Below the pieces are notes generated by a model. The model worked only from the letters and a program-made list of their open reading frames with translations. It did no database searches and was not told the origin of the DNA. Below, in pieces: positions 1 through 64,000 of a stretch of DNA of 64,000 nucleotides; position 1 is the first letter of the stretch, and every line of letters starts with the position of its first letter. The translations under genes were made by a program, and so were the position numbers. The stretch covers positions 1-64,000 of the forward strand of contig NZ_NOXU01000031.1 of NCBI RefSeq assembly GCF_002251795.1, given 5' to 3'. The DNA is from Niveispirillum lacus. Its GTDB lineage: Bacteria; Pseudomonadota; Alphaproteobacteria; Azospirillales; Azospirillaceae.

Positions 1-1
1 G

Positions 2-610
2 CCCTATTATAGCAGAAATCGGCAGTTTCCGGAGGTGTCCATCTTTTTTCATTCATCGGATGGCGCCACGTTGGCGGCAAAAGAATTGATCAAAATGGAC
101 ACCATCTTTACTATCGCTGGTCACGGTGACCCACAAGGAATTAATGACCAAAGATTGAGTGCAGATAACAAAATCTGGCTGGATGATCCTGAGATCATTG
201 CACAAATTGCTCGGGAAAGTGGCCATATAGAAGGACAAAAATATTATTGCGTGCATGTCAGACTGGATCAGCAGATTTTGCAAAGAGGCTTGCAATCGCA
301 GCAAAATCTCCCGTGATTGCTCCTGTCGGTTATGGCGTCCTGCCATCAACAGATTTATCTGGTAGTAATGAAGGAAAGAATCCTTACAAATCTGGGGATA
401 GCGTTTTCTTTTATTCCAAGAAAAAAGTCAGGCATTGGAGACGATGCGTCAATACTGGAGTTTCAATCTGATGGATAGGTATCTATCGATCCACAAATCA
501 CGGGAATGGAATTTAGCCCCGAGACAGGAAAACTGACTATTATTAGGGTGGAAATTGGATCGAGAATTGAAGGAAAAGAAACAAACTGCACACGGAAACA
601 GGAGTTTTAA
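2..610 (+). pseudogene. Rhs/polymorphic-toxin C-terminal tip, frameshifted
   Basis: The frame is open from the window edge, so this is the 3' part of a larger gene. It reads a caspase/C80-like toxin fold with the segment TIAGHGDPQGIND (candidate catalytic His) and, further on, LLRACQTGSADFAKRLA (candidate catalytic Cys). These two parts are in different frames. The switch falls at a run of 5 A (236-241), where 6 A would keep the frame. A second switch at a run of 6 A (421-426), where 5 would suffice, restores the original frame. An in-frame TAG follows at 476-478, after which protein-like sequence (DPQITGMEFSPETGKLT) runs to TAA at 608-610, directly against the next ATG. The His/Cys toxin assignment rests on motif resemblance only. 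The gene is a decayed toxin, or carries two homopolymer sequencing errors plus one true stop. Confidence 0.6.
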
Positions 611-1057
611 ATGAAAGTGCGTAGAAAATCCATGGTTTCTGTTTTCATTTCTGCATTCGTGGTGCTGGTTTGTGCCCAGAATATTCAAGCAGAGAAACAG
701 ACTGCTACTACGATAACGCATCTCCTTAGTTCCAGTGAGACAGCGCATTTATCAAGATTAGCTGCCGAAGGTGATCCTAAAGCAGCCTTTCGCTTGGGGC
801 TGGATGCCGAAGAAAGGGAAGCTCCTATCGAGGAGCAAATATTCTGGATGCAAATTGCTCAGGAGAATGGTCACCCCTACGCGATGTCTGGGTTATCTGC
901 AATGTATTACCGAAAGGGTGGAGAGTTTGCATGCATAAGATCCCTCTATTGGCTAAAAAAATTCCATAACGCTGAAATCGAAAGAGATAAAAAATACGAC
1001 GATCTAGAGAGGAGAAATAGAGAGAAATTCGTGGAGTCCGCCGACAAGTGTAAGTAA
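611..1057 (+). CDS. Secreted Sel1-like repeat protein, candidate immunity protein
   Basis: The 148-residue protein has an N-terminal signal peptide (basic MKVRRK, hydrophobic core, cleavage probably near NIQA-E). One to two Sel1/TPR-like helical repeats follow (AAEGDPKAAFRLGLDAEE, then AQENGHPYAMSGLSAMYY), and the tail is lysine-rich. AGGAG lies just upstream, and the start codon abuts the stop of the broken toxin tip, as in toxin-immunity pairs. Sel1-repeat proteins are known immunity proteins for several contact-dependent toxins. A periplasmic location would suit a toxin acting in, or passing through, the periplasm. The immunity role is inferred from position and family. Confidence 0.6.
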   Translation: MKVRRKSMVSVFISAFVVLVCAQNIQAEKQTATTITHLLSSSETAHLSRLAAEGDPKAAFRLGLDAEEREAPIEEQIFWMQIAQENGHPYAMSGLSAMYYRKGGEFACIRSLYWLKKFHNAEIERDKKYDDLERRNREKFVESADKCK

Positions 1058-1137
1058 AGTATTTATTGTTGTTTTTTCAACGACTATTTTGGAACATTCG
1101 CCTGTTCTGGTGAGATTATCTGGCGCCGTGTTGAATA

Positions 1138-1360
1138 TACAGATACGGTAATCCCCTGACAGTGGCTTCCTCTGGTGTGGTTTTCAGGCGGCTGTTTTGA
1201 GTTTGGGGTTGGGTGTTTCCTTTGGCTGTTTGGGGATGCCTGAGCTGACACCCCGAAAGACCGCACCATCCGCGCTTCGGGCAATGGCGGTGCCGTCCTG
1301 GCCACCCACAGCCCCACCGCCGGCCTGATCCGCCTGCTGCCCAACCGGCAAGGCAGTGTC
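1138..1360 (+). repeat. 223-bp direct repeat, copy 1 (IS-like tail joined to rhs core)
   Basis: This matches 2515-2737 without any gap over 223 bp. The first about 105 bp read on the minus strand as a protein tail, GVSSGIPKQPKETPNPKLKT followed by AA and a stop. The two copies differ there at only two positions, and both are synonymous third bases in that frame (AGC/AGT, GAA/GAG). The rest reads on the plus strand as Rhs core (DRTIRASGNGGAV...LIRLLPNRQGSV). The junction therefore looks like the end of an insertion sequence fused to a truncated rhs gene. The IS identity is inference; no complete transposase is present. Confidence 0.7.
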
Positions 1361-2239
1361 ATCGGCTGGTTGCGCCCCGACGGCAAGTTGGGCGGGGCCT
1401 ATACCTACGACGCCTATGGAAACTCACCCCAGGCCGGCGCAGCGGGACCGGCTTTCCGCTATGCCGGGATGTGGTTCGATGCGGAAACAGGCCTGTACCA
1501 CAAGTCCAACCGCGCGTACGATCCGGTTGATGGGAGGTGGATGCAGCTTGATCCCATTGGCATCAAGGATGGGCTCAACCGGTACGCCTATGTGAAGAAC
1601 TCGCCGGTGATGTACACAGACCCAAGCGAGCTTTGCCCATGGTGTTTGGGAGCGGTGCTTGGCGGTGGATTCGAGCTGGCGGGTCAACTGTCGAAGCCCG
1701 AGAACAGGGAGCTATATGCTGCTGCGTTTAATAATCTACGAGATGGAAACTTTGCCGCTGCTTTTGATGCAACGAAAGCAAACTTAGGCAAAATTGCAGT
1801 GGCAGCTGCTGTTGGAGCAACTGGCGCAACCGCAGTTCAAGTTTTTTCCAAAGCTGCCTTGAGTAGTTCGGCAGCATTAAGTTCTGAAGTTGCTATCGGC
1901 GTTGTATCAGGAGCAGTTCAAAATGCTGTCAATGCTGGCATTGACGGAAAATCGTCGGGTGATATCGCTTAGTCAGCAGTAATAGGAGCTGGTATCGGTG
2001 CTCTTGGTTCAGGCGTTGGAGCTATTATTGGATCAAAAGCCGGCGAAATTGTATCGGATAGGGTTCTGGAAGGGACGGCAAATGCGACCACACAGGGCGC
2101 GAAGGACTTAGCATCCGCACAGGCCAAAGCTGCTGGAGAGCGCATAGGCGCAACAGTTGGTACAGTGTCAGGTGGAGCTCTGGGTTCAACTATGCAGTCT
2201 GGCTTTGATTGCGCTAAGGATCGTGATTGCCTGAGATAA
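1244..2239 (+). pseudogene. Truncated rhs gene tip with in-frame amber stop
   Basis: The reading frame begins after a TGA at 1241-1243 and has no start region. It encodes the RHS-repeat-associated core, including FRYAGMWFDAETGLYHKSNR, YDPVDGRWMQLDPIG and LNRYAYVKNSPVMYTDPSE, the usual hinge before the variable toxin. The variable part is Ala/Gly-rich with hydrophobic stretches (GAVLGGGFELAG, GKIAVAAAVGATGA). A TAG stops it at 1970-1972. The same frame then continues without interruption for 88 codons (GAGIGALGSGVGAIIGSKAG...) to TAA at 2237-2239, so the stop is probably a recent point mutation in a pore- or membrane-active toxin domain. The 5' end is lost and the segment joins directly to the repeat at 1138. 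Confidence 0.75.
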
Positions 2240-2270
2240 AACAGAAGATTGCGCTGAAGGAGTAGCCCAA

Positions 2271-2507
2271 ATGCATGAGAGAAAGGGGAAATTTTATCTT
2301 TTAATGAGCGGGCTATTCAGCCCAATGCACGCAACTTACTCGACGCTGATTACTATATACAATATGTATCTAGTATATAGATATCTTTATAATGATGCTC
2401 CACCTGAGATTTTTGTTGCGCCATCATTTATTTTATGTGGCGGATATTTATTATTATCCATTTATATTTCTGCTTTGAATTTGCGAAAGGGATTCAGGTT
2501 TTTGTGA
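2271..2507 (+). CDS. Small two-helix membrane protein, candidate immunity protein
   Basis: The 78-residue product starts at an ATG preceded by AAGGAG at good spacing. It has two strongly hydrophobic segments (about residues 10-35 and 48-68, the latter including ILCGGYLLLSIYISALNL) with short charged ends. It is AT-rich, unlike the core genome, and lies 31 bp after the end of the Rhs tip reading frame. A small membrane protein in this slot fits an immunity protein against a membrane-active Rhs toxin. No family was recognised; the function is inferred from position. Confidence 0.55.
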   Translation: MHERKGKFYLLMSGLFSPMHATYSTLITIYNMYLVYRYLYNDAPPEIFVAPSFILCGGYLLLSIYISALNLRKGFRFL

Positions 2508-2514
2508 TAATGTG

Positions 2515-2737
2515 TACAGATACGGTAATCCCCTGACAGTGGCCTCCTCTGGGGTGGTTTTCAGGCGGCTGTTTTGAGTTTGGGGTTGGGTGTCTCCTTT
2601 GGCTGTTTGGGGATGCCTGAACTGACACCCCGAAAGACCGCACCATCTACGCCTCGGGCAATGGCGGGGCCGTCGTGGCCATCCACAGCCCCAGCGGCGG
2701 CTTGATCCGGCTGCTACCCAATCGCCAGGGCAGCGTC
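2515..2737 (+). repeat. 223-bp direct repeat, copy 2
   Basis: This is the second copy of the 1138-1360 segment, exactly 1,377 bp downstream. The IS-tail half is nearly identical to copy 1; the rhs half has diverged more. Here the homology breaks off just after the codons for GSV and no Rhs tip follows. The two copies bracket the second tip-immunity cassette, which is what successive tip displacement by recombination would leave. Confidence 0.7.
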
Positions 2738-2782
2738 CCCTGGCGGAGACGACGGAGATATAAAGGGTTGCGCGATAGATAA
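2621..2782 (+). pseudogene. Rhs core remnant
   Basis: This is an open reading stretch after a TGA at 2618-2620. It encodes a 39-codon piece of Rhs core parallel to the one at 1244, then switches to unrelated arginine-rich sequence and stops at 2780-2782. It has no start and no tip. The remaining bases to 2876 show only an imperfect inverted repeat (GGCAGGCGGG near 2793 and CCCGCCTGTCC near 2843) and no gene. Confidence 0.6.
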
Positions 2783-2876
2783 TGGCGGTGGGGCAGGCGG
2801 GAAGGTCCGCAATTGACCCTCTTCAGCACATAAACCCGCCTGTCCGCTTGCCGCCCCCATAACGCCCCCCCCTTCC

Positions 2877-3869
2877 TCACCGCACCATGGCCAGTTCCAC
2901 CGCCGGGCGCATGGCGATGGCGGCGGTGTAGCCCAGGTGGATCAGTTCTTCGGCCCGTTCGAATTCCAGGATGCCGATATGGCCGATGCGGGGCGTGATC
3001 AGGACGTCCGGCGGTTCGCCGGCCAGGCGGGAGCGGGTGATGCGGTCCTGCATGATGTCGATGGAGCTGGCCATCACCTCCAGAATGCCGGGGGCGGGGG
3101 TGCGGGGCGGTTTGGTGAAGCGGGCCTGGAACTGCTGGCGCGCATTCTCCCCCACTTCATTCAGCTTGGCGGCCAGTTTGGCCAAGGGCTTGGGGATGGG
3201 GCGGGGCGGGAGTTCGGCGGTGGCCGTGTCCTCGATCGGGTGTTCGGGCAGGCTGACATTGACCGGCCCCAACTGGGCCTTGGACAGGCGCGGCATCTGC
3301 GACAGGTCGCCATTCAGATTGATGGCAATCACCACTTCCGCCCCCAGCGCCCGGCACAGCGAGACGGGAACCGGGTTGACCAGGGCGCCATCGGCCAGCC
3401 ACATATTCTGAAACGGCACTGCCGGGAACATGCCGGGGATGGCGGCCGAGGCGCGGACCACGTCCAGCAGATGCCCCTCGCGCAGCCAGACCTCCTTGCC
3501 TGTTGACAGGTCGGTGGCGACGGCCGCAAAGGGGATCGACAGGGCCTCGATCGGGATGTCGGTGCGGGGGTTGCGGAACCGCTCATAGGCCTTTTCCACA
3601 CTGACCAGCCCGCCGCGCGAGAAACTGAGGTCCAGCAGCTTGATCGTGTCCAGCATGCCGAATCCTTTGGCGAATTCCTTCAGTTCCTCCAACTGATCGG
3701 TCAGATAGGCCGCCCCGACCAGGGCGCCGACCGACGTGCCGGCAATGATATCGGGTTTCAGCCCGAATTCGGACAGGGCACGCAGCACGCCCACATGCGC
3801 CCAACCCCGCGCGGCACCACTGCCCAATGCCAGACCGATTTTCATCATGCTGTCCGCTTTTGCTGTCAT
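2877..3869 (-). CDS. Patatin-like phospholipase (RssA-like)
   Basis: The 330-residue serine acyl hydrolase has the patatin signature. The glycine-rich oxyanion segment is GLALGSGAARGWAHVGVL, the nucleophile elbow is GTSVG, and the catalytic Asp is in WLADGALVNP. Members of this family act on membrane phospholipids or lysophospholipids and are usually cytoplasmic or peripheral. The C-terminal third (from about residue 200) is less conserved and Pro-rich. Start choice is loose: ATG at 3869 or at 3848/3845, the latter matching the short N-terminus of E. coli RssA. It is transcribed away from the hydroxylase gene at 3953. Confidence 0.85.
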   Translation of the reverse strand: MTAKADSMMKIGLALGSGAARGWAHVGVLRALSEFGLKPDIIAGTSVGALVGAAYLTDQLEELKEFAKGFGMLDTIKLLDLSFSRGGLVSVEKAYERFRNPRTDIPIEALSIPFAAVATDLSTGKEVWLREGHLLDVVRASAAIPGMFPAVPFQNMWLADGALVNPVPVSLCRALGAEVVIAINLNGDLSQMPRLSKAQLGPVNVSLPEHPIEDTATAELPPRPIPKPLAKLAAKLNEVGENARQQFQARFTKPPRTPAPGILEVMASSIDIMQDRITRSRLAGEPPDVLITPRIGHIGILEFERAEELIHLGYTAAIAMRPAVELAMVR

Positions 3870-3952
3870 AATCGCCGGTGACCCCGCAAGACCTTGTGCG
3901 AAGGAGGGCTTGGGGGCAATAGATTCAAGGTAGTGTACCTAAAGGACGAACG

Positions 3953-4834
3953 ATGCGCGCCGTTATCGCCCATCTGCTATGGCCGCTGCTGGTGGCGGTC
4001 TGTATTGCCGGTTACTGGTATGGCGGGCAGGTAGGGTATCCTGTTCTGGCCTTCAACCTGACCTATTTTGGGCTGGCGATAATGCTGCTGATCCTGGAAC
4101 GGGTCATGCCCTATGAACCGGCATGGATGACAAGCGATGGGCAGTTGCTGAATGATATCGCCCATACCGTGCTGAACAAGGGGCTGGGGCAGGTGATCGC
4201 GGCGTCGGTCGCCATGCTGGGCCTGGCCCAGACGGGGCCGGAGGCGGCATCCGGTTTTTGGCCGGGCGACTGGCCGCTCTGGGCCCAGGTGCTGCTGGCC
4301 ATGATCCTGGGTGAATTCGGGCTTTATTGGGCGCACCGCACCAGCCACGAATTCCGCGCCATCTGGCACTGGCATGCCATCCATCACAGTGTCACCAAGC
4401 TGTGGATCGTCAATACCGGCCGGTTCCATTTCCTGGACAGCATCTGGAAGACGGCCTTTGCCCTGACCATCGCCGGCGTGGCGGGTGCGCCCAAGGATGT
4501 GATTGTCTGGGTGTTGGCCATCACCACCTATATCGGCTTTCTGACCCACTGCAATGTCGACATGCGCTGTGGCCCGCTGAACTGGGTCTTCTCCACGCCG
4601 GAACTGCACCGTTGGCACCATAATCGCGACCCGATTGAGGGCAATGTGAACTATGGGGAGAATTTCATCCTGTGGGACATGGTGTTCGGCACCCGTCATC
4701 TGCCGTCTGATCGCAAGCCACCGGCCAATATCGGCTGTAAAGACGCCGTGCCCGACAGTTTCCTGGGCCAATTGGCCTATCCGTTCCAGGCCTGGGCGCG
4801 GCGCGACTTCTTCAACAAGAAGAAGGTGGTGTAA
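3953..4834 (+). CDS. Sterol desaturase/fatty acid hydroxylase superfamily membrane protein
   Basis: This 293-residue integral membrane protein has several hydrophobic helices in the first half and the histidine boxes of the di-iron hydroxylase superfamily: HRTSHE, HAIHHS and HRWHHNRD. These boxes bind the two irons that activate oxygen for C-H hydroxylation or desaturation of a lipid. The substrate cannot be read from sequence; bacterial relatives act on fatty acids, sterol-like lipids or carotenoids. AGGACGA precedes the ATG. It appears monocistronic, with ugd starting 93 bp downstream. Confidence 0.85.
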   Translation: MRAVIAHLLWPLLVAVCIAGYWYGGQVGYPVLAFNLTYFGLAIMLLILERVMPYEPAWMTSDGQLLNDIAHTVLNKGLGQVIAASVAMLGLAQTGPEAASGFWPGDWPLWAQVLLAMILGEFGLYWAHRTSHEFRAIWHWHAIHHSVTKLWIVNTGRFHFLDSIWKTAFALTIAGVAGAPKDVIVWVLAITTYIGFLTHCNVDMRCGPLNWVFSTPELHRWHHNRDPIEGNVNYGENFILWDMVFGTRHLPSDRKPPANIGCKDAVPDSFLGQLAYPFQAWARRDFFNKKKVV

Positions 4835-4927
4835 CAGGAACGCCGCGTAACCGTCACAAGGGCGCAAGACCTTCAGCGTTGGTTTGTGCTATGGCGTAAA
4901 AAGGTTCTTATCCAAGGGGGATTTCCG

Positions 4928-6271
4928 ATGCGCATCGCCGTCATCGGCACCGGCTATGTCGGTCTGGTCTCTGGTGCCTGTTTTTCCGAGTTCGGGGTGG
5001 AGACAATCTGCGTCGACAAGGATCAGGGCAAGATCGAGCGGCTGTTGAAGGGGGAGATCCCGATTTACGAGCCGGGGCTGGATGCCCTGGTGGAAAAGAA
5101 TGCCAAGGCCGGGCGCCTGTCCTTCACCACCGATCTGCCGGCGGCGGTTGCCGGGGCCGATGCGGTGTTCATCGCCGTGGGCACGCCGTCGCGCCGCGGC
5201 GATGGCCATGCCGACCTGTCTTATGTCTATGCCGCGGCGGCGGAGATTGCGGCGGCGCTGGACCCTGACGATTACACTGTCATCGTGACCAAGAGCACGG
5301 TACCGGTGGGCACGGGGCGTGAGGTGGCGCGCATCATCCGCAAGACGCGGCCGGAAGCCGATTTCGACGTGGCGTCCAATCCGGAGTTCCTGCGCGAAGG
5401 GTCCGCTATTGAGGATTTCATGCGCCCCGACCGGGTGGTGATCGGCACCGACAGCGACCGGGCGCGCCAGGTGATGCGCGCACTCTACCGCCCGCTGTTC
5501 CTGATCGAGACCCCGATGGTCTTCACCAGCCTGGAGACGTCGGAACTGATCAAATATGCCGCCAACACGTTCCTGGCCGCCAAGATCACCTTCATCAACG
5601 AAGTGGCCGACCTGTGCGAGAAGGTGGGGGCCGACGTGCATGACGTGGCCAAGGGCATCGGCCTGGATAACCGTATCGGCAAGAAGTTCCTGCATCCCGG
5701 CCCTGGCTATGGCGGGTCCTGCTTCCCCAAGGATACGCTGGCCCTGGTGAAGACAGCACAGGATTATGGCAGCCCGCTGCGCATCATCGAAACCGTCGTG
5801 GACATCAACGATAAGCGCAAAAAGGCCATGGCCGAGCGCGTGATCGCCGCCTGTGGCGGGTCGGTTGCGGGCAAACGCATCGGCGTGCTGGGCGTGACCT
5901 TCAAGCCCAATACCGATGACATGCGCGATGCCCCGGCGCTGGACATTCTTCCGGCCTTGCAGGCGGCGGGCGCCATGGTCGCCGCCTATGATCCTGCGGG
6001 CCGGCACGAGGCGGAAAAGCTGCTGCCCGGTGTTGAATGGGCCGCGGATGCCTATGGCGCCCTGGAGGGCGCGGATTGTGCCTTGGTCCTGACGGAGTGG
6101 AATGAATTCCGCATGCTGAACCTGGGTCGGCTGCGCAAGACCATGAACAGCCCGGTTCTGGTCGACCTGCGCAACATCTTCAATCCGGAGGATGCGGAGA
6201 TGGCGGGCTTTGCCTATCACTGTGTCGGGCGGCCGGGACGGGTGAAGAAGCCCAAGGGTGAGGCGCATTGA
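4928..6271 (+). CDS. ugd: UDP-glucose 6-dehydrogenase
   Basis: The 447-residue enzyme oxidises UDP-glucose twice to UDP-glucuronate with NAD+, supplying exopolysaccharide and LPS precursors. It has the N-terminal Rossmann motif GTGYVGLVSG, the central helix region ELIKYAANTFLAAKITFINE, and the catalytic-cysteine motif GGSCFPKDT at about residue 262. A longer upstream ORF exists, but ATG at 4928 gives the canonical MRIAVIGTGYVG start and follows AAGGGGG. Length is normal for the family. Confidence 0.95.
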   Translation: MRIAVIGTGYVGLVSGACFSEFGVETICVDKDQGKIERLLKGEIPIYEPGLDALVEKNAKAGRLSFTTDLPAAVAGADAVFIAVGTPSRRGDGHADLSYVYAAAAEIAAALDPDDYTVIVTKSTVPVGTGREVARIIRKTRPEADFDVASNPEFLREGSAIEDFMRPDRVVIGTDSDRARQVMRALYRPLFLIETPMVFTSLETSELIKYAANTFLAAKITFINEVADLCEKVGADVHDVAKGIGLDNRIGKKFLHPGPGYGGSCFPKDTLALVKTAQDYGSPLRIIETVVDINDKRKKAMAERVIAACGGSVAGKRIGVLGVTFKPNTDDMRDAPALDILPALQAAGAMVAAYDPAGRHEAEKLLPGVEWAADAYGALEGADCALVLTEWNEFRMLNLGRLRKTMNSPVLVDLRNIFNPEDAEMAGFAYHCVGRPGRVKKPKGEAH

Positions 6272-6300
6272 CGGCGCCTTTGCCGGCCTGATGCGGATAA

Positions 6301-7197
6301 TCAGACAGCGACATCCGCCTTGATCGGTGGATGGGGATCATACCCATCCACCCGAAAATCCTCGATCCGGTAACCATCAATGCTGTCGGGCTGCCGCGCC
6401 AGGGTGAGGCGGGGCAGCGGGCGGGGGACGCGGGTCACCTGTTCACGGGCCGCGTCCAGGTGGTTCAGATAGAGATGGACGTCCCCGCCCATCCACACAA
6501 ACTCACCCAGTCGCAATCCCGCCTGCTGCGCCAGCATGGCCTGCAAGGCCACGGCCCCCGTCAGGTTAAAGGGCAGGCCCAGCAGCACGTCGCAACTGCG
6601 CTGATACATCAGCCCGTTCAGACGGCCGTCGCTGGTCACATGGTACTGATAGACCATGTGGCAGGGGGGCAGCGCCATGCCGCCCAGATCCGGCACGTTC
6701 CAGGCGTGGAACAGCAGGCGGCGGCTGGCGGGTGTTTCACGCAACCCCTTGATCAGGGCTGCGATCTGATCATGCTCCCGCCCGTCGGGCCCCAGCCACC
6801 GGCGCCATTGCTTGCCATAAACGGGACCGAGTTCGCCCCACCGCGCGGCAAAGGCGTCATCCTCCACCACCCGCTGTTCAAACTCCTTCTGGCTGATCGC
6901 CTCCCCCGTCTCCCGGCGGTAGGCAGCCAGTGGCCAGTCGGTCCAGATGGTCACCTTTTCCTTCAGCAACGGCTGGATATTGGTGCCCCCGGTCAGGAAC
7001 CACAGCATCTCCTTGACCGCCATTTTCCAATAGACACGTTTGGTGGTCAGGATGGGGACCGTGCCGTCCGACAGGTCGAAGCGCATCATCGCCCCGAACA
7101 GCGACAGGGTTCCGACACCGGTCCGGTCCACGCGGCGGTCGCCACGGGCCAGGATGTCTTCCATCAGGTCCAGATATTGCTGTTCGGGATGGCGCAT
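6301..7197 (-). CDS. thyA: Thymidylate synthase
   Basis: The enzyme methylates dUMP to dTMP using methylene-tetrahydrofolate. It is 298 residues from the ATG at 7197 (MRHPEQQYLDLMEDIL). The open frame extends further upstream, but that part is the antisense of folA. The folate/dUMP motifs are all present: WFLTGGTNI, catalytic Cys in LPPCHMVYQYHV, QRSCDVLLGLPFN, and DVHLYLNH. It is divergent from folA, which regenerates the tetrahydrofolate consumed here; 94 bp separate the two starts. Confidence 0.96.
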   Translation of the reverse strand: MRHPEQQYLDLMEDILARGDRRVDRTGVGTLSLFGAMMRFDLSDGTVPILTTKRVYWKMAVKEMLWFLTGGTNIQPLLKEKVTIWTDWPLAAYRRETGEAISQKEFEQRVVEDDAFAARWGELGPVYGKQWRRWLGPDGREHDQIAALIKGLRETPASRRLLFHAWNVPDLGGMALPPCHMVYQYHVTSDGRLNGLMYQRSCDVLLGLPFNLTGAVALQAMLAQQAGLRLGEFVWMGGDVHLYLNHLDAAREQVTRVPRPLPRLTLARQPDSIDGYRIEDFRVDGYDPHPPIKADVAV

Positions 7198-7291
7198 CGA
7201 CCGTCCGCTCCGGCTGCCATGTGCTGTGTCGGGTTGTTCATTAGCCCGGTGGGCGGCTATTGTCACCCATCGACCGACTGGAGACCTTGCC

Positions 7292-7798
7292 TTGCATCTT
7301 TCCGTGATCGCCGCCGTCGCCCGTAACGGGGTCATCGGCCATGAAGGCCGCATGCCCTGGAAGCTGCCCAATGATCTGCGCTTTTTCAAGCAGGTGACCA
7401 TGGGCAAGCCCATGATCATGGGCCGCAAGACCTGGGAAAGCTTCGGGTCCAAGCCCTTGCCCGGCCGCCCGCATATCGTGGTCACCGGCAACCGCGCGTT
7501 CCAGGCTGAAGGCGCCATTATTGTCCATGACCTGGAAAGCGCCATTGAAACCGGCAGACGTCTGGCCGAAGAGGCGGGTGGTGATGAGGTGATGGTCATT
7601 GGTGGGGCGCAGATCTATGCCGCCGCCTTGCCTCTGGCCACCCGCGTGTTCCTGACGGAGATCGCGGCCAGCCCGGTGGGCGACACCCATTTCCCGGACT
7701 TCGACCGCACCGCCTTCCTGGGCGAGGAACTGGGTATGCAGATGGCCAAGGGGCCGGACAGCCCGGCCTTCCGCGTCATGCTGTTCCACCGGCGGTAA
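7292..7798 (+). CDS. folA: Dihydrofolate reductase
   Basis: The 168-residue enzyme reduces dihydrofolate to tetrahydrofolate with NADPH. Motifs are IAAVARNGVIG, GRMPWKLPNDLRFFK, GRKTWES and the NADPH-binding GGAQIYAAAL. The start is inferred to be TTG at 7292: it gives the family-typical N-terminus, and GGAG lies 8 nt upstream. The in-frame ORF runs further upstream, but into the antisense of thyA. The next gene starts 4 bp after the stop, so the two are probably cotranscribed. Confidence 0.93.
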   Translation: MHLSVIAAVARNGVIGHEGRMPWKLPNDLRFFKQVTMGKPMIMGRKTWESFGSKPLPGRPHIVVTGNRAFQAEGAIIVHDLESAIETGRRLAEEAGGDEVMVIGGAQIYAAALPLATRVFLTEIAASPVGDTHFPDFDRTAFLGEELGMQMAKGPDSPAFRVMLFHRR

Positions 7799-7802
7799 TG
7801 AG

Positions 7803-8453
7803 ATGGCGGGGCTGCATCCCTGGCAACGGATAACGCTCGGGTCAGGGTTGGTGCTGTCGGCAGCATCCAGGGTCCGGCTTGACCCAGCCGTGCTGGACCA
7901 CCAGGTGCAGGCTGTCATCGACAGCGTTCCGGATGAGAGACGCAACCGTTTCGGCAATCCGAACGGTGACTGGACCGCGATCCCATTGTTGTGCCAGGAC
8001 CAGAAGGGCGGGGCAGTGCCGCAGCCGCCGCTGGCCCATATCCCGATCCTGACGGACCTGCTGCGCGATGCAGGTATTGACCCGTTTGGCCTGTATGTCA
8101 CACGACAGCCGCCCGGCGTGGACCTGAAATGGCATTTTGACCATCAGGCCCTGCATTTGGACATCTGTCGTTTGCTGCTGCCGGTACGGGTGCCGGGGAA
8201 TGCCTTCACCTGGATCGGGCATGAGCAGGTGGCCTATCCGCCCGGCACCCTGTGGACGGGGGATTTTGCCCTGCCGCATCAGGTCGAAAACCAGACGGTC
8301 CAGGAACGGATTGTCATCGCCATCGACAGTCTCGTGACGCCAGCCATCCAGTCCCTGTTCCCCGAGGCGCTCTACGCCGATCCGGAAAGGCGCCGCGCCC
8401 TGGCGCTTACCGGCATCAACCTGCTGCTGCACGCCCGCAACCAGACCCTCTGA
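7803..8453 (+). CDS. Aspartyl/asparaginyl beta-hydroxylase-like 2-oxoglutarate oxygenase
   Basis: The 216-residue protein has the C-terminal core of the AspH family. There is a likely iron-ligand segment (VDLKWHFDHQALHLDICR), a turn GTLWTGDFALPHQVENQT carrying the distal His, and ERIVIAIDSL, where the Arg usually contacts 2-oxoglutarate. The N-terminal 90 residues are not recognised. The substrate is unknown. The start 4 bp after folA suggests one transcript, but no functional link is evident. The family call rests on motif spacing. Confidence 0.6.
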   Translation: MAGLHPWQRITLGSGLVLSAASRVRLDPAVLDHQVQAVIDSVPDERRNRFGNPNGDWTAIPLLCQDQKGGAVPQPPLAHIPILTDLLRDAGIDPFGLYVTRQPPGVDLKWHFDHQALHLDICRLLLPVRVPGNAFTWIGHEQVAYPPGTLWTGDFALPHQVENQTVQERIVIAIDSLVTPAIQSLFPEALYADPERRRALALTGINLLLHARNQTL

Positions 8454-8471
8454 AGCACCCCAACAAAATTC

Positions 8472-8500
8472 TTGACCGACCGTTCGTTTTTGTCCAATGT
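8472..8500 (+). promoter_or_regulatory. Candidate promoter/TetR operator
   Basis: TTGACC at 8472-8477 is a fair -35 box, with only weak -10 candidates (TCCAAT or CAATGT, 8493-8500). The embedded GACCGACCGTTCG resembles operators of AcrR/TetR-type regulators, and a TetR gene lies at the end of the same short operon, so autoregulation is likely. This also argues that translation begins at ATG 8520, not at the in-frame TTG 8472. Confidence 0.35.
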
Positions 8501-8519
8501 CTCCATCGGAGACTTTGCC

Positions 8520-9014
8520 ATGCTGAAAATCATCCTTCCCCTGTTGTTCAAGGTGAGGCCCAAAATGGTCTATGACATGATCCGCCAGCAGATGGTGGGT
8601 TCACTGCCCTTTGTGCGCCATTGCGGCATTGATCTGGTGGCCCTGGGCGATGGTGTGGCGGAAGCCCGCGTCAGTGATCAGGCGGCGGTGAAAAACCATC
8701 TGGGCACGCCCCATGCCGGCGTCATTTTCACGCTGGCTGAAACCGCCAGCGGTGGCGCCATGGCCGGGGCCATGGCACCGGTATTGTTGACTGTGCGGCC
8801 CGTGGCGGCCCAGGCAACGATCCAGTATCTGAGTGTGGCCAAGGGCGACCTGCGCGCCATGGCGCGAACCGGCCGACCGGGAGCAGCGCTGCGGGCGGAA
8901 CTGGAGGCCGAGGGCAAAGTGCGTTTTCCAGTCGAGGTGGACATCCTGGATGGAGAGGGACAGACCGTGTCCAAGATGGTGGTGGAATGGTACGTCAGTC
9001 CCAAACGGACCTGA
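8520..9014 (+). CDS. PaaI/DUF4442-type hotdog thioesterase
   Basis: The 164-residue hotdog-fold protein has the motif KNHLGTPHAGVIFTLAE, equivalent to the N...HGG...L.D/E region of PaaI-like acyl-CoA thioesterases. The following beta-strand block (ATIQYLSVAKGDLRAMART) is typical. The start at 8520 follows a GGAGACTTT ribosome-binding site. Its 3' end overlaps the TetR gene by 28 bp, so the two are translationally linked. The probable role is hydrolysis of an acyl-CoA under control of the downstream regulator. Confidence 0.7.
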   Translation: MLKIILPLLFKVRPKMVYDMIRQQMVGSLPFVRHCGIDLVALGDGVAEARVSDQAAVKNHLGTPHAGVIFTLAETASGGAMAGAMAPVLLTVRPVAAQATIQYLSVAKGDLRAMARTGRPGAALRAELEAEGKVRFPVEVDILDGEGQTVSKMVVEWYVSPKRT

Positions 9015-9601
9015 ATGCAGACCCGGCCCCCCGCCGCGGCAATTTCCATCATGGCGATCTGCGTGCCGCCGCCCTGACGGCGGCCCTGGCGATGGTGGAG
9101 GCGGGAGGGCCGGAGGCGCTGTCATTCCGGGCGGTCGCCGTGGCGGTTGGTGTCAACCACCGCGCGCTGTACCGGCATTTCGCCGACAAGCACGACCTGA
9201 CCCTGGCCTTGGCTGCGCAGGGATTCGACCGGCTGGCTGGCGTGATCCAGATCGGATTCGATACCGACGGGGGACAGGCAAGGCCCGGCCCGCTTTACCG
9301 CGCCTATGTGGATTTTGCCTTAGATCGCCCCGCGCTATACGCCTTGATGTATGGCATATCGGGCCAGGATTACCTGACCCACCCGGCCCTGGCCCCGTCC
9401 GTCGCCAAGGTTACGAGATTGGCGGGCAAGGCCTTTCGCCGGGCGGATGACCCGCCGGGTTTCAGCATTGCCCTGCGCGACCGGGTGATGCGTGCCTGGG
9501 GGGAGGTGCATGGGCTGTGCGACCTGTGGCGCCGCGGTGCCCTGCGGGCGCGGGATGTCGGGGCTGCCAGGGCCTATATCCTTGCTTTGCTGGCACAATG
9601 A
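8987..9601 (+). CDS. TetR/AcrR family transcriptional regulator
   Basis: The 204-residue protein has an N-terminal helix-turn-helix (LSFRAVAVAVGVNHRALYRHFADKHDL) and an alpha-helical ligand-binding C-terminus containing WGEVHGLCDLW, of the WHG/TetR_C_33 kind. It overlaps the thioesterase gene, and the divergence of function suggests it represses its own operon through the site near 8475. The ligand is unknown, perhaps an acyl-CoA. Confidence 0.85.
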   Translation: MVRQSQTDLNADPAPRRGNFHHGDLRAAALTAALAMVEAGGPEALSFRAVAVAVGVNHRALYRHFADKHDLTLALAAQGFDRLAGVIQIGFDTDGGQARPGPLYRAYVDFALDRPALYALMYGISGQDYLTHPALAPSVAKVTRLAGKAFRRADDPPGFSIALRDRVMRAWGEVHGLCDLWRRGALRARDVGAARAYILALLAQ

Positions 9602-9689
9602 TGCGCCCGCCACCTCTGCGCCCCGCGATATCCGGCCGCGACGCATTGGCACTTCACGCCGCCCCGTGCCCGGCTATCTTCTGCATCCC

Positions 9690-10331
9690 ATGCAACTGAC
9701 CACTATCCCCGACGCTCTCCTGCCCGACGCGCTGGCAACCCTTGCCAGTCACCTGCCCCCCGGCAGCCTGACCGCGCAGGTCCTGACCCGCATCGCCGCC
9801 ACGCGCGATCTGATCGCGTTGGGCGTGGACACGCCCGCCCACCGGGCGGCCGCTGTCGATCTGGCCCGCGCCTTTGGTATCGGGGTTATTGATGAGGCAC
9901 CACAGGACGCGTTTTCCTATGATGGTCGCGCCATCCGGACGCGGTCGGAAGCCTATGTCCTGATCCATGAGGTGGCGCACTGGCTGGTCGCCCCGCCCGA
10001 ACGCCGTAGCCTGATTGATTTCGGTCTGGGGGCCGGACCGGAGTCGGGCCGTATCGACGAGGCCAATCACGCCATCGCGGTGGGCAAGGAAGAACAGATC
10101 CGCGAAGAGGCGTTGGCGTCCCTGCTGGGCATCCTGTGGGAGGTGGAACTGGGCCAGCCGGCCATCCTGGCCTTTCTGGAACAGAACTGGCTGGAGGGGT
10201 GGGAGCGGCCCTCCTGCGCGGAGAATCTGATCGACAATGTCGAGGCGCTGTTTCAGGCGGGTTTGATCAATGCGGATGGGCGGCCGATTCCGCCGGAATC
10301 GTGCGTGGATTGCGCCCGCGCCGCAGCTTGA
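9690..10331 (+). CDS. EpmC-like HExxH protein (elongation factor P hydroxylase family)
   Basis: This 213-residue protein carries LIHEVAHWLVAPPERRSLID followed by FGLGAGPE, then EEQIREEALASLLGIL. This order matches the EpmC family, in which HExxH binds iron and the enzyme hydroxylates modified EF-P lysine in gammaproteobacteria. Alphaproteobacterial relatives without the EpmAB pathway have no proven role. ATG at 9690 is preferred because upstream in-frame sequence overlaps the TetR coding region. A generic metallopeptidase-like protein remains possible. Confidence 0.55.
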   Translation: MQLTTIPDALLPDALATLASHLPPGSLTAQVLTRIAATRDLIALGVDTPAHRAAAVDLARAFGIGVIDEAPQDAFSYDGRAIRTRSEAYVLIHEVAHWLVAPPERRSLIDFGLGAGPESGRIDEANHAIAVGKEEQIREEALASLLGILWEVELGQPAILAFLEQNWLEGWERPSCAENLIDNVEALFQAGLINADGRPIPPESCVDCARAAA

Positions 10332-10412
10332 TTTCGTTATTTCACACCCCCTTGCGGGTGGTTTGAGGATGCGGTTCCCTGATGGCAAAACCATTTGCCC
10401 CAGGGGGGAAAC

Positions 10413-11780
10413 ATGTCCGGCGCACCCGCCATCCTGTCCATGATCGGCAATACCCCGATCGTCCGTGTCAGCCGTTTCGATACCGGCCCGTGCGAGCTGT
10501 ATCTGAAGCTGGAAAACCAGAATCCCGGCGGGTCCATCAAGGACCGTATCGCCCTGAAAATGATCGAAGCGGCCGAAGCCGAAGGCAAGCTGGCCCCCGG
10601 CGGTACGGTGATTGAGGCAACAGCCGGCAATACCGGCCTGGGGCTGGCGCTGGTCTGTGCCGCCAAGGGCTATCGCCTGATCCTGGTCATCCCCGACAAG
10701 ATGGCCACCGAAAAGATCAATAATCTGCGCGCCCTGGGCGCCCAGATCCATATCACCCGGTCCGATGTGGGCAAGGGGCACCCTGCCTATTACCAGGATA
10801 TTGCCGAGCGCCTGTCCCAGGAAATCCCTGGCAGTTTCTATGTGAACCAGTTCGCCAATCCCGCCAATCCGCGCGCGCATGAGGAATGGACGGGTCCGGA
10901 AATGCTGCGCCAGATGGATGGCGATCTTGATGCGGTGGTCGCCGGCATCGGGTCGGGCGGCACCTTCACCGGTCTGGGTGCCTTCTTCGCCAAGGCCAGC
11001 CCCAAGACGGCCATGGTCATCGCCGATCCGGTCGGGTCCATCATCGCCGATCTGGTCAACAAGGGCACGCATGACGAACCCGGTTCCTGGGTCGTTGAAG
11101 GCGTGGGCGAAGATTTTGTGCCCCCCATCTGTGATCTGGCCTACGCCAAAGCCGCCTATTATGTCAGCGATACAGAAAGCCTGAACGCCGCGCGCGACCT
11201 GCTGCGGCTTGAGGGTATCCTGGCTGGTTCCTCATCAGGCACCCTGTTCGCAGCGGCGCTGAAATATTGCCGGGCCCAGACCACGAAAAAGAAGGTCCTC
11301 ACCTTCGTCTGCGACACGGGCAACAAGTACCTGTCGAAGATGTTCAATGATGCCTGGATGGAAGACCACGGCTTCACCCCGCGCGAACGGCACAATGACC
11401 TGCGCGACCTGATGACCCGTCGTTTCGACAAGGGGCAGGTGGTCACCGTGGGCCCGGAGGATACGCTGCTGACCGCCTATAAGCGCATGCGCATCTCCGA
11501 CGTGTCACAGTTGCCGGTGATGGAAGGCGAGCGGGTGATCGGCATCCTGGACGAAAGCGACCTGCTGCTGCATGTCGAAAAGGACCCGGCCCGGTTCCGC
11601 GACAAGGTCTATACCGCCATGGTCAACCGGCTGGAGACCCTGCCCGTGACGGCGACGATGGCTGATCTGCGGGCCTTGTTCAACCGCAACATGGTGGCCA
11701 TCATCATGGATGGCGGCACGTTCCTGGGCCTGCTGACCCGCACCGACGTGCTGAACCATCTGCGTCGGCAACTGGGGTGA
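10413..11780 (+). CDS. Cystathionine beta-synthase with C-terminal CBS pair
   Basis: This 455-residue PLP enzyme has the catalytic lysine motif GGSIKDRIAL near residue 43 and the phosphate-binding GNTGLG and GSGGT(F) loops. Two CBS domains from about residue 335 include MRISDVSQLPVME and FLGLLTRTDVLNHL, and may bind adenosyl ligands. It condenses serine and homocysteine to cystathionine, the first step of reverse transsulfuration. ATG 10413 follows AGGGGGG, while the in-frame TTG at 10395 lacks a site. The partner gamma-lyase type enzyme is at 53.9 kb. Confidence 0.9.
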   Translation: MSGAPAILSMIGNTPIVRVSRFDTGPCELYLKLENQNPGGSIKDRIALKMIEAAEAEGKLAPGGTVIEATAGNTGLGLALVCAAKGYRLILVIPDKMATEKINNLRALGAQIHITRSDVGKGHPAYYQDIAERLSQEIPGSFYVNQFANPANPRAHEEWTGPEMLRQMDGDLDAVVAGIGSGGTFTGLGAFFAKASPKTAMVIADPVGSIIADLVNKGTHDEPGSWVVEGVGEDFVPPICDLAYAKAAYYVSDTESLNAARDLLRLEGILAGSSSGTLFAAALKYCRAQTTKKKVLTFVCDTGNKYLSKMFNDAWMEDHGFTPRERHNDLRDLMTRRFDKGQVVTVGPEDTLLTAYKRMRISDVSQLPVMEGERVIGILDESDLLLHVEKDPARFRDKVYTAMVNRLETLPVTATMADLRALFNRNMVAIIMDGGTFLGLLTRTDVLNHLRRQLG

Positions 11781-11792
11781 AGGATGCGGAAG

Positions 11793-11824
11793 GGTCAGGG
11801 TGGAAACAAGGCACCACCCTGACC
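11793..11824 (+). terminator. Hairpin after cystathionine beta-synthase
   Basis: A perfect 11-bp inverted repeat, GGTCAGGGTGG/CCACCCTGACC, encloses a 10-nt loop and starts 12 bp after the stop codon. There is no U-tract after it, so it may stabilise the mRNA 3' end or work with Rho. Confidence 0.5.
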
Positions 11825-11931
11825 ATGGGCCGGGCAGGGTGCACAGAAAATAACCAATATTTTACAGTATGATAAGCGTGGTTTTCGTGGGAAGCTGACG
11901 GCCCTTTAAGCCCTGCCGGAGATGCTCCGCG

Positions 11932-13659
11932 ATGACCCGCCCGCGTTCGCTTGCCCTGTGGCTTTGCCTTGCTACCGCGCTGTGCGCGATACCGGCCATG
12001 GGGGCCTGGGCGCAGAAGGAAAGTGCCACGGTGACGGCGCTGCCCATGGGCAAGGCCATGGTGTCATCGGCAGACCCGCGTGCCACCGATGCGGGGCGAG
12101 AGATTCTGCGTCAGGGCGGATCGGCGGCCGATGCTGCGGCGGCCCTGATGCTGGCCCTGACGGTGGTGGAGCCTGAATCATCCGGCATCGGCGGTGGCGG
12201 CTTCATGCTGTACCACCCGGCAGGGTCCAAGGACACGTTCAGCTATGATGGGCGCGAGGAAGCGCCATCGGCGGCCAAGCCAGACCGGTTCATGCAGAAC
12301 GGCCAGGAAATGGATTACGAGCTGGCACGGGCGGGCGGCCTGTCCGTCGGGGTGCCGGGTAACATCCGGCTGATCGAACTGGCCCATGCCCGCCACGGCA
12401 AGCTGCCCTGGAAGGCGCTGTTCCAGCCGGCCATCAAACTGGCACGCGACGGTTTTGTTGTGACCCCGCGCATGGTGAAGATGCTGGAGGAGCAGAAGCC
12501 GCTGCTGTCTGCTTCCAAAGAGGCGCAGGAGATTTACTACCAAGCTGACGGCACGCCCAAGCCGGCCGGATCGGTCATCAAGAATCCAAAGCTGGCTGAG
12601 CTTCTGACCCTGGTGGCAGAAAAAGGGGCCGATGCGTTCTACACCGGACCGGCAGCGGAGCGGCTGCGTGCGGCAGTGGGCAATGCGCCGCGCAACCCCA
12701 GCATCATCACCGCGCAGGATATGGCGGATTACCGCGCTGTGCCGCGCCCGCCCGTCTGCGGCACCTACCGCGTCTATACTGTCTGTGGCATGGGGCCGCC
12801 CTCGTCCGGCGGGATTGCCGTGTTGACCATCCTGAAACAAATGGAGGGGTTCGACATTCCGGCCTTGGGGCCGAACAGCCTGGAGGCATGGCACATCATT
12901 GGCGAATCGATGCGGCTGGCTTATGCCGACCGGGCGAAATGGTTGGGTGATCCTGACCATGTGAAGGTGCCGGTCGAGGGGCTGACCGACCCCGCCTATA
13001 TCAAGGAACGGGCCCGGCTGATCGACCCGACAAAGGCCATGCCAACCGCGCCTGCAGGTCATCCCAAGGATGCGCCGCGCGTGTCGGACATTGCTGACAA
13101 TGAAGTGGCTGGCACCACCCATTTCTCTGTCGCCGATGAATGGGGCAATGTCGCTGCCATGACCTCCACCATCGAGGATATCTATGGCTCGGGTATCCTT
13201 GTCGACGGCTATGTGCTGAATAACGAGCTGACGGATTTCAACTTTATCCCCGACGTGGACGGTGTTCCCACCGCCAACCGTGTGGAACCCGGCAAACGTC
13301 CCCGCAGTTCCATGTCGCCCACCATCGTCTATGACCAGAATGGTCAGGCGGTGCTGGCCATCGGGGCGGCGGGTGGCCCGACCATCATCGCGCAGGTGGC
13401 CAAGGCCATCATCGGGGTCCTGGATTGGAAACTGGATGTGCAATCCGCCCTGGCCCTGCCCACCTTCATGGGCAGTGGCAATGAAATCCGTATCGAGGCG
13501 GGCACGCATGTGGGGGCCATGGCCGACAAGCTGCGCGCCATGGGGCACACTGTCACGGTCGATGATTTCGGCGGCAAGCTGAACGGGATCGATAAGATGA
13601 CGGGCCAGTGGCGCGGCGGCGCCGACCCGCGCTCTAACGGGACGGCCGGCGCACCATAA
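11932..13659 (+). CDS. ggt: Gamma-glutamyltransferase precursor
   Basis: This 575-residue periplasmic enzyme has a signal peptide (residues 1 to about 28, ending AMGAWAQ). It cleaves gamma-glutamyl bonds of glutathione and transfers the glutamyl group. The autocatalytic processing site is GTTHFSVAD; the first Thr of the TTH (about residue 395) becomes the N-terminal nucleophile of the small subunit. The substrate motif GKRPRSSMSPTIV is also present, as is GGGGF in the large subunit. An antisense ORF of similar length is a shadow. It lies downstream of cystathionine beta-synthase but across a hairpin, so it is probably a separate transcript in a shared sulfur theme. Confidence 0.95.
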   Translation: MTRPRSLALWLCLATALCAIPAMGAWAQKESATVTALPMGKAMVSSADPRATDAGREILRQGGSAADAAAALMLALTVVEPESSGIGGGGFMLYHPAGSKDTFSYDGREEAPSAAKPDRFMQNGQEMDYELARAGGLSVGVPGNIRLIELAHARHGKLPWKALFQPAIKLARDGFVVTPRMVKMLEEQKPLLSASKEAQEIYYQADGTPKPAGSVIKNPKLAELLTLVAEKGADAFYTGPAAERLRAAVGNAPRNPSIITAQDMADYRAVPRPPVCGTYRVYTVCGMGPPSSGGIAVLTILKQMEGFDIPALGPNSLEAWHIIGESMRLAYADRAKWLGDPDHVKVPVEGLTDPAYIKERARLIDPTKAMPTAPAGHPKDAPRVSDIADNEVAGTTHFSVADEWGNVAAMTSTIEDIYGSGILVDGYVLNNELTDFNFIPDVDGVPTANRVEPGKRPRSSMSPTIVYDQNGQAVLAIGAAGGPTIIAQVAKAIIGVLDWKLDVQSALALPTFMGSGNEIRIEAGTHVGAMADKLRAMGHTVTVDDFGGKLNGIDKMTGQWRGGADPRSNGTAGAP

Positions 13660-13737
13660 TGGCGGCGGGCGCACCCACCGCGCCAACAGGGGACGAGGTG
13701 CATTCCCCCGGTAACGGGCGGCACCCCAACATCCCCC

Positions 13738-13766
13738 TTTAAACCCGCGATCCAATCGCCTATATC
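13738..13766 (+). promoter_or_regulatory. Probable ssrA promoter
   Basis: TTTAAA (13738-13743) and TATATC (13761-13766) are separated by 17 bp. They place a start at about 13772, at the base of the GTCGGG-TTCG-CCCGAC hairpin that begins the tmRNA acceptor piece. Confidence 0.5.
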
Positions 13767-13771
13767 AAGCC

Positions 13772-14098
13772 TGTCGGGTTCGCCCGACTATGGGGATAAA
13801 CGCGGTGTGGAATAGACGTTGCGGACCCGGGGGCGGTACCCGGCGCCTCCACCATTCACTCCCGGCCGGATGGCCAGGGGTTCATGGGGGCGAAACAGGA
13901 TCGACGCGCGTAATAAAGGCATAGTCTTCCCTCGGCATGATACCGCCGTTATCGGGTCAAACCTCATAGATGCCAACGATAACTCGGCGTCTGACCTTCG
14001 CATGGCTGCCTGATTCCCCCTAAAGGGCGTTAGTCAGTTTGCTTAAGTCGCAGCCCGGGGGGAGCTGGGCAACAGAATCCCCCCACCTTGTTTTTGTT
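13772..14098 (+). ncRNA. ssrA: tmRNA, circularly permuted two-piece form
   Basis: The acceptor piece comes first. It opens with a hairpin at 13773-13788, has a T-arm (CCGGG/CCCGG stem around 13828-13842), and ends with CGCCTCC-ACCA at 13844-13854. A short intervening segment follows. The coding piece then starts with GGGGGCG at 13886-13892, which pairs with CGCCTCC to form a 7-bp acceptor stem with a G-U at the third pair, the alanine identity element. The tag ORF starts at the resume codon GCC 13972 and encodes ANDNSASDLRMAA, with TGA at 14011-14013. A GGGGGG/CCCCCC hairpin (14057-14084) and T-rich tail end the gene. The order, acceptor before coding, is the alphaproteobacterial arrangement needing processing into two RNAs. 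End points are approximate. Confidence 0.93.
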
Positions 14099-14101
14099 CC
14101 C

Positions 14102-14560
14102 TCAGGCGCCGGGCGCCGCCTCCGGCGGCTTGGCTTACGCGACCATGGGGTCGCGGGCGCTCAACGCGCCAGCCAAGCTGCGCTTGGCATCATGTTTTCC
14201 GTCAGGCGCCGGGCGCCGCCTCCGGCGGCTTGGCTCACGCGACCATGGGGTCGCGGGCTCTCAACGCGCCAGCCAAGCTGCGCTTGGCATCATGTTTTCC
14301 GTCAGGCGCCGGGCGCCGCCTCCGGCGGCTTGGCTTACGCGACCATGGGGTCGCGGGCGCTCAACGCGCCAGCCAAGCTGCGCTTGGCATCATGTTTTCC
14401 GTCAGGCGCCGGGCGCCGCCTCCGGCGGCTTGGCTCACGCGACCATGGGGTCGCGGGCTCTCAACGCGCCAGCCAAGCTGCGCTTGGCATCATGTTTTCC
14501 GTCAGGCGCCGGGCGCCGCCTCCGGCGGCTTGGCTTACGCGACCATGGGGTCGCGGGCGC
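14102..14560 (+). repeat. 100-bp tandem repeat array, ABABA
   Basis: There are four full units and one 59-bp partial unit with a period of exactly 100 bp, beginning TCAGGCGCCGGGCGCC at 14102, 14202, 14302, 14402 and 14502. Units 1, 3 and 5 (A) differ from 2 and 4 (B) at two fixed bases only (T/C in GGCTTACG and G/T in GCGGGCGC). The array is thus an amplified 200-bp dimer. Each unit holds several dyads: GCGACC-atgg-GGTCGC, GCCAAGC-tgc-GCTTGGC and a GGCGCC pair. The period is not a multiple of three, so the overlapping ORFs here are artefacts. Nothing coding is supported between ssrA and sspB; 14561-14698 shows no further feature. Confidence 0.95.
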
Positions 14561-14698
14561 CGTTAAACCCGCATGGCCGCGTGCGGGAACCCAGACATTT
14601 GCGCCCGACGCTTGATTATCCGTCCGTAATAGGCTTGTCTGAGCCCCATGGGGGACGGATGGGTCCGTCGCGTTCGATGCCAGGGGTTTACCGTACCG

Positions 14699-15196
14699 AT
14701 GTCCGAGGAAATGCTCCGCTATGACCGCATGGTCGAAGCCGCCAAGCGCGGCGTCGTCAGACAGGCCCTGCGAGAGGTTTTGAGTCGGGGCGGTCAGCTA
14801 CCCGGCGAACATCATTTCTACATCACCTTCCGCACCGACGCGGAAGGCGTGGATATCCCCGATTATCTCCGCGCCAAGTACCCGACGGAGATGACCATCG
14901 TTTTGCAGTACCAGTTTTACGATCTGACGGTGGAGAACGATAAGTTCGCCGTTACCCTGTCCTTTGGTGGGGTGCTGCGGCGGCTGGTCATTCCCTTCAT
15001 TCACATCATCACCTTCGCAGACCCATCGGTGAATTTTGTCCTCCAGTTCCAGCCCGATGACATGCCGGAGATGCTGGTGGAGGAGGACGAGATGGAAGAA
15101 GCGGGGGCGACGCCGGACGTGGCCGCCGTTCCAGCCGATGATCAGCCCAAGCCCTCCGGCACCGTGGTGGCCCTGGACGCCTTCCGCAAGAAGTAG
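14699..15196 (+). CDS. sspB: ClpXP adaptor SspB, alpha type
   Basis: This is a 165-residue stringent-starvation-B family adaptor. Its core (HHFYITFRTDAEGVDIPDYL, EMTIVLQYQFYDLTV, FGGVLRRLVIPFIHIITFAD) forms the ssrA-tag-binding domain. An acidic, Ala/Pro-rich linker of about 45 residues follows, then a short basic tail (VVALDAFRKK) that in this family docks on ClpX. It delivers ssrA-tagged polypeptides to ClpXP. It lies 0.6 kb downstream of ssrA, the source of its substrate tag. The ATG at 14699 fits family length, although its upstream site (GGGG) is distant. Confidence 0.92.
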   Translation: MSEEMLRYDRMVEAAKRGVVRQALREVLSRGGQLPGEHHFYITFRTDAEGVDIPDYLRAKYPTEMTIVLQYQFYDLTVENDKFAVTLSFGGVLRRLVIPFIHIITFADPSVNFVLQFQPDDMPEMLVEEDEMEEAGATPDVAAVPADDQPKPSGTVVALDAFRKK

Positions 15197-15362
15197 GGGC
15201 TGCCAAAACGCGGTTGCCAAAGCGGGTAGATGGCACCATCCGGCATCGACCAGATGGCCGTGATTGCTTTCCGCACGATCGTACGCTTTTCGCCTTGACG
15301 GCGGCGGCGGCTTCGGGCGTCCTGTGCCCCAACCATAATCCAGGTGAGGGGAGAACCCGAAA

Positions 15363-16109
15363 ATGACCGATCATGTGCTGGTGAATGACGCTGACGGCGT
15401 CCGCACGATTACGCTGAACCGTGCTGATAAACGCAACGCTCTGACGGCCGCCATGTATGCCGCCATGGCCAATGCCCTGACCAGCGCGCCGGAGGCCGGT
15501 ATCCGTGCGATTTTGTTCACCGGGGCCGGCGGGTTCTTCACGGGCGGCAATGATATTGGCGATTTCCTGGCCAACCCGCCGGCCAATGATGATGCACCGG
15601 TGTTCCAGTTCCTCTATGCCATCGCCACCACCCCGTTGCCTGTTGTGGCCGCCGTTGAAGGCATGGCCGTGGGCGTGGGGACAACGATGCTGCTGCATTG
15701 TGATCTGGTCTATGCGGCGCCGGATGCCCGCCTGCATGTCCCGTTTGTCGATCTGGGACTGGTGCCGGAAGCCGCCAGTTCCATCTTGATGCCCCGCACC
15801 ATGGGCCATGCACAGGCGGCCCGCATGCTGATGCTGGGTGAGCCGCTGGGGGCGGAGGAAGCACTGGCCACGGGCATCCTGTCGGGTCTCGTTCCGGCAG
15901 CCGAACTGGCGCAGGTGGCTTTGGCCAAGGCTAAGGCCCTGGCCGCCAAACCGGTGGAAGCCATGCGCCACACCAAGGCTCTCATGCGGCCCCAACAGGC
16001 GGAAGTGCTGGCCACGATGAAGAAGGAAGGTCAGATTTTCGGCGCCTGCCTGCGTTCACCGGAAGCCAAGGCAGCGTTCCAGGCCTTTATGATGAAGGGC
16101 AAGAAGTAA
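15363..16109 (+). CDS. Enoyl-CoA hydratase/isomerase family protein
   Basis: The 248-residue crotonase-fold protein has the oxyanion-hole segment TGAGGFFTGGNDIGDFL and VEGMAVGVGTTMLLHCD. In GLVPEAASSILMPR the retained Glu corresponds to one catalytic glutamate of enoyl-CoA hydratases/isomerases. A clear GAGGGGAGAA site precedes ATG 15363. It could hydrate or isomerise an unsaturated acyl-CoA; the substrate is not determinable. Confidence 0.85.
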   Translation: MTDHVLVNDADGVRTITLNRADKRNALTAAMYAAMANALTSAPEAGIRAILFTGAGGFFTGGNDIGDFLANPPANDDAPVFQFLYAIATTPLPVVAAVEGMAVGVGTTMLLHCDLVYAAPDARLHVPFVDLGLVPEAASSILMPRTMGHAQAARMLMLGEPLGAEEALATGILSGLVPAAELAQVALAKAKALAAKPVEAMRHTKALMRPQQAEVLATMKKEGQIFGACLRSPEAKAAFQAFMMKGKK

Positions 16110-16159
16110 CCATCACCGGCGCCGGGCGGGGCTTAGGCCCCCCCGGCCTTTCGCGCCGG

Positions 16160-17059
16160 TCAGGCGCGGCGTTCGACCACGTAATGGGCGACCTGGCGCA
16201 GCATTTCCGCGCGTTCCCCGAAAATCTCCAGATGTTGGGCGGCCTGATCAGCCAGACGGCGGGCCTGGTCGCGGGCGCGTTCGGCGCCCAGGATAGACAC
16301 AAAAGTGGCCTTGCCGGCGACATCGTCACGCCCCACAGGCTTGCCGACCTCGTCCTGGGTGCCCTCCACATCCAGTAGATCGTCGGCGATCTGGAAAGCC
16401 AGCCCCAGATCATGGGCATAGGCCTGCAGCGCATGGTGCTGTGGTGCGCCAGCCTTGCCCAGGATGGCACCGGCTACGGCCGAAAAGGCGATCATTTCGC
16501 CGGTCTTCAGACGCTGCAGGCGGGTAATGGCCCCGATATCCAATGCTGTCGTCTCCGCGATCAGGTCCAGCATCTGACCACCCACCATCCCGCGCGGTCC
16601 AGCGGCCTTGGCCAGAGCCGCCACCAGCTTGCAGCGCACCTGCGGGTCTTCATGGGTTTCGGGGTCGGCCAGGATTTCGAAGGCCTGCGTCAGCAGCCCG
16701 TCACCCGCCAGGATGGCTGTCGCCTCGTCAAATTCCAGATGCACCGTCTTGCGGCCGCGGCGCAGATTGCTGTCATCCATGGCGGGCAAGTCGTCATGAA
16801 CCAGACTGTAGCAATGGATGAATTCCACGGCCGCCGCTGTGCGCAGGGCGCAGGCCGGGCTGACGCCGAACATGCGCGCACTTTCCATGACCAGGAACGG
16901 GCGCAGACGTTTGCCACCGCCCAGGCAGCCATATCGCATGGCATCGAACAGGCGGGCTTCCATCATGTTGCTGCGCGGCAGCAGAACTTCAATGGCGGCT
17001 TCGACCTGTTCGACAGTATCCGCCATGGCGGCGGTCAGGGTCTTGGGCAGGGAGGGCAT
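16160..17059 (-). CDS. ispA: Farnesyl diphosphate synthase
   Basis: The prenyltransferase condenses isopentenyl diphosphate with dimethylallyl and geranyl diphosphate. It has the first aspartate-rich motif HDDLPAMDDSNLRRG, GGKRLRPFLV upstream, and the second motif DDLLDVEGTQDEVGK. Taking ATG 17059 gives 299 residues, matching E. coli IspA, and leaves 13 bp after the xseB stop; an in-frame ATG at 17098 would overlap xseB. The gene order xseB-ispA is common in proteobacteria and implies one operon. Confidence 0.93.
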   Translation of the reverse strand: MPSLPKTLTAAMADTVEQVEAAIEVLLPRSNMMEARLFDAMRYGCLGGGKRLRPFLVMESARMFGVSPACALRTAAAVEFIHCYSLVHDDLPAMDDSNLRRGRKTVHLEFDEATAILAGDGLLTQAFEILADPETHEDPQVRCKLVAALAKAAGPRGMVGGQMLDLIAETTALDIGAITRLQRLKTGEMIAFSAVAGAILGKAGAPQHHALQAYAHDLGLAFQIADDLLDVEGTQDEVGKPVGRDDVAGKATFVSILGAERARDQARRLADQAAQHLEIFGERAEMLRQVAHYVVERRA

Positions 17060-17072
17060 AGGGCAGGGGCCT

Positions 17073-17324
17073 TCAATCCAGACGGGCGGGCTCGGCACCG
17101 ATGGTGCCGTCGGCAGCGATGGTGATGCGGTCCACCTTGGCCTGCGCCTCGCGCAGCTTGGCCTCGCAATGGCGCTTCAGCCAGGTTCCACGCTCATAGG
17201 ATTGGATGGCATCGTCCAACTTGGCCTTGCCCTCCTCCAGCTGACGGACAATCCGTTCCAGCTCAGCAAGCGCATCCTCAAAGCTGAGGGCGGCGATATC
17301 AGGGGGCAAGGTCTGGTCGGTCAT
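17073..17324 (-). CDS. xseB: Exodeoxyribonuclease VII small subunit
   Basis: The 83-residue helical protein has the XseB signature SFEDALAELERIVRQLEEGK followed by AKLDDAIQSYERG. The small subunit oligomerises on XseA to form the ATP-independent single-strand exonuclease that acts in mismatch repair and recombination. xseA is not in the window. It lies between the deacetylase-like gene and ispA on the same strand. Confidence 0.95.
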   Translation of the reverse strand: MTDQTLPPDIAALSFEDALAELERIVRQLEEGKAKLDDAIQSYERGTWLKRHCEAKLREAQAKVDRITIAADGTIGAEPARLD

Positions 17325-17416
17325 GGCATCGGCACAGTCATTCGGAAGGCCGGACTGTATGTCCCCCGGCCCGCCGGTTCAAGTGCCGCGCATCGGGATC
17401 GTTGCGACAACCTTCC

Positions 17417-18346
17417 TCAGGCCACCATCAACGTCTTCACATGCGCCGCCGTGCTGTTGGCGAGTGCGCGCAGGTCATACCCGCCTTCCAGGACGGAGAC
17501 GATCCGGCCCTTGGCATGGCGGTCCGCCACCTCGATCAGCTTCTGGGTGACCCAGACAAAATCATCCTCTGTCAGGTCCAGCCCGCCCACGGGATCACGC
17601 ATATGGGCGTCGAACCCGGCGGAGATCATTACCAGATCCGGTTTAAAGGCGTCGAGCGCGGGGACCAACTGCGTCTGGATGGCATGGCGGAATTCCGGGC
17701 TGCCGGCCATAGGCGGCAGGCAGGCATTAACGACATTGCCGTAAACCCCCTTCTCTTTCACCGAGCCGGTGCCGGGGTAAAGCGGCCATTGATGGGTGGA
17801 ACCATAAAACAGGTCGGCATCCTGTTCGCAGAAGGTCTGCGTCCCATTGCCATGATGCACGTCGAAGTCGATGATGGCGACCCGGCGCACATGGTGCGTG
17901 GCACGCGCATGGGCTGCCCCAACCGCGACATTGTTGAACAAGCAAAAGCCCATGGCCTGATCCGGTTCGGCATGGTGGCCCGGCGGGCGGACAGCGCAGA
18001 AGGCATTACGCGCTTCTCCCCCGCAGACGGCATCAACAGCGGCGACCACCGCCCCGGCAGCACGCAGTGCCGCCTTGCCCGTCCCAGGCGACAGAACGGT
18101 ATCGGCATCAATGCTGCCATGACCGTCGGCGGGCACAGCATCCAGCAGGGCGGTCACATGACCTGGTGGATGCACCCGTTCCAACTGCTCCCGCGTCGCC
18201 AGCGGCGCATCGCGTCGGTCCAGGAACATGAAGGCTTCATCCTCCAGCGCCGACAACACCACGCGCAGCCGGTCGGCGCATTCGGGATGGCCATAGCCGG
18301 TATCGTGATCCAGGCAGTCGGGATGGGAGAAAAGCAGCGTATTCAT
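17417..18346 (-). CDS. Histone deacetylase-family amidohydrolase
   Basis: The 309-residue class II HDAC/acetoin-utilisation family protein has all zinc and charge-relay motifs: RPPGHHAEPDQAMGF, IIDFDVHHGNGTQ, MISAGFDAHMRDP and the C-terminal LEGGYDLRAL. Bacterial members deacetylate polyamines, acetoin-pathway proteins or other small amides. It sits upstream of xseB-ispA, 92 bp away, probably in the same transcript. Confidence 0.9.
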   Translation of the reverse strand: MNTLLFSHPDCLDHDTGYGHPECADRLRVVLSALEDEAFMFLDRRDAPLATREQLERVHPPGHVTALLDAVPADGHGSIDADTVLSPGTGKAALRAAGAVVAAVDAVCGGEARNAFCAVRPPGHHAEPDQAMGFCLFNNVAVGAAHARATHHVRRVAIIDFDVHHGNGTQTFCEQDADLFYGSTHQWPLYPGTGSVKEKGVYGNVVNACLPPMAGSPEFRHAIQTQLVPALDAFKPDLVMISAGFDAHMRDPVGGLDLTEDDFVWVTQKLIEVADRHAKGRIVSVLEGGYDLRALANSTAAHVKTLMVA

Positions 18347-18452
18347 GCGGTACGGCGTCCCCGGTCATTTCCTCATCGACCTGCCGGTCTTTGCTGCCGG
18401 TTCGGTCCAGGTTCATCATGGCGGCCGGGGCGTTTGCTGTCGTTGCGACAGA

Positions 18453-18698
18453 TCAGCCGCCCCGTCGGATGGTGAACCGTACCAAGGTCCCGTGGGGTGT
18501 GTCACCCAGGACGTCAGTCGCAAGCAGTTCGTGGCCGCCTTCGCGGCAGAAGGTTTGGAAATCCTTCGGTGCGGCCTTGTCCGTTGCCGTGACGGTCAGG
18601 ACCTGTCCCGTCGCCATCGACCGCAAGGCCCTGGCTGCGCGTAGCACCGGCATCGGGCATTTCAGACCCGAGCAATCCAGCGCAACATCGCCATCCAT
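18453..18698 (-). CDS. TusA-family sulfurtransferase
   Basis: This 81-residue protein has the sulfur-carrier motif DCSGLKCPMPVLRAARAL, with the persulfide-forming Cys in the CP pair. TusA-like proteins relay sulfur to tRNA thiolation, molybdenum cofactor or oxidation pathways. ATG 18698 gives the canonical short N-terminus; the longer in-frame ORF overlaps the divergent ArsR gene. That divergent pairing suggests sulfide- or persulfide-responsive control. Confidence 0.88.
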   Translation of the reverse strand: MDGDVALDCSGLKCPMPVLRAARALRSMATGQVLTVTATDKAAPKDFQTFCREGGHELLATDVLGDTPHGTLVRFTIRRGG

Positions 18699-18774
18699 GG
18701 GAGTTCCCTTTCTGGAAAATTCATCCGCGCTGGGGCTTGACGGGCGACCGACCCGAACCAGATTCCGTGACGCT

Positions 18775-19068
18775 ATGGATGCCGCGACCCTGACTGTCAA
18801 GACCAACGCCGCCGCCGCCCTGCTGAAGGCCATGGGCAATGAACGCCGACTGTCCATCCTGCTGTACTTGTCACAGGGTGAGAAATCGGTGGGCGAACTG
18901 GAACAGCTTGTCGGGTTGTCGCAATCAGCACTGAGCCAGCATCTGGCGGTCCTGCGACAGGAAGGGCTGGTCTGCACGCGCCGACAGGCACAGACCATCT
19001 TTTACCGCCTGGACGGTGAAACCGTCAGCGCCGTGTTGACGCTGGTGCGGCGGCACTTTCCCGCCTGA
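18775..19068 (+). CDS. ArsR-family winged-helix regulator
   Basis: The 97-residue regulator has a helix-turn-helix (VGELEQLVGLSQSALSQHLA) and wing (LVCTRRQAQTIFYRL), close to the BigR/SqrR subgroup that senses persulfide. Those sensors use two cysteines. Here only one Cys is visible, in the LVCTRR segment, so a disulfide switch within one chain is not possible. It starts 77 bp from the divergent TusA-like gene. A short site precedes ATG 18775; the in-frame upstream ORF is antisense to tusA. Confidence 0.85.
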   Translation: MDAATLTVKTNAAAALLKAMGNERRLSILLYLSQGEKSVGELEQLVGLSQSALSQHLAVLRQEGLVCTRRQAQTIFYRLDGETVSAVLTLVRRHFPA

Positions 19069-19117
19069 AAGGTCCATTGACGGGCGGATGCGCCAGAGCC
19101 CATCCGCCCGCCGATGA

Positions 19118-20185
19118 TCAGGCCGCAGCCTTGGCGCCAGGTGTCCTGGCAGCCGCCAGGATCTCACGAGCCATTTGATCGGCCACGGCACTGGTTGGCC
19201 GGTTCTCCCGGTCGGCGCGGCGGAAAATCTCCGTAAGCGTCACCGGAATTCGTTCAACCTGGCGAAGGACCGCGTCGCGGTCATAATCTTGCGTGACTTC
19301 GGCAGAGACATTGATGATGCCGCCGCCATTGATGACATAGTCGGGCGCATAAAGGATGCCGGCCGCGCGCAGCGCCTCACCCATCGGGTCGGTTTCGAGC
19401 TGGTTGTTGGCCCCACCGGCCACCACCCTGGCTTTGATCGTCTCCAGCGTGTGCGGATTGATCACCGCCCCCAGGGCGCAGGGTGCATAGACATCGACAT
19501 CGGCGGCATGAATGGCATCGGGCGCCACGGCAAGTGCGGCGAACCGGTCCACGGTGCGGGCCACCGCATCGGCATGAATGTCGGTGACGGTCAGCAATGC
19601 ACCATCATCGGCCAGGCGCTGGCACAGGTGGGAACCAACATTGCCCAGACCCTGCACCGCCACCCGCACGCCCTTCAGGTTGTCGGTGCCCAGCTTGTGC
19701 CGGACGGCCGCCTTGATGCCCAGATAGACACCATAGGCCGTGAAGGGCGAAGGGTCACCCGACGCATCATGCCCCTTGGACAGACCGGCGACATGCGGGG
19801 TGGTCTGGCCCATGGTCATCACGTCGGCGACGCTGATGCCCACATCCTCGGCCGCGATATATTTGCCGCCCAGACTGTCGATGATACGGCCGAAGGCGCG
19901 GAACAGGTCATCAGACTTGTCCTTGCGACTGTCCCCGATGATCACGGATTTGCCACCGCCCAGCGGCAGCCCCGCCATGGCGTTCTTGTAGCTCATCCCG
20001 CGCGACAGACGCAGAGCGTCACGCATCGCTTCCTGGTCGTTGGCATAGGGCCACATGCGGCAACCGCCGCAGGCCGGACCCAGGGCCGTGGAATGCACGG
20101 CGATGATAGCGGACAGGCCGCTGGCTGCATCGCGACCGAAGAGAACCAGTTCGTGATTATCGAAATCGGGGAAATCGAACAGCAT
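19118..20185 (-). CDS. Leucine/valine/phenylalanine-type amino acid dehydrogenase
   Basis: The 355-residue Glu/Leu/Phe/Val dehydrogenase family enzyme has the glycine-rich active-site segment AGLPLGGGKSVIIGD with the catalytic Lys and GPACGGCRMWPY near the N-terminus. An NAD-binding Rossmann domain follows (RVAVQGLGNVGSHLCQRLAD). It deaminates a branched-chain or aromatic amino acid with NAD+. Length and the absence of hexameric GDH features favour the leucine dehydrogenase class. Confidence 0.9.
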   Translation of the reverse strand: MLFDFPDFDNHELVLFGRDAASGLSAIIAVHSTALGPACGGCRMWPYANDQEAMRDALRLSRGMSYKNAMAGLPLGGGKSVIIGDSRKDKSDDLFRAFGRIIDSLGGKYIAAEDVGISVADVMTMGQTTPHVAGLSKGHDASGDPSPFTAYGVYLGIKAAVRHKLGTDNLKGVRVAVQGLGNVGSHLCQRLADDGALLTVTDIHADAVARTVDRFAALAVAPDAIHAADVDVYAPCALGAVINPHTLETIKARVVAGGANNQLETDPMGEALRAAGILYAPDYVINGGGIINVSAEVTQDYDRDAVLRQVERIPVTLTEIFRRADRENRPTSAVADQMAREILAAARTPGAKAAA

Positions 20186-20380
20186 GGGGGCGGGCCTCCG
20201 GGCCGGTGGATCGCTGCTGCCGCCTTCCTGATCGGGCGGCTTTGACGGGCAAAGTCTAGGCCCGGCAAGGCTTCAAGGTCGATTTCGTTGTTGGGCGGCC
20301 CTGTGCACGAAACGGACGCGCGCCGGTACCGCCGGAAATTTTTATTTCGCGGCGATGTTTTTGACGGACGTTGGCGGCGA

Positions 20381-21304
20381 TTAGCCGGCGCGGCGCGGAT
20401 CGCGGGCAGGGGCGGTAAAGACCGGGTCCCGGCGCCCGCCGGGGCCGGGTGGAGGCCCGCCCAAGGTCGGTTCCCGCCGCGCGGGACCTGGGGGCGGTGG
20501 CGGCGGGGTGGGGCGACCGCTGGCCTTCGTCCTGGCCGCGGGTTTCACCTGACGCCGTCCGCTGCCCCACCAGAAACCCAACATACCGACCAGCAGGGCG
20601 CCAATACCGCCGATCACGCCATAGCGCACCCAGTCCGGCAGGCTGGCTGGGTTGAAGCCGGCGGCTCCTTGCGGGCCTTCATGCGTCACTTCGGTTTCCA
20701 CCGTGCTGCGCGGGGCAGCGGCAGGGTTGGCAAGATCGCTGCCGCCCATACCCGATGCGGCGGCGGGGGGCGGCGCCAGGCTGCTACTGGCAGCGGGTGG
20801 GGTGGTGGCGAGGGTGGCGGCCACCTCGCCCCCACCGCGCGAAACGCCCAGAACCGTGCTTTCCGTGCCCTGGCCGCGATCCACGGCGGCGGCAGTCGGG
20901 GCGGCGGTCGGCTTTACATCAGCCTCCCGCAGGTTGACGGGCTGGCTTGCCCTGGCCCGGCTGTTCGGGTCGGCCAGATTGCCCACGCCAGTGCGTTCAG
21001 GGCGACCGCGCATCATGCTGTCGATCGTGGCCTGATCCAGCCGGCCTGTGGCCCTCAAACCGTTCTTTTTCTGATAGGCGGCAATGGCAGCAGCGGTGGC
21101 ACTGTCCATTTTGCCGCTGGCCCGGCCCTGGTAGAAACCCTGCTGATCCAGAATCTGCTGCGCCCATTGGATGGTGGCACCATTGGGCTGATTGTCCTGA
21201 GCCATTGCAGACGGCGCCACCGTCAGCAGCGACAGGGCCAGGACAGCCGACAGGGCCATCGGGCGATGACGGCGGGCGGAACGAGAACGGACCGGCGCGG
21301 ACAC
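20381..21304 (-). CDS. Peptidoglycan-binding-domain membrane protein
   Basis: The 307-residue protein has a signal sequence (MALSAVLALSLLTVAPSAMA inside the N-terminus) and one PG_binding_1 domain at about residues 42-95 (QQILDQQGFYQGRASG and LRATGRLDQATIDSM). A low-complexity Ala/Pro linker follows, then a transmembrane helix (YGVIGGIGALLVGMLGFWWG) and a Pro/Arg-rich cytoplasmic tail. GTG at 21304 is chosen because GGAGGGG lies 10 nt upstream. It is divergent from the HPt protein gene; function beyond cell-wall attachment is unknown. Confidence 0.7.
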   Translation of the reverse strand: MSAPVRSRSARRHRPMALSAVLALSLLTVAPSAMAQDNQPNGATIQWAQQILDQQGFYQGRASGKMDSATAAAIAAYQKKNGLRATGRLDQATIDSMMRGRPERTGVGNLADPNSRARASQPVNLREADVKPTAAPTAAAVDRGQGTESTVLGVSRGGGEVAATLATTPPAASSSLAPPPAAASGMGGSDLANPAAAPRSTVETEVTHEGPQGAAGFNPASLPDWVRYGVIGGIGALLVGMLGFWWGSGRRQVKPAARTKASGRPTPPPPPPGPARREPTLGGPPPGPGGRRDPVFTAPARDPRRAG

Positions 21305-21421
21305 TTTCAGAAACCCCTCCGGGCAACACAGATCATGGCAGACCGCCCTTGTGCGGTGCGTCATGAAAGGCATGACATCGCGACCGGGCATTGGCAAGGA
21401 CGACAGGGATGCGGTGTCATC

Positions 21422-23050
21422 ATGACAGATAGGGATGATGGACCGACCCGCCAGTCAAGCATATACATGGTGTCGGATCATGTCCTTTCGAAGGCCGAAT
21501 TGACCCGTCGCCTGACCGAAAACCAACCGGCCCCGCCGGCGCCAGAGACTGCACCGCCGCCGGACCTGCCCCTGGCGGGCAGCGCTTGGCTGGCCATCAT
21601 GGCCCTGCTCGATACATTGCTGTTGGGTCCGATGCTGGTACCGCTGGGTCTGCGTCTGCTGGGTCTGTTGCTGCTGGGCTGGTGGTGGTGGTCCGATGGA
21701 CGATCACCTCGATGGTTGGCCGGGGTCTGGTTGGGGGTGACGGTGGCCGGTCAGGTGCTGGCCACTTATTTCTGGGCAGAGGCCGGGGTTGGTGGCACAG
21801 CGCTGGCCGGGGGTACGCTGGCCGGCTTTCTGCTGTTGCCCCTGGCAGCCCCGCTGCTGCGTGATCTCACACGGGCGCCCGATCCAGCCCCGGTGCCGGC
21901 CGGGTCGGCGGTCGGCGGGGTGCCGCTGCCTGTGTTGCGCTTGGCGGCCGACAGTCTGCATTCCCGTCTTCAGACGATGGCCCAGGAACTGGACAGCCTG
22001 AATGGCGGCCCGGTCAGCCCGGCCCAGGCGATCCAACTGCGTCTGCTGCGCAACGAAGTCGCAGGCATGCAGGCCCTGGTGCGGCAGCGACTGGGTGGGG
22101 ATGCCGCGCCAGAGATGGCCGGCGCCAATGCCGCCATGACCCGCCCTGCGACTGCGCCCGCTATTCCGGCAACCACGCCACGCCTGCCAGTCGTGACGCC
22201 CAACGGGCTGTCGGCCATGGTGGTCGATGATGATCCCGTTGGACGCACCCTGACCCGGTTGCTGCTCGAACAGGCCGGGTATTGGGTGGAGGAAACCGAC
22301 GATGCCAAAATGGCCCTGGAAATGGCGTTGATGGAGGGGCCGGACGTCGCCCTGGTCGCCGCCCGTATCGGTCGGCATAGCGGCCTGGCCTTGTCCTGGT
22401 GCATCCGGCGCGGCGGAGGCCCCAAGGTCGTGCTCTTGCGCGGCCGCGCCGACCGTATCACCGAACGGCAGCGAAAACGCGCGGGTCTGGCCGCGATCCT
22501 GGGCAAGCCGGTGACGCCCGACACGCTGGCCGCGACATTGGGGCCGCTGCTGGCGCCGGTGCAGGCCGACCGGCCGCGGCCGCCCGAGCCGGCGGCGGCG
22601 ACCGCAATCCCCGCATCGCCCATGCTGCCGCCCGCCCCCCCCCCTCCTCCCCCGCCCGATACAACCGAGATCCTGCCCGTGCTGGACCTGCGCGTGCTGG
22701 AAGAACATCGGTCGATCCTGGGCAGCGACCGGGTCGGGCAGATCATTGACAGTTTCGGGCGCAATGCCCCCGTTACGCTGGCCAGCGTCGCTGAGGCAAT
22801 GGCGATCGGGGATGTGGCGGGGGTCGGCCGCGCGGCGCACAAACTGGCGTCGGGGGCGCTGACGGTGGGTTTGTCCGTTCTGGCCAAACTGGCCAAAGAA
22901 GCAGATACCGCTGCCAAACGCGGCGATACAGAGACGGCCCTGGCGGCCGCAGCGCAGTTGCCGGCGGCCTTCGCGGCCGGGCAGGCCGCCCTGGCCGGTT
23001 ATCGCCGGGACCGGCTATCCGGTGTAGCGGGGCAGGGATCAGCGCTGTGA
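21422..23050 (+). CDS. Membrane pseudo-receiver/HPt phosphotransfer protein
   Basis: The 542-residue protein has about four hydrophobic helices in residues 55-155, a coiled linker, a receiver-like domain at about 262-380, a proline-run hinge (PPPPPPP), and an HPt domain at about 420-525. The HPt motif AAHKLASGALTVG places the phosphorylatable His at residue 473. The receiver keeps the acidic cluster VVDDDP and the Lys of GKPV. However, the phospho-acceptor position reads Ala (VALVAARIG, residue 313), so it should not be phosphorylated. No kinase core is present. It is probably a membrane-tethered phosphorelay intermediate. A longer in-frame ORF upstream is spurious. Confidence 0.7.
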   Translation: MTDRDDGPTRQSSIYMVSDHVLSKAELTRRLTENQPAPPAPETAPPPDLPLAGSAWLAIMALLDTLLLGPMLVPLGLRLLGLLLLGWWWWSDGRSPRWLAGVWLGVTVAGQVLATYFWAEAGVGGTALAGGTLAGFLLLPLAAPLLRDLTRAPDPAPVPAGSAVGGVPLPVLRLAADSLHSRLQTMAQELDSLNGGPVSPAQAIQLRLLRNEVAGMQALVRQRLGGDAAPEMAGANAAMTRPATAPAIPATTPRLPVVTPNGLSAMVVDDDPVGRTLTRLLLEQAGYWVEETDDAKMALEMALMEGPDVALVAARIGRHSGLALSWCIRRGGGPKVVLLRGRADRITERQRKRAGLAAILGKPVTPDTLAATLGPLLAPVQADRPRPPEPAAATAIPASPMLPPAPPPPPPPDTTEILPVLDLRVLEEHRSILGSDRVGQIIDSFGRNAPVTLASVAEAMAIGDVAGVGRAAHKLASGALTVGLSVLAKLAKEADTAAKRGDTETALAAAAQLPAAFAAGQAALAGYRRDRLSGVAGQGSAL

Positions 23051-23461
23051 TCGCAGCCCGGCAATCCCGGCCAGCAACCACCCCAAGATAAAGCAGAGGC
23101 CACCGATCGGGGCAACGGCCCCCATGGCGGAGGGCCCGTACCAGCCCAGCGCATAAAGGGCGCCGGGAAACAGCAGGCAGCCGATGGCAAAAAACAGGCC
23201 CGACGCGGCCAGCCAGCGCCCCTGCGCAGGCAAGGCCCGGCGTAACCCTACAAGCGCCAGGATGCCCAGCGCGTGAACCATCTGATACTGGCTGGCGGTT
23301 TTCCACAGATCAACGGCGTTGGGGCCGCGCATGGTGGCCAGACCGTGGCTGGCAAAGGCCCCTGCCGCGACGGCAACCGCACCGAACAAGCCGGCCAACA
23401 CCATCAGGCGCGCGGCCACGGGGTCTGCGGTGGGCGGGGTGGAAGTATCGGGGCTGGTCAC
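23039..23461 (-). CDS. DUF423 inner-membrane protein
   Basis: The 140-residue protein has four predicted helices and family landmarks GLFGAVAVAAGAFASHGL and ASQYQMVHALGIL. It is related to E. coli YgdD, of unknown function. GTG 23461 is favoured by AGGAA about 10 nt upstream; the ORF beyond it lacks a site. Its stop overlaps the convergent HPt gene by 12 bp. Confidence 0.88.
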   Translation of the reverse strand: MTSPDTSTPPTADPVAARLMVLAGLFGAVAVAAGAFASHGLATMRGPNAVDLWKTASQYQMVHALGILALVGLRRALPAQGRWLAASGLFFAIGCLLFPGALYALGWYGPSAMGAVAPIGGLCFILGWLLAGIAGLRSQR

Positions 23462-23557
23462 GGGCGCGGTTCCTTGGCGGTCGTCACATCTGATAACTGG
23501 CACCATTGGACAGGGCCGCCAAGGGGCGGAACATCGCACCCAACCCAGACGTCAACA

Positions 23558-23590
23558 GGGCGGCGTCCGGGGGGAGGACGCCGCCCTTTT
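23558..23590 (+). terminator. Rho-independent-type hairpin
   Basis: The 11-bp stem GGGCGGCGTCC/GGACGCCGCCC has a 7-nt loop followed by TTTT. The U-tract is on the plus strand, although the nearest plus-strand gene ends at 23050. It would end the HPt transcript beyond the convergent DUF423 gene, and the hairpin may also serve the pirin transcript on the other strand. Confidence 0.6.
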
Positions 23591-23651
23591 GGCCGGAGCC
23601 GGCTTTCAAGGCGGGAGAGGGAGCCGGCCCCGGTGGAATGGACCCGTTCGA

Positions 23652-24365
23652 TCAGGCCGCGCGCGGCAGATCGGCCAGGATCAGTTCGGCCTCTTCCAGC
23701 ACTTCGATCGTCAGGACCTCTTCGTCCTTCACCGCAGCACCATCACGGGCGTCAAGGGTGAGGCCGTTGACCGTGACCTTGCCCCTGGCGGGAACAAGAT
23801 AGGCCAGCCGGTCACCCAGGCGATGGGTCAACACCGTGCCCGCCGGCAAGGTTCCCCCCAAAAGCGCGGCATCTTGATGGATATATAATGCGCCGCTGTC
23901 CTTATCCTGATCACGACCGGATGCCAGCACGCGCAACTGGCCCTGGGCATCGGTGCCCTTGGGAAACTTCGCCGCTTCCCAGCGCGGCTTCACGCCCCGC
24001 TTGTTAGGGATGATCCAGATCTGGAACAGGGTGGTCTCCCCCGGCTCACGGTTATATTCAGCATGCACGATGCCAGTGCCCGCCGACATCACCTGCACGT
24101 CACCTGCTTCCGTGCGCCCCTCATTGCCCAGGAAATCCTGATGGGTGATGGCGCCCTTGCGGACATAGGTGATGATTTCCATGTCCTGATGGGGATGGGG
24201 ATCGAAGCCGGTATTGCTGTCGATCGTGTCGTCGTTCCATACCCGCAGCGGTCCCCAGTGGACCCGTGACGGATTGTGATAACCGGCGAAGCTGAAATGG
24301 AAATTGGCGCGCAGCCAGCCATGATTGGCCTTGCCCAGGCCGGCAAAGGGGCGATGTTCGATCAT
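23652..24365 (-). CDS. Pirin family protein
   Basis: The 237-residue bicupin has pirin metal ligands in FDPHPHQDMEIITYV and GIVHAEYN. Bacterial pirins bind iron; some have quercetin 2,3-dioxygenase activity or act as redox regulators. It lies 81 bp downstream of wrbA on the same strand, so it is probably coexpressed and under the divergent LysR regulator. Confidence 0.93.
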   Translation of the reverse strand: MIEHRPFAGLGKANHGWLRANFHFSFAGYHNPSRVHWGPLRVWNDDTIDSNTGFDPHPHQDMEIITYVRKGAITHQDFLGNEGRTEAGDVQVMSAGTGIVHAEYNREPGETTLFQIWIIPNKRGVKPRWEAAKFPKGTDAQGQLRVLASGRDQDKDSGALYIHQDAALLGGTLPAGTVLTHRLGDRLAYLVPARGKVTVNGLTLDARDGAAVKDEEVLTIEVLEEAELILADLPRAA

Positions 24366-24446
24366 GACACGTCTCCTTGATGGCCCCCCGTACCGTCCCG
24401 GATGGCGACGATACGGGGACCTTAGACCACAGACCTCAATCAGGCG

Positions 24447-25049
24447 TCAGGCCGCAAGTTTGGCGGCCAGACGGGCGACATGGGCCCCCTGGAACCGGGC
24501 GCCATCCAGCTCGTTCTGGGACGGCTGGCGGGACCCGTCGCCACCAGCGATGGTGGTGGCGCCATAGGGGCTGCCGCCTGTCACCTCGTCATTGCGCATC
24601 TGGCCGGCAAAGCTGTACGGCAAGCCGGCGACGACCATGCCATGGTGAAGCAGGGTGGTGTGGAAGGACAGCAGGGTTGCTTCCTGACCGCCATGCTGGG
24701 TGGCCGTGGACACGAAGACAGAGCCAACCTTGCCGATCAGCGCACCCTTGGCCCACAGACCGCCCGTCTGGTCCAGGAAGTTACGCATCTGGCTGGCCAT
24801 CATGCCGAAGCGGGTGGGCGTGCCGAAGATGATGGCGTCATAAGTCGGCAACTCATCCACCGTGGCAATGGCGGCCTCCTGTTCCAGCTTGATGCCGGAA
24901 CGCTTGGCCACGTCCTCCGGCATCAGTTCCGGCACGCGCTTAACCACGACGTCGGTGCCAGCCACCGATGCCGCCCCTTCGGCCACAGCCTTGGCCATGG
25001 TCTCGATATGGCCATAGGAGGAATAATAGAGGACCAGAACCTTGCTCAT
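24447..25049 (-). CDS. wrbA: NAD(P)H:quinone oxidoreductase, WrbA type
   Basis: This 200-residue flavodoxin-like protein has the FMN phosphate loop [32 protein letters not shown], and the [14 protein letters not shown] segment typical of WrbA. It reduces quinones by two electrons and protects against redox cycling. It is divergent from a LysR gene (123 bp between starts), and pirin follows. Confidence 0.95.
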
Positions 25050-25172
25050 TTCGCTCTCCGTCAGATGCGGTGAATTGCTCTGTTGAGCGGAAGATAGGGC
25101 GTTGCGCCCCTTCCGATAATGATCCTATTTTGAATAGCTTTGTTCCATTGAGCGGGACAATCGAAGGAGGTT

Positions 25173-26111
25173 GTGATGGACCGGCTGGAAGATCTGCGCC
25201 TGTTCACGCTGGTGGCGGAGGGGCGCAGCTTCACCCGGGCTGCCGAAAAGCTGGGCCTGTCGAAATCCGCCGCCAGTCGGCGCATTGGCGAGTTGGAGGC
25301 GCGGCTGGGTGCCCGCCTGTTCAACCGCACCACCCGCCATATCAGCCTTACGCAGGTGGGCGAGGGGTTTTACGCCCGCGTTACCCAAGCGCTGGACGCG
25401 CTGGAAGAAGCGGAGCGTTCGGTGGTCAGCCAGCATGCAGCCCCGCGCGGGGTGCTCAAACTGGCAGCGCCGATGTCGTTTGGGATCGTCCACCTGTCGG
25501 GCGCCATTGCCGATTTCATGGCCCTGTATCCAGAGGTCACGGTGGATATGGACCTGTCCGACCGGTTCGTTGATCTGGTGGAGGAAGGCTATGATCTGGC
25601 GGTGCGTATCGGGCGGTTGAAGGACAGTTCGCTGGTGGCCCGCCGTCTGTGCCCGGTCCGGGCGGTCATCTGTGCCAGTCCGGATTATCTGGCCCGGCAC
25701 GGCACGCCGCAGACGCCAGCCGATATCGCTGACCATGATTGCCTGATCTACACCAATGTCCAGACCCCTGATCAATGGAGCTTCCGCACCGCGCCGGGCG
25801 CAGAGGCGATCCAGAACATCAAGCTGCGGGGCCGGCTCCGGGCCAATAATGGCGACGCGCTGCGTGAGGCCGCGCTGCATGGCCAGGGTCTGGTGCTGCT
25901 GCCCACTTTCATAGTCGGCGATGCACTGGCGGCGGGGCGGCTGGTCCCGGTCCTGGACCCCTGGCTGCCCGGTCCGGCAGCGGCCCATGCCGTCTATCCC
26001 GCCAACCGGCATCTCAGTCCCAAGGTCCGGGCCTTTGTCGATTTCCTGTCTGGCCGGTTCGGCCCGGTGCCCTATTGGGACGCAGCCCTGTCCGTGATCA
26101 AGGGAGGATGA
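25173..26111 (+). CDS. LysR-family transcriptional regulator
   Basis: The 312-residue regulator has an N-terminal helix-turn-helix (LVAEGRSFTRAAEKLGLSKS) and substrate-binding domain of the AaeR/DsdA-like subgroup (LAVRIGRLKDSSLVARRLC). AAGGAGG precedes the ATG. It is divergent from wrbA-pirin; LysR genes usually control the divergent neighbour, so a quinone or electrophile inducer is plausible. The intergenic region has two related half-sites, TTGAGCGGAA and TTGAGCGGGA, about 70 bp apart. Confidence 0.9.
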   Translation: MMDRLEDLRLFTLVAEGRSFTRAAEKLGLSKSAASRRIGELEARLGARLFNRTTRHISLTQVGEGFYARVTQALDALEEAERSVVSQHAAPRGVLKLAAPMSFGIVHLSGAIADFMALYPEVTVDMDLSDRFVDLVEEGYDLAVRIGRLKDSSLVARRLCPVRAVICASPDYLARHGTPQTPADIADHDCLIYTNVQTPDQWSFRTAPGAEAIQNIKLRGRLRANNGDALREAALHGQGLVLLPTFIVGDALAAGRLVPVLDPWLPGPAAAHAVYPANRHLSPKVRAFVDFLSGRFGPVPYWDAALSVIKGG

Positions 26112-26147
26112 TCGGCGGGTTTCACAATTCCTTCACGGCTTTCTGGC

Positions 26148-27443
26148 ATGACAACCGAATTTGTTTCCAGACGGAAAGGGGCGGCTTTGGACCGGCATAC
26201 AGTTGAGGCCCCGGCGTCGGATCAGGCAGCAGCGGATGCTGTCTGGACGGCAGCCCGGCTCTGCCGCCCGGCGCCATCGGTTGTGGAACGGACCAGTTGC
26301 GGTGCCGTCGCCGAACTGTTCCAGGCCGACCCCGACCTGCCCGGCGTCATCGTGTTGGACAGCACCGAGCGCCCCCTGGCCCTGGCCGACCGGGCTACCT
26401 TCCTGCTGCATTTTTCCCAGCGGTATGGCCGCGACCTTTATGCCAGGCGACCGGTCATTCATCTGGCCGACCGCCACCCCCTGCTGGTGGCGCTGCATAC
26501 CGGCCTGTCTGACCTCAACATCCTGATCGCGGAGCGCAAGCCCGACGCCCTGCATCGCGGTTTCGTGCTGGTCGATCCGGACGGCAGGGCGGTCGGGCTG
26601 GGCCAAGGTATCGACGTCATGCGCCTGACAGCAGAGGAGATGGCCCGCACCCTGGAACGGCTGCGGGCCACGCAGCGCGACCTGATCCAATCTGAAAAGA
26701 TGGCGGCGCTGGGCGGGCTTGTGGCCGGTGTGGCGCATGAGATCAATACGCCGCTGGGGGTGGCGGTGACGGCGGCAACCGCGTTCGCCCAGGACACGGA
26801 AAGGTTTTCCAAAGCCTATCGGGACGGCACCCTACGCCGCAGCGACCTGCAGGATTATGTGGCGTCGGCGGGGGAGGCCATGGGTTTTGTGCTCGGCAAC
26901 ATCACCCGCGCAGCCGATCTGGTGCATAGTTTCAAGCAGGTGGCCGTCGACCAGACCACCGATCAGCGCCGCCGCTTCGATCTGGGTGACTATCTGGGGG
27001 AGGTTCTGCGCAGCCTGCAGCCGCAACTGCGTCGCCTGCCCCACCGGCTGGACGCCGATCTGGTGGAAGGGCAGGTGGTGGAAAGTGCGCCCGGTGCCAT
27101 CGCCCAGATCGTTACCAACCTCGTCATGAATGCCCTCACCCATGCTTTCACCGGTCAGGGCAGGGCAGGGACCATCTGCGTCAGCCTCTGCCCGGCCCCC
27201 GGCACGCCCGGCTGGGTTCAATTGTCGGTGACGGATGACGGCCAGGGCATCGAAGCCGCCATTCTGCCCCGGATTTTTGATCCGTTTTTCACCACGCGCC
27301 GCGAGGCGGGAGGTACAGGTCTGGGGCTGCATCTGGTGTATAATCTGGTTACCCAGCGCCTGGGTGGGCGCATCGACGTGGAAAGCCGGGTTGGCCAGGG
27401 CACCCGCTTCACCGTGGCCTTTCCCCGCCGCAGCGCGGTTTGA
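26148..27443 (+). CDS. Cytoplasmic sensor histidine kinase
   Basis: This 431-residue kinase has no transmembrane segment. The N-terminal 160 residues form a CBS-like sensor with the FSQRYGRDLYAR signature often seen in alphaproteobacterial GGDEF/EAL proteins. The H box is GVAHEINTPLGVAVTAA (HEINTPLG class, HPK4), followed by N box (NLVMNALTHAF), G1 (DDGQGIE) and G2 (GGTGLGLHLVYNLV). No response regulator is adjacent. Confidence 0.88.
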   Translation: MTTEFVSRRKGAALDRHTVEAPASDQAAADAVWTAARLCRPAPSVVERTSCGAVAELFQADPDLPGVIVLDSTERPLALADRATFLLHFSQRYGRDLYARRPVIHLADRHPLLVALHTGLSDLNILIAERKPDALHRGFVLVDPDGRAVGLGQGIDVMRLTAEEMARTLERLRATQRDLIQSEKMAALGGLVAGVAHEINTPLGVAVTAATAFAQDTERFSKAYRDGTLRRSDLQDYVASAGEAMGFVLGNITRAADLVHSFKQVAVDQTTDQRRRFDLGDYLGEVLRSLQPQLRRLPHRLDADLVEGQVVESAPGAIAQIVTNLVMNALTHAFTGQGRAGTICVSLCPAPGTPGWVQLSVTDDGQGIEAAILPRIFDPFFTTRREAGGTGLGLHLVYNLVTQRLGGRIDVESRVGQGTRFTVAFPRRSAV

Positions 27444-27499
27444 GCTCTTGCCACCCCCTGACCTTAGCCTAATTCAAAGGTATTGACGTCTTGTGTTTG

Positions 27500-27514
27500 G
27501 AACATATCATGAAC
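27500..27514 (+). promoter_or_regulatory. LexA (SOS) box, alphaproteobacterial type
   Basis: GAACATATCATGAAC is an exact GAAC-N7-GAAC direct repeat, the form LexA binds in alphaproteobacteria. It lies 28 bp before the next gene's ATG and overlaps the expected -10 region downstream of TTGACG at 27484-27489, the right place for repression. Confidence 0.75.
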
Positions 27515-27542
27515 ATATTGTTGCCACTCTGTTGATCGTTTC

Positions 27543-28778
27543 ATGGCCAAATCGCTGAAACAACGCCTCGCCATCCTGTCTGACGCCGCCAAATATGATG
27601 CGTCCTGCGCGTCCAGCGGTACACAGAAACGGGATTCCGCGACCAGTGGCGGGCTGGGATCGACGGAGGGAATGGGCATCTGCCACGCCTATGCCCCGGA
27701 CGGGCGTTGTATTTCGCTGCTGAAAATCCTGCTGACCAACTTCTGCCTGTATGACTGTGTCTATTGCGTCAACCGGTCATCCAGCAATGTGGAACGGGCA
27801 CGCTTTACCGCCGAGGAAGTGGTCTGGCTGACCCTGGAATTCTACCGCCGCAACTATATCGAGGGGCTGTTTCTGTCGTCGGGTATCATTCGTTCGTCGG
27901 ACTACACGATGGAACAACTGGTCCGGGTGGCCAAGGACCTGCGCACCCTGCATAACTTCCGCGGTTATATCCATCTGAAGACCATCCCGGAGGCGTCGCC
28001 GCATTTGATCGAGGAGGCGGGGCTTTACGCTGACCGCCTGTCGATCAATATCGAACTGCCGACCGACCAGGGCATCGAACAGTTCGCGCCGCAAAAGCAC
28101 CCGGCCCGCATCCGCCAATCCATGTCCGACCTGTCGCTGAAGATCGAGGCCGCAAAAGAGCCGACCCTGAAGACCAAAAGGCGGCAACGTTTTGTACCGG
28201 GCGGCCAGAGCACGCAGATGATCGTCGGCGTGGATGGGGCCACGGACGCCACCATCTTGGGGTCCAGCGTCGATCTGTACAGCCGCTTCCGCCTGCGCCG
28301 GGTCTATTATTCCGCCTTCAGCCCCATTCCCGATGCCTCCAGCGCCCTGCCATTGTCGCGCCCGCCGCTGATGCGGGAACATCGGCTGTATCAGGCGGAC
28401 TGGCTATATCGGTTCTATGGGTTCGATGTGACAGAGATTACGTCGGTGCGGGCCGATGGTAATCTGGAACTGGATATCGACCCGAAACTCGCTTGGGCGC
28501 TGGCCAACAGGGACCGGTTCCCGGTGGATGTGAACCGGGCGGACAAGGAGATGCTGCTGCGTGTGCCGGGTTTGGGTACAAGTTCGGTGCCGGCCATCCT
28601 GTCAGCCCGCCGGCACAAGCGCCTGCGTCTGGATGATCTGGAACGGTTGCGCGTATCGGTGCGAAAGGTGCGGCCCTTTATCATGGCCGAGGGTTGGTCG
28701 CCGCTGCGCCTCACCGACCGCACCGACCTGCGCGAGCTTTTTGCGCCGAAGCCCAAACAGTTGAGCCTGTTCGGATGA
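27543..28778 (+). CDS. Radical SAM protein linked to UDG-family DNA repair (TIGR03916-like)
   Basis: The 411-residue protein has the 4Fe-4S cysteine motif CLYDCVYC and a radical SAM barrel (LFLSSGIIRSSDYTMEQLV, RLSINIELPTDQGIEQFAP). A C-terminal helix-hairpin-helix-like segment follows (VNRADKEMLLRVPGLGTSS), which may contact DNA. This family is nearly always paired with the gene that follows here and is presumed to act on damaged DNA, though the reaction is unproven. An SOS box lies in its promoter. Confidence 0.88.
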   Translation: MAKSLKQRLAILSDAAKYDASCASSGTQKRDSATSGGLGSTEGMGICHAYAPDGRCISLLKILLTNFCLYDCVYCVNRSSSNVERARFTAEEVVWLTLEFYRRNYIEGLFLSSGIIRSSDYTMEQLVRVAKDLRTLHNFRGYIHLKTIPEASPHLIEEAGLYADRLSINIELPTDQGIEQFAPQKHPARIRQSMSDLSLKIEAAKEPTLKTKRRQRFVPGGQSTQMIVGVDGATDATILGSSVDLYSRFRLRRVYYSAFSPIPDASSALPLSRPPLMREHRLYQADWLYRFYGFDVTEITSVRADGNLELDIDPKLAWALANRDRFPVDVNRADKEMLLRVPGLGTSSVPAILSARRHKRLRLDDLERLRVSVRKVRPFIMAEGWSPLRLTDRTDLRELFAPKPKQLSLFG

Positions 28779-29605
28779 TCCGGCTGGGTCTTCGCGGCCG
28801 TGGCGATCTGGCGGAATGGCGGGATGCGGCGCGCGCCCTGCTGCGGGCTGGGGTGCCGCCAACGGATGTGGATTGGCGGGTGCAGGATGGCGGGGCTGAT
28901 CTGTTCGGTCTGGCCGATGATCCGTTACCGCCACCCGATCCTTCGCTGTCCGCCCCGACGGTGCCCGCCGCCTTCCTGACCCTGGCCGATGCGGTGATCT
29001 GTCACCGCGACCCGTCGCGTTTTGCCCTGCTTTACCGCCTGCTCTGGCGGGTGCAGGGCGAACGTGCCCTGCTGTCCATTCCTTCCGACCCGGACGTGGC
29101 GCGGGCAGAGACGCTGGAAAAGGCCATCCGCCGCGACGCGCACAAGATGAAGGCGTTTGTCCGTTTCAAGGAAATGGGGCCACCGCACGCGGGGCGTCGG
29201 CGCTTTGCCGCCTGGTTTGAACCGGATAATTACATCGTGGCTCGCACGTCCGGCTTCTTTCAGCGGCGTTTCACCGACATGGATTGGATCATCGTCACAC
29301 CCAAAGGGTCGGCGGCCTGGGACGGCCAGCACCTGACCCTGTCAGACGAACCATCACAGAAGCCCGACCTGATTGACGATACCGATGACCTGTGGCGCAC
29401 CTACTTTGCCCATATTTTCAATCCGGCGCGGTTGAAGGTGCAGGCGATGCAGTCGCAGATGCCCAAGAAATACTGGAAGAACCTGCCAGAAGCCGATCTG
29501 ATCCCCGACCTGATTGCCAGCGCCGAGGACCGGATGCGCGACATGATCGACCGGGAAGCAACGCAGCCCAAACCGTTCCACTACCGTATCCGGGAACGGG
29601 AGTGA
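28775..29605 (+). CDS. DUF4130 (TIGR03915-like) partner of the radical SAM protein
   Basis: The 276-residue protein carries the conserved block MKAFVRFKEMGPPHAGRRRF, then AAWFEPDNYIV and FQRRFTDMDW(IIV)TP. Its ATG overlaps the previous stop (ATGA), so translation is coupled. In many alphaproteobacteria this domain is fused to a C-terminal uracil-DNA-glycosylase-like domain. Here the protein ends after the DUF4130 part (PKPFHYRIRERE) and no UDG-like gene follows in the window. Confidence 0.85.
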   Translation: MIRLGLRGRGDLAEWRDAARALLRAGVPPTDVDWRVQDGGADLFGLADDPLPPPDPSLSAPTVPAAFLTLADAVICHRDPSRFALLYRLLWRVQGERALLSIPSDPDVARAETLEKAIRRDAHKMKAFVRFKEMGPPHAGRRRFAAWFEPDNYIVARTSGFFQRRFTDMDWIIVTPKGSAAWDGQHLTLSDEPSQKPDLIDDTDDLWRTYFAHIFNPARLKVQAMQSQMPKKYWKNLPEADLIPDLIASAEDRMRDMIDREATQPKPFHYRIRERE

Positions 29606-29650
29606 GCGGCATCTCCGTCGCCATCATCCAAGGCTGGATGCCGGTTAATA

Positions 29651-31882
29651 TCAGACCCCGATGAAGCGCCCGGCTTCCGGTGCCGGCATCGGGCGCCCAT
29701 AGAGATAGCCTTGCAGGAAACCGCAGCCCAGGCGCGATAGTTCATCGGCCTGTTCGTCGGTTTCCACCCCTTCGGCCACCACTTCCAGCGCCAGTTGCTG
29801 GGCAAGCGCCAGCATGGTGCGCAGAATGGTCCGGCTTTCAAACCGGTCGATCATGCTGGTCACAAAGGCCCGGTCGACCTTCAGGAAATCAAAGGGCAGG
29901 GTCTGCAGGTAGGACAGGTTGGAATAGCCGGTGCCGAAATCATCCATGCACAGACGGATGCCCAGGTCGCGCAGGCCCGTCAGGATTTCCGCCGCATGGG
30001 CTGGATCGCCGATGATGGTGCTTTCCGTGACTTCCAGTTTCAGCAGGGTCGGATCGACGCCGCTTTCGGCGATGACGGCGCGCACATTGTCCAGGAAACC
30101 GGGTTCTGACAATTGCGCCGCCGAAATATTGACCGAGACCCAAACGGGCCGCCCGGCGCGTCGGGTCCAGTCGGCGGTTTGCAGGGCGGCTTCACGCATC
30201 ACCCAGGTGCCGATGGGCACGATCAGACCGGTTTCCTCTGCCGTGGGGATGAAGGCGGCGGGGATGACAATACCCCGCGACGGATGGTTCCAGCGCACCA
30301 GCGCCTCAAACGCCGCAATCTCACGCGTCGCGGCGTCAACGATGGGCTGGTAATACAGCTCAAACTGTCCCTGTTTGAGGGCGGTGCCCAGTTCCATGGT
30401 CAGGCCCAGCCGACCGCCATCGGTGCGATCGGCACCGATGACCACTTCCTGCAAGCGGCCAAAGGCACGTTTGGAAGCCTGCATGCTTTCTTCCGCGCGG
30501 GCCAGCAACTCCTCCCCATGACGGCCGGGGCAGTTGCACCAGGCAAGGCCCGGCGACGACATGGGATGCACCTCCCGCCCGGCAAGAATGATGGGTTCGC
30601 TGACGGCACCGGCCACAGCGTGGATGGCGTCACGGGCCGCAGACAGGATCGGGGCGCCGGGCAGCAGCAGGGCGAACTGGTCGGCGCCTGTCCGCCCGCA
30701 AATGGCATCGGCGCCGGCGGCGGCGGTCACACGCTGAGCGGTGCTGACCAGCAACCGGTCACCGGCGGCCACGCCCAGTTCCTGATTGATATCGCGGAAA
30801 TGGCGCAGGTCGATGATGCCCACGGCGACGCTGTCGGCGCCGCCCGGCTGCATACGGGCCAGCCGCGTCTCGATGGCCTGAATGAACCCCAGCCGGTTCA
30901 GGAGACCGGTGGCACGGTCATGGGTACGGTCCTTGGAAAGTTGCACCAGCAGTCGGGCATTTTCCAGGGCCACGGCGACGGTGCGCGCAAACAGCGACAG
31001 CATGCCGGCGTCCAGCGCCCGGCCGGGGGTCAGATGGGACAGGTGCAGGATAATGGCGGCATCATCCGCCAGGCTGGCCGGCAAGGCGAACCAGTCCGCG
31101 CCCGACAGGGCCTTGCCGGCAGCCAGAGCCGCCGTTACCTGCTGCCCGATTTCCGCGGGGACCAGATGGGCCAGCGCCCCTGGCGTCATGGCCACGCGGC
31201 CTTCCCCGATACCGGCCAGCAGAAGGGGTTCCCCTGTGGTGCCATCGGGCAGCCGCTCGCAACGGACCAGCAGCACGCCGGCGCCGGGACCGGCCACCGC
31301 CGACAGGGCGTCGACGGCGGCATGGGCCAGACGTTCGGGATCATGTTCACCGAACAGCCGGGCCGATGCGTCCAGAATATGGGTCAGCCCCGCTCGGTGC
31401 TGGTCCAGTTCACGGATCTGTTCAAAGGCCCGCAGCGCCGTGTAGACCGATGTCCAGAGCCGCCGTGCCGTCAGTTCGTCCTTTGCCCGGTAGTCATTGA
31501 TATCATAGCGTTCCACCACTTCCCGCTCTGGCGCCTGACCCGGCTGACCGGTGCGCAGGATGATGCGGACATCATGGTTGCCCATCTCCTCCCGAACGGT
31601 CTGGATCAGTCGCAGGCCCGCATCCTCCGCTTCCATCACCACATCCAGCAGGATCAGGGCGATATCGGGATAGAGGGCCAGCATCTGCCGCGCCTCGCCA
31701 GCAGAATAGGCGGATAAGAACAGCAGTTTGCGTCCGGCATGCGCCATGTCGCGCAGGGCCAGGCGGGTCACGGAATGCACAGAAGGGTCGTCGTCGACGA
31801 TCAGGACCAGCCAGGGCGCCAAAGAAGGCGAGGCCGGAGCCGGTGCCGGCTCCGCCGCGAAATCCAGCAGGTCATCCGCCAT
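29651..31882 (-). CDS. Receiver-DUF3369-GGDEF-EAL cyclic-di-GMP phosphodiesterase
   Basis: This 743-residue protein has an N-terminal receiver (VLIVDDDPSVHSVTRLAL, phospho-Asp in LILLDVVME), a DUF3369 domain (DASARLFGEHDPERLAHAA), a GGDEF domain and a C-terminal EAL domain. The GGDEF signature is degenerate, GADQF, so cyclase activity is doubtful. The EAL domain keeps FEALVRW, LKLEVTEST and MDDFGTGYSNLSYL, so it should hydrolyse c-di-GMP. ATG 31882 has an upstream G-rich site; two ATGs further upstream are possible. The partner kinase is unknown; the orphan kinase at 26148 is a candidate. Confidence 0.9.
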   Translation of the reverse strand: MADDLLDFAAEPAPAPASPSLAPWLVLIVDDDPSVHSVTRLALRDMAHAGRKLLFLSAYSAGEARQMLALYPDIALILLDVVMEAEDAGLRLIQTVREEMGNHDVRIILRTGQPGQAPEREVVERYDINDYRAKDELTARRLWTSVYTALRAFEQIRELDQHRAGLTHILDASARLFGEHDPERLAHAAVDALSAVAGPGAGVLLVRCERLPDGTTGEPLLLAGIGEGRVAMTPGALAHLVPAEIGQQVTAALAAGKALSGADWFALPASLADDAAIILHLSHLTPGRALDAGMLSLFARTVAVALENARLLVQLSKDRTHDRATGLLNRLGFIQAIETRLARMQPGGADSVAVGIIDLRHFRDINQELGVAAGDRLLVSTAQRVTAAAGADAICGRTGADQFALLLPGAPILSAARDAIHAVAGAVSEPIILAGREVHPMSSPGLAWCNCPGRHGEELLARAEESMQASKRAFGRLQEVVIGADRTDGGRLGLTMELGTALKQGQFELYYQPIVDAATREIAAFEALVRWNHPSRGIVIPAAFIPTAEETGLIVPIGTWVMREAALQTADWTRRAGRPVWVSVNISAAQLSEPGFLDNVRAVIAESGVDPTLLKLEVTESTIIGDPAHAAEILTGLRDLGIRLCMDDFGTGYSNLSYLQTLPFDFLKVDRAFVTSMIDRFESRTILRTMLALAQQLALEVVAEGVETDEQADELSRLGCGFLQGYLYGRPMPAPEAGRFIGV

Positions 31883-32135
31883 TCCGTTCGCCCCCCGGCC
31901 CGATGGCCATCCCTGTCCAGGTGTCATCTGCCGTTTCCCCTGCTTTGGGATGGCAGTCGCGCTCATTGTGTCGAATCAACAGCGCGAACCTACGCCACCG
32001 GCACGGGCGCGGCAAGCATGGCGCAGGGGTGACCTTCCGCCAACGCCCGCTTGCTGATGCTGGCGGTGGCCTTGATATCCGTGTCATTCTGCCCTTCCAA
32101 TCCCGCCCGCCCGTTCAGACCCGCATGTGCCGCCG

Positions 32136-34652
32136 ATGGAAACCTTGATCAACACGCTTCTGGCGGTTGCCGGCCTGCTGGGGTTGGTCAGCCTGCTGCC
32201 GCCATTGGCCAGGAAGCTGGGCCTGCCCTACACGGTGGTGCTGGCAGCCCTGGGTGTAGGCATCGGTCTGCTGCTGCATCTGGGTGGTGGGGTGGAACGG
32301 GAGGTGACAGGACCGGTCACCGCCTTCATCAACGCCGTCGGCAATGTGGAACTGACATCCGCAGCCTTCCTTTACATCTTCCTGCCGGTGCTGCTGTTTG
32401 AAACGGCGCTGGGTGTGGATGTGCGGCGCATGCTCGACGATCTCGGGCCTATTCTGCTGCTGGCCATTGTGGCTGTCCTGGTCTGCACATTGGTTGCGGG
32501 TTTTGCGATGTGGTGGGTCTGGGGCCTGTGGCATGGCATGCCAACGCAGAAGGCCTTGATCATCTGCCTGCTGCTGGCCAGCATTATTGCCACAACCGAT
32601 CCGGCTGCTGTGGTCAGCATCTTCCGCGACCTGGGCGCGCCGCGTCGGCTGACCATCCTGGTCGAAGGTGAAAGCCTGTTTAATGACGCCGCCGCCATTG
32701 TGCTGTTCACCCTGCTGCTGGGCATCCTGACCAGCGGGGGAGACCCGGACCTGGGGGCGGCAGCCTTTGACTTTGTGTTCAAGTTCATTGGCGGCGTGGC
32801 GGTCGGCTGGCTGCTGGGCTGGTTAACGGCGCTGGTGGTCACGCCCCTGCGTAACCAGACCCTGTCAGAGATTACCCTGACGGTGGCGCTGGCCTACCTG
32901 TCCTTCATCCTGGCCGAACATTACCTGCATGTATCGGGTGTGGTGGCTGTGGTGGTGGCAGGTCTGGTCATGGCCTCGGCAGGGCGAACCCGCATCAGCC
33001 CGGAAAGCTGGTCGGGCCTGGAACAGGTGTGGAGCCAGTTGGGTTTCTGGGCCAATTCCCTGATCTTCCTGTTTGCATCCATGCTGGTGCCGCCCACGCT
33101 GATGGGCGCGAAATGGAGCCATTTTGCCCTGCTGGCGGCGTTGATCCTGGCAGCGTTGGGCGCGCGGGCTGCTGTGATCTTTGGTATCCTGCCCATCCTG
33201 TCCTGGGTTGGTGCGTCCGACCGGATCAGCCATCGCTATCGGATTGTCATGACCTGGGGCGGCCTGCGAGGGGCGGTGTCGCTGGCGCTGGCCCTGGCTG
33301 TGACGGAGCATCAGTCGCTGCCGGACTATATTCAGGAACATGTAGCCGTCGTGGTGACCGGCTTTGTGCTGTTCACCCTGTTTGTGCAGGGGACGACGCT
33401 GCGCCCGCTGATCCGCGTGCTGAAGCTGGACCGGCTGACGCCGGTGGAACAGGCGTTGCGTAATCGGGCCTTGGGCCTGTCACTCTCCAATGTGCGTCGC
33501 GATCTGGAGGATGTGGCCGAACGGTTCGGGCTGGATGCTGCACATGCCATCGACCCACTGATGGAGCGCGGAGCGGAACTGGCGCAGGAACAGTTGGATC
33601 TGGAAAGCCGGTACGGCGCCCTGTCGCTGGATGACCGGGTCTATATCGGCCTGGCCACCCTGGCCCGGTATGAGGAACAGCGTTACCTGGCCTATTTCCG
33701 CGATGGTGTGATCTCCCGCCTGTCGGTGCAAACCCTGGCGGCGGTGGCCGGCCGCCTGCAGGATGCGCTGAAAACCGGCGGGGCGGCGGCCTATACCAAG
33801 GTGGCGGCCAAACAGTTGCGGCCGGGCCGGGCGCTGCGGACCGCCTTGTGGCTGCATCGACGGTATGGTTGGGAACGGCCGGTGTCGGCCCGGCTGGCCG
33901 AACGGTATGCGATGTTGACGGCCCTGCGCTTTTGCCTGCGCGAATTGAACCAGTTCACGGGTGACCGGTTGGCACCGATGCTGGGCAAGCAGGCAGCGGA
34001 AGCCGTCCGAACCCGCCTGACGGCCCGGCTGACGGTGGTGGAAGAGGCCCTGGACAGTATCCGCCTGCAATATCCCGCCTATCTGGATGCGGTGCAGTCC
34101 CAGTACCTGATTCGTGCGGGCCTGCGCATGGAGGAACGGTCAACCCAGTCGCTGTTTGAAGAGGCGCTGATCAGCCGCGAAATCCTGAACGATCTGGAAC
34201 GCGACCTGCGCGAACGCTGGCAGGAGGTGAGTACGCCGCCAAAGCTGGACCTGGGTTTGGCCACGCATGAGTTGATCGGGCGGGTGCCGCTGTTCGCCGG
34301 CCTGACACCGGAGCGGTTGGCACAGATTGAGAGGCTGCTGCGGCCCCGGCTGTATTTTCCGGGTGAGACCATCGTGCGTAAGGGGGAGCGCGGGGATACT
34401 GTCTATTTTATCTCCTCGGGTGCGGTGGCGGTGCATGTGGCCGGGCTGGATGCGCCCATCCGCCTTGGCAGTGGTGATTTTTTCGGGGAGATCGCCCTGG
34501 TTCTGGACCAGCCGCGCAACGCGGATGTGACGGCACTCGCCTATTGCCAGCTTCTGTTGTTGGATAAGCGCGACTTCAACCGTCTGTACAGCGGCGATCC
34601 GGTGCTGAAGGAGCATTTCGACAGCGCCATTCAGAAACGGCTGTCAGCCTGA
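32136..34652 (+). CDS. CPA1 Na+/H+ antiporter with C-terminal cyclic-nucleotide-binding domain
   Basis: The 838-residue protein has about 12 membrane helices in the first 420 residues, with ATTDPAAVVSIFRDLG and the ion-site motif SLFNDAAAIVLF. A helical cytosolic region of about 280 residues follows. A CNB domain at about 715-830 includes IVRKGERGDTVYFISSGAVA and GDFFGEIALVLDQPRNADV. It exchanges protons for Na+/K+ at the inner membrane, probably gated by a cyclic nucleotide. A GTG at 32127 is an alternative start. The architecture resembles NhaP/SOS1-like transporters. Confidence 0.88.
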   Translation: METLINTLLAVAGLLGLVSLLPPLARKLGLPYTVVLAALGVGIGLLLHLGGGVEREVTGPVTAFINAVGNVELTSAAFLYIFLPVLLFETALGVDVRRMLDDLGPILLLAIVAVLVCTLVAGFAMWWVWGLWHGMPTQKALIICLLLASIIATTDPAAVVSIFRDLGAPRRLTILVEGESLFNDAAAIVLFTLLLGILTSGGDPDLGAAAFDFVFKFIGGVAVGWLLGWLTALVVTPLRNQTLSEITLTVALAYLSFILAEHYLHVSGVVAVVVAGLVMASAGRTRISPESWSGLEQVWSQLGFWANSLIFLFASMLVPPTLMGAKWSHFALLAALILAALGARAAVIFGILPILSWVGASDRISHRYRIVMTWGGLRGAVSLALALAVTEHQSLPDYIQEHVAVVVTGFVLFTLFVQGTTLRPLIRVLKLDRLTPVEQALRNRALGLSLSNVRRDLEDVAERFGLDAAHAIDPLMERGAELAQEQLDLESRYGALSLDDRVYIGLATLARYEEQRYLAYFRDGVISRLSVQTLAAVAGRLQDALKTGGAAAYTKVAAKQLRPGRALRTALWLHRRYGWERPVSARLAERYAMLTALRFCLRELNQFTGDRLAPMLGKQAAEAVRTRLTARLTVVEEALDSIRLQYPAYLDAVQSQYLIRAGLRMEERSTQSLFEEALISREILNDLERDLRERWQEVSTPPKLDLGLATHELIGRVPLFAGLTPERLAQIERLLRPRLYFPGETIVRKGERGDTVYFISSGAVAVHVAGLDAPIRLGSGDFFGEIALVLDQPRNADVTALAYCQLLLLDKRDFNRLYSGDPVLKEHFDSAIQKRLSA

Positions 34653-34782
34653 AGGGCTGCTGTTCGGGCGGCCATGATTTGTGCATTGCCGATCGGTGGG
34701 CCAGTCGTCGGTGGATGTAGCGGTGCTGACGGCGATGCGGTAGAGCTATGCCGCCCTGCAACATGACCGGTGCCCAGCCCCG

Positions 34783-35652
34783 ATGATCCGCCGCCTTGCC
34801 ACCCTTGCCACCGCCCTGCTGGCCCTGTCTGGCCCCGCCGCCGCGCAGTCGGCCCTGTTCGGGATGGAGACGACGGATCAGACCGCGCCCTTGTGGGAGG
34901 CCGCCATCCTGGCCGCCGGCGGCTATGTTGCACATTACCCGGCAGCGTCGGAGGGGCAGTTCAAGGCGCTGCCCGTGCCGTTCCTGATTTATCGCGGCGA
35001 CCATCTGCGCATTGGCGATAATGGCTTCATCCGCGCGCGCCAGGAAATGGCCGGCGGGCGGTTTGAGCTGGATATCGGCCTGGACGGGTCGTTCGATGTG
35101 GACAGCAAGGATAACAAGGCCCGCCAGGGCATGCCCGACCTGGACCTGCTGATCGAAGCGGGGCCCAAGGCCACCTGGCATTTCATGCCCAAACAGGGTG
35201 ATGTGCAGGTCGATCTGGGCGTGGAGGTGCGCGCCGTCATCGCCACCCGCCTCATTGGCTTCGATTATGAAGGCATCAGCATCAATCCGGAATTGAGCTG
35301 GTCCGACCGCTCGTTGGGCGGGACCAAGCTGCGCGGTTATGCCTCCATCGGGCCGGTCTTCGGCTTTGACGGGGTGAATGATTATTTCTACGGCGTCGAT
35401 GCGGCCCATGCCACGGCCAGCCGCCGGGCCTACAAGGCCGATGATGGCTATATCGGCACCAAGACGACGCTGGGCGTGGCCTATCCCATCAATGACCGGC
35501 TGCTGGTGTTTGGCGCGGCCCAGGTCGGCTATTATGGCGGCTCCGCGAACGAAGACAGTCCGCTGTTCCGCGACAAGACCAATGTCAGCGTCGGTGCCGG
35601 CGTGCGCTGGTCCTTCTGGCAGTCGGACGCCCGCGTGCCGGTGGTGCGCTGA
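34783..35652 (+). CDS. MipA/OmpV family outer-membrane protein
   Basis: The 289-residue protein has a signal peptide (cleavage after SGPAAA) and alternating beta-strand sequence of the MipA/OmpV barrel (YRGDHLRIGDNGFIRARQE, GPKATWHFMPK). It ends with a strand in VGAGVRWSFWQSD. Relatives scaffold murein enzymes or act as porins. No partner is adjacent. Confidence 0.88.
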   Translation: MIRRLATLATALLALSGPAAAQSALFGMETTDQTAPLWEAAILAAGGYVAHYPAASEGQFKALPVPFLIYRGDHLRIGDNGFIRARQEMAGGRFELDIGLDGSFDVDSKDNKARQGMPDLDLLIEAGPKATWHFMPKQGDVQVDLGVEVRAVIATRLIGFDYEGISINPELSWSDRSLGGTKLRGYASIGPVFGFDGVNDYFYGVDAAHATASRRAYKADDGYIGTKTTLGVAYPINDRLLVFGAAQVGYYGGSANEDSPLFRDKTNVSVGAGVRWSFWQSDARVPVVR

Positions 35653-35659
35653 CCCTGCT

Positions 35660-35692
35660 GCCCATTTGGGCGGCAATGCCGCCTGATTGGGC
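35660..35692 (+). terminator. Weak hairpin after mipA
   Basis: GGCGGC-aat-GCCGCC (35669-35683) is flanked by the complementary outer bases GCCCA/TGGGC. It lies 17 bp after the stop codon and has no U-tract. Confidence 0.35.
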
Positions 35693-35745
35693 AGATCTCG
35701 GGTCGTAGGATTGTCGGAAAGCGTTGTCAGACGCCGTTTTTACAC

Positions 35746-35763
35746 TTGGCACGCGATTCGCAA
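35746..35763 (+). promoter_or_regulatory. Candidate sigma-54 (-24/-12) promoter
   Basis: TTGGCACG-N4-TCGCAA keeps the invariant GG (35748-35749) and GC (35760-35761) exactly 10 bp apart, with one mismatch to the TTGC consensus of the -12 element. Transcription would start near 35773. No protein gene follows on this strand for several kilobases. Confidence 0.45.
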
Positions 35764-35772
35764 AGTGGTTCT

Positions 35773-35914
35773 GGCACATGCACGGGGATATTGGGTAACC
35801 CCACCGGTTGGCGACAGGCGGTCGGCATGATGTTGAAATTGGGGTCCCCTCGGGGATCTGGCTGGGGATCGACGCCCGGCAGCGGGGTGACCTGCTGCCG
35901 GGCGTTGTTTGTTT
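35773..35914 (+). ncRNA. Candidate small RNA between mipA and a GNAT gene
   Basis: About 140 bp of plus-strand sequence lies between the sigma-54-like site and a strong intrinsic terminator, with no credible ORF. It contains further dyads (GGGGT near 35851 with CCCC; GGGATATTGGGTAACCCC near 35785). The downstream genes run on the opposite strand, so the terminator is otherwise unexplained except as a distant one for mipA. Existence of the RNA is inference. Confidence 0.4.
35872..35914 (+). terminator. Strong rho-independent terminator
   Basis: A perfect 12-bp stem, ACGCCCGGCAGC/GCTGCCGGGCGT (35872-35883 and 35894-35905), has a 10-nt loop and is followed by TGTTTGTTT. The U-rich side is on the plus strand only. 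Confidence 0.85.
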
Positions 35915-36456
35915 CAGGACGTCGCGCCGCGCCGCACCCGATAAAACACATGTCGGCGCAGGGGATGCCCTTCCGGGAGGCGTGGATGATCGAAATCCAT
36001 GGCCGGTTCGTGGCGCAGGCCGATGCGTTCCATGACGGCGCGCGAGGCCTTGTTATGGGGCACCGTGAAGGACACGATCTCGTCCAGCCCCGCCGGGCCG
36101 AAGCCATGGGCCAGGGCGGCCTTCGCCGCCTCCGTCGCGTAACCCTTGCCCTGAAAGGCCGACGACAGGCGCCAGCCGATCTCCACGGCGGGCAGGAACC
36201 CGGCATCGAAGGTGACGGGCATCAGGCCGGCCATGCCGATCAACTGGCCCGACGCCTTTTCCACCACGGCCCAGTAGCAGAAGCCATGTTCAGCCTGAAA
36301 CCCCTGCTGCCGCTGGATGCTGGCGGCATTCATCTCCCGCGTGAAGGGGCCGGCCAGCCATTGATAGATGGCGGGATCGTCGTTAAGGGCCGTCAGGGCG
36401 TCCAGGTCGCTGTCCAGCCAGGGGCGCAGGATCAGGTGGTCGGTGTGGATCATCAA
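35914..36456 (-). CDS. GNAT-family N-acetyltransferase (RimJ/RimL type)
   Basis: The 180-residue acetyltransferase reads LILRPWLDSDLDALTALNDD at the N-terminus and IGWRLSSAFQGKGYATEAAKA for the acetyl-CoA loop. VPHNKASRAVMERIGLRHE completes the fold. The substrate is unknown. Its ATG overlaps the stop of the upstream NrtR-like gene (ATGA), so the two are translationally coupled. Confidence 0.88.
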   Translation of the reverse strand: MMIHTDHLILRPWLDSDLDALTALNDDPAIYQWLAGPFTREMNAASIQRQQGFQAEHGFCYWAVVEKASGQLIGMAGLMPVTFDAGFLPAVEIGWRLSSAFQGKGYATEAAKAALAHGFGPAGLDEIVSFTVPHNKASRAVMERIGLRHEPAMDFDHPRLPEGHPLRRHVFYRVRRGATS

Positions 36457-37487
36457 TCCACCATCCGCACCTGCGGCAGCCCGATGCCCGCCGCCACCCG
36501 TTCGCGCAGCACGTCGCGGCGGAAGCGGTGCAGTTCGGCGGGGCGGCCGCCGGTATGGGCCTCTTGTGAACCGGTGGCTTCCACCAGACCACCGGCCAGG
36601 ACCAGTCGGCGGAAATTCTGCTTATGGAGCTGCACGCCCGACAGCGCCTCCACCGTCCGCTGCAACCGGAACAGGGTGAAAAGCTGCGGCAGCAGATCGA
36701 AGACCAGGGGGCGATATTTCAGCTTACCTCTAAGCCGGCCCAGTGCCACGGCCAGGATGCGGCGATTATCCTGGGCCATGGGTGTGCCCATCTGGGCGGC
36801 AAGGTCGGGCTCATTCAGATGGCCATTGTCCAGGCTCAACCCCAGACGCTGACGGATGGCGCGGTCGCGCAGCGCCTCTTCCACCAGACCGGCGCTATAG
36901 AGCAGTTCGTAGCGTTCCAGCACGCGCTCGGTGTCCCACAATTCCTCCTCGGCAAAGGTGGTGGAGACACGTTCGGCACGGGCCGCGGCGATGGCGCTGT
37001 CGGGGGATGCTGCGATCCAGCGCGACAAAGCCGGCAGGATGGTGCGGGTCAGCAGGGCCGGGCGGCCATCGCGCCAATCCTCCCAGGGGAAGTAATCGTA
37101 CCAGTCGTGCCATTCGGCGGCCCCGCTGCCCGAGAGCGGTGCCTCCCGTACCAGCGCCATATAGCCGACGGAGACGACGCGCGATCCGCCCTCCAATTCG
37201 CGCGGGTCGCGGTACTTGTCGCCGAACGTATAAAGCTGTTCGACATAGCGGAGCGGCAGGCCGGTCTGTTCCTCCACCCAGCGGCGCAGACCCTGTTCCA
37301 GGGTGCGGTCGCGGTCGGCCGCGAACGGGCCGAAGGGCAGGGCATCCTGGCCCGCCGTAGCATCGCGCTGTTCGGGGGTCGCCAAATCATGCGTCATGCG
37401 CCGCACCACCAGCACGCGCGGCACCTCATCCGTCACGGCAACAATGACGGCAGTCAGACCCAGCACTGTCGAGTCGGGCGCGGGCAC
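36453..37487 (-). CDS. NrtR-like Nudix/winged-helix regulator
   Basis: The 344-residue protein has an N-terminal Nudix fold with an altered Nudix box (LEQGLRRWVEEQTGLPLRYV, lacking the full REUXEE catalytic set). The C-terminal winged helix reads VFDLLPQLFTLFRLQRTVEA, then LHKQNFRRLVLAGGLVEATG and GGRPAELHRF. This is the NrtR layout, a regulator of NAD metabolism that senses ADP-ribose. GTG 37487 is chosen because AGGAG lies 10 nt upstream; the longer ORF runs toward gdh. It is divergent from the NAD-dependent gdh gene. Confidence 0.75.
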   Translation of the reverse strand: MPAPDSTVLGLTAVIVAVTDEVPRVLVVRRMTHDLATPEQRDATAGQDALPFGPFAADRDRTLEQGLRRWVEEQTGLPLRYVEQLYTFGDKYRDPRELEGGSRVVSVGYMALVREAPLSGSGAAEWHDWYDYFPWEDWRDGRPALLTRTILPALSRWIAASPDSAIAAARAERVSTTFAEEELWDTERVLERYELLYSAGLVEEALRDRAIRQRLGLSLDNGHLNEPDLAAQMGTPMAQDNRRILAVALGRLRGKLKYRPLVFDLLPQLFTLFRLQRTVEALSGVQLHKQNFRRLVLAGGLVEATGSQEAHTGGRPAELHRFRRDVLRERVAAGIGLPQVRMVD

Positions 37488-37741
37488 GGGGGGCTTGCTC
37501 CTGCTCTGTCGGACGGTCGGGCACGGGCGGATTCGAAAAGAAAGCCGTAGTCGCTTGTAAAGCAATGGAATGCCGTATGCCAGCCCGTCGGCGGCATAAG
37601 CGTTCCTGAACATCGAACTGTCACCCGACCCTCTTTTGAAGGCAGCATAAAAAGCGCAATGTGTTGCCCGCAAACCGTGCCGGGGCACTTCCAACCACAA
37701 ATCCGCCCCGACAAGATGCGGTCCATTGCGGGAGAAACACC

Positions 37742-40700
37742 ATGGCGTTCAAGCTCGAACAGCGTAAGTCCGAGCTGCTGGATCAGGTCATCGCCAAGCT
37801 GCGTGGTCGCCTGTCCAAGGAAAAGGCCGGTCTGGCCGAAGCGTTCGTCCGGGCCTTTTATCGCAACGTGTCGCCCGACGACATGCTGCGCTCCACCGCC
37901 GATGAGCTGTATGGTGCCGCCATCGCCATCATGCAGTTCGGAGGCACACGCAAGCCGGGCGCCGCGTTGGTCCGCGTGGTCAATCCACGCGTCGACAGCG
38001 ACGGTTGGCACGCCCACCACACGGTGGTCGAGATCGTCAATGACGATATGCCGTTCCTTGTCGACAGCGTTTCGGCTGAACTGAACCGCCGGGGCCTGAC
38101 GGTGCATCTGGTGGTGCATCCCGTGATCAAGGTGAGCCGCGACGGCGATGGCCGCCTGACCGCCATCTGGCAGAATGGGGAAGCGCCTGCCGATGCCATC
38201 GCGGAATCCGTGATGCATATCGAGGTCGATCAGATCACCGGTGCCGACGAACTGGACGCGATCCGCGCCGGTATCGCCCATGTGCTGGCCGATGTGCGGG
38301 CTTCGGTGACGGATTTCCACGCCATGCGGGCGCGCCTGATCGAAACCATTGACGGTCAGCACGGGCCGGTGGCGGCGGATGAACGCGACGAGGGCCTGGC
38401 CTTCCTGCGCTGGATGGATGAAGACCATTTCATCTTCCTTGGCATCCGCGAATATCGCCTGGGCAAGGATAATGGTGAGGAGACGCTGGACATCCTGACG
38501 GGCGCCGGCCTGGGCCTGCTGCGCAATGACGAGGTCAGTGTCTTTGACGGCTTGCGCTATTTCTCCACCCTGCCGCCGGAGGTGAAGGCGTTTGTCCGTC
38601 ACCCCCGTTTCATGATGGTGACCAAGGCCAATAAGGACAGTACGGTGCATCGTCGGGCGCCGCTTGACGCTGTCATGGTCAAGCTGTTCAACGAGGCCGG
38701 CGAGGAGATTGGCGAACGGCTGTTCGTCGGCCTGTTCACCAGCACCGCCTATAACCGGTCATCGCGCGATATTCCGTTCCTGCGCCAGAAGGTCAACCGC
38801 GTCATTGAGCGGTCGGGTTTTGACGGGCGCGGCCATGATGGCAAGGCGCTGGTCCATATTCTGGAAACCTATCCGCGCGACGAGCTGTTCCAGATTGGCG
38901 ATGACGAGTTGTTCGACATTGCCATGGGTGTGCTGCATTTGCAGGAGCGCCAGCGCGTCGCCCTGTTTGTCCGCAAGGACCCGTTTGAACGGTTCGTATC
39001 TGCGCTGATCCATGTGCCGCGCGACCGGTATGATACCGATCTGCGCAAGCGCCTGCAGTCCCTGATCGAGAAGGCCTATGACGGTACCTCGTCGCAGGTG
39101 AATGTGTCCCTGTCCGAGAGTGTATTGGCCCGCGTCCATCTCATCGTGCAGACGACGCCCGGCAAGTTGCCGGATGTCGATGTCGGTGAGTTGGAAAGCC
39201 AGTTGATCGAAGCCTCACGCGGCTGGCGCGACCGCTTCACCCAGGCTTTGGTGGAGGACAAGGGAGAGGCCGCCGGTCTGGCACTGGCCCGCAAATATAG
39301 CGGTGCGCTGCCGGCCTCGTATCAGGAGGCCTATACGCCCGATGAGGCGGTGGTCGATCTGGCCCGGATCGAACATGTGATTACCCATGGCGGTATCGCC
39401 CTTAATCTACACCGCCCGGTCGAGGCGGATGCCCATCAACTGTTCTTCAAGGTCTATCAGACCGGGGGGCCGGTGGAACTGTCCAAGGTGCTGCCCATGC
39501 TGGAGCATCTGGGTCTGCGCATCCTGGCCGAGGGCGGCCCGTTCGAGGTGGAACTGCCCGGCGACACGCCCAATGTCTTCATGCAGGATTTCGACATGCG
39601 CACCGCCGATGGCGGCGCCGTCGAACTGGACCGGGTGAAGGCGGCGTTTGAGGACGCATTCCATCGGGTGTGGACCGGGGAGGCGCAGTCGGACGGGTTT
39701 AACCGTCTGGTGCTTCTGTCGGGCATGAACTGGCGCGAGGTTACGGTCTTCCGTGCCTATGCCAAGTATCTGAAGCAGGCCAAGTTCGATTTCAGCCAGG
39801 AATATATCGAGAATACACTCTCGACCCATTCCAAGATCGCCCGCCTGCTGCTGGACCTGTTCCGCGTCAGCCATGATCCTTCGGTCCTGGCCAAGCTGGG
39901 CCGGGATGAGGTGGATACCAAGCGCAAGGGTCTGATCCTGGAGATTGACCACGCGCTGGATGCCGTCACCAATCTGGATGAAGACCGCATCCTGCGCCGG
40001 ATGCTGAACATCATCCGCGCCACCTTGCGCACCAACTTCTTCCAGAAGGGGGCGGACGGGAAGCCAAAGAGCTATATCAGCTTCAAGCTGGATAGCGGCT
40101 CCATCGACGATCTGCCCCTGCCGCGCCCGTGGCGGGAGATCTGGGTCTATAGCCCGCGCGTGGAGGCCATCCATCTGCGTGGTGGCAAGGTGGCCCGCGG
40201 CGGTATCCGCTGGTCCGACCGCCGGGAAGATTTCCGTACCGAGATCCTGGGCCTGATCAAGGCGCAGATCGTCAAGAATGCGGTGATCGTGCCGGTGGGC
40301 AGCAAGGGCGGCTTCATCGTGAAGAACCCCGTGCCGGCCAGTGCGGGCCGTGAGGCCGTGATGGCCGAGGTCATCGAATGCTACAAGACGATGATGCGCG
40401 GGTTGCTGGACATCACCGACAATTTGAAAAACGGTGTCGTGATCCCGCCGGCCGATGTGGTCCGTCTGGACAGTGACGATCCCTATCTGGTGGTCGCCGC
40501 CGACAAGGGCACGGCCACCTTCTCCGACATCGCCAATGGCGTGTCGCGGGAATACGGCTTCTGGCTGGACGATGCCTTCGCCTCTGGCGGGTCGGCGGGT
40601 TACGACCATAAGGGCATGGGCATTACCGCGCGTGGTGCCTGGGAGGCGGTGAAGCGGCATTTCCGCGAGCTGGGCAAGGATATCCAGACCGAGGATTTCA

Positions 40701-42586
40701 CCACCGTCGGCGTGGGCGACATGTCGGGCGACGTGTTCGGCAATGGCATGCTGCTGTCCCGGCATATCCGCCTGATCGCCGCCTTCGACCATCGCCATAT
40801 CTTTGTCGATCCCAACCCGGATGCGGCCAGCAGTTGGGCGGAGCGCAAGCGCCTGTTCGATCTGCCACGTTCGTCCTGGGCCGATTATGACACGACGAAG
40901 CTGTCGCCCGGCGGCGGCATCTTTGACCGCGGGGCGAAGTCGGTGACGCTTTCACCGGAAATCCGTCAGGCCCTGGATATCCAGGCTGAGCGTGTGACGC
41001 CGACCGAGCTGATGCGTGCCGTGCTGCGGGCCAAGGTCGAACTGTTGTGGCTGGGCGGTATCGGCACCTATGTGAAGTCCAGCGACGAAACCAACGCCGA
41101 TGCCGGTGATAAGGCCAATGATCCGATCCGCCTGAATGGCCGGGAGCTGCGGGCCAAGGTGGTGGGCGAAGGCGCCAATCTGGGCTTCACCCAGCGCGGG
41201 CGTATCGAGGCGGCCCAGGCCGGTGTCTCGATCAACACCGACGCCATCGACAATTCGGCGGGCGTCGATACGTCGGACCATGAGGTGAATATCAAGATCC
41301 TGCTGCGCGATGTCATGGATGGCGGCGGCATGACGCGTGAACAGCGCGACGTGCTGCTGGCCCAGATGACGGACGAGGTGGCGGATTTGGTCCTGGCCGA
41401 CAATTACAAGCAGACCCAGGCCCTGACCATCGCCCAGGCCCTTTCGGTGGAAACGCTGGAGGATCAGGCCCGGTTCGCCCGCACCATGGAAAAGGCCGGC
41501 AAACTGTCCCGCGCCATCGAGTTCCTGCCCGATGACGAGGAAATTGCAGCCCGCGCCAATGCCAAGCGCGGGCTGACGCGGCCGGAAATGGCGGTCCTGC
41601 TGGCCTATGCCAAGATCGACCTTTATGACCAGTTGCTGGCGTCGGACCTGCCTGAGGATAAGAGCGTCGAACGCGATCTGATGCGGTACTTCCCCAAGCC
41701 GTTGCAGGAGAAATTCCCCGACGCCGTGGGACGGCATCAGTTGCGCCGAGAGATTATCTGCACCGCTGTCACCAACGGCATGGTCAACCGTGTCGGCCCC
41801 ACCTTCACCTGGGAGATGGTGGAACAGACCGGCCGCAGCGAGGGCGATGTTGCCCGCGCCTATCTGATCGTCCGCGATGCCTTCGGTCTGCGCCGGCTGT
41901 GGGATGCGGTGGAGGATCTGGATACCAAGGTGCCGGCGTCGGTCCAGACGGCCATGATGCTCTATACCGGTCGTCTGATGCGCCGGGCTGTGCCCTGGGT
42001 CCTGGCCCATGGCAGCTACCCGCTGGATATCGCCGCCGAGGTGGCGCGTCTGGCACCGGTCGTGGATGAGTTGACGGGGCACCTGCCCGATGTGTTGTCG
42101 CCGTCGGCGCTGAAATGGCTGGCGGAGACAGCGGGCAACTGGTCCAAGGACGGGGTGCCGGGTGATCTGGCCCGCCGTGTCTCGGCCCTGCCGCTGCTGG
42201 CGGCCAGCACCGACATCGCCGAAATCGCGGTGGAGGCAAACCGTGCCCCGGCGGACGTGGCCAACCTCTATTTCGACCTGGGCGACCGCCTGGGCCTGGA
42301 ATATCTGCGGGCCCGCACGGTGGAGGTCCGATGCGAAAACCACTGGCAGCGTCAGGCCGTGGCGGCCTCTCTGGACGATCTGTTCAATTTGCAGGCCCGC
42401 CTGACGGCGCGCGTGCTGGTGCAGACCGTGGGCGGCGGCGACCTGTTTGGTGCCTGGGCGGCACAGCGCCAAGGCCCGTTGGAGCGGATCAACAGCCTGT
42501 TATCTGACCTGCGCGGGGTCGCGGCGCTGGACATCGCCATGCTGGCGGTGGCGGGGCGGCAGCTCCGCGGGCTGCTGGCGGGGTAA
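37742..42586 (+). CDS. gdhB: NAD-specific glutamate dehydrogenase, large (180 kDa) class
   Basis: This 1,614-residue catabolic enzyme oxidises glutamate to 2-oxoglutarate and ammonia with NAD+. N-terminal ACT-like regulatory segments occupy about the first 600 residues. The catalytic part includes RGGKVARGGIRWSDRREDFR, PVGSKGGFIVKNPV with the active-site Lys, and the NAD domain GVGDMSGDVFGNGMLL. ATG 37742 follows GGGAGAAACACC. Length matches the GDH-180 family of alphaproteobacteria and Pseudomonas. Numerous antisense ORFs across it are shadows. Confidence 0.95.
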   Translation: MAFKLEQRKSELLDQVIAKLRGRLSKEKAGLAEAFVRAFYRNVSPDDMLRSTADELYGAAIAIMQFGGTRKPGAALVRVVNPRVDSDGWHAHHTVVEIVNDDMPFLVDSVSAELNRRGLTVHLVVHPVIKVSRDGDGRLTAIWQNGEAPADAIAESVMHIEVDQITGADELDAIRAGIAHVLADVRASVTDFHAMRARLIETIDGQHGPVAADERDEGLAFLRWMDEDHFIFLGIREYRLGKDNGEETLDILTGAGLGLLRNDEVSVFDGLRYFSTLPPEVKAFVRHPRFMMVTKANKDSTVHRRAPLDAVMVKLFNEAGEEIGERLFVGLFTSTAYNRSSRDIPFLRQKVNRVIERSGFDGRGHDGKALVHILETYPRDELFQIGDDELFDIAMGVLHLQERQRVALFVRKDPFERFVSALIHVPRDRYDTDLRKRLQSLIEKAYDGTSSQVNVSLSESVLARVHLIVQTTPGKLPDVDVGELESQLIEASRGWRDRFTQALVEDKGEAAGLALARKYSGALPASYQEAYTPDEAVVDLARIEHVITHGGIALNLHRPVEADAHQLFFKVYQTGGPVELSKVLPMLEHLGLRILAEGGPFEVELPGDTPNVFMQDFDMRTADGGAVELDRVKAAFEDAFHRVWTGEAQSDGFNRLVLLSGMNWREVTVFRAYAKYLKQAKFDFSQEYIENTLSTHSKIARLLLDLFRVSHDPSVLAKLGRDEVDTKRKGLILEIDHALDAVTNLDEDRILRRMLNIIRATLRTNFFQKGADGKPKSYISFKLDSGSIDDLPLPRPWREIWVYSPRVEAIHLRGGKVARGGIRWSDRREDFRTEILGLIKAQIVKNAVIVPVGSKGGFIVKNPVPASAGREAVMAEVIECYKTMMRGLLDITDNLKNGVVIPPADVVRLDSDDPYLVVAADKGTATFSDIANGVSREYGFWLDDAFASGGSAGYDHKGMGITARGAWEAVKRHFRELGKDIQTEDFTTVGVGDMSGDVFGNGMLLSRHIRLIAAFDHRHIFVDPNPDAASSWAERKRLFDLPRSSWADYDTTKLSPGGGIFDRGAKSVTLSPEIRQALDIQAERVTPTELMRAVLRAKVELLWLGGIGTYVKSSDETNADAGDKANDPIRLNGRELRAKVVGEGANLGFTQRGRIEAAQAGVSINTDAIDNSAGVDTSDHEVNIKILLRDVMDGGGMTREQRDVLLAQMTDEVADLVLADNYKQTQALTIAQALSVETLEDQARFARTMEKAGKLSRAIEFLPDDEEIAARANAKRGLTRPEMAVLLAYAKIDLYDQLLASDLPEDKSVERDLMRYFPKPLQEKFPDAVGRHQLRREIICTAVTNGMVNRVGPTFTWEMVEQTGRSEGDVARAYLIVRDAFGLRRLWDAVEDLDTKVPASVQTAMMLYTGRLMRRAVPWVLAHGSYPLDIAAEVARLAPVVDELTGHLPDVLSPSALKWLAETAGNWSKDGVPGDLARRVSALPLLAASTDIAEIAVEANRAPADVANLYFDLGDRLGLEYLRARTVEVRCENHWQRQAVAASLDDLFNLQARLTARVLVQTVGGGDLFGAWAAQRQGPLERINSLLSDLRGVAALDIAMLAVAGRQLRGLLAG

Positions 42587-42638
42587 GGAAAAGTCGGGCG
42601 TCGCAGAGGGTCCAGCGGATCGTCTGTGGCGCCCGCCC

Positions 42639-43025
42639 TTATCGCTTGGGTGCCGGTCTTGTGGCGACAAAGGTCGCGGTACAACACAGGATCACGCCGA
42701 CAATCAGCGGTATCCAAACGCCCTGTGTGGTGAAGAATACGATGATCCAGGACAGGGCCATCACCGACACCGCCACAATCTTGCCCCGTGTCGGGATGGC
42801 GCCCTGTTCGCGCCAGTCGCGGAGCGGCGGCCCCCAGCGCGGATGGTCCAGCAACTTTTGCGCCCGTTCCGGATGTGACCGGAAAAACGCCCAGACAGCA
42901 ACCAGCATGAAGGGTGTGGTCGGCAGCACCGGCAGCACCGTGCCCACCATGCCCAGACCGACACAGACGGTGCCCAGCGCGATATAAAAGGCCCGCCAGC
43001 GGCGGCTTCTTGTCGGCTCGGTCAT
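42639..43025 (-). CDS. DUF454 (YbaN-like) inner-membrane protein
   Basis: The 128-residue protein has a family-typical start (FYIALGTVCVGLGMVGTVLP), then VLPTTPFMLVAVWAFFRSH and HPRWGPPLRDWREQGAIP. It has two to three membrane helices and no established function. ATG 43025 or 43040 could be the start. Confidence 0.88.
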   Translation of the reverse strand: MTEPTRSRRWRAFYIALGTVCVGLGMVGTVLPVLPTTPFMLVAVWAFFRSHPERAQKLLDHPRWGPPLRDWREQGAIPTRGKIVAVSVMALSWIIVFFTTQGVWIPLIVGVILCCTATFVATRPAPKR

Positions 43026-43130
43026 CCTGCTTCCCGTCATCAATCGCAAATCATTCGCAACAATGGCGTGGGTGCGGGTGGTTGGCAAGGGCGGTGGCAT
43101 GGTAAAACAGGGCAGAGGAAGGAGAACCCT

Positions 43131-43478
43131 ATGGCCCGCGACATCCTGTACCTGCTTCCGCCCGATTTCCCGGACGAGAAGTACCCCGGTCAGCGCTTCT
43201 ACTGCGCCGATTGCATGTTCTTTGAGGGCATCCTGGCCCGGTTTCCGATCATTGCGGAGCGGGTCGAGGTCCGCCGCCATGATTTCCCGCGCCCCCGCGC
43301 CGAGGTGGTGGCGCTGGTGGGAGAGGCGAACCAGGGCCTGCCGCTGCTGATCTTTGGTGATGATGCCGAGGATGGGCTGGAGACGGGGCGGCATGGCGGG
43401 GTGCGCTTTGCCGGGACGCGGGCGGCAATCATGAAGGCGCTGGCCGTGCGGCACGGGATACCGTTGCCGCATCCGTGA
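43131..43478 (+). CDS. DUF3088 protein
   Basis: This 115-residue thioredoxin-like small protein opens with ARDILYLLPPDFPDEKYPGQ and contains the YCADCMFFEG segment, whose CxxC may bind metal or act in redox. AAGGAG is well placed before ATG 43131. No function is known for the family. Confidence 0.8.
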   Translation: MARDILYLLPPDFPDEKYPGQRFYCADCMFFEGILARFPIIAERVEVRRHDFPRPRAEVVALVGEANQGLPLLIFGDDAEDGLETGRHGGVRFAGTRAAIMKALAVRHGIPLPHP

Positions 43479-43530
43479 GGAGGAGGAAGCCAGCAAAATC
43501 GCCATAGTTCAGGTCCGCAAGTTCGCCAAG

Positions 43531-43561
43531 AGCTAACTTTTGCCTTGAGTCAGTGTTAGCT
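43531..43561 (+). promoter_or_regulatory. Inverted-repeat operator before the toxin-antitoxin pair
   Basis: AGCTAAC (43531-43537) and GTTAGCT (43555-43561) are perfect 7-bp arms 17 bp apart. They abut the toxin start, and the intervening bases hold TTGCCT/TTGAGT -35-like sequences. This fits autoregulation by the Xre antitoxin. Confidence 0.55.
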
Positions 43562-43840
43562 ATGGGCAAACATCTGGACATGAAAGTCGAGCTGACCAAA
43601 GTTGCTCAGAAGGGGCTGGCGAAGATGCCGGCGAAGTCCCGTGCGGCCTTGCTTGGCAAATTGCAGGCGGTGGCGGCGGCCCCCTTTGCACGGCATGCTT
43701 TCGATGTGAAAGCGTTGAAGGGTGTACAGGATACATTTCGTATTCGTCAGGGGGACTGGCGTGCGGTGTATCGGGTGGTCAGGGTGGAAGACAGTATTCT
43801 CGTTCTGATCATCGACGTGCGTGGGGAGGTTTATGAATGA
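43562..43840 (+). CDS. RelE/ParE-superfamily toxin
   Basis: The 92-residue protein starts at ATG 43562 (43580 is also possible). It reads as a RelE-fold: MKVELTKVAQKGLAKMPAKS, HAFDVKALKGVQDTFRIRQG, DWRAVYRVV and a C-terminal hydrophobic strand. Family members cleave mRNA in the ribosomal A site or poison gyrase. Its stop overlaps the antitoxin ATG by 4 bp. Toxin-first order with an Xre antitoxin is of the HigBA/RelE-Xre kind. Confidence 0.85.
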   Translation: MGKHLDMKVELTKVAQKGLAKMPAKSRAALLGKLQAVAAAPFARHAFDVKALKGVQDTFRIRQGDWRAVYRVVRVEDSILVLIIDVRGEVYE

Positions 43841-44223
43841 ATGCCATCAAGCCCTTGTCCGTCACGGCGGAAACCGTCACGCTAGCCCGTACCGACTATG
43901 AGGCTTTGCTGGACGAGTTAGACGAAGCGCACGATCTTGCCCGCATAAGGCAGATTGATGCCGACCTTGCCGCTGGACGCACCGAATTTATCCCCTTTGA
44001 GATGGCCGTGGCCCTTTGCGACGGGGCCAATCGGGTCCGTACTTGGCGCAAACACCGGGGTATGACAGCCCGTGACCTGGCGGCACAGGTGGGGATCGCT
44101 CCCGGCTATCTGTCTGAAATCGAAACGGGCAAGAAAACGGGAAGTGTCCAGGTGCTGACCCGACTTGCGGGCGTGCTCAAGGTCGATCTGGATGACCTTG
44201 TGGGTGAGGCAGCGGTGGAGTAG
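43837..44223 (+). CDS. Xre-family antitoxin
   Basis: The 128-residue protein has a C-terminal helix-turn-helix (KHRGMTARDLAAQVGIAPGY followed by LSEIETGKK). An N-terminal 60-residue segment (ARTDYEALLDELDEAHDLAR) probably wraps the toxin. It is translationally coupled to the toxin gene and likely represses their joint promoter through the dyad at 43531. Confidence 0.85.
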   Translation: MNAIKPLSVTAETVTLARTDYEALLDELDEAHDLARIRQIDADLAAGRTEFIPFEMAVALCDGANRVRTWRKHRGMTARDLAAQVGIAPGYLSEIETGKKTGSVQVLTRLAGVLKVDLDDLVGEAAVE

Positions 44224-44250
44224 GCGGGCATCGTTGCAGAGCGAATTGCT

Positions 44251-44342
44251 GTAGGTCAGGTCGACGCGTAAGCGTCGCCCTGACAGGAAAGGCCTTCGAT
44301 CCGACTCTGCCAGAGCGAGGCTTTTGCGTCGACCTGACCTAC
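44251..44342. repeat. 17-bp inverted repeat element with nested hairpin
   Basis: GTAGGTCAGGTCGACGC (44251-44267) and its exact complement GCGTCGACCTGACCTAC (44326-44342) flank 58 bp. The left arm can instead fold locally: GTCAGG-tc-GACGC-gtaa-GCGTC-gc-CCTGAC (44255-44284). It lies between the convergent antitoxin and VOC genes. It resembles a REP/MITE-like palindromic element and has no U-tract. Confidence 0.7.
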
Positions 44343-44359
44343 GGCTGTGGGGCCGGTTG

Positions 44360-44773
44360 TCAGAAGGGCAGCTTTGTCCCCATGCCCGGCAGCGTTTCCG
44401 GTGTGCTTATCACGATCTCATTGCCATCGGGGTCGGCCAGGACCAGGGCATGGCTGGATTTGGTTGCGTGGGTGGGTATCAAAGGCACCACGCCAAGGTT
44501 GCGCAGCCTGACCTCTTCCGCCGCCGGATCGTCGCACAGCAGATGGGCGCAGCCACCACCCACCGGCGGGTGGCTGTGGCTGCGGTCATCGGTCAGGATC
44601 AGGCGCCCACCATTGTGCAGGTTGAACCAGGCGGTGTGCCAGGGCGCGCCGGTCGGGTCCTGGCCTGTGAGTGTCGCCACCTCATCGCCCAGCAGCAGGC
44701 GGTAGAAGCGGATGCAGGCCGCCATGTCGCGGCAGCGCATGGGGGTGGTGCCGGAGGCGAAAGGGGTGGTCAT
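44360..44773 (-). CDS. VOC (glyoxalase/bleomycin-resistance) family protein
   Basis: The 137-residue single-domain VOC-fold protein contains RCRDMAACIRFYRLLLGDEV and HALVLADPDGNEIVI, the two beta-alpha-beta modules. A metal-binding His/Glu pair is plausible, but the substrate is unknown. It is convergent with the toxin-antitoxin operon. Confidence 0.8.
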   Translation of the reverse strand: MTTPFASGTTPMRCRDMAACIRFYRLLLGDEVATLTGQDPTGAPWHTAWFNLHNGGRLILTDDRSHSHPPVGGGCAHLLCDDPAAEEVRLRNLGVVPLIPTHATKSSHALVLADPDGNEIVISTPETLPGMGTKLPF

Positions 44774-44828
44774 GGGTTGCCATACAGTTGTCTATAGTCC
44801 TTGAAATGCTACCGTATTATGGGAGCGC

Positions 44829-44866
44829 AAAAAAAGATGGGCGGCTGGGTTGCCCCAACCGCCCAT
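44829..44866 (-). terminator. Rho-independent terminator of the Entner-Doudoroff operon
   Basis: The stem ATGGGCGG/CCGCCCAT (44837-44844, 44859-44866) has an inner GGG/CCC pairing. On the minus strand it is followed by seven T (complement of the A-run at 44829-44835). It lies about 57 bp beyond the eda stop. Confidence 0.85.
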
Positions 44867-44923
44867 AAGGTCGATCGCCGTGAAATGACCGGACAACGGC
44901 GATCGTAGAGGACCGGAAAAACG

Positions 44924-45556
44924 TTAAGAACGACGCGGCAGGCTGGCGGCTTCACGGGCCAAGGCCGTGATGCCGGCCCAATCGCCGGCCTTGACCATAT
45001 TGCCGGGCGTCACCCAGGAACCGCCCACGCACATGACGTTGGGCAGGGCCAGGAAGTCGGGGGCGGTGGCGGCGGTGACGCCGCCCGTGGGGCAGAATTT
45101 GATCTGCGACAGGGGCGAGGACACGGCCTTCAGCATGTCGATGCCGCCCACCACAGTGGCGGGGAACAGCTTCTGGTGGCGGATGCCCCGCGACAGCAGA
45201 TACATCATCTCCGCCGGGGTGGCGACACCGGGCAGATAGGGGATACCGCTATCGAGGATGGCATCGACCAGGGCCGGATAGGTGCCGGGACTGACGATGA
45301 ATTTCGCACCGGCATCGGCCACCTGCGCCACCTGTTCCGGGGCGATGACGGTGCCGGCACCGACCACGGCGCCTGGCACCTTGGCCATGACGCGGATGGC
45401 GTCTAGGGCGGCGGGGGAGCGCAGGGTGACTTCCAGCACTGGCAGACCGCCGGCCACCAGCGCCTCGGCCAGTGGCTGGGCATCTTCCAGACGGTCAATG
45501 ATGATCACCGGAATGACCGGGGCCAGGCTGGCGATGTGGGCGATATCCATGCTCAT
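44924..45556 (-). CDS. eda: 2-keto-3-deoxy-6-phosphogluconate aldolase
   Basis: The 210-residue class I aldolase cleaves KDPG to pyruvate and glyceraldehyde-3-phosphate. It has EVTLRSPAALDAI with the catalytic Glu, GAGTVIAPEQV, and the Schiff-base Lys in GIRHQKLFPATVVGG. ATG 45556 gives the short N-terminus; a second ATG lies 6 bp on. It is the last gene of zwf-pgl-edd-eda, 20 bp after edd. Confidence 0.95.
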   Translation of the reverse strand: MSMDIAHIASLAPVIPVIIIDRLEDAQPLAEALVAGGLPVLEVTLRSPAALDAIRVMAKVPGAVVGAGTVIAPEQVAQVADAGAKFIVSPGTYPALVDAILDSGIPYLPGVATPAEMMYLLSRGIRHQKLFPATVVGGIDMLKAVSSPLSQIKFCPTGGVTAATAPDFLALPNVMCVGGSWVTPGNMVKAGDWAGITALAREAASLPRRS

Positions 45557-45576
45557 CTTGTCAGGTTCCGGTCGGA

Positions 45577-47409
45577 TCAGGCGGTGGGGATGGGGGCGGC
45601 GAAGCAGGAACCACCCTGTTCGGCCCCGGTGGCGGATGCGCGGAAGGCACCGAACAGGTTGCGGCCCATGCCCCATTCATTGTGCGACAGGTCGGGCACG
45701 GTGACGGTGCGGGCCGCGAATTCGGCGGCGTCGACCAGCACGTTCAACTCGCCGGTTTCGGCATCCAGGCGGATGATGTCGCCATCGCGCACCTTGGCCA
45801 GCGGACCGCCGCCCAGGCATTCCGGCGTGATATGAATGGCGGCGGGCACCTTGCCCGAGGCCCCCGACATGCGGCCATCGGTGACGAGCGCCACCTTAAA
45901 GCCCTTGTCCTGCAACACGCCCAGGCCGGGCGTCAGCTTGTGCAGTTCCGGCATGCCATTGGCGCGCGGACCCTGGAAGCGGACAACGGCAATGACGTCG
46001 CGGTTCAAGGCCCCCGCCTTGAAGGCGGCCTGAAGGTCATCCTGGCTGTCGAAGACGGCGGCCGGCGCCTCGATCACCCGGTGTTCCGGCTTCACGGCGG
46101 ACACTTTGATGATGCCACGGCCCAGATTGCCCGACAGAAGGCGCATGCCGCCCGTGCTGTCGAACGGGTCGGCGACCGGGCGCAGCACCTTGGTATCGGC
46201 ACTTTCCTTCACACCCAGACGCCAGGTGGCCACACCGTGATTATCCAGGAAGGCATCCTGGCGATAGATATCCAGCCCGTCGCCGGCCACGGTTTTCACA
46301 TCGCCATGCAGCAGGCCGCTATCCAGCAGTTCGGAGATCACGAATTGCATGCCGCCGGCGGCGTGGAAATGGTTCACATCAGCCACGCCATTGGGATAGA
46401 CGCGGGCCAGCAGCGGCACGGCAGAAGACAGGTCGCTGAAATCCTGCCAGTCGATCTGGATGCCGGCGGCGGCGGCCATGGCGACCAGATGGATGGCATG
46501 GTTGGTGGACCCGCCCGTTGCCATCAGGCCGATAATGCCATTCACGATGGCCTTTTCATCAATCACGTCGCAGATGGGCGTGTATTCATCGCCCAACGCG
46601 GTAATCTTGGCCGCCCGCTCGGCGGCAGCGACCGTCAGCGCATCGCGCAGTGGGGTGTTGGGATTGATGAAGCTGGCGCCCGGCAAATGCAGGCCCATGA
46701 TTTCCATCAACATCTGATTGGAATTGGCGGTACCGTAGAAGGTGCAGGTGCCCGGCCCGTGGTAGCTTTGCGACTCCGCCTCCAGCAGCGCGTCGCGGCC
46801 CACCTTGCCCTCGGCATAGAGCTGCCGGACCTTGGCCTTTTCCGGGTTGGACAGGCCCGAGGTCATGGGACCGGCGGGCACGAAGACGGCGGGCAGATGG
46901 CCGAAAGACAGGGCGCCGATGAACAGGCCCGGCACGATCTTGTCGCACACACCCAGATAGATGCCAGCATCGAACATATTGTGCGACAGCGCGATGGCCG
47001 TCGCCATGGCGATGACATCGCGGGAGAACAGCGACAGTTCCATGCCGGGCTGGCCCTGGGTCACGCCATCGCACATGGCGGGCACACCGCCCGCGAACTG
47101 CGCCACGGCCCCCGCCTTGCGCACCGCATCCTTGATCAGGGCTGGATACCTTTCCAGCGGCTGATGCGCCGACAGCATGTCGTTATAGGCCGAGACGATG
47201 GCGATGTTCGGCTCGGTCCCGGATTTCAGCTTGGCCTTGTCATCGGCGGCACAGGCCGCGAAACCATGGGCCAGGTTGCCACAGGCGAGCGTGCCGCGCT
47301 TCGGGCCCTTGCCGATGGCGGCGCGGGTCTGCTCCAGATATTTGGACCGGCTCGCCGCACTGCGGGCGATGATCCGGTCGGTGACGCGGCGGATAGCGTC
47401 CTGTGTCAT
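45577..47409 (-). CDS. edd: 6-phosphogluconate dehydratase
   Basis: The 610-residue IlvD/Edd-family dehydratase has 4Fe-4S ligands in [15 protein letters not shown] and [14 protein letters not shown], plus [19 protein letters not shown]. It converts 6-phosphogluconate to KDPG. It lies 47 bp downstream of pgl on the same strand. Overlapping plus-strand ORFs are antisense shadows. Confidence 0.97.
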
Positions 47410-47456
47410 CTCAAACTTCCTCCTTCAGGGGCGCCCGGCCAGATGGCCAGCGGGGG

Positions 47457-48152
47457 TTAAGGCGCCCACCAGATGGAAACGGGGACCTGGGTCTGGTGCA
47501 GCACGGAACGGACGGGGGCGGCCTCCACCGGCCCCAGCGTCAGTGCGGCGTCCAGAACGGCCTTCTTCTTGTCACCGGTGATCAGCAGGGCCACGGCGCG
47601 CGAGCGCAGCAATTCCGGCAAGGTCAGGGTGATGCGGGCGGGCACGCCACCAGCCGGCGTGACGGCAGCCACGGCCAGACCCAGCGACCCGCTCAACGCC
47701 TCGGCCAGCCCCGTGGCACCGGGGAAGAAACTGGCCGTGTGGCTGTCCTCCCCCATACCCAGCAGGACAAGGTCATAGGGGCGCGGCATGGTGGCCAGCC
47801 GGCTGCTGGTGCGGGCCAGCCCGTCGGCAGGGGTGGCGCCCACACTTTTCAGCCCGACGACGGTTGCACCCTTGGCAACGGCGCTGGCGAGCGTCCGGCG
47901 CACCATCGCCTCATTGCTGGCGGGGTCGTCCAGATCAACCCAACGCTCATCCGACAGGGTCATATAGACCTTGTCCCAAGGCAGGTCATAGGTGTCTAGC
48001 CGGGCGAACAGGTCGGCAGGCGTGGTGCCGCCCGACAGGACCAGCGAGGCGCGGCCATATGCTGTCACCGCATCACGGATTAAGCCCGCAATGTGGTCGG
48101 CGAAGGCGGTGACAAGGGCAATCTTGTCCGCATGGGCATTAATAGTCGGCAT
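47457..48152 (-). CDS. pgl: 6-phosphogluconolactonase
   Basis: The 231-residue DevB-type lactonase has SLVLSGGTTPADLFARL, the TLSDERWVDLDDPASNEAMV active-site block, and LLGMGEDSHTASFFPG. It hydrolyses 6-phosphogluconolactone. ATG 48152 overlaps the zwf 3' end by 14 bp, so the two are translationally linked. Confidence 0.95.
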   Translation of the reverse strand: MPTINAHADKIALVTAFADHIAGLIRDAVTAYGRASLVLSGGTTPADLFARLDTYDLPWDKVYMTLSDERWVDLDDPASNEAMVRRTLASAVAKGATVVGLKSVGATPADGLARTSSRLATMPRPYDLVLLGMGEDSHTASFFPGATGLAEALSGSLGLAVAAVTPAGGVPARITLTLPELLRSRAVALLITGDKKKAVLDAALTLGPVEAAPVRSVLHQTQVPVSIWWAP

Positions 48153-49614
48153 CGTTCCACCGCCGATCATCGCGGGCCAGCAGCAGTGCCGCCGACAGGG
48201 GCCCCCAGCTTCCGGCGGGATAGGGTTCTGCCGGCTGATCGGCGTCCTTCCAGCCCTTCTGGATGGTGTCGATCCAGGCCCAGGCGGCATCCACCTCGTC
48301 CCGGCGCATGAACAAGGACGGGTTGCCGCGCACCGTATCCATCAGCAGCCGTTCATAGGCGTCGGGATACCGGTCCTTAAACGTCTCTGCATAGGACAGG
48401 TTGAGGGGCACCGACCGCAGGCGCAGGCCGCCGGGGCCGGGCACCTTGGTCATGATCTGCAAATTCACACCCTCATCGGGCTGCAACCGGATGACCAGAC
48501 GGTTGGCGGTCAGTTCACCGGCGCCACGCCCGAACACATTGTGCGGCACGGCCTTGAACTGGATCACAATTTCCGAATAGCGGGTGGGCATACGTTTGCC
48601 GGTGCGCAGATAGAATGGCACCCCGCCCCAACGCCAATTGTCCACCTCGGCCTTGATGGCGACGAAGGTTTCGGTATTGGAAGAGGCCCCCAGCTCCTCG
48701 GCATAGCCGGCGACAGACTTGCCTTCAATCGCCCCCTGACGGTACTGGCCACGGACGGTACGCGACTTTACATCCTGTGCCGTGATGGGGCGCAGGGCCC
48801 GCAATACCTTGATCTTCTCATTGCGGATCATGTCCTCCGTCAGGGATGACGGCGGTTCCATGGCAACCAGGCACAGCAGCTGCAGGAAGTGGTTCTGCAC
48901 CATGTCGCGCAGGGCGCCGGCCTTGTCATAATAGTCGGCCCGACCCTCGACACCGACCTTTTCGGCCACGGTGATCTGCACATGATCAATGTAGTTCGCA
49001 GACCAGAGCGGTTCGAACAGCGCATTACCAAAGCGCAGCACCATCAGGTTCTGCACCGACTCTTTGCCCAGGTAATGGTCAATGCGGAAGATCTGCTCTT
49101 CCTTAAAGATGGCGCCAACCTCGTTATTCACAGCATTGGCCGAGGCCTGGTCCTTGCCGATCGGCTTTTCCAGGACGACGCGCGTCTTGGGGCAGATCAG
49201 GTCCGCCTCTTTAATGTTACGGCAGATCGCGCCGAACAGGACAGGCGAGGTTGCCAGGTAAAAGACGCGGGCCTTTTCGCCGCCATCCTTCAACGCGTCC
49301 ACTAGCAGCGGCCAGTTGCCGGCTGGCTTCGTCGCATCCAGCGGCACATAGGTGATACGGCCCAGGAAGCGCGCGAGCACGCCAGCCTCGATATCCTCGG
49401 CCGGGACAAACTGTTCCAGCGCCTTGGTGATCTGCGCCCGGAAAGCCTCGGTATTCTGATCGGTGCGGGACACGCCGATGATGCGGCTGTCATCGGTCAA
49501 TTGATGGTCGCGTTCACGATAGTACAGGGCGGGCATCAGCTTGCGCAGGGCCAGATCGCCCGTGCCGCCGAACACCACATAGTCAAAGGGATTAACCTGC
49601 ATCACATCAGCCAT
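48139..49614 (-). CDS. zwf: Glucose-6-phosphate 1-dehydrogenase
   Basis: The 491-residue enzyme oxidises glucose-6-phosphate with NAD(P)+. It has the coenzyme motif VVFGGTGDLALRKLMPALYY, EKPIGKD, and the catalytic RIDHYLGKESVQNL. ATG 49614 yields the standard length; an in-frame ATG at 49650 is less likely. It is the first gene of the Entner-Doudoroff operon and divergent from hexR. Confidence 0.96.
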   Translation of the reverse strand: MADVMQVNPFDYVVFGGTGDLALRKLMPALYYRERDHQLTDDSRIIGVSRTDQNTEAFRAQITKALEQFVPAEDIEAGVLARFLGRITYVPLDATKPAGNWPLLVDALKDGGEKARVFYLATSPVLFGAICRNIKEADLICPKTRVVLEKPIGKDQASANAVNNEVGAIFKEEQIFRIDHYLGKESVQNLMVLRFGNALFEPLWSANYIDHVQITVAEKVGVEGRADYYDKAGALRDMVQNHFLQLLCLVAMEPPSSLTEDMIRNEKIKVLRALRPITAQDVKSRTVRGQYRQGAIEGKSVAGYAEELGASSNTETFVAIKAEVDNWRWGGVPFYLRTGKRMPTRYSEIVIQFKAVPHNVFGRGAGELTANRLVIRLQPDEGVNLQIMTKVPGPGGLRLRSVPLNLSYAETFKDRYPDAYERLLMDTVRGNPSLFMRRDEVDAAWAWIDTIQKGWKDADQPAEPYPAGSWGPLSAALLLARDDRRWNDADY

Positions 49615-49920
49615 GGCACCCGGCCCGCCCGTCCCTTGATTTCCGGCCATTTCCCGGCCGAGGCGGCGCGCGGTCCGCGCCGTCTTCTGGAATGAATGTA
49701 GCAGAATTACCAAAGGGGGCAAGCGGCGACTACGTCGTCATTCGGCATTTCCGGCATTTGCGCGCATGTTTGTGACCAACATGCTGCGCTGCGGCGTAAC
49801 TTTACTACGCCAATTGCCCTTTACAAGGCGTTTCGGGGGCGGAACGGGCCTGTCTTTGTGGGCAGGGGTGCCCCGCTGTTACCGACTGTATGGCGGCCTT
49901 GCCAAATCGGGCTGGATTTC

Positions 49921-49937
49921 GTGTAATTCCCTTACAC
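49921..49937. promoter_or_regulatory. HexR operator dyad
   Basis: GTGTAATTCCCTTACAC is a 17-bp palindrome (GTGTAA/TTACAC) that matches the TGTAAT...TTACA form bound by HexR. It lies 42 bp upstream of the hexR start. Weaker relatives occur at 49696-49710 (TGTAGCAGAATTACC, near zwf) and 49793-49811 (GGCGTA-N7-TACGCC). Confidence 0.7.
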
Positions 49938-49978
49938 GGCCCTACCGGCCGTCCTGGGATGTTGGGGGAGTGGGCGAC

Positions 49979-50821
49979 GTGCTTGAACGTATCCGCGGCA
50001 TGCAGTCCGGTCTGCGCCGATCTGAACAGAAAATCGCGGAAGTGGTGCTGAAACGTCCGCATTCGGTGGTCAACGCCTCTGTCGCGGAGGTGGCACGCGA
50101 GGCACAGGTCAGCCAGCCGACGGTTGTTCGATTCTGCCGCTCCATCGGCTGCGCCGGGTTCCAGGATTTCAAGCTGCGTTTGGCGCAGGATCTGGCCACC
50201 GGCACGCCTTATGTGCATGAGGAGGTGCGGCCCGATGATCCCGTTGTCGATGTCGCCGCCAAGGTCCTAAACCGTTCCATCGCGTCGCTGACCCGGGTGC
50301 GCAACCATACGAACCCGGAAGCACTGGAAGCGGCCGTCCGCATTCTGGCCGAAGCACAACGCATGGAGTTCTATGGTTTCGGCGCCTCTGGCGTGGTGGC
50401 CATGGATGCACAGAATAAATTCTTCCGTCTGGGCATTCCCTGTGTTGCCTATACCGATTTCCATGTGCAGGCCATGTCTGCCACGCTGCTGGGTCCGAAC
50501 GCAGCGGCCCTGGTCATCTCGCACACCGGCCGCACGCGTGAGCTGTTGCGGTCGGTTGATCTGGCTCTGGACAGCGGGGCCAAGGTGGTGGCGCTGACAT
50601 CGGGCGGCTCGCCGTTGGCGGAGAAGGCCACCGTGTCACTGCTGGTTGATGTGGTGGAAGATACCAGCATGTACACGCCGATGGTCAGCCGTCTGGCGCA
50701 TCTGGCCATGCTGGACGTGTTGCAGGTCGCCGTGGCCCTGCGGCGGGGTGTCAATCTGGCGGAGAGCCTGGCCCGGTCGAAGCGGCCGATCCGGGAGCGG
50801 CGGTTGGGTCAGCGGGGGTAA
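49979..50821 (+). CDS. hexR: RpiR-family regulator HexR
   Basis: The 280-residue repressor has an N-terminal helix-turn-helix (NASVAEVAREAQVSQPTVVR) and a SIS sugar-phosphate domain (MEFYGFGASGVVAMDAQNKF, LVISHTGRTRELLRSV). KDPG is the known inducer in this family. GTG 49979 is selected because GGGGGAG ends 8 nt upstream. Divergence from zwf-pgl-edd-eda and the dyad at 49921 support control of that operon and of itself. Confidence 0.92.
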   Translation: MLERIRGMQSGLRRSEQKIAEVVLKRPHSVVNASVAEVAREAQVSQPTVVRFCRSIGCAGFQDFKLRLAQDLATGTPYVHEEVRPDDPVVDVAAKVLNRSIASLTRVRNHTNPEALEAAVRILAEAQRMEFYGFGASGVVAMDAQNKFFRLGIPCVAYTDFHVQAMSATLLGPNAAALVISHTGRTRELLRSVDLALDSGAKVVALTSGGSPLAEKATVSLLVDVVEDTSMYTPMVSRLAHLAMLDVLQVAVALRRGVNLAESLARSKRPIRERRLGQRG

Positions 50822-50890
50822 GCGGCCCTCGCGGCCCCCTGTCGCCCACCAACATGGTAAATTTCCCACCCACCCCAACCCAGGTCCACC

Positions 50891-53107
50891 ATGCCCCACA
50901 GCCTGTCCGACGCCGAAATTGTCGCCATCACCCAGGCGACGCATGGGGACGTGTTTGCGATCCTGGGACCGCATCCCTTGCATGATGGATCAGGCCGGGT
51001 GGAATTGCGGGTGTTCCGCCCCGATGCAAGCCATGTGACGGTAGTCGGTGCAGATGGGGCAGAACGGCTGGAACTGCCGCGTCTGCATAGCGACGGTTTT
51101 TTTGCTGGCACCCTGAACGCCGAACAGGCGGCCGGATACCGGCTGCGCCTGTCACGCGGGAATGAAAGCTGGGAGATTGAGGACCCCTACCGGTTTGCGC
51201 CCATCCTGGGGGAGATGGACCAGTATCTGCTGGGCGAAGGGCGACACTGGCGGTCCTATGAAAAGCTGGGCGCGCACCTGGACGTGATCGACGGGGTCGC
51301 CGGTGTGCGTTTCGCCGTCTGGGCCCCTAATGCGCGGCGCATCTCCGTGGTGGGCGATTTTAATGGCTGGGATGGGCGTATTCACGTCATGCGCCTGCGC
51401 TTAGGCGCCGGCATCTGGGAGATCTTTATCCCCGGCGTGACAGAGGGCGCGCATTACAAGTACGAGATGCTGGATGCGGGCGGCTACCTGCTGCCGTTGA
51501 AAGCCGATCCGCATGCGCTGGCGGCGGAGTTCCGGCCTGCCACCGCCTCCATCGTGTCGCGTATTGATCACCATGCCTGGCAGGATAAGGATTGGCTGGC
51601 CAAGCGGGCGGCGCGCAATGCGCGCACCGCACCCATCTCCATCTATGAAGTGCATCCTGGTTCCTGGCGGCGGCCCGGCCATGCCGGTTACCTCAACTGG
51701 CGCGATCTGGCGGGCCAGTTGGTGCCTTATGTGAAGGAAATGGGCTTCACCCATATTGAGGTGATGCCCGTCCATGAGCATCCGTTCGACGGGTCCTGGG
51801 GGTATCAGGCTTTGGGCCTGTTTGCGCCCACCTCCCGCTTTGGCACGCCCACCGACTTCCAGGCCTTTGTCGATGCCTGCCATCAGGCCGATATCGGCCT
51901 GATCATTGACTGGGTGCCCGGCCACTTCCCGACCGACGCCCATGGCCTTTATGAATTTGACGGCTCACACCTGTATGAGCATGCCGATCCGCGCCAGGGC
52001 TATCACCCCGACTGGAACACGGCGATTTATAATTTCGGCCGGAACGAGGTGACGAATTTCCTCATCTCCAACGCCCTTTTCTGGTTACGCCATTACCATA
52101 TCGATGGGCTGCGCGTGGATGCGGTCGCTTCCATGCTGTACCTGGATTACAGCCGCAAAGAAGGCGAATGGATTCCCAACCGCCATGGCGGGCGGGAGAA
52201 TCTGGAAGCCATCGATTTCATGCGCCGCATGAACGCCTTGGTCTATGGCACCGAAGAGGGCCAGGGCGGTGGGGCCATCACCATCGCCGAGGAATCGACC
52301 GCCTGGCCGGGCGTGTCGCAACCCGCCCATGCCGGGGGCCTGGGCTTTGGTTATAAATGGAACATGGGTTGGATGCATGACACGCTGAAATACATGCAGC
52401 GCGACCCGATCCATCGCCGCCATCACCATAACGACCTGACCTTCGGTCTGCTCTACGCCTTCTCTGAAAACTTCATCCTGCCGCTCAGCCATGATGAGGT
52501 TGTGCATGGCAAGGGTTCCCTGCTGGCCCGCATGCCGGGCGATGACTGGCAGAAATTCGCCAATCTGCGGGCTTATTTCAGCTTCATGTGGACCCATCCG
52601 GGCAAGAAGCTGCTGTTCATGGGGGGCGAGTTCGCGCAGGGACGCGAATGGAACCATGATGGGCAACTGGACTGGCATCTGCTGGATGACCATGGCGGTG
52701 GCCATTGGCACCGGGGTGTGCGCGATCTGGTCCGCGACCTGAACCATCTTTACCGGGACGTTGCGGCCCTGCATGAGCGGGATTGTGAAGGCGAGGGTTT
52801 CCGTTGGATCAAGGGCGGGGCCGCGGAGGAGAGCGTGCTGGCCTATAGCCGCCACGGCTTTGCTGAAGGCGCCGTGGCCGTGTCGGTGGTGAATTTCACG
52901 CCCGTGCCGAGACAGGTTTACCGTGTTGGCCTGCCCTTTGGTGGCCATTGGCGGGAAGCCTTGAACAGCGATGCCGTCGCCTATGCCGGCAGCGGTATCA
53001 CCAACCCGGAGCCGTTAGCGGCCGAAGCCTTGCCCTGGGATGGGCAGCCCTTCAGCGTAGAGATCGCCCTGCCGCCGCTGGCGGGTCTGGTTCTGCTGCC
53101 GGCTTGA
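50891..53107 (+). CDS. glgB: 1,4-alpha-glucan branching enzyme
   Basis: This 738-residue GH13 enzyme makes alpha-1,6 branches in glycogen. An N-terminal CBM48 ([20 protein letters not shown]) precedes the catalytic barrel, with [29 protein letters not shown] (nucleophile Asp), TIAEEST (acid Glu) and [11 protein letters not shown]. Size is close to E. coli GlgB. The other glg genes are not in the window; placement beside hexR links storage with glucose catabolism. Confidence 0.97.
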
Positions 53108-53222
53108 CCGCGCCCCCCATCGCTTGTATCCAAACCGTGCTCTGGCGGAGCCGGCGGGTGCCCTGCACCCCGTAAACTAAGTGCCCCGGATCGGGTCGGG
53201 AACCCGGCAAGGGAGCACTGAG

Positions 53223-53846
53223 TTGATCGACCGCAGCCGCCAGATTGCCCTGTTTGACCGCTATGATCAGCCCGCCGTGAATATCGCGGCAGTGGCCGAT
53301 TGCCCGGATTTTGTGACGCCGGCCAAGGAGGCTGGTATCCCGCCCTTCGCGCGGGTACTGCACGCCATTGGGCGGGCCAGCCTGGATATCCCGCATATGC
53401 GCTTGCGCCTGCTGGAAAAGCGGGTGAGCGCGGTGGCGAGCCTGACCCTTTCCTATACCGTCATCGGGCGGGATCAGAACCTGAACTTCTCGACCATTCC
53501 CTATGATTCGGATTTCCGGTCCTTTCTGGCCGCCTATCTGACCGACCGGGAACTGGCGCGCAACGCTGTGGAGCTTCGGCTGAAGCCCTTGACCAACCGC
53601 GATTACATTTTTGCGACCTGCCTGCCATGGCTGCGTTTCACATCGATCCAGCATCCCATGGCCCGGTTCGGGGATTGTTCGATCCCCAACATTGCCATCG
53701 GCAAGTTCGGCCAACGTAATGGCCGTGTGGATTTTCCCGTTGCGGTGCAGGCCCATCACGGCTTGGTCGACGGGTTGCATATCGCCCAGTTCATCGCCCG
53801 GCTGGAGGAAGTGCTAGCCGAGGCTGTCAACGACCCGACCCGATAA
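53223..53846 (+). CDS. Chloramphenicol acetyltransferase-like acyltransferase
   Basis: The 207-residue CAT-fold protein has the catalytic motif QAHHGLVDGLHIAQFI (HHxxxDG) near the C-terminus, and FSTIPYDSDFRSFLAAYL and LPWLRFTSIQHPM as in CAT trimers. It may acetylate chloramphenicol or another hydroxyl compound; core-genome context suggests a metabolic role. TTG 53223 is chosen because GGGAG lies 7 nt upstream and the length fits; an in-frame GTG at 53181 lacks a site. Confidence 0.75.
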   Translation: MIDRSRQIALFDRYDQPAVNIAAVADCPDFVTPAKEAGIPPFARVLHAIGRASLDIPHMRLRLLEKRVSAVASLTLSYTVIGRDQNLNFSTIPYDSDFRSFLAAYLTDRELARNAVELRLKPLTNRDYIFATCLPWLRFTSIQHPMARFGDCSIPNIAIGKFGQRNGRVDFPVAVQAHHGLVDGLHIAQFIARLEEVLAEAVNDPTR

Positions 53847-53922
53847 GGGTGATCGTGCCGGACAGTGATGTCCGGGGCGTGAATCACCCGACCCAAGTGA
53901 GGTTGGGCGCTAACAACAGAGG
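53847..53922 (+). promoter_or_regulatory. Structured leader before the transsulfuration gene
   Basis: Beginning immediately after the preceding stop, GGGTGAT/ATCACCC (53847-53853, 53883-53889) encloses CCGGAC-agtgat-GTCCGG (53858-53875). A second stem, CCCGACC/GGTTGGG (53887-53893, 53901-53907), shares bases 53887-53889 with the first, so both cannot form fully. The SD (AGAGGA) is at 53917-53922. It does not match a riboswitch class I recognise. Confidence 0.45.
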
Positions 53923-53931
53923 ATGTTCAGC

Positions 53932-55095
53932 ATGAAGGACCGTGCCAATCGCCAGGGATTCGCGACCCGCGCCATCCATGCCGGCCAGCAACCCGACCCC
54001 ACCACCGGCGCCATCATGGTGCCGATCTACGCCACCAGCACCTTTGTGCAGGAAAGCCCCGGTGTTCATAAGGGCTATGAATATGCCCGCAGCCAGAACC
54101 CGACCCGCATGGCCTATGAGGCCTGCATCGCCGATCTGGAATCAGGCCATCGCGGCTATGCCTTTGCCTCCGGTCTGGCGGCGGAGGCCACCATCCTGGA
54201 ACTGCTGGATGCTGGCGCGCATGTCATCGCATCCGATGACCTGTATGGTGGCACATACCGCCTGCTGCATCGGGTGCGGTCGCGGACGGCCAACCTGTCG
54301 GTGACGACGGTCGACCTCTCGGACCTTGCGGCCGTGAAGGCGGCCATCCGTCCGGAAACCCGGATGATCTGGGTGGAAACGCCCACCAACCCGCTGCTGA
54401 AGCTGGCGGATCTGGAGGCGCTGGCGCACCTGGCCAAGACGCATAACCTGATCTCGGTTGCCGACAATACCTTTGCCAGCCCGTGGATTCAGCGGCCGCT
54501 GGAGCAGGGGTTCGATATCGTGGTCCATTCGGCCACCAAATATCTGAACGGCCATTCCGACATGGTGGGTGGTGTGGCCGTGGTCCGCGAGGCCGGCGAA
54601 ATCGCCGACCGCATGGCCTTCCTGCACAATGCCGTTGGTGCCATCCAGGGACCATTTGACAGTTTTCTGGTGATGCGCAGCCTGAAGACCCTGGCCCTGC
54701 GTATGGAACGCCATTGCCAGAATGCAGCCGTGATCGCCGACTGGCTGGAAAAGCATCCATTGGTGGCCAAGGTGCGTTACCCGTTCCTGCCCAGCCATGC
54801 CCAGCATGATCTGGCCAAGCGCCAGATGCGGGCCGGCGGCGGCATGGTGACTATTCATCTGAAGGGCGGGCTGGAACCGGCACGCCGCATGCTAGAGCGC
54901 ACCGAACTGTTCAGTCTGGCCGAAAGCCTGGGCGGGGTGGAAAGCCTGATCGAACATCCGGCGATCATGACCCATGCCAGTATCCCGCCCGAACAGCGCG
55001 CCGCCATCGGCATTGATGACGGTCTGGTCCGCCTGTCCGTGGGCGTGGAGGATGTGAACGACCTGCTGGCCGATCTGGAGCAGGCGCTGCGGTGA
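53932..55095 (+). CDS. PLP-dependent transsulfuration enzyme (cystathionine gamma-lyase/synthase type)
   Basis: The 387-residue Cys/Met metabolism enzyme has GYEYARSQNPTRMAYEACIA, WVETPTNPLLKL, SVADNTFASPWIQRP and the PLP-lysine motif VVHSATKYLNGHSDMVGG. With a cystathionine beta-synthase in the same genome, the gamma-lyase reaction is the most economical reading, but gamma-synthase cannot be excluded. ATG 53932 has AGAGGA 9 nt upstream; the in-frame ATG 53923 is too close to it. Confidence 0.88.
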   Translation: MKDRANRQGFATRAIHAGQQPDPTTGAIMVPIYATSTFVQESPGVHKGYEYARSQNPTRMAYEACIADLESGHRGYAFASGLAAEATILELLDAGAHVIASDDLYGGTYRLLHRVRSRTANLSVTTVDLSDLAAVKAAIRPETRMIWVETPTNPLLKLADLEALAHLAKTHNLISVADNTFASPWIQRPLEQGFDIVVHSATKYLNGHSDMVGGVAVVREAGEIADRMAFLHNAVGAIQGPFDSFLVMRSLKTLALRMERHCQNAAVIADWLEKHPLVAKVRYPFLPSHAQHDLAKRQMRAGGGMVTIHLKGGLEPARRMLERTELFSLAESLGGVESLIEHPAIMTHASIPPEQRAAIGIDDGLVRLSVGVEDVNDLLADLEQALR

Positions 55096-55177
55096 CATGG
55101 GCGGCGGGGCAGGTGGTTTTCCGCTTGCCCCGCTGTCACTGATTGCCCAAATCTGGGACGTCGCCAGGGAGGGTGCC

Positions 55178-55606
55178 ATGAGCCTTTATGAGAAGGATTT
55201 CTACGCCTGGGCCAACCAGCAGGCGGCCCTGCTGCGCGCGGGCAAGCTGGACGCCGCCGACATCGCCAACATTGCCGAGGAGATCGAGAGCATGGGGCGG
55301 ACGGAGAAGCGCGAGCTGGTCAGCCGTCTCGCCGTGTTGTTGCTTCATCTGTTGAAATGGCAGTTTCAGCCAGGGTTGCGCAGCCGTAGCTGGACACTGA
55401 CAGTGCGAGAGCAACGCCGACAACTGCTGCGGCATATGAAGGACAACCCCAGCCTTAAAGGCACTTTGGCAGAGTCGATCGATGAGGCCTATGGCGACGC
55501 TGTAATCGCCGCCGAACGTGAGACCGGGCTATCCAGTCATACATTCCCCACCACCTGCCCCTTCACCTATGAGCAGATGGCGGATGACGGGTTCTGGCCA
55601 GAATAA
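55178..55606 (+). CDS. DUF29 family protein
   Basis: The 142-residue all-helical protein has the family blocks YEKDFYAWANQQAALLRAGK, IAEEIESMGRTEKRELVSRL and LLLHLLKWQFQPGLRSRSW. DUF29 proteins are common in cyanobacteria and Azospirillaceae and have no known function. AGGGAGGG precedes the ATG. It ends at a bidirectional terminator. Confidence 0.88.
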   Translation: MSLYEKDFYAWANQQAALLRAGKLDAADIANIAEEIESMGRTEKRELVSRLAVLLLHLLKWQFQPGLRSRSWTLTVREQRRQLLRHMKDNPSLKGTLAESIDEAYGDAVIAAERETGLSSHTFPTTCPFTYEQMADDGFWPE

Positions 55607-55612
55607 AAAAAA

Positions 55613-55639
55613 TGGCGCCCGGATTGGGGCCGGGCGCCA
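55613..55639. terminator. Bidirectional hairpin terminator
   Basis: The 10-bp stem TGGCGCCCGG/CCGGGCGCCA has a 7-nt loop. On the minus strand it is followed by a run of eight T, serving the small gene at 55694; on the plus strand it follows the DUF29 stop by 6 bp. Confidence 0.8.
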
Positions 55640-55693
55640 GTTGTTCAGCAATCCATACACATACCGCCTACATGGCGACTCACCATGCCGGGT

Positions 55694-55990
55694 TCAGGGT
55701 CGGACTTCCCAAGCGAACTCGACATGGCAAGGGGTGTTCGGCATGGCCGCGATGGGGTTCATCTGCAGCCATGTCCAGAATTCCTTGAACGCCAACTGGG
55801 GGCGGGCCTGGGCATAAGCACCCAGACGACCGGCAACCCGTTCGCTCAGCGTCCGCGTCACTTCCTCATAAGCGATTTCAGGTAGCCCATGTGCAACCTG
55901 TACGTCGCCCGTGCGAGGGTCGGCCGCCCGAAAAGAATGGGCGCCATCGCGAAACGCATATGCAACTCGGATTGGTTCGTCTTGATACAT
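55694..55990 (-). CDS. Hypothetical small protein
   Basis: The 98-residue protein starts at ATG 55990 with GGAGG 8 nt upstream and ends at the terminator at 55613. It has a central helix (LPEIAYEEVTRTLSERVAGR) and a tryptophan-rich segment (FKEFWTWLQMNPIAAMPN). No family was recognised. A longer in-frame ORF upstream lacks a ribosome-binding site. Confidence 0.6.
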   Translation of the reverse strand: MYQDEPIRVAYAFRDGAHSFRAADPRTGDVQVAHGLPEIAYEEVTRTLSERVAGRLGAYAQARPQLAFKEFWTWLQMNPIAAMPNTPCHVEFAWEVRP

Positions 55991-56159
55991 CCTGTCCGTC
56001 CTCCAGCGGAGTACGAAGTTTATGTACCAAATGCCCGCCCGGACGGAAAGGAAAAATCCATTGCGCCATACGCAGTGCAGCAATCCGTCTTTTTGCGGGC
56101 TGTTCGCGAAAGGGTGTTTCAAATGAACATATGTAAAATAATTATGAGGGCGGGCATCC

Positions 56160-56195
56160 GGACACCGACGGTCAGCGGCATGACCATCGGTGTCC
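56160..56195. terminator. Long inverted repeat after mrp
   Basis: GGACACCGA-c-GGTCA and TGACC-a-TCGGTGTCC form a 15-bp interrupted stem around a 6-nt loop, 7 bp beyond the mrp stop. There is no U-tract. The stretch to 55991 shows no other feature. Confidence 0.5.
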
Positions 56196-56201
56196 TCTGC
56201 C

Positions 56202-57338
56202 TCAATCGATCACGATTCGGGGAGGCGTACGGCCGCCACCGATGCTGATCTTGTCCCAAACCCGCGCGGCCACCATGCGGTACACCTTGGCATGATCGCT
56301 GTCGGGCTGGGAGATCACGATGGGGTCACCCCCGTCGCTGGTCTCCCGGATGGCGATATCCAGCGGCACCTCGCCCAGGAAATCGATGCCCAGCTTTTCA
56401 GCCTCGGCCCTGGCGCCGCCATGGCTGAAAATATCGCTGCGGTGGCCGCAATTGGGGCAGCAGAAATAGGACATGTTTTCCACGATGCCCAGGACGGGCA
56501 CATCGACGCGGCGGAACATGTTCAGCCCTTTGCGTGCATCCAGCAGGGCGATGTCCTGTGGCGTGGAGACGATGACAGCGCCGGCCAGCGGCACATTCTG
56601 CGACAACGACAATTGGGCATCCCCGGTGCCCGGCGGCATATCGACCACCAGCACGTCCAATTCACCCCAGGCGACATCGCGCAGCATCTGCTGGATGGCG
56701 CCCATGACCATGGGACCACGCCAGATCATCGGCGTCTCCTCGGCCACGAGGAACCCCATGGACATGACCTTCACCCCGTGGCGGACCAGGGGACGCAGCA
56801 CCTTGCCGTCGCTGGTCTCCGGCTTGCCTGACAGGCCCATCATGCGGGGCAGCGACGGGCCATAAATGTCGGCATCCAGTAACCCGACGCGCAGACCGTT
56901 GGCGGCCATGCCGAGGGCCAGATTGACAGCCGTGGTGGATTTACCCACCCCGCCCTTGCCAGACGCAACCGCGATGATGGCGCGCACGCCGGGCACGCCG
57001 ATTTTGGCTGGTCTGGGTGGCGGGGCCGCTGCCGGCGCTGCATGGCTGTGGCCCTTATGGCCCTGATCGCCCCCCAGTTTCGGTGGGGCACGGTGCGCGG
57101 TCAGAACAGCGGTAACCGATGTGACACCGGCCAGGGCGTCCACTGCCTTTTCGGCGGCTTGGCGCAAGGGTTCCAATGCGGCACCGCGACCGGGGTCCAC
57201 CTCCAGGGCAAAAGCCACATTGCCATCCTTCACCGTCAGGCCCGAAATCATGCCCAGCGAAACAATGTCGGAACCCCGGTCGGGGTCCTGCACAGTGCCG
57301 AGTGCTTTCAGAACCTGTTCCTCGCTGACCACGGCCAT
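56202..57338 (-). CDS. mrp: Mrp/ApbC-family iron-sulfur cluster carrier ATPase
   Basis: The 378-residue protein has an N-terminal DUF59/MIP18 domain ([20 protein letters not shown]) and a His/Ala/Pro linker. The P-loop ATPase follows with deviant Walker [32 protein letters not shown], and the cluster-bridging FCCPNCG. It binds and transfers 4Fe-4S clusters. It is divergent from hflK. Confidence 0.95.
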
Positions 57339-57512
57339 GGTTGAAAACCCCGTTTGCTTTCCAATATCTGCGTTGACCGATGGCCGAAGGGCCTTGTGTA
57401 CGGTATGCCGCGATATATAGGGTGGCGTGACGTGCAGCGAAAGCGTCCTGTCCTTGCGGGCAGGCCTGTCGGTATGGCGGTTTGTGGGTCCAATCACCAA
57501 AGGGTCGGAAAT

Positions 57513-58676
57513 ATGCCCTGGAATAATCAAGGTGGCGGCAATGGCGGCGGACCCTGGGGTTCCCCCCCCGGTGGCGGCGGCAATGGCGGCGGTAACAACC
57601 CCTGGGGTCGTCCGCCCGGTGGTGGCGGACAGCCGCCCGGTGGCCCCGACCTGGAGGACCTGCTGCGCAAGGGCCAGGAACGGTTCAAGAACCTGACCCC
57701 CGGCGGTCTGGGTGGCGGCAAGGGCATCATGCTCGGCGTTGTGGCGCTGGGCCTGCTCTGGGGCCTGTCAGGCATTTACCGGGTTGAACCGGACGAGCAG
57801 GGTGTCGTCCTGCGATTCGGTGAGTATGTGCGGACCGAACAGCCGGGTCTGCGCTATCATCTGCCGGCCCCGATCGAAACGGTGGAGACGCCCAAGGTCA
57901 CGCGCGTCAATCGTCTGGAGATCGGTTATCGCTCCGGCGCCGACAGCCGCCGCCCCGGTGGGGGGGACGTGCTGGACGAGAGCCTGATGCTGACCGGTGA
58001 CGAAAACATCATCGACATCGACTTTACGGTCCTGTGGTTGATCAAGGATGCGGGCAATTATCTGTTCAAAATCCGCGATCCGGAAATGACCGTGAAGATG
58101 GCCGCTGAAAGCGCCATGCGTGAGGTGATCGGGCGTACCGACATCCAGCCTGCCTTGACCGAGGCGCGCCAGGATATCGAACAGCAGACCAAGATTCTGT
58201 TGCAGGCGATGCTGGACGAGTATCAGTCCGGTATCGAGATCAGCCAGGTGCAGTTGCAGAAGGTGGACCCGCCCGCCCCGGTGGTCGATGCGTTCAACGA
58301 TGTGCAGCGCGCCCGCCAGGACCGTGAACGTCTGCGCAATGAGGCTGAGGCCTATCGCAATGACATCATCCCCCGCGCCCGCGGCGAGGCCGAGCAACTG
58401 ATCCAGCAGGCATCAGCCTATCGTGAGCAGGTGGTGAGCCTGGCCCAGGGTGATGCACAGCGCTTTGCCCAGGTGCTGGCGGCCTATAACCAGGCGCCGG
58501 AGATCACGGCACGCCGCATGTATCTGGAGACGATGCAGGAGGTGCTGAGCGGTACCAACAAGATCATCATCGACCAGGGCAAGGCTGGTGGTGTGGTGCC
58601 CTATCTGCCGCTGAACGAACTGACCAACCAGCTCCGTCAACAGACGCCGGCCGCTCCGGCCGCGCCGCGCCAGTAA
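57513..58676 (+). CDS. hflK: Membrane protease regulator HflK
   Basis: The 387-residue protein has a Gly/Pro/Asn-rich cytoplasmic N-terminus (about 75 residues), one membrane helix ([19 protein letters not shown]) and an SPFH/band-7 periplasmic domain ([40 protein letters not shown]). With HflC it forms a cage around FtsH and modulates proteolysis. ATG 57513 gives the family-typical MPWNNQGGG. hflC starts 12 bp after its stop. Confidence 0.95.
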
Positions 58677-58688
58677 GGGGGACGGACC

Positions 58689-59564
58689 ATGAGCACAAAA
58701 CTCGTTGTTGCCGGCGTTGCCGCCGCCGCCACTGTCATTCTGGCGTCGGCCTCGCTGTTCACCGTCAGCCAGACGCAGCAGGCCTTGGTGGTGCAGTTGG
58801 GTGAGCCCAAGCGCACCATCCAGGAGCCGGGTCTGCATGCCAAGATCCCGTTCGTGCAGAATGTGGTGTTCCTGGATGCCCGTGTCCTGGATGTTGACCC
58901 GCCCGTCGAACAGGTGATCCTGGCGGACCAGAAGCGCCTGGAAGTGGATGCGTTCGCCCGATACCGGATCAAGGACCCGCTGAAATTCTATCAGTCGGTC
59001 GGTAATGAAATGGTGGCGGAACAGCGCCTCGCCGCCACTGTCAATTCCTCGCTGCGCCGTGTCCTGGGTAGTGCCACGTTGCTGAACGTGCTCTCCAAGG
59101 AGCGCGTGAAGGTGATGTCGGATATCAAGGCACAGGTGAACCTGGAAGCGGCCGGCTTCGGGGTGGAAATTGTGGATGTTCGTATCCGCCGTGCCGACCT
59201 GCCGGAGGCTACATCCCAAGCCGTTTATGAGCGTATGCGGTCGGAGCGTGAGCGCGAAGCCCGTGAGGCCCGCGCCCAGGGTAACGAGCAGGCCCAGCAA
59301 ATCCGCAGCCGGGCTGAACGTGAACGCACCGTCATCCTGGCCGAAGCCCAGCGCGACAGTCAGGTTCTGCGCGGTGAGGGGGACAATCAGGCCATCCGCA
59401 TTCTGGCCGAATCTGCCGGCAAGAACCCCGACTTCTATGCCTTTTATCGTTCGCTGGATGCGTATCGGGCAGCGATGAAGGGGGAGAACACGCAGATGGT
59501 GCTGTCGCCGGATAGCGATTTCTTCCGTTACTTCAACGGCACGGGCACCGTGACCAGACGGTGA
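58689..59564 (+). CDS. hflC: Membrane protease regulator HflC
   Basis: The 291-residue SPFH partner of HflK has an N-terminal anchor (VAGVAAAATVILASASLFTV), QTQQALVVQLGEPKRTIQEP, and VEIVDVRIRRADLPEATSQA near the helical C-terminus. AGGGGGA precedes the ATG. Confidence 0.96.
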   Translation: MSTKLVVAGVAAAATVILASASLFTVSQTQQALVVQLGEPKRTIQEPGLHAKIPFVQNVVFLDARVLDVDPPVEQVILADQKRLEVDAFARYRIKDPLKFYQSVGNEMVAEQRLAATVNSSLRRVLGSATLLNVLSKERVKVMSDIKAQVNLEAAGFGVEIVDVRIRRADLPEATSQAVYERMRSEREREAREARAQGNEQAQQIRSRAERERTVILAEAQRDSQVLRGEGDNQAIRILAESAGKNPDFYAFYRSLDAYRAAMKGENTQMVLSPDSDFFRYFNGTGTVTRR

Positions 59565-59622
59565 TGTTTCCGCGCGGGGTGGCAGGCTGTCACCCCGCGT
59601 CCCTTCTTTCCCGGACCCTGTC

Positions 59623-59808
59623 GTGACAGATTTTCTAACCGCCCTCGCCTTGGTCTTTGTGATCGAGGGTCTGCTTTATGCCATCGCACCCAATTCCATG
59701 CGGGACATGGCGCAGCGCATTACCGGGATGGAACCGGTCATGCTTCGCCGGATCGGCCTGGGTGCCGCCATCCTGGGCGTTGTGGCCATTGCGGCCATTC
59801 GGGGGTGA
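59623..59808 (+). CDS. DUF2065 (YjeT-like) small membrane protein
   Basis: The 61-residue protein has two helices (FLTALALVFVIEGLLYAIAP and RIGLGAAILGVVAIAAI). It starts at GTG. DUF2065 genes are characteristically placed after hflC and before a degP-type protease, as here. Function unknown. Confidence 0.88.
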   Translation: MTDFLTALALVFVIEGLLYAIAPNSMRDMAQRITGMEPVMLRRIGLGAAILGVVAIAAIRG

Positions 59809-60045
59809 GTGAGGCCGGCGGCCGCCTGTCGGCGCACAGCCCGACCGACTTTCGCTGAACCGAACACTGCCCAAGGGGCCAATGGGTCCGCTTTTGCGCG
59901 CCCAAACTTCCGCTTGTTACGAAGGAAGGCTTCGCAACGCAGTCTTTCACGCTATATTCCTTGGTTGTCGGCGTGCCCCTACCGGGCCGGTGCGCCGGTG
60001 CGTGCCCCGGGGTGTGGCGCGGATGATCGGCCCCTGGAGATTGAC

Positions 60046-61587
60046 GTGATCGACGCCTTCCGTTCCCGTTCCGCCCGTGTGTCCGCCGGGACCGTCGTCC
60101 GGGAAGGCCGCGTGGCCGGCCTTTTGTCGCTGCTGGTGGTATCCGCCGCCCTGATTTTCACCCCGCCGGCCCTGGCCCAGCGCGGCGCACCCGACAGTTT
60201 CGCACCGCTGGCCGAAAAGACACTGCCGTCTGTGGTCAATATCTCGACCAGTCAGACGATCCAGAACAAGCCGGGTGGTCGTGGTGCAGTTCCCATGCCC
60301 GACTTCCCGCCCGGTTCGCCTATGGAGGAGTTTTTCCGCGACTTCCTGGAACGCCAGCAGCAGGGCCAGGGTGCCCCACGCAAGGCGCAGTCGCTGGGCT
60401 CAGGTTTCATCATTGATGCGTCGGGCTATATCGTCACCAACAATCATGTGATTGAGGGTGCTGACGAAATCACGGTGATTTTCCAGGATGCAGAGCAGAC
60501 GGAATTAAAAGCCAAGCTGATCGGCACCGACAAGGAGACCGATCTGGCCCTGCTGAAGGTGGAAACCAAGCAGAAGCTGACGGCCCTGAAATGGGGTGAC
60601 AGCGATGTGCTGAAGGTTGGCGATTGGGTGGTGGCCATCGGCAATCCGTTTGGCCTGGGCGGCACCGTGACGGCTGGCATCGTATCGGCCCGCGCCCGCG
60701 ATATCGGCGCCGGGCGGTTTGATGATTTCATTCAGACCGACGCCGCCATCAACCAGGGTAATTCCGGCGGCCCGCTGGTCAATTTGGCTGGCGACGTGGT
60801 GGGCATCAATTCCGCCATTTACAGCCGCACGGGCGGTTCGGTCGGCATCGGGTTCGCCATTCCGTCCAGCATGGCCCGTACCGTAATCGAAGAGATTCGC
60901 AAGGCCGGTAAGGTGCGGCGTGGCTGGCTGGGCGTGCAGATCCAGTCGGTGACCCCGGAAATCGCCGAAAGTATGGGTCTGGCCCATAATAAAGGCGCCC
61001 TGGTCGGCACCGTCACGGAAGGCAGCCCCGCGGCGGCGGCCGGTCTGCGGCCGGGAGATGTTATCCTGAGCTTTGATGGCAAAGAGGTGGCCAATAACCG
61101 CACCCTGCCGCGCATGGTGGCCGGCACGCCGGTGGGCACCAAGGTCAATGTCGGCATCTCCCGCAAGGGGGCGGCCATGAATGTCGGTGTGACGCTGGCT
61201 GAATTCCCCGAGGATCAGTCCGCTGCCGCCGAGGAAGAACCCGAAGAGGAAAAGCCCGGCCAGGGTGCTGCACAACAGCAGGTGGAGGCGCTGGGCCTGT
61301 CCGTTTCCGCCATCACGGCCGACCTGCGTAAGCAGTTTGAAATCGCTGAAAGCGTGAAGGGCGTGGTCATTACCAAGGTCAGCCCCAACGCACCGCCGCA
61401 GTCGCGTCAGTTGCGCCCCGGCGACGTGGTGCTGGAGGTCAGCCAGCAACCGGTCGGCAGTCCCGCCGATGTGCAGGACCGGGTCGCCAAGGCCAAAGCT
61501 GCCGGTCAGAAGGCTGTGCTGCTGTTGGTCGAGCGCCGTGGTGAACAGACCTTCCTGGCCCTGTCCCTGGAAGGGGCCGCGCCGTAA
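60046..61587 (+). CDS. degP: Periplasmic serine protease, DegP/Do family
   Basis: The 513-residue protein has a signal peptide (cleavage after PALAQ), a trypsin-like domain with His in TNNHVIEGADE, Asp in DKETDLALLKV and Ser in NQGNSGGPLVN (about residues 134, 165 and 240), and two PDZ domains. It degrades or refolds misfolded envelope proteins. GTG 60046 is chosen because GGAGA lies 6 nt upstream; the ORF extends further, but into non-conserved sequence. Confidence 0.94.
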   Translation: MIDAFRSRSARVSAGTVVREGRVAGLLSLLVVSAALIFTPPALAQRGAPDSFAPLAEKTLPSVVNISTSQTIQNKPGGRGAVPMPDFPPGSPMEEFFRDFLERQQQGQGAPRKAQSLGSGFIIDASGYIVTNNHVIEGADEITVIFQDAEQTELKAKLIGTDKETDLALLKVETKQKLTALKWGDSDVLKVGDWVVAIGNPFGLGGTVTAGIVSARARDIGAGRFDDFIQTDAAINQGNSGGPLVNLAGDVVGINSAIYSRTGGSVGIGFAIPSSMARTVIEEIRKAGKVRRGWLGVQIQSVTPEIAESMGLAHNKGALVGTVTEGSPAAAAGLRPGDVILSFDGKEVANNRTLPRMVAGTPVGTKVNVGISRKGAAMNVGVTLAEFPEDQSAAAEEEPEEEKPGQGAAQQQVEALGLSVSAITADLRKQFEIAESVKGVVITKVSPNAPPQSRQLRPGDVVLEVSQQPVGSPADVQDRVAKAKAAGQKAVLLLVERRGEQTFLALSLEGAAP

Positions 61588-61729
61588 GTCTAACCGGTTT
61601 CAGAACGGAGGCAGGGGGTCGCCGGTATCCGGCGGCCCCTTTTCTGTGTCGGCGTCGTACATGGATTGCGTCCGTCCTCGCATACGCCTAGGCTTTTCGC
61701 CGGTATGCAGATGCACAGGGAAGGCTGCC

Positions 61730-62242
61730 ATGACGCTTGCCCGCAATGTATTCGGCCTGGCTGGTTGGAGCGGCAGCGGCAAAACCACCCTGATGGCGCG
61801 GCTGATCCCGACCCTGTCGGCGCGCGGGTTGAGCGTAGCCACCGTCAAGCATGCCCATCACGCCTTCGATATCGACCAGCCCGGCAAGGATAGTTATGTC
61901 CACCGTATGGCCGGCGCGCAGGAGGTTCTGGTGGCATCGGCCAACCGCTGGGCCCTGATGCATGAGAATCGGGGCGGGCCGGAACCGACGCTGGCCGACC
62001 TGCTGAGCAAGTTGTCGCCCGTCGACCTGATTCTGGTGGAAGGGTTCAAGCGCGATGCCCATCCCAAGCTGGAAGTGCATCGCCCGTCCAACGGCAAGGC
62101 CCCGCTGTGGCCCGATGATCCGCGCATCGTGGCCGTGGCCAGCGATATCGCCTTGCCGGATTGCCCGTTGCCGGTGCTGGACCTGAACGATGTCGATGCC
62201 GTCGCCGACATGATCCAGCGGATCACCGGGGTGAGCAGATGA
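61730..62242 (+). CDS. mobB: Molybdopterin-guanine dinucleotide biosynthesis adaptor MobB
   Basis: The 170-residue P-loop GTPase-like protein has Walker A GWSGSGKTTLMARL, VATVKHAHHAFDIDQPGKDS, and DLILVEGFKRDAHPKLEVHR. It helps convert molybdopterin to its guanine dinucleotide. Its TGA overlaps the moeA ATG (ATGA). Confidence 0.95.
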   Translation: MTLARNVFGLAGWSGSGKTTLMARLIPTLSARGLSVATVKHAHHAFDIDQPGKDSYVHRMAGAQEVLVASANRWALMHENRGGPEPTLADLLSKLSPVDLILVEGFKRDAHPKLEVHRPSNGKAPLWPDDPRIVAVASDIALPDCPLPVLDLNDVDAVADMIQRITGVSR

Positions 62243-63465
62243 GCGGCAGGGATTGTTTCGGAGCCGAACCGAAACTGCTGACGGTACCGGCAGCCCTTGG
62301 CCTGATTGCCGACCGTTTCAGTATCGTTGCGGAAGCGGAATGGGTAGCATTGCCGGGGGCCTTGGACCGGGTGTTGGCGGCGGATATCGTCAGCCCTATG
62401 GACCTGCCCCCCTTCGATAACAGTGCCATGGATGGCTATGCATTGCGTGCCACGGACCTGGGTTGCGCGCTGCCCGTGGCGGGAACCCTGTTCGCGGGTG
62501 ACGCCCCTGTTGCTGCTCCGCCGCCGGGCACGGCGCTGCGCATCTTCACGGGCGCGCCGATGCCGGCGGGTCTGGATGTGGTGGTGATGCAGGAGGCGGT
62601 GCTGTCGGAGGGGGATCACATCCGCCTGCCCACCGGCCTGCATCCGGGCAGCAATGTCCGGCGAAAAGGAGAGGATGTGGCGGCGGGGCAGGTGGCCCTT
62701 CCCGCCGGACGCCGTCTGCGGCCACGGGATATCGGCCTGACGGCCGCGCTGGGCATGAACCGACTATCGGTGTACCGCCCCCTGCGCGTGGCCCTGTTCT
62801 CCACCGGTGACGAGTTGACGGAACCGGGCGGTACCCTGGCGCCCGGTGGCATCTATGACAGCAACCGCGCCCTGCTGCGCGGGTTGTTGGCGCGGCTGGG
62901 CTGTGTTGTGACCGATCTGGGCATCCTGGCCGATGACGCGGGCATTATCCGCGCGGCGCTGGCCGATGCCGCCGGGAACCATGACCTGATCCTCACCTCT
63001 GGCGGGGTATCGGCGGGGGATGCAGACCATGTGAAGGCGGCGGTGATGGCGTTGGGCGGGCTGGACCTCTGGAAACTGGCTTTGAAACCCGGCAAGCCCT
63101 TTGCCCTGGGCCATGTTGGGCGGGCGGCCTTCGCCGGCCTGCCGGGGAACCCCGTGGCCATGCTGGTCAGTTTCCTGTTGCTGGTGCGGCCCCTGATCCA
63201 GCGTTTGGCCGGCGAGGTGCCGACGCCGCTGCCCCTGCTGACGGCGCCTGCTGGCTTCGCCCATGCCAAGAAGGCGGGCCGGCGGGAATATCTGCGTGTC
63301 AGCATCGGCCCGGACGGTGTGGCGCATGCGGATCCCGATGATGGTGCCGCCATGCTGGGCCGCCTGACCCGGGCGGATGCGCTAGCAGAGTTGGGGGAAG
63401 AGGTGGTTCGGGTGCAGCCAGGGGACCCGGTGCGGGTGCTGCCACTGGCGTTGCTGGGGGCTTGA
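62239..63465 (+). CDS. moeA: Molybdopterin molybdenumtransferase
   Basis: The 408-residue enzyme inserts molybdate into adenylated molybdopterin. Motifs are PPFDNSAMDGYAL, FTGAPMPAGLDVVVMQE, STGDEL, and GLPGNPVAMLVSF, covering all MoeA domains. It is translationally coupled to mobB. Its last codons contain the -35 box of the next promoter. Confidence 0.96.
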   Translation: MSGRDCFGAEPKLLTVPAALGLIADRFSIVAEAEWVALPGALDRVLAADIVSPMDLPPFDNSAMDGYALRATDLGCALPVAGTLFAGDAPVAAPPPGTALRIFTGAPMPAGLDVVVMQEAVLSEGDHIRLPTGLHPGSNVRRKGEDVAAGQVALPAGRRLRPRDIGLTAALGMNRLSVYRPLRVALFSTGDELTEPGGTLAPGGIYDSNRALLRGLLARLGCVVTDLGILADDAGIIRAALADAAGNHDLILTSGGVSAGDADHVKAAVMALGGLDLWKLALKPGKPFALGHVGRAAFAGLPGNPVAMLVSFLLLVRPLIQRLAGEVPTPLPLLTAPAGFAHAKKAGRREYLRVSIGPDGVAHADPDDGAAMLGRLTRADALAELGEEVVRVQPGDPVRVLPLALLGA

Positions 63466-63490
63466 AAATAAATCCGATAATGGATATATT
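63462..63490 (+). promoter_or_regulatory. Strong sigma-70-type promoter of the topAI leader
   Basis: TTGAAA (63462-63467) and TATATT (63485-63490) are exactly 17 bp apart. They place the start near 63497, about 20 nt before a short leader ORF. Confidence 0.65.
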
Positions 63491-63517
63491 CCGACCATCG
63501 CTTCAAGAGGAGCTTTG

Positions 63518-63544
63518 ATGTTCGGGATTGTCGTCATCCGCTGA
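63518..63544 (+). CDS. Eight-residue leader peptide ORF upstream of topAI
   Basis: ATG at 63518 encodes MFGIVVIR and stops at TGA 63542-63544. It has the best ribosome-binding site of the neighbourhood, AAGAGGAG with 5 nt spacing, right after a strong promoter. The IVVI core resembles the IFVI and IAVV stalling cores of macrolide-resistance leader peptides. E. coli topAI is controlled by an upstream leader ORF (toiL) that senses ribosome-targeting antibiotics. Expression and stalling here are inference. Confidence 0.5.
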   Translation: MFGIVVIR

Positions 63545-63658
63545 CCCGCCGCCTCTGGCCGGTCAGTCTTCGCATAAGACCATGCTTTGCCGCGCGGCGT
63601 GCCGGCGGGGGTGTGGCTGCGTCAGCCCTTATGCTGAACGGACGACGACATCCTTATC
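63545..63658 (+). promoter_or_regulatory. Structured spacer between leader ORF and topAI
   Basis: CCCGCCG right after the leader stop (63545-63551) can pair with CGGCGGG (63603-63609), enclosing GTCTT-cgcat-AAGAC and the palindrome GCCGCGCGGC. A 26-codon ORF from ATG 63582 ends in a TGA that overlaps the topAI ATG. topAI itself has no visible Shine-Dalgarno sequence. Confidence 0.4.
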
Positions 63659-63922
63659 ATGAATATCTCAAAGCCGGAGCAGCGGACGCTGCACGCGCTG
63701 GCCCAGGGTGGCCGCATCAACCTGATCCGTAACGAAGCCAATCACCGTGACATCCAGGATGTGGAATGCCTGACGCGCGACGGTTGGCTGCTGGTGGACT
63801 GCACCTTGCCGATCTTCCGCAAACTGAAGGCGCGGCGGCTGATTGCCTCGCGCGATGGCGGGCCGTATCGTACCACGCGGGATGGTCTGGCGGCGGTGCG
63901 GCCGCAACTGGACAACCGCTGA
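63659..63922 (+). CDS. topAI: YjhX/TopAI-family toxin
   Basis: The 87-residue protein belongs to the YjhX family: [20 protein letters not shown], then [20 protein letters not shown] and [19 protein letters not shown]. coli TopAI inhibits DNA topoisomerase I and is paired with the antitoxin YjhQ. A terminator begins 7 bp after the stop, so no yjhQ-like partner is cotranscribed here. No SD precedes the ATG, which points to regulated or coupled translation. Confidence 0.85.
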
Positions 63923-63928
63923 AAAGAC

Positions 63929-63964
63929 AAGCCCCGGTGCCGTTTCCAGCACCGGGGCTTTGAT
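63929..63964 (+). terminator. Rho-independent terminator after topAI
   Basis: The 12-bp stem AAGCCCCGGTGC/GCACCGGGGCTT (63929-63940, 63949-63960) has an 8-nt loop and ends in TTT. It can also serve the convergent minus-strand gene, where CTTTTC follows. Confidence 0.8.
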
Positions 63965-63967
63965 CCC

Positions 63968-64000
63968 TTACATATTCGGGTAGTTCGGACCCCCGCCGCC
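63968..64000 (-). CDS. 3' end of probable electron-transfer flavoprotein-ubiquinone oxidoreductase
   Basis: Only the last ten codons are in the window; they read GGGGPNYPNM and then TAA. This is the characteristic C-terminus of bacterial ETF-QO, which follows its 4Fe-4S domain. ETF-QO passes electrons from ETF to the quinone pool. The call rests on this short tail alone. Confidence 0.45.
   Translation of the reverse strand, partial: GGGGPNYPNM

Follow-up and report, generated by a model that had tools for sequence, protein, structure and literature searches.

A tandem array behind ssrA in Niveispirillum lacus and its probable origin from a dispersed family of MITE-like, multi-hairpin elements

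The ssrA–sspB locus and its repeat array

The window (the whole stretch of 64,000 nucleotides analyzed here, from Niveispirillum lacus) contains a permuted tmRNA gene, ssrA, followed by a tandem array of 100-bp units and by an open reading frame that we take to be sspB, the gene for a ClpXP adaptor. The features of the locus, with hairpins named as in the next section, are the following:

13734–14087, plus strand: ssrA, a permuted alphaproteobacterial tmRNA with the tag ANDNSASDLRMAA (Rfam RF01849, 248.5 bits; ARAGORN)
14057–14096, plus strand: G/C-rich hairpin at the end of ssrA, then TTGTTTTTG, a possible ssrA terminator judged from the sequence
14097–14560: tandem array with a period of 100, 4.6 copies, 97 per cent matches and no indels (Tandem Repeats Finder, single array)
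14101–14200, plus strand: repeat unit 1, type A, with C at position 1 (family core match on the minus strand at 14097–14174, 88.8 bits)
14172–14198, plus strand: hairpin H0 of unit 1, then ATCATGTTTT, terminator-like (copies at 14272, 14372 and 14472)
14201–14300, plus strand: repeat unit 2, type B (family core match, 82.9 bits)
14301–14400, plus strand: repeat unit 3, type A (family core match, 84.9 bits)
14401–14500, plus strand: repeat unit 4, type B (family core match, 82.9 bits)
14501–14560, plus strand: repeat unit 5, type A, which stops inside hairpin H1 at unit position 60 (core, 72.6 bits)
14611–14640, plus strand: conserved, promoter-like block upstream of sspB, CTTGATT...TAATAGGCTTGTCT (alignment of 11 rows from 9 distinct genomes)
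14699–15196, plus strand: sspB (ORF; homologs in 9 of the 11 genomes of the genus, its own included)

Tandem Repeats Finder and a comparison of the units confirm that the array is real and has the order ABABA, as originally predicted, at coordinates that had been given correctly to within a few bases, and the Rfam match to RF01849 at 13734–14087 supports its position directly behind the tmRNA. Two fixed bases had been said to alternate between units, and they do: type B units differ from type A in having C instead of T at position 36 and T instead of G at position 59, and units 2 and 4 are identical. A further difference, at unit position 1 (C in unit 1, G in the later units), had been overlooked. 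All units run head-to-tail, with the family core on the minus strand in five of five. Amplification of a 200-bp dimer, low divergence among the units and the presence of several hairpins in each are likewise borne out. In the folding analysis, which covered units 1 and 2, the fold of unit 1 beats dinucleotide shuffles on both strands (plus strand, z = −3.8; minus strand, z = −2.6), and the plus-strand fold of unit 2 has a z of −2.4 against such shuffles. The unit had not been recognized as a known REP/BIME family, in agreement with an Rfam scan of positions 13000–15500 (E-value up to 1), in which nothing beyond two tmRNA families matched. Chance cannot account for an exact repeat as large as this array.

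Two other readings of the repeat were set aside. The array is open in three forward frames, with ORFs of 164–175 aa that we take to be mechanical readings of a G/C-rich repeat. The complementarity of the unit to the T arm of the tmRNA (86 per cent over 22 bases) is at chance level, similar matches being present elsewhere in the window.

The hairpin at the end of ssrA forms in the predicted fold of positions 14045–14110, a fold no better than those of shuffled sequences (z = 0.12), and it is absent from the list returned by a terminator scan with a loop limit of 8. Within the array the scan returned four hairpins, compared to a shuffle mean of 1.1, and the four are copies of one sequence; the H0 hairpin of unit 1 has a predicted energy of −11.3 kcal/mol (z = −0.99).

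From the end of the array to the start of sspB at 14699 there are 138 bp, within which, downstream of the array, lies the conserved block. The block is kept both with and without an adjoining ssrA (the G001 row of the alignment is clipped at its left edge), no match to the sigma-70 consensus was found in its region, and we regard it as putatively promoter-like. ARAGORN places a tmRNA upstream of sspB in 13 of 20 chosen loci from other alphaproteobacteria, within approximately 560 bases in 10. Elsewhere in the window, at 34430–34522, the same program reports a tRNA-Pro(TGG) of 93 bases, which is unusually long for that tRNA.

Anatomy and dispersal of the element family

Read on the minus strand, the element consists of hairpins H0, H1 and H2, the linker TAAGCCAAG, hairpin H3 and the conserved tail GCCCGGCGCCTGAGGGAA, to which full-length copies add a hairpin H4; its outer ends are TACCAATC and GATTGGTA. 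The core comprises three hairpins over approximately 78 bp, and the whole element measures about 100–160 bp, with three to five stems. The sequence of H0 varies from copy to copy. H1 reads GGCCGGCGACCGCCGGCC or, as in the window units, TGGCGCGTTGAGCGCC, and in those units H2 and H3 read CGCGACCCCATGGTCGCG and CCGCCGGAGGCGG, respectively.

A search of the N. lacus genome (G000) with one unit gave ten further matches at nine loci (E-value below 0.01). The 200-bp dimer has matches in 23 of 59 genomes, N. lacus included, 22 of them within the family Azospirillaceae and one outside it (G035, one of 24 genomes of other families). A covariance model and alignment built from 22 element copies gave 50 matches in G000 at E-values up to 1, and 42 at E-values of at most 0.01, of which 5 lie in the array and 37 outside. 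All 11 genomes of the genus contain model matches, and counts in the other ten run from 14 to 150 or more per genome (80–150 candidates were scored per genome, which makes the high counts lower bounds). At E-values of at most 1e−4, 38 of 59 Azospirillaceae genomes have matches when the genus of the window is included and 27 of 48 when it is left out, and model matches span 9 of the 13 sampled genera of the family. The element is also present in two Niveispirillum plasmid records, lying between two annotated genes in the smaller one. No element match was found in a phage collection at E-values of at most 1e−5, nor any match in viral contigs to one exact 26-base core pattern. On contig G035:C71 (L050) there are model matches at 61 and 30 bits, given which the element family may extend beyond Azospirillaceae.

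Pairing in the element is kept while stems change. In a MAFFT alignment of 22 copies, 91.1 per cent of cells are paired, with 53 both-side changes compared to 11.9 in shuffles, under a structure that was written from the same 22 sequences. H1 is paired in only 82.6 per cent in this alignment, its two forms being out of register there, and RNAalifold predicts H2 and H3 from the 22 copies and leaves H1 unpaired. A model-fitted alignment of 94 distinct copies, which leans toward the structure, is 98.2 per cent paired, with 345 both-side changes compared to 93.7 in shuffles, and slid versions of the structure are paired at 56 per cent or less. The number of pairs with both-side changes in this alignment, 15, is barely above the 12.9 of shuffles and is reached by 23 of 500 of them. 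Beyond the core, 52 of 83 distinct copies have a strong inverted repeat in the 60 bases before it, compared to 19 of 600 random 60-mers; of the 57 better-scoring copies, 41 have such a repeat ahead of the core, 28 have one behind it and 21 have both, compared to 20 of 600 random 60-mers, which were drawn without matching for position outside genes.

Individual copies illustrate these changes. Between the orthologous copies of G007 and G003 by a cysteine-synthase-like gene (named by eye), three pairs of H0 have changed with compensation, and in the G000 copy beside this gene the pairing of H0 is lost. In the G002 array at L211:10759–11298, units 3 and 4 are identical at 102 of 108 positions, and H2 holds each of the six differences, with pairing kept; the changes between these neighbors look like the exchange of a hairpin cassette. 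It is possible, though less likely than not, that the family keeps its ends, linker and pairing but not its stem sequences because entire hairpins are rewritten or swapped as cassettes, with the two arms changing together, by template switching or gene conversion from one copy to another.

At 59 of 67 element loci, the 3' end of at least one neighboring gene faces the element, and 8 of the 67 lie between divergent genes. Stop codons that face the element lie at a median distance of 17 bases from its tail side (38 loci) and of 40.5 bases from its H0 side (32 loci). These placements come from our own simple gene finder with elements masked; without masking, 10 of 83 elements fall inside predicted ORFs. 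The preference for nondivergent gaps is not significant (8 of 67 loci versus 5 of 20 window gaps between divergent genes; Fisher's test, P-value = 0.17), and the loci are not independent, some being one orthologous site sampled in several genomes and a few coming from outside the genus. Elements occur in both orientations.

Several relatives have arrays of their own. G002 has arrays of 4.2, 2.3 and 5.3 copies (L211, G002:C20:11500–24000, at 616–1118, 7543–7796 and 10759–11336), and others contain 3.2 copies in G007, 1.9 in G010 and 3.2 in G008. Amplification is therefore not peculiar to ssrA. The L211 arrays sit among portal, tail-fiber and tail-terminator genes, in a prophage-like region.

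The copy number of the N. lacus array rests on one draft assembly of 31 contigs, and within the array exact repeats of 250 bases are present (those of 260 bases are absent). Conceivably, the true number is one or two units, which the assembler expanded or mis-joined. Some contigs of relatives do end in or beside elements (G007:C37 starts in one, and G007:C227 and G002:C25 end 16 and 127 bases after one, respectively), and draft assemblies of these genomes may be interrupted or distorted by such elements. However, alternation at two positions, together with a last unit that breaks off early, implies that there is more than one, and family arrays are found in other assemblies too, most of them also drafts. 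We consider an assembly artifact unlikely.

The ssrA–sspB site in relatives

An sspB locus was obtained from 9 of the 11 genomes of the genus, G003 and G005 yielding none. The gap between ssrA and sspB holds one degenerate element copy in G006 (44 bits) and, in G010, an element remnant seen by eye, at which the covariance model gave no match. No element was found in the corresponding gaps of G001, G004 and G008, and in G002, G007 and G009 a search of 1.5 kb upstream of sspB detected no tmRNA. Among the genomes sampled, an array at this site is present only in the window's species, none of the five relatives with ssrA adjoining sspB having one. Because two relatives hold a worn copy or a remnant and three hold none, an old, tail-truncated insertion has probably been multiplied here: a single old insertion behind ssrA would be common to the near relatives, and of the species sampled only that of the window would have multiplied it.

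Two further observations concern these loci. On the other side of ssrA, G006 (N. cyanobacteriorum) has a second, better-kept element copy (L143:2670–2748, 79 bits). In G009/SYP-B3756, apparently one genome represented twice, an Rfam match to the terC RNA lies upstream of sspB (L147:3087–3144 and L061:1867–1924).

The original prediction had proposed a special link of the array to ssrA and sspB. A search of the whole genome and of relatives found the unit at scattered loci and family arrays at other places, which is largely the outcome that had been named as speaking against the prediction. With the unit dispersed and the gaps of relatives without an array, the proposal is not supported, and we rejected it as the main reading. 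In its fullest form, the array would be a regulatory device of serial terminators or mRNA-stability hairpins, in which the number of units sets read-through from ssrA to sspB and couples the tag to its adaptor. The location of the array in an old neighborhood (as the tmRNA upstream of sspB in 13 of 20 alphaproteobacterial loci indicates), the terminator-like hairpin with T residues in four units and the stable folding of unit 1 from either strand would all suit such a device. They are set against five relatives that have ssrA by sspB and hold a worn copy, a remnant or nothing, never an array, three more that gave no tmRNA in the 1.5 kb ahead of sspB, and the occurrence of the same repeats at many unrelated loci. 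In addition, the conserved block separates the array from sspB, and copy-number tuning of sspB is therefore unsupported. We regard a regulatory device as quite unlikely.

Element ends, related families and the origin of the array

Full-length copies in relatives have the terminal inverted repeats TACCAATC...GATTGGTA or close variants. Under a fixed rule, 20 of 156 distinct copies have both hairpinned ends, and 14 of these 20 are flanked by identical TNA triplets (mispairing expectation of 3.95; 0 of 10,000 permutations reach 14). A stricter first rule, which gave three copies and one duplication, was replaced; the three flanking bases figured in neither rule. A second sample was drawn by the right-hand end alone, which occurs at 18, 107 and 71 places in G001, G002 and G009, respectively (0 with a reversed-pattern control). 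In the 28 usable loci out of 30, a crude motif detected the core in 22 and a right-hand TNA is present in 26. TNA-TRCC lies 130–200 bases leftward in 19, and in 17 of these 19 both triplets agree, a sample in which TNA before the left end was required and only the identity of the triplets was tested. The elements are 157–160 bp long in 18 of the 19 and 147 bp in one. The two samples overlap, with at least five insertions in common.

A filled and an empty site could be compared between yebC- and ruvC-like genes (named by eye). In G001, a 157-bp element lies there between TGA triplets. In G002 and G009 the site is empty: aligned by eye, it is gapless with 5 mismatches in 18 bases, minus the element and one TGA. 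G006 and G005 also have no element, G003 and G010 have one core and G000 has two in tandem. This is the one site at which a filled/empty comparison supports the MITE reading; a ybaB-like site (named by eye), where only G006 holds a remnant and the other sequences are unrelated, says little.

By their terminal repeats, target duplication and the one empty site, full-length copies look like MITEs. Mobility would apply to these copies in relatives, the form in the window being an H4-less, tail-truncated one. In the window units the left-hand end is present as the variant TGCCAAGC, next to a TGA, and H4 and the right-hand end are missing, so that the target duplication of this insertion is unreadable. 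These units also carry the second H1 form, and no demonstrated duplication belongs to that form.

Duplication of TNA is typical of the IS1031 group of IS5. In the genus, none of 25 loci with a PF13586 transposase, the one transposase family searched, is flanked by the ends TACCAATC and GATTGGTA, and G000 has no PF13586 match. These 25 loci, lacking matching ends, were rejected as an autonomous insertion sequence partner.

Among known bacterial MITEs, Correia/NEMIS, RUP and ERIC (PMC10969869) are short, noncoding, largely intergenic, hairpin-forming and of high copy number, and have terminal inverted repeats and target duplication, all of which the present family shares. It differs from these three in its several hairpins, variable stems, TNA duplication and ends; no parent insertion sequence was found, and in the genomes searched it occurs mainly in Azospirillaceae. 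CGTC-tagged REPs are mostly alphaproteobacterial palindromes located predominantly downstream of genes, with single stems of 8–9 bp, A-T pairs first, CCA at the end and a tag that may also read TGTC or CCTC; the species listed for them include A. lipoferum, which is presumably an Azospirillum and would then share the family of the window (PMC3733652). Our units likewise have CCTC or CGTC at their tail end, but their stems and tail misfit that text description, the sole basis of the comparison, and identity with CGTC-tagged REPs is only partly excluded. RIME and the A, B and C motifs (PMC2573895) are also alphaproteobacterial intergenic repeats of conserved sequence and secondary structure, a likeness at the level of description.

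That the family consists of REP elements mobilized by a RAYT or another Y1 transposase, the array being a BIME, is highly improbable: its palindromes are abundant, extragenic and close to gene 3' ends, as those of REPs are (PMC2817692, PMC3733652), but the array units run head-to-tail instead of alternating in orientation, full-length copies end in inverted repeats and are flanked by a duplicated 3-bp target, the core has three hairpins and not a single 20–40-bp REP palindrome, the GTAG end is absent by eye from the family alignment, and RAYT mobilization is rejected on a search for Y1_Tnp (PF01797), which had no match in G000 and one marginal match in the 11 genomes of the genus (24.5 bits; cut-off 23), with positive controls matching in 5 of 14, Escherichia coli among them.

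No description of this element family was found in the open-access literature searched, and a term check of PMC12306157 found these genera not named. We rate the array itself as ordinary and the element family as an apparently undescribed member of the MITE kind.

The array is, in all likelihood, a local tandem amplification of one member of this dispersed, MITE-like, multi-hairpin family of Niveispirillum and other Azospirillaceae, and its place beside ssrA is probably incidental. A tail-truncated copy would have settled behind ssrA before these species split and then become a 100-bp tandem duplication. One unit would have gained two changes to give type B, and the AB dimer would have multiplied by slippage or unequal crossing over, a course of events reconstructed solely from the sequence.

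The array can be explained without specific regulation of sspB. Some bacterial MITEs carry terminator-like sequences or alter transcript stability. Given the weak terminator-like hairpin in the four complete units and the strong folding of unit 1 from either strand, the array may plausibly provide a back-up stop or protect the 3' end. It could perhaps, though we would sooner expect otherwise, act as a block of redundant 3' hairpins and terminators that keeps read-through from ssrA out of sspB.

What appeared to be an oddity linked to ssrA is one outcome of an abundant family that, in Niveispirillum and related genera, often lies just behind stop codons. Its many natural copies with differing stems raise the question of what maintains the hairpins, selection acting on RNA or mutation that corrects palindromes, and the family lets one ask which enzyme uses TNA targets here.
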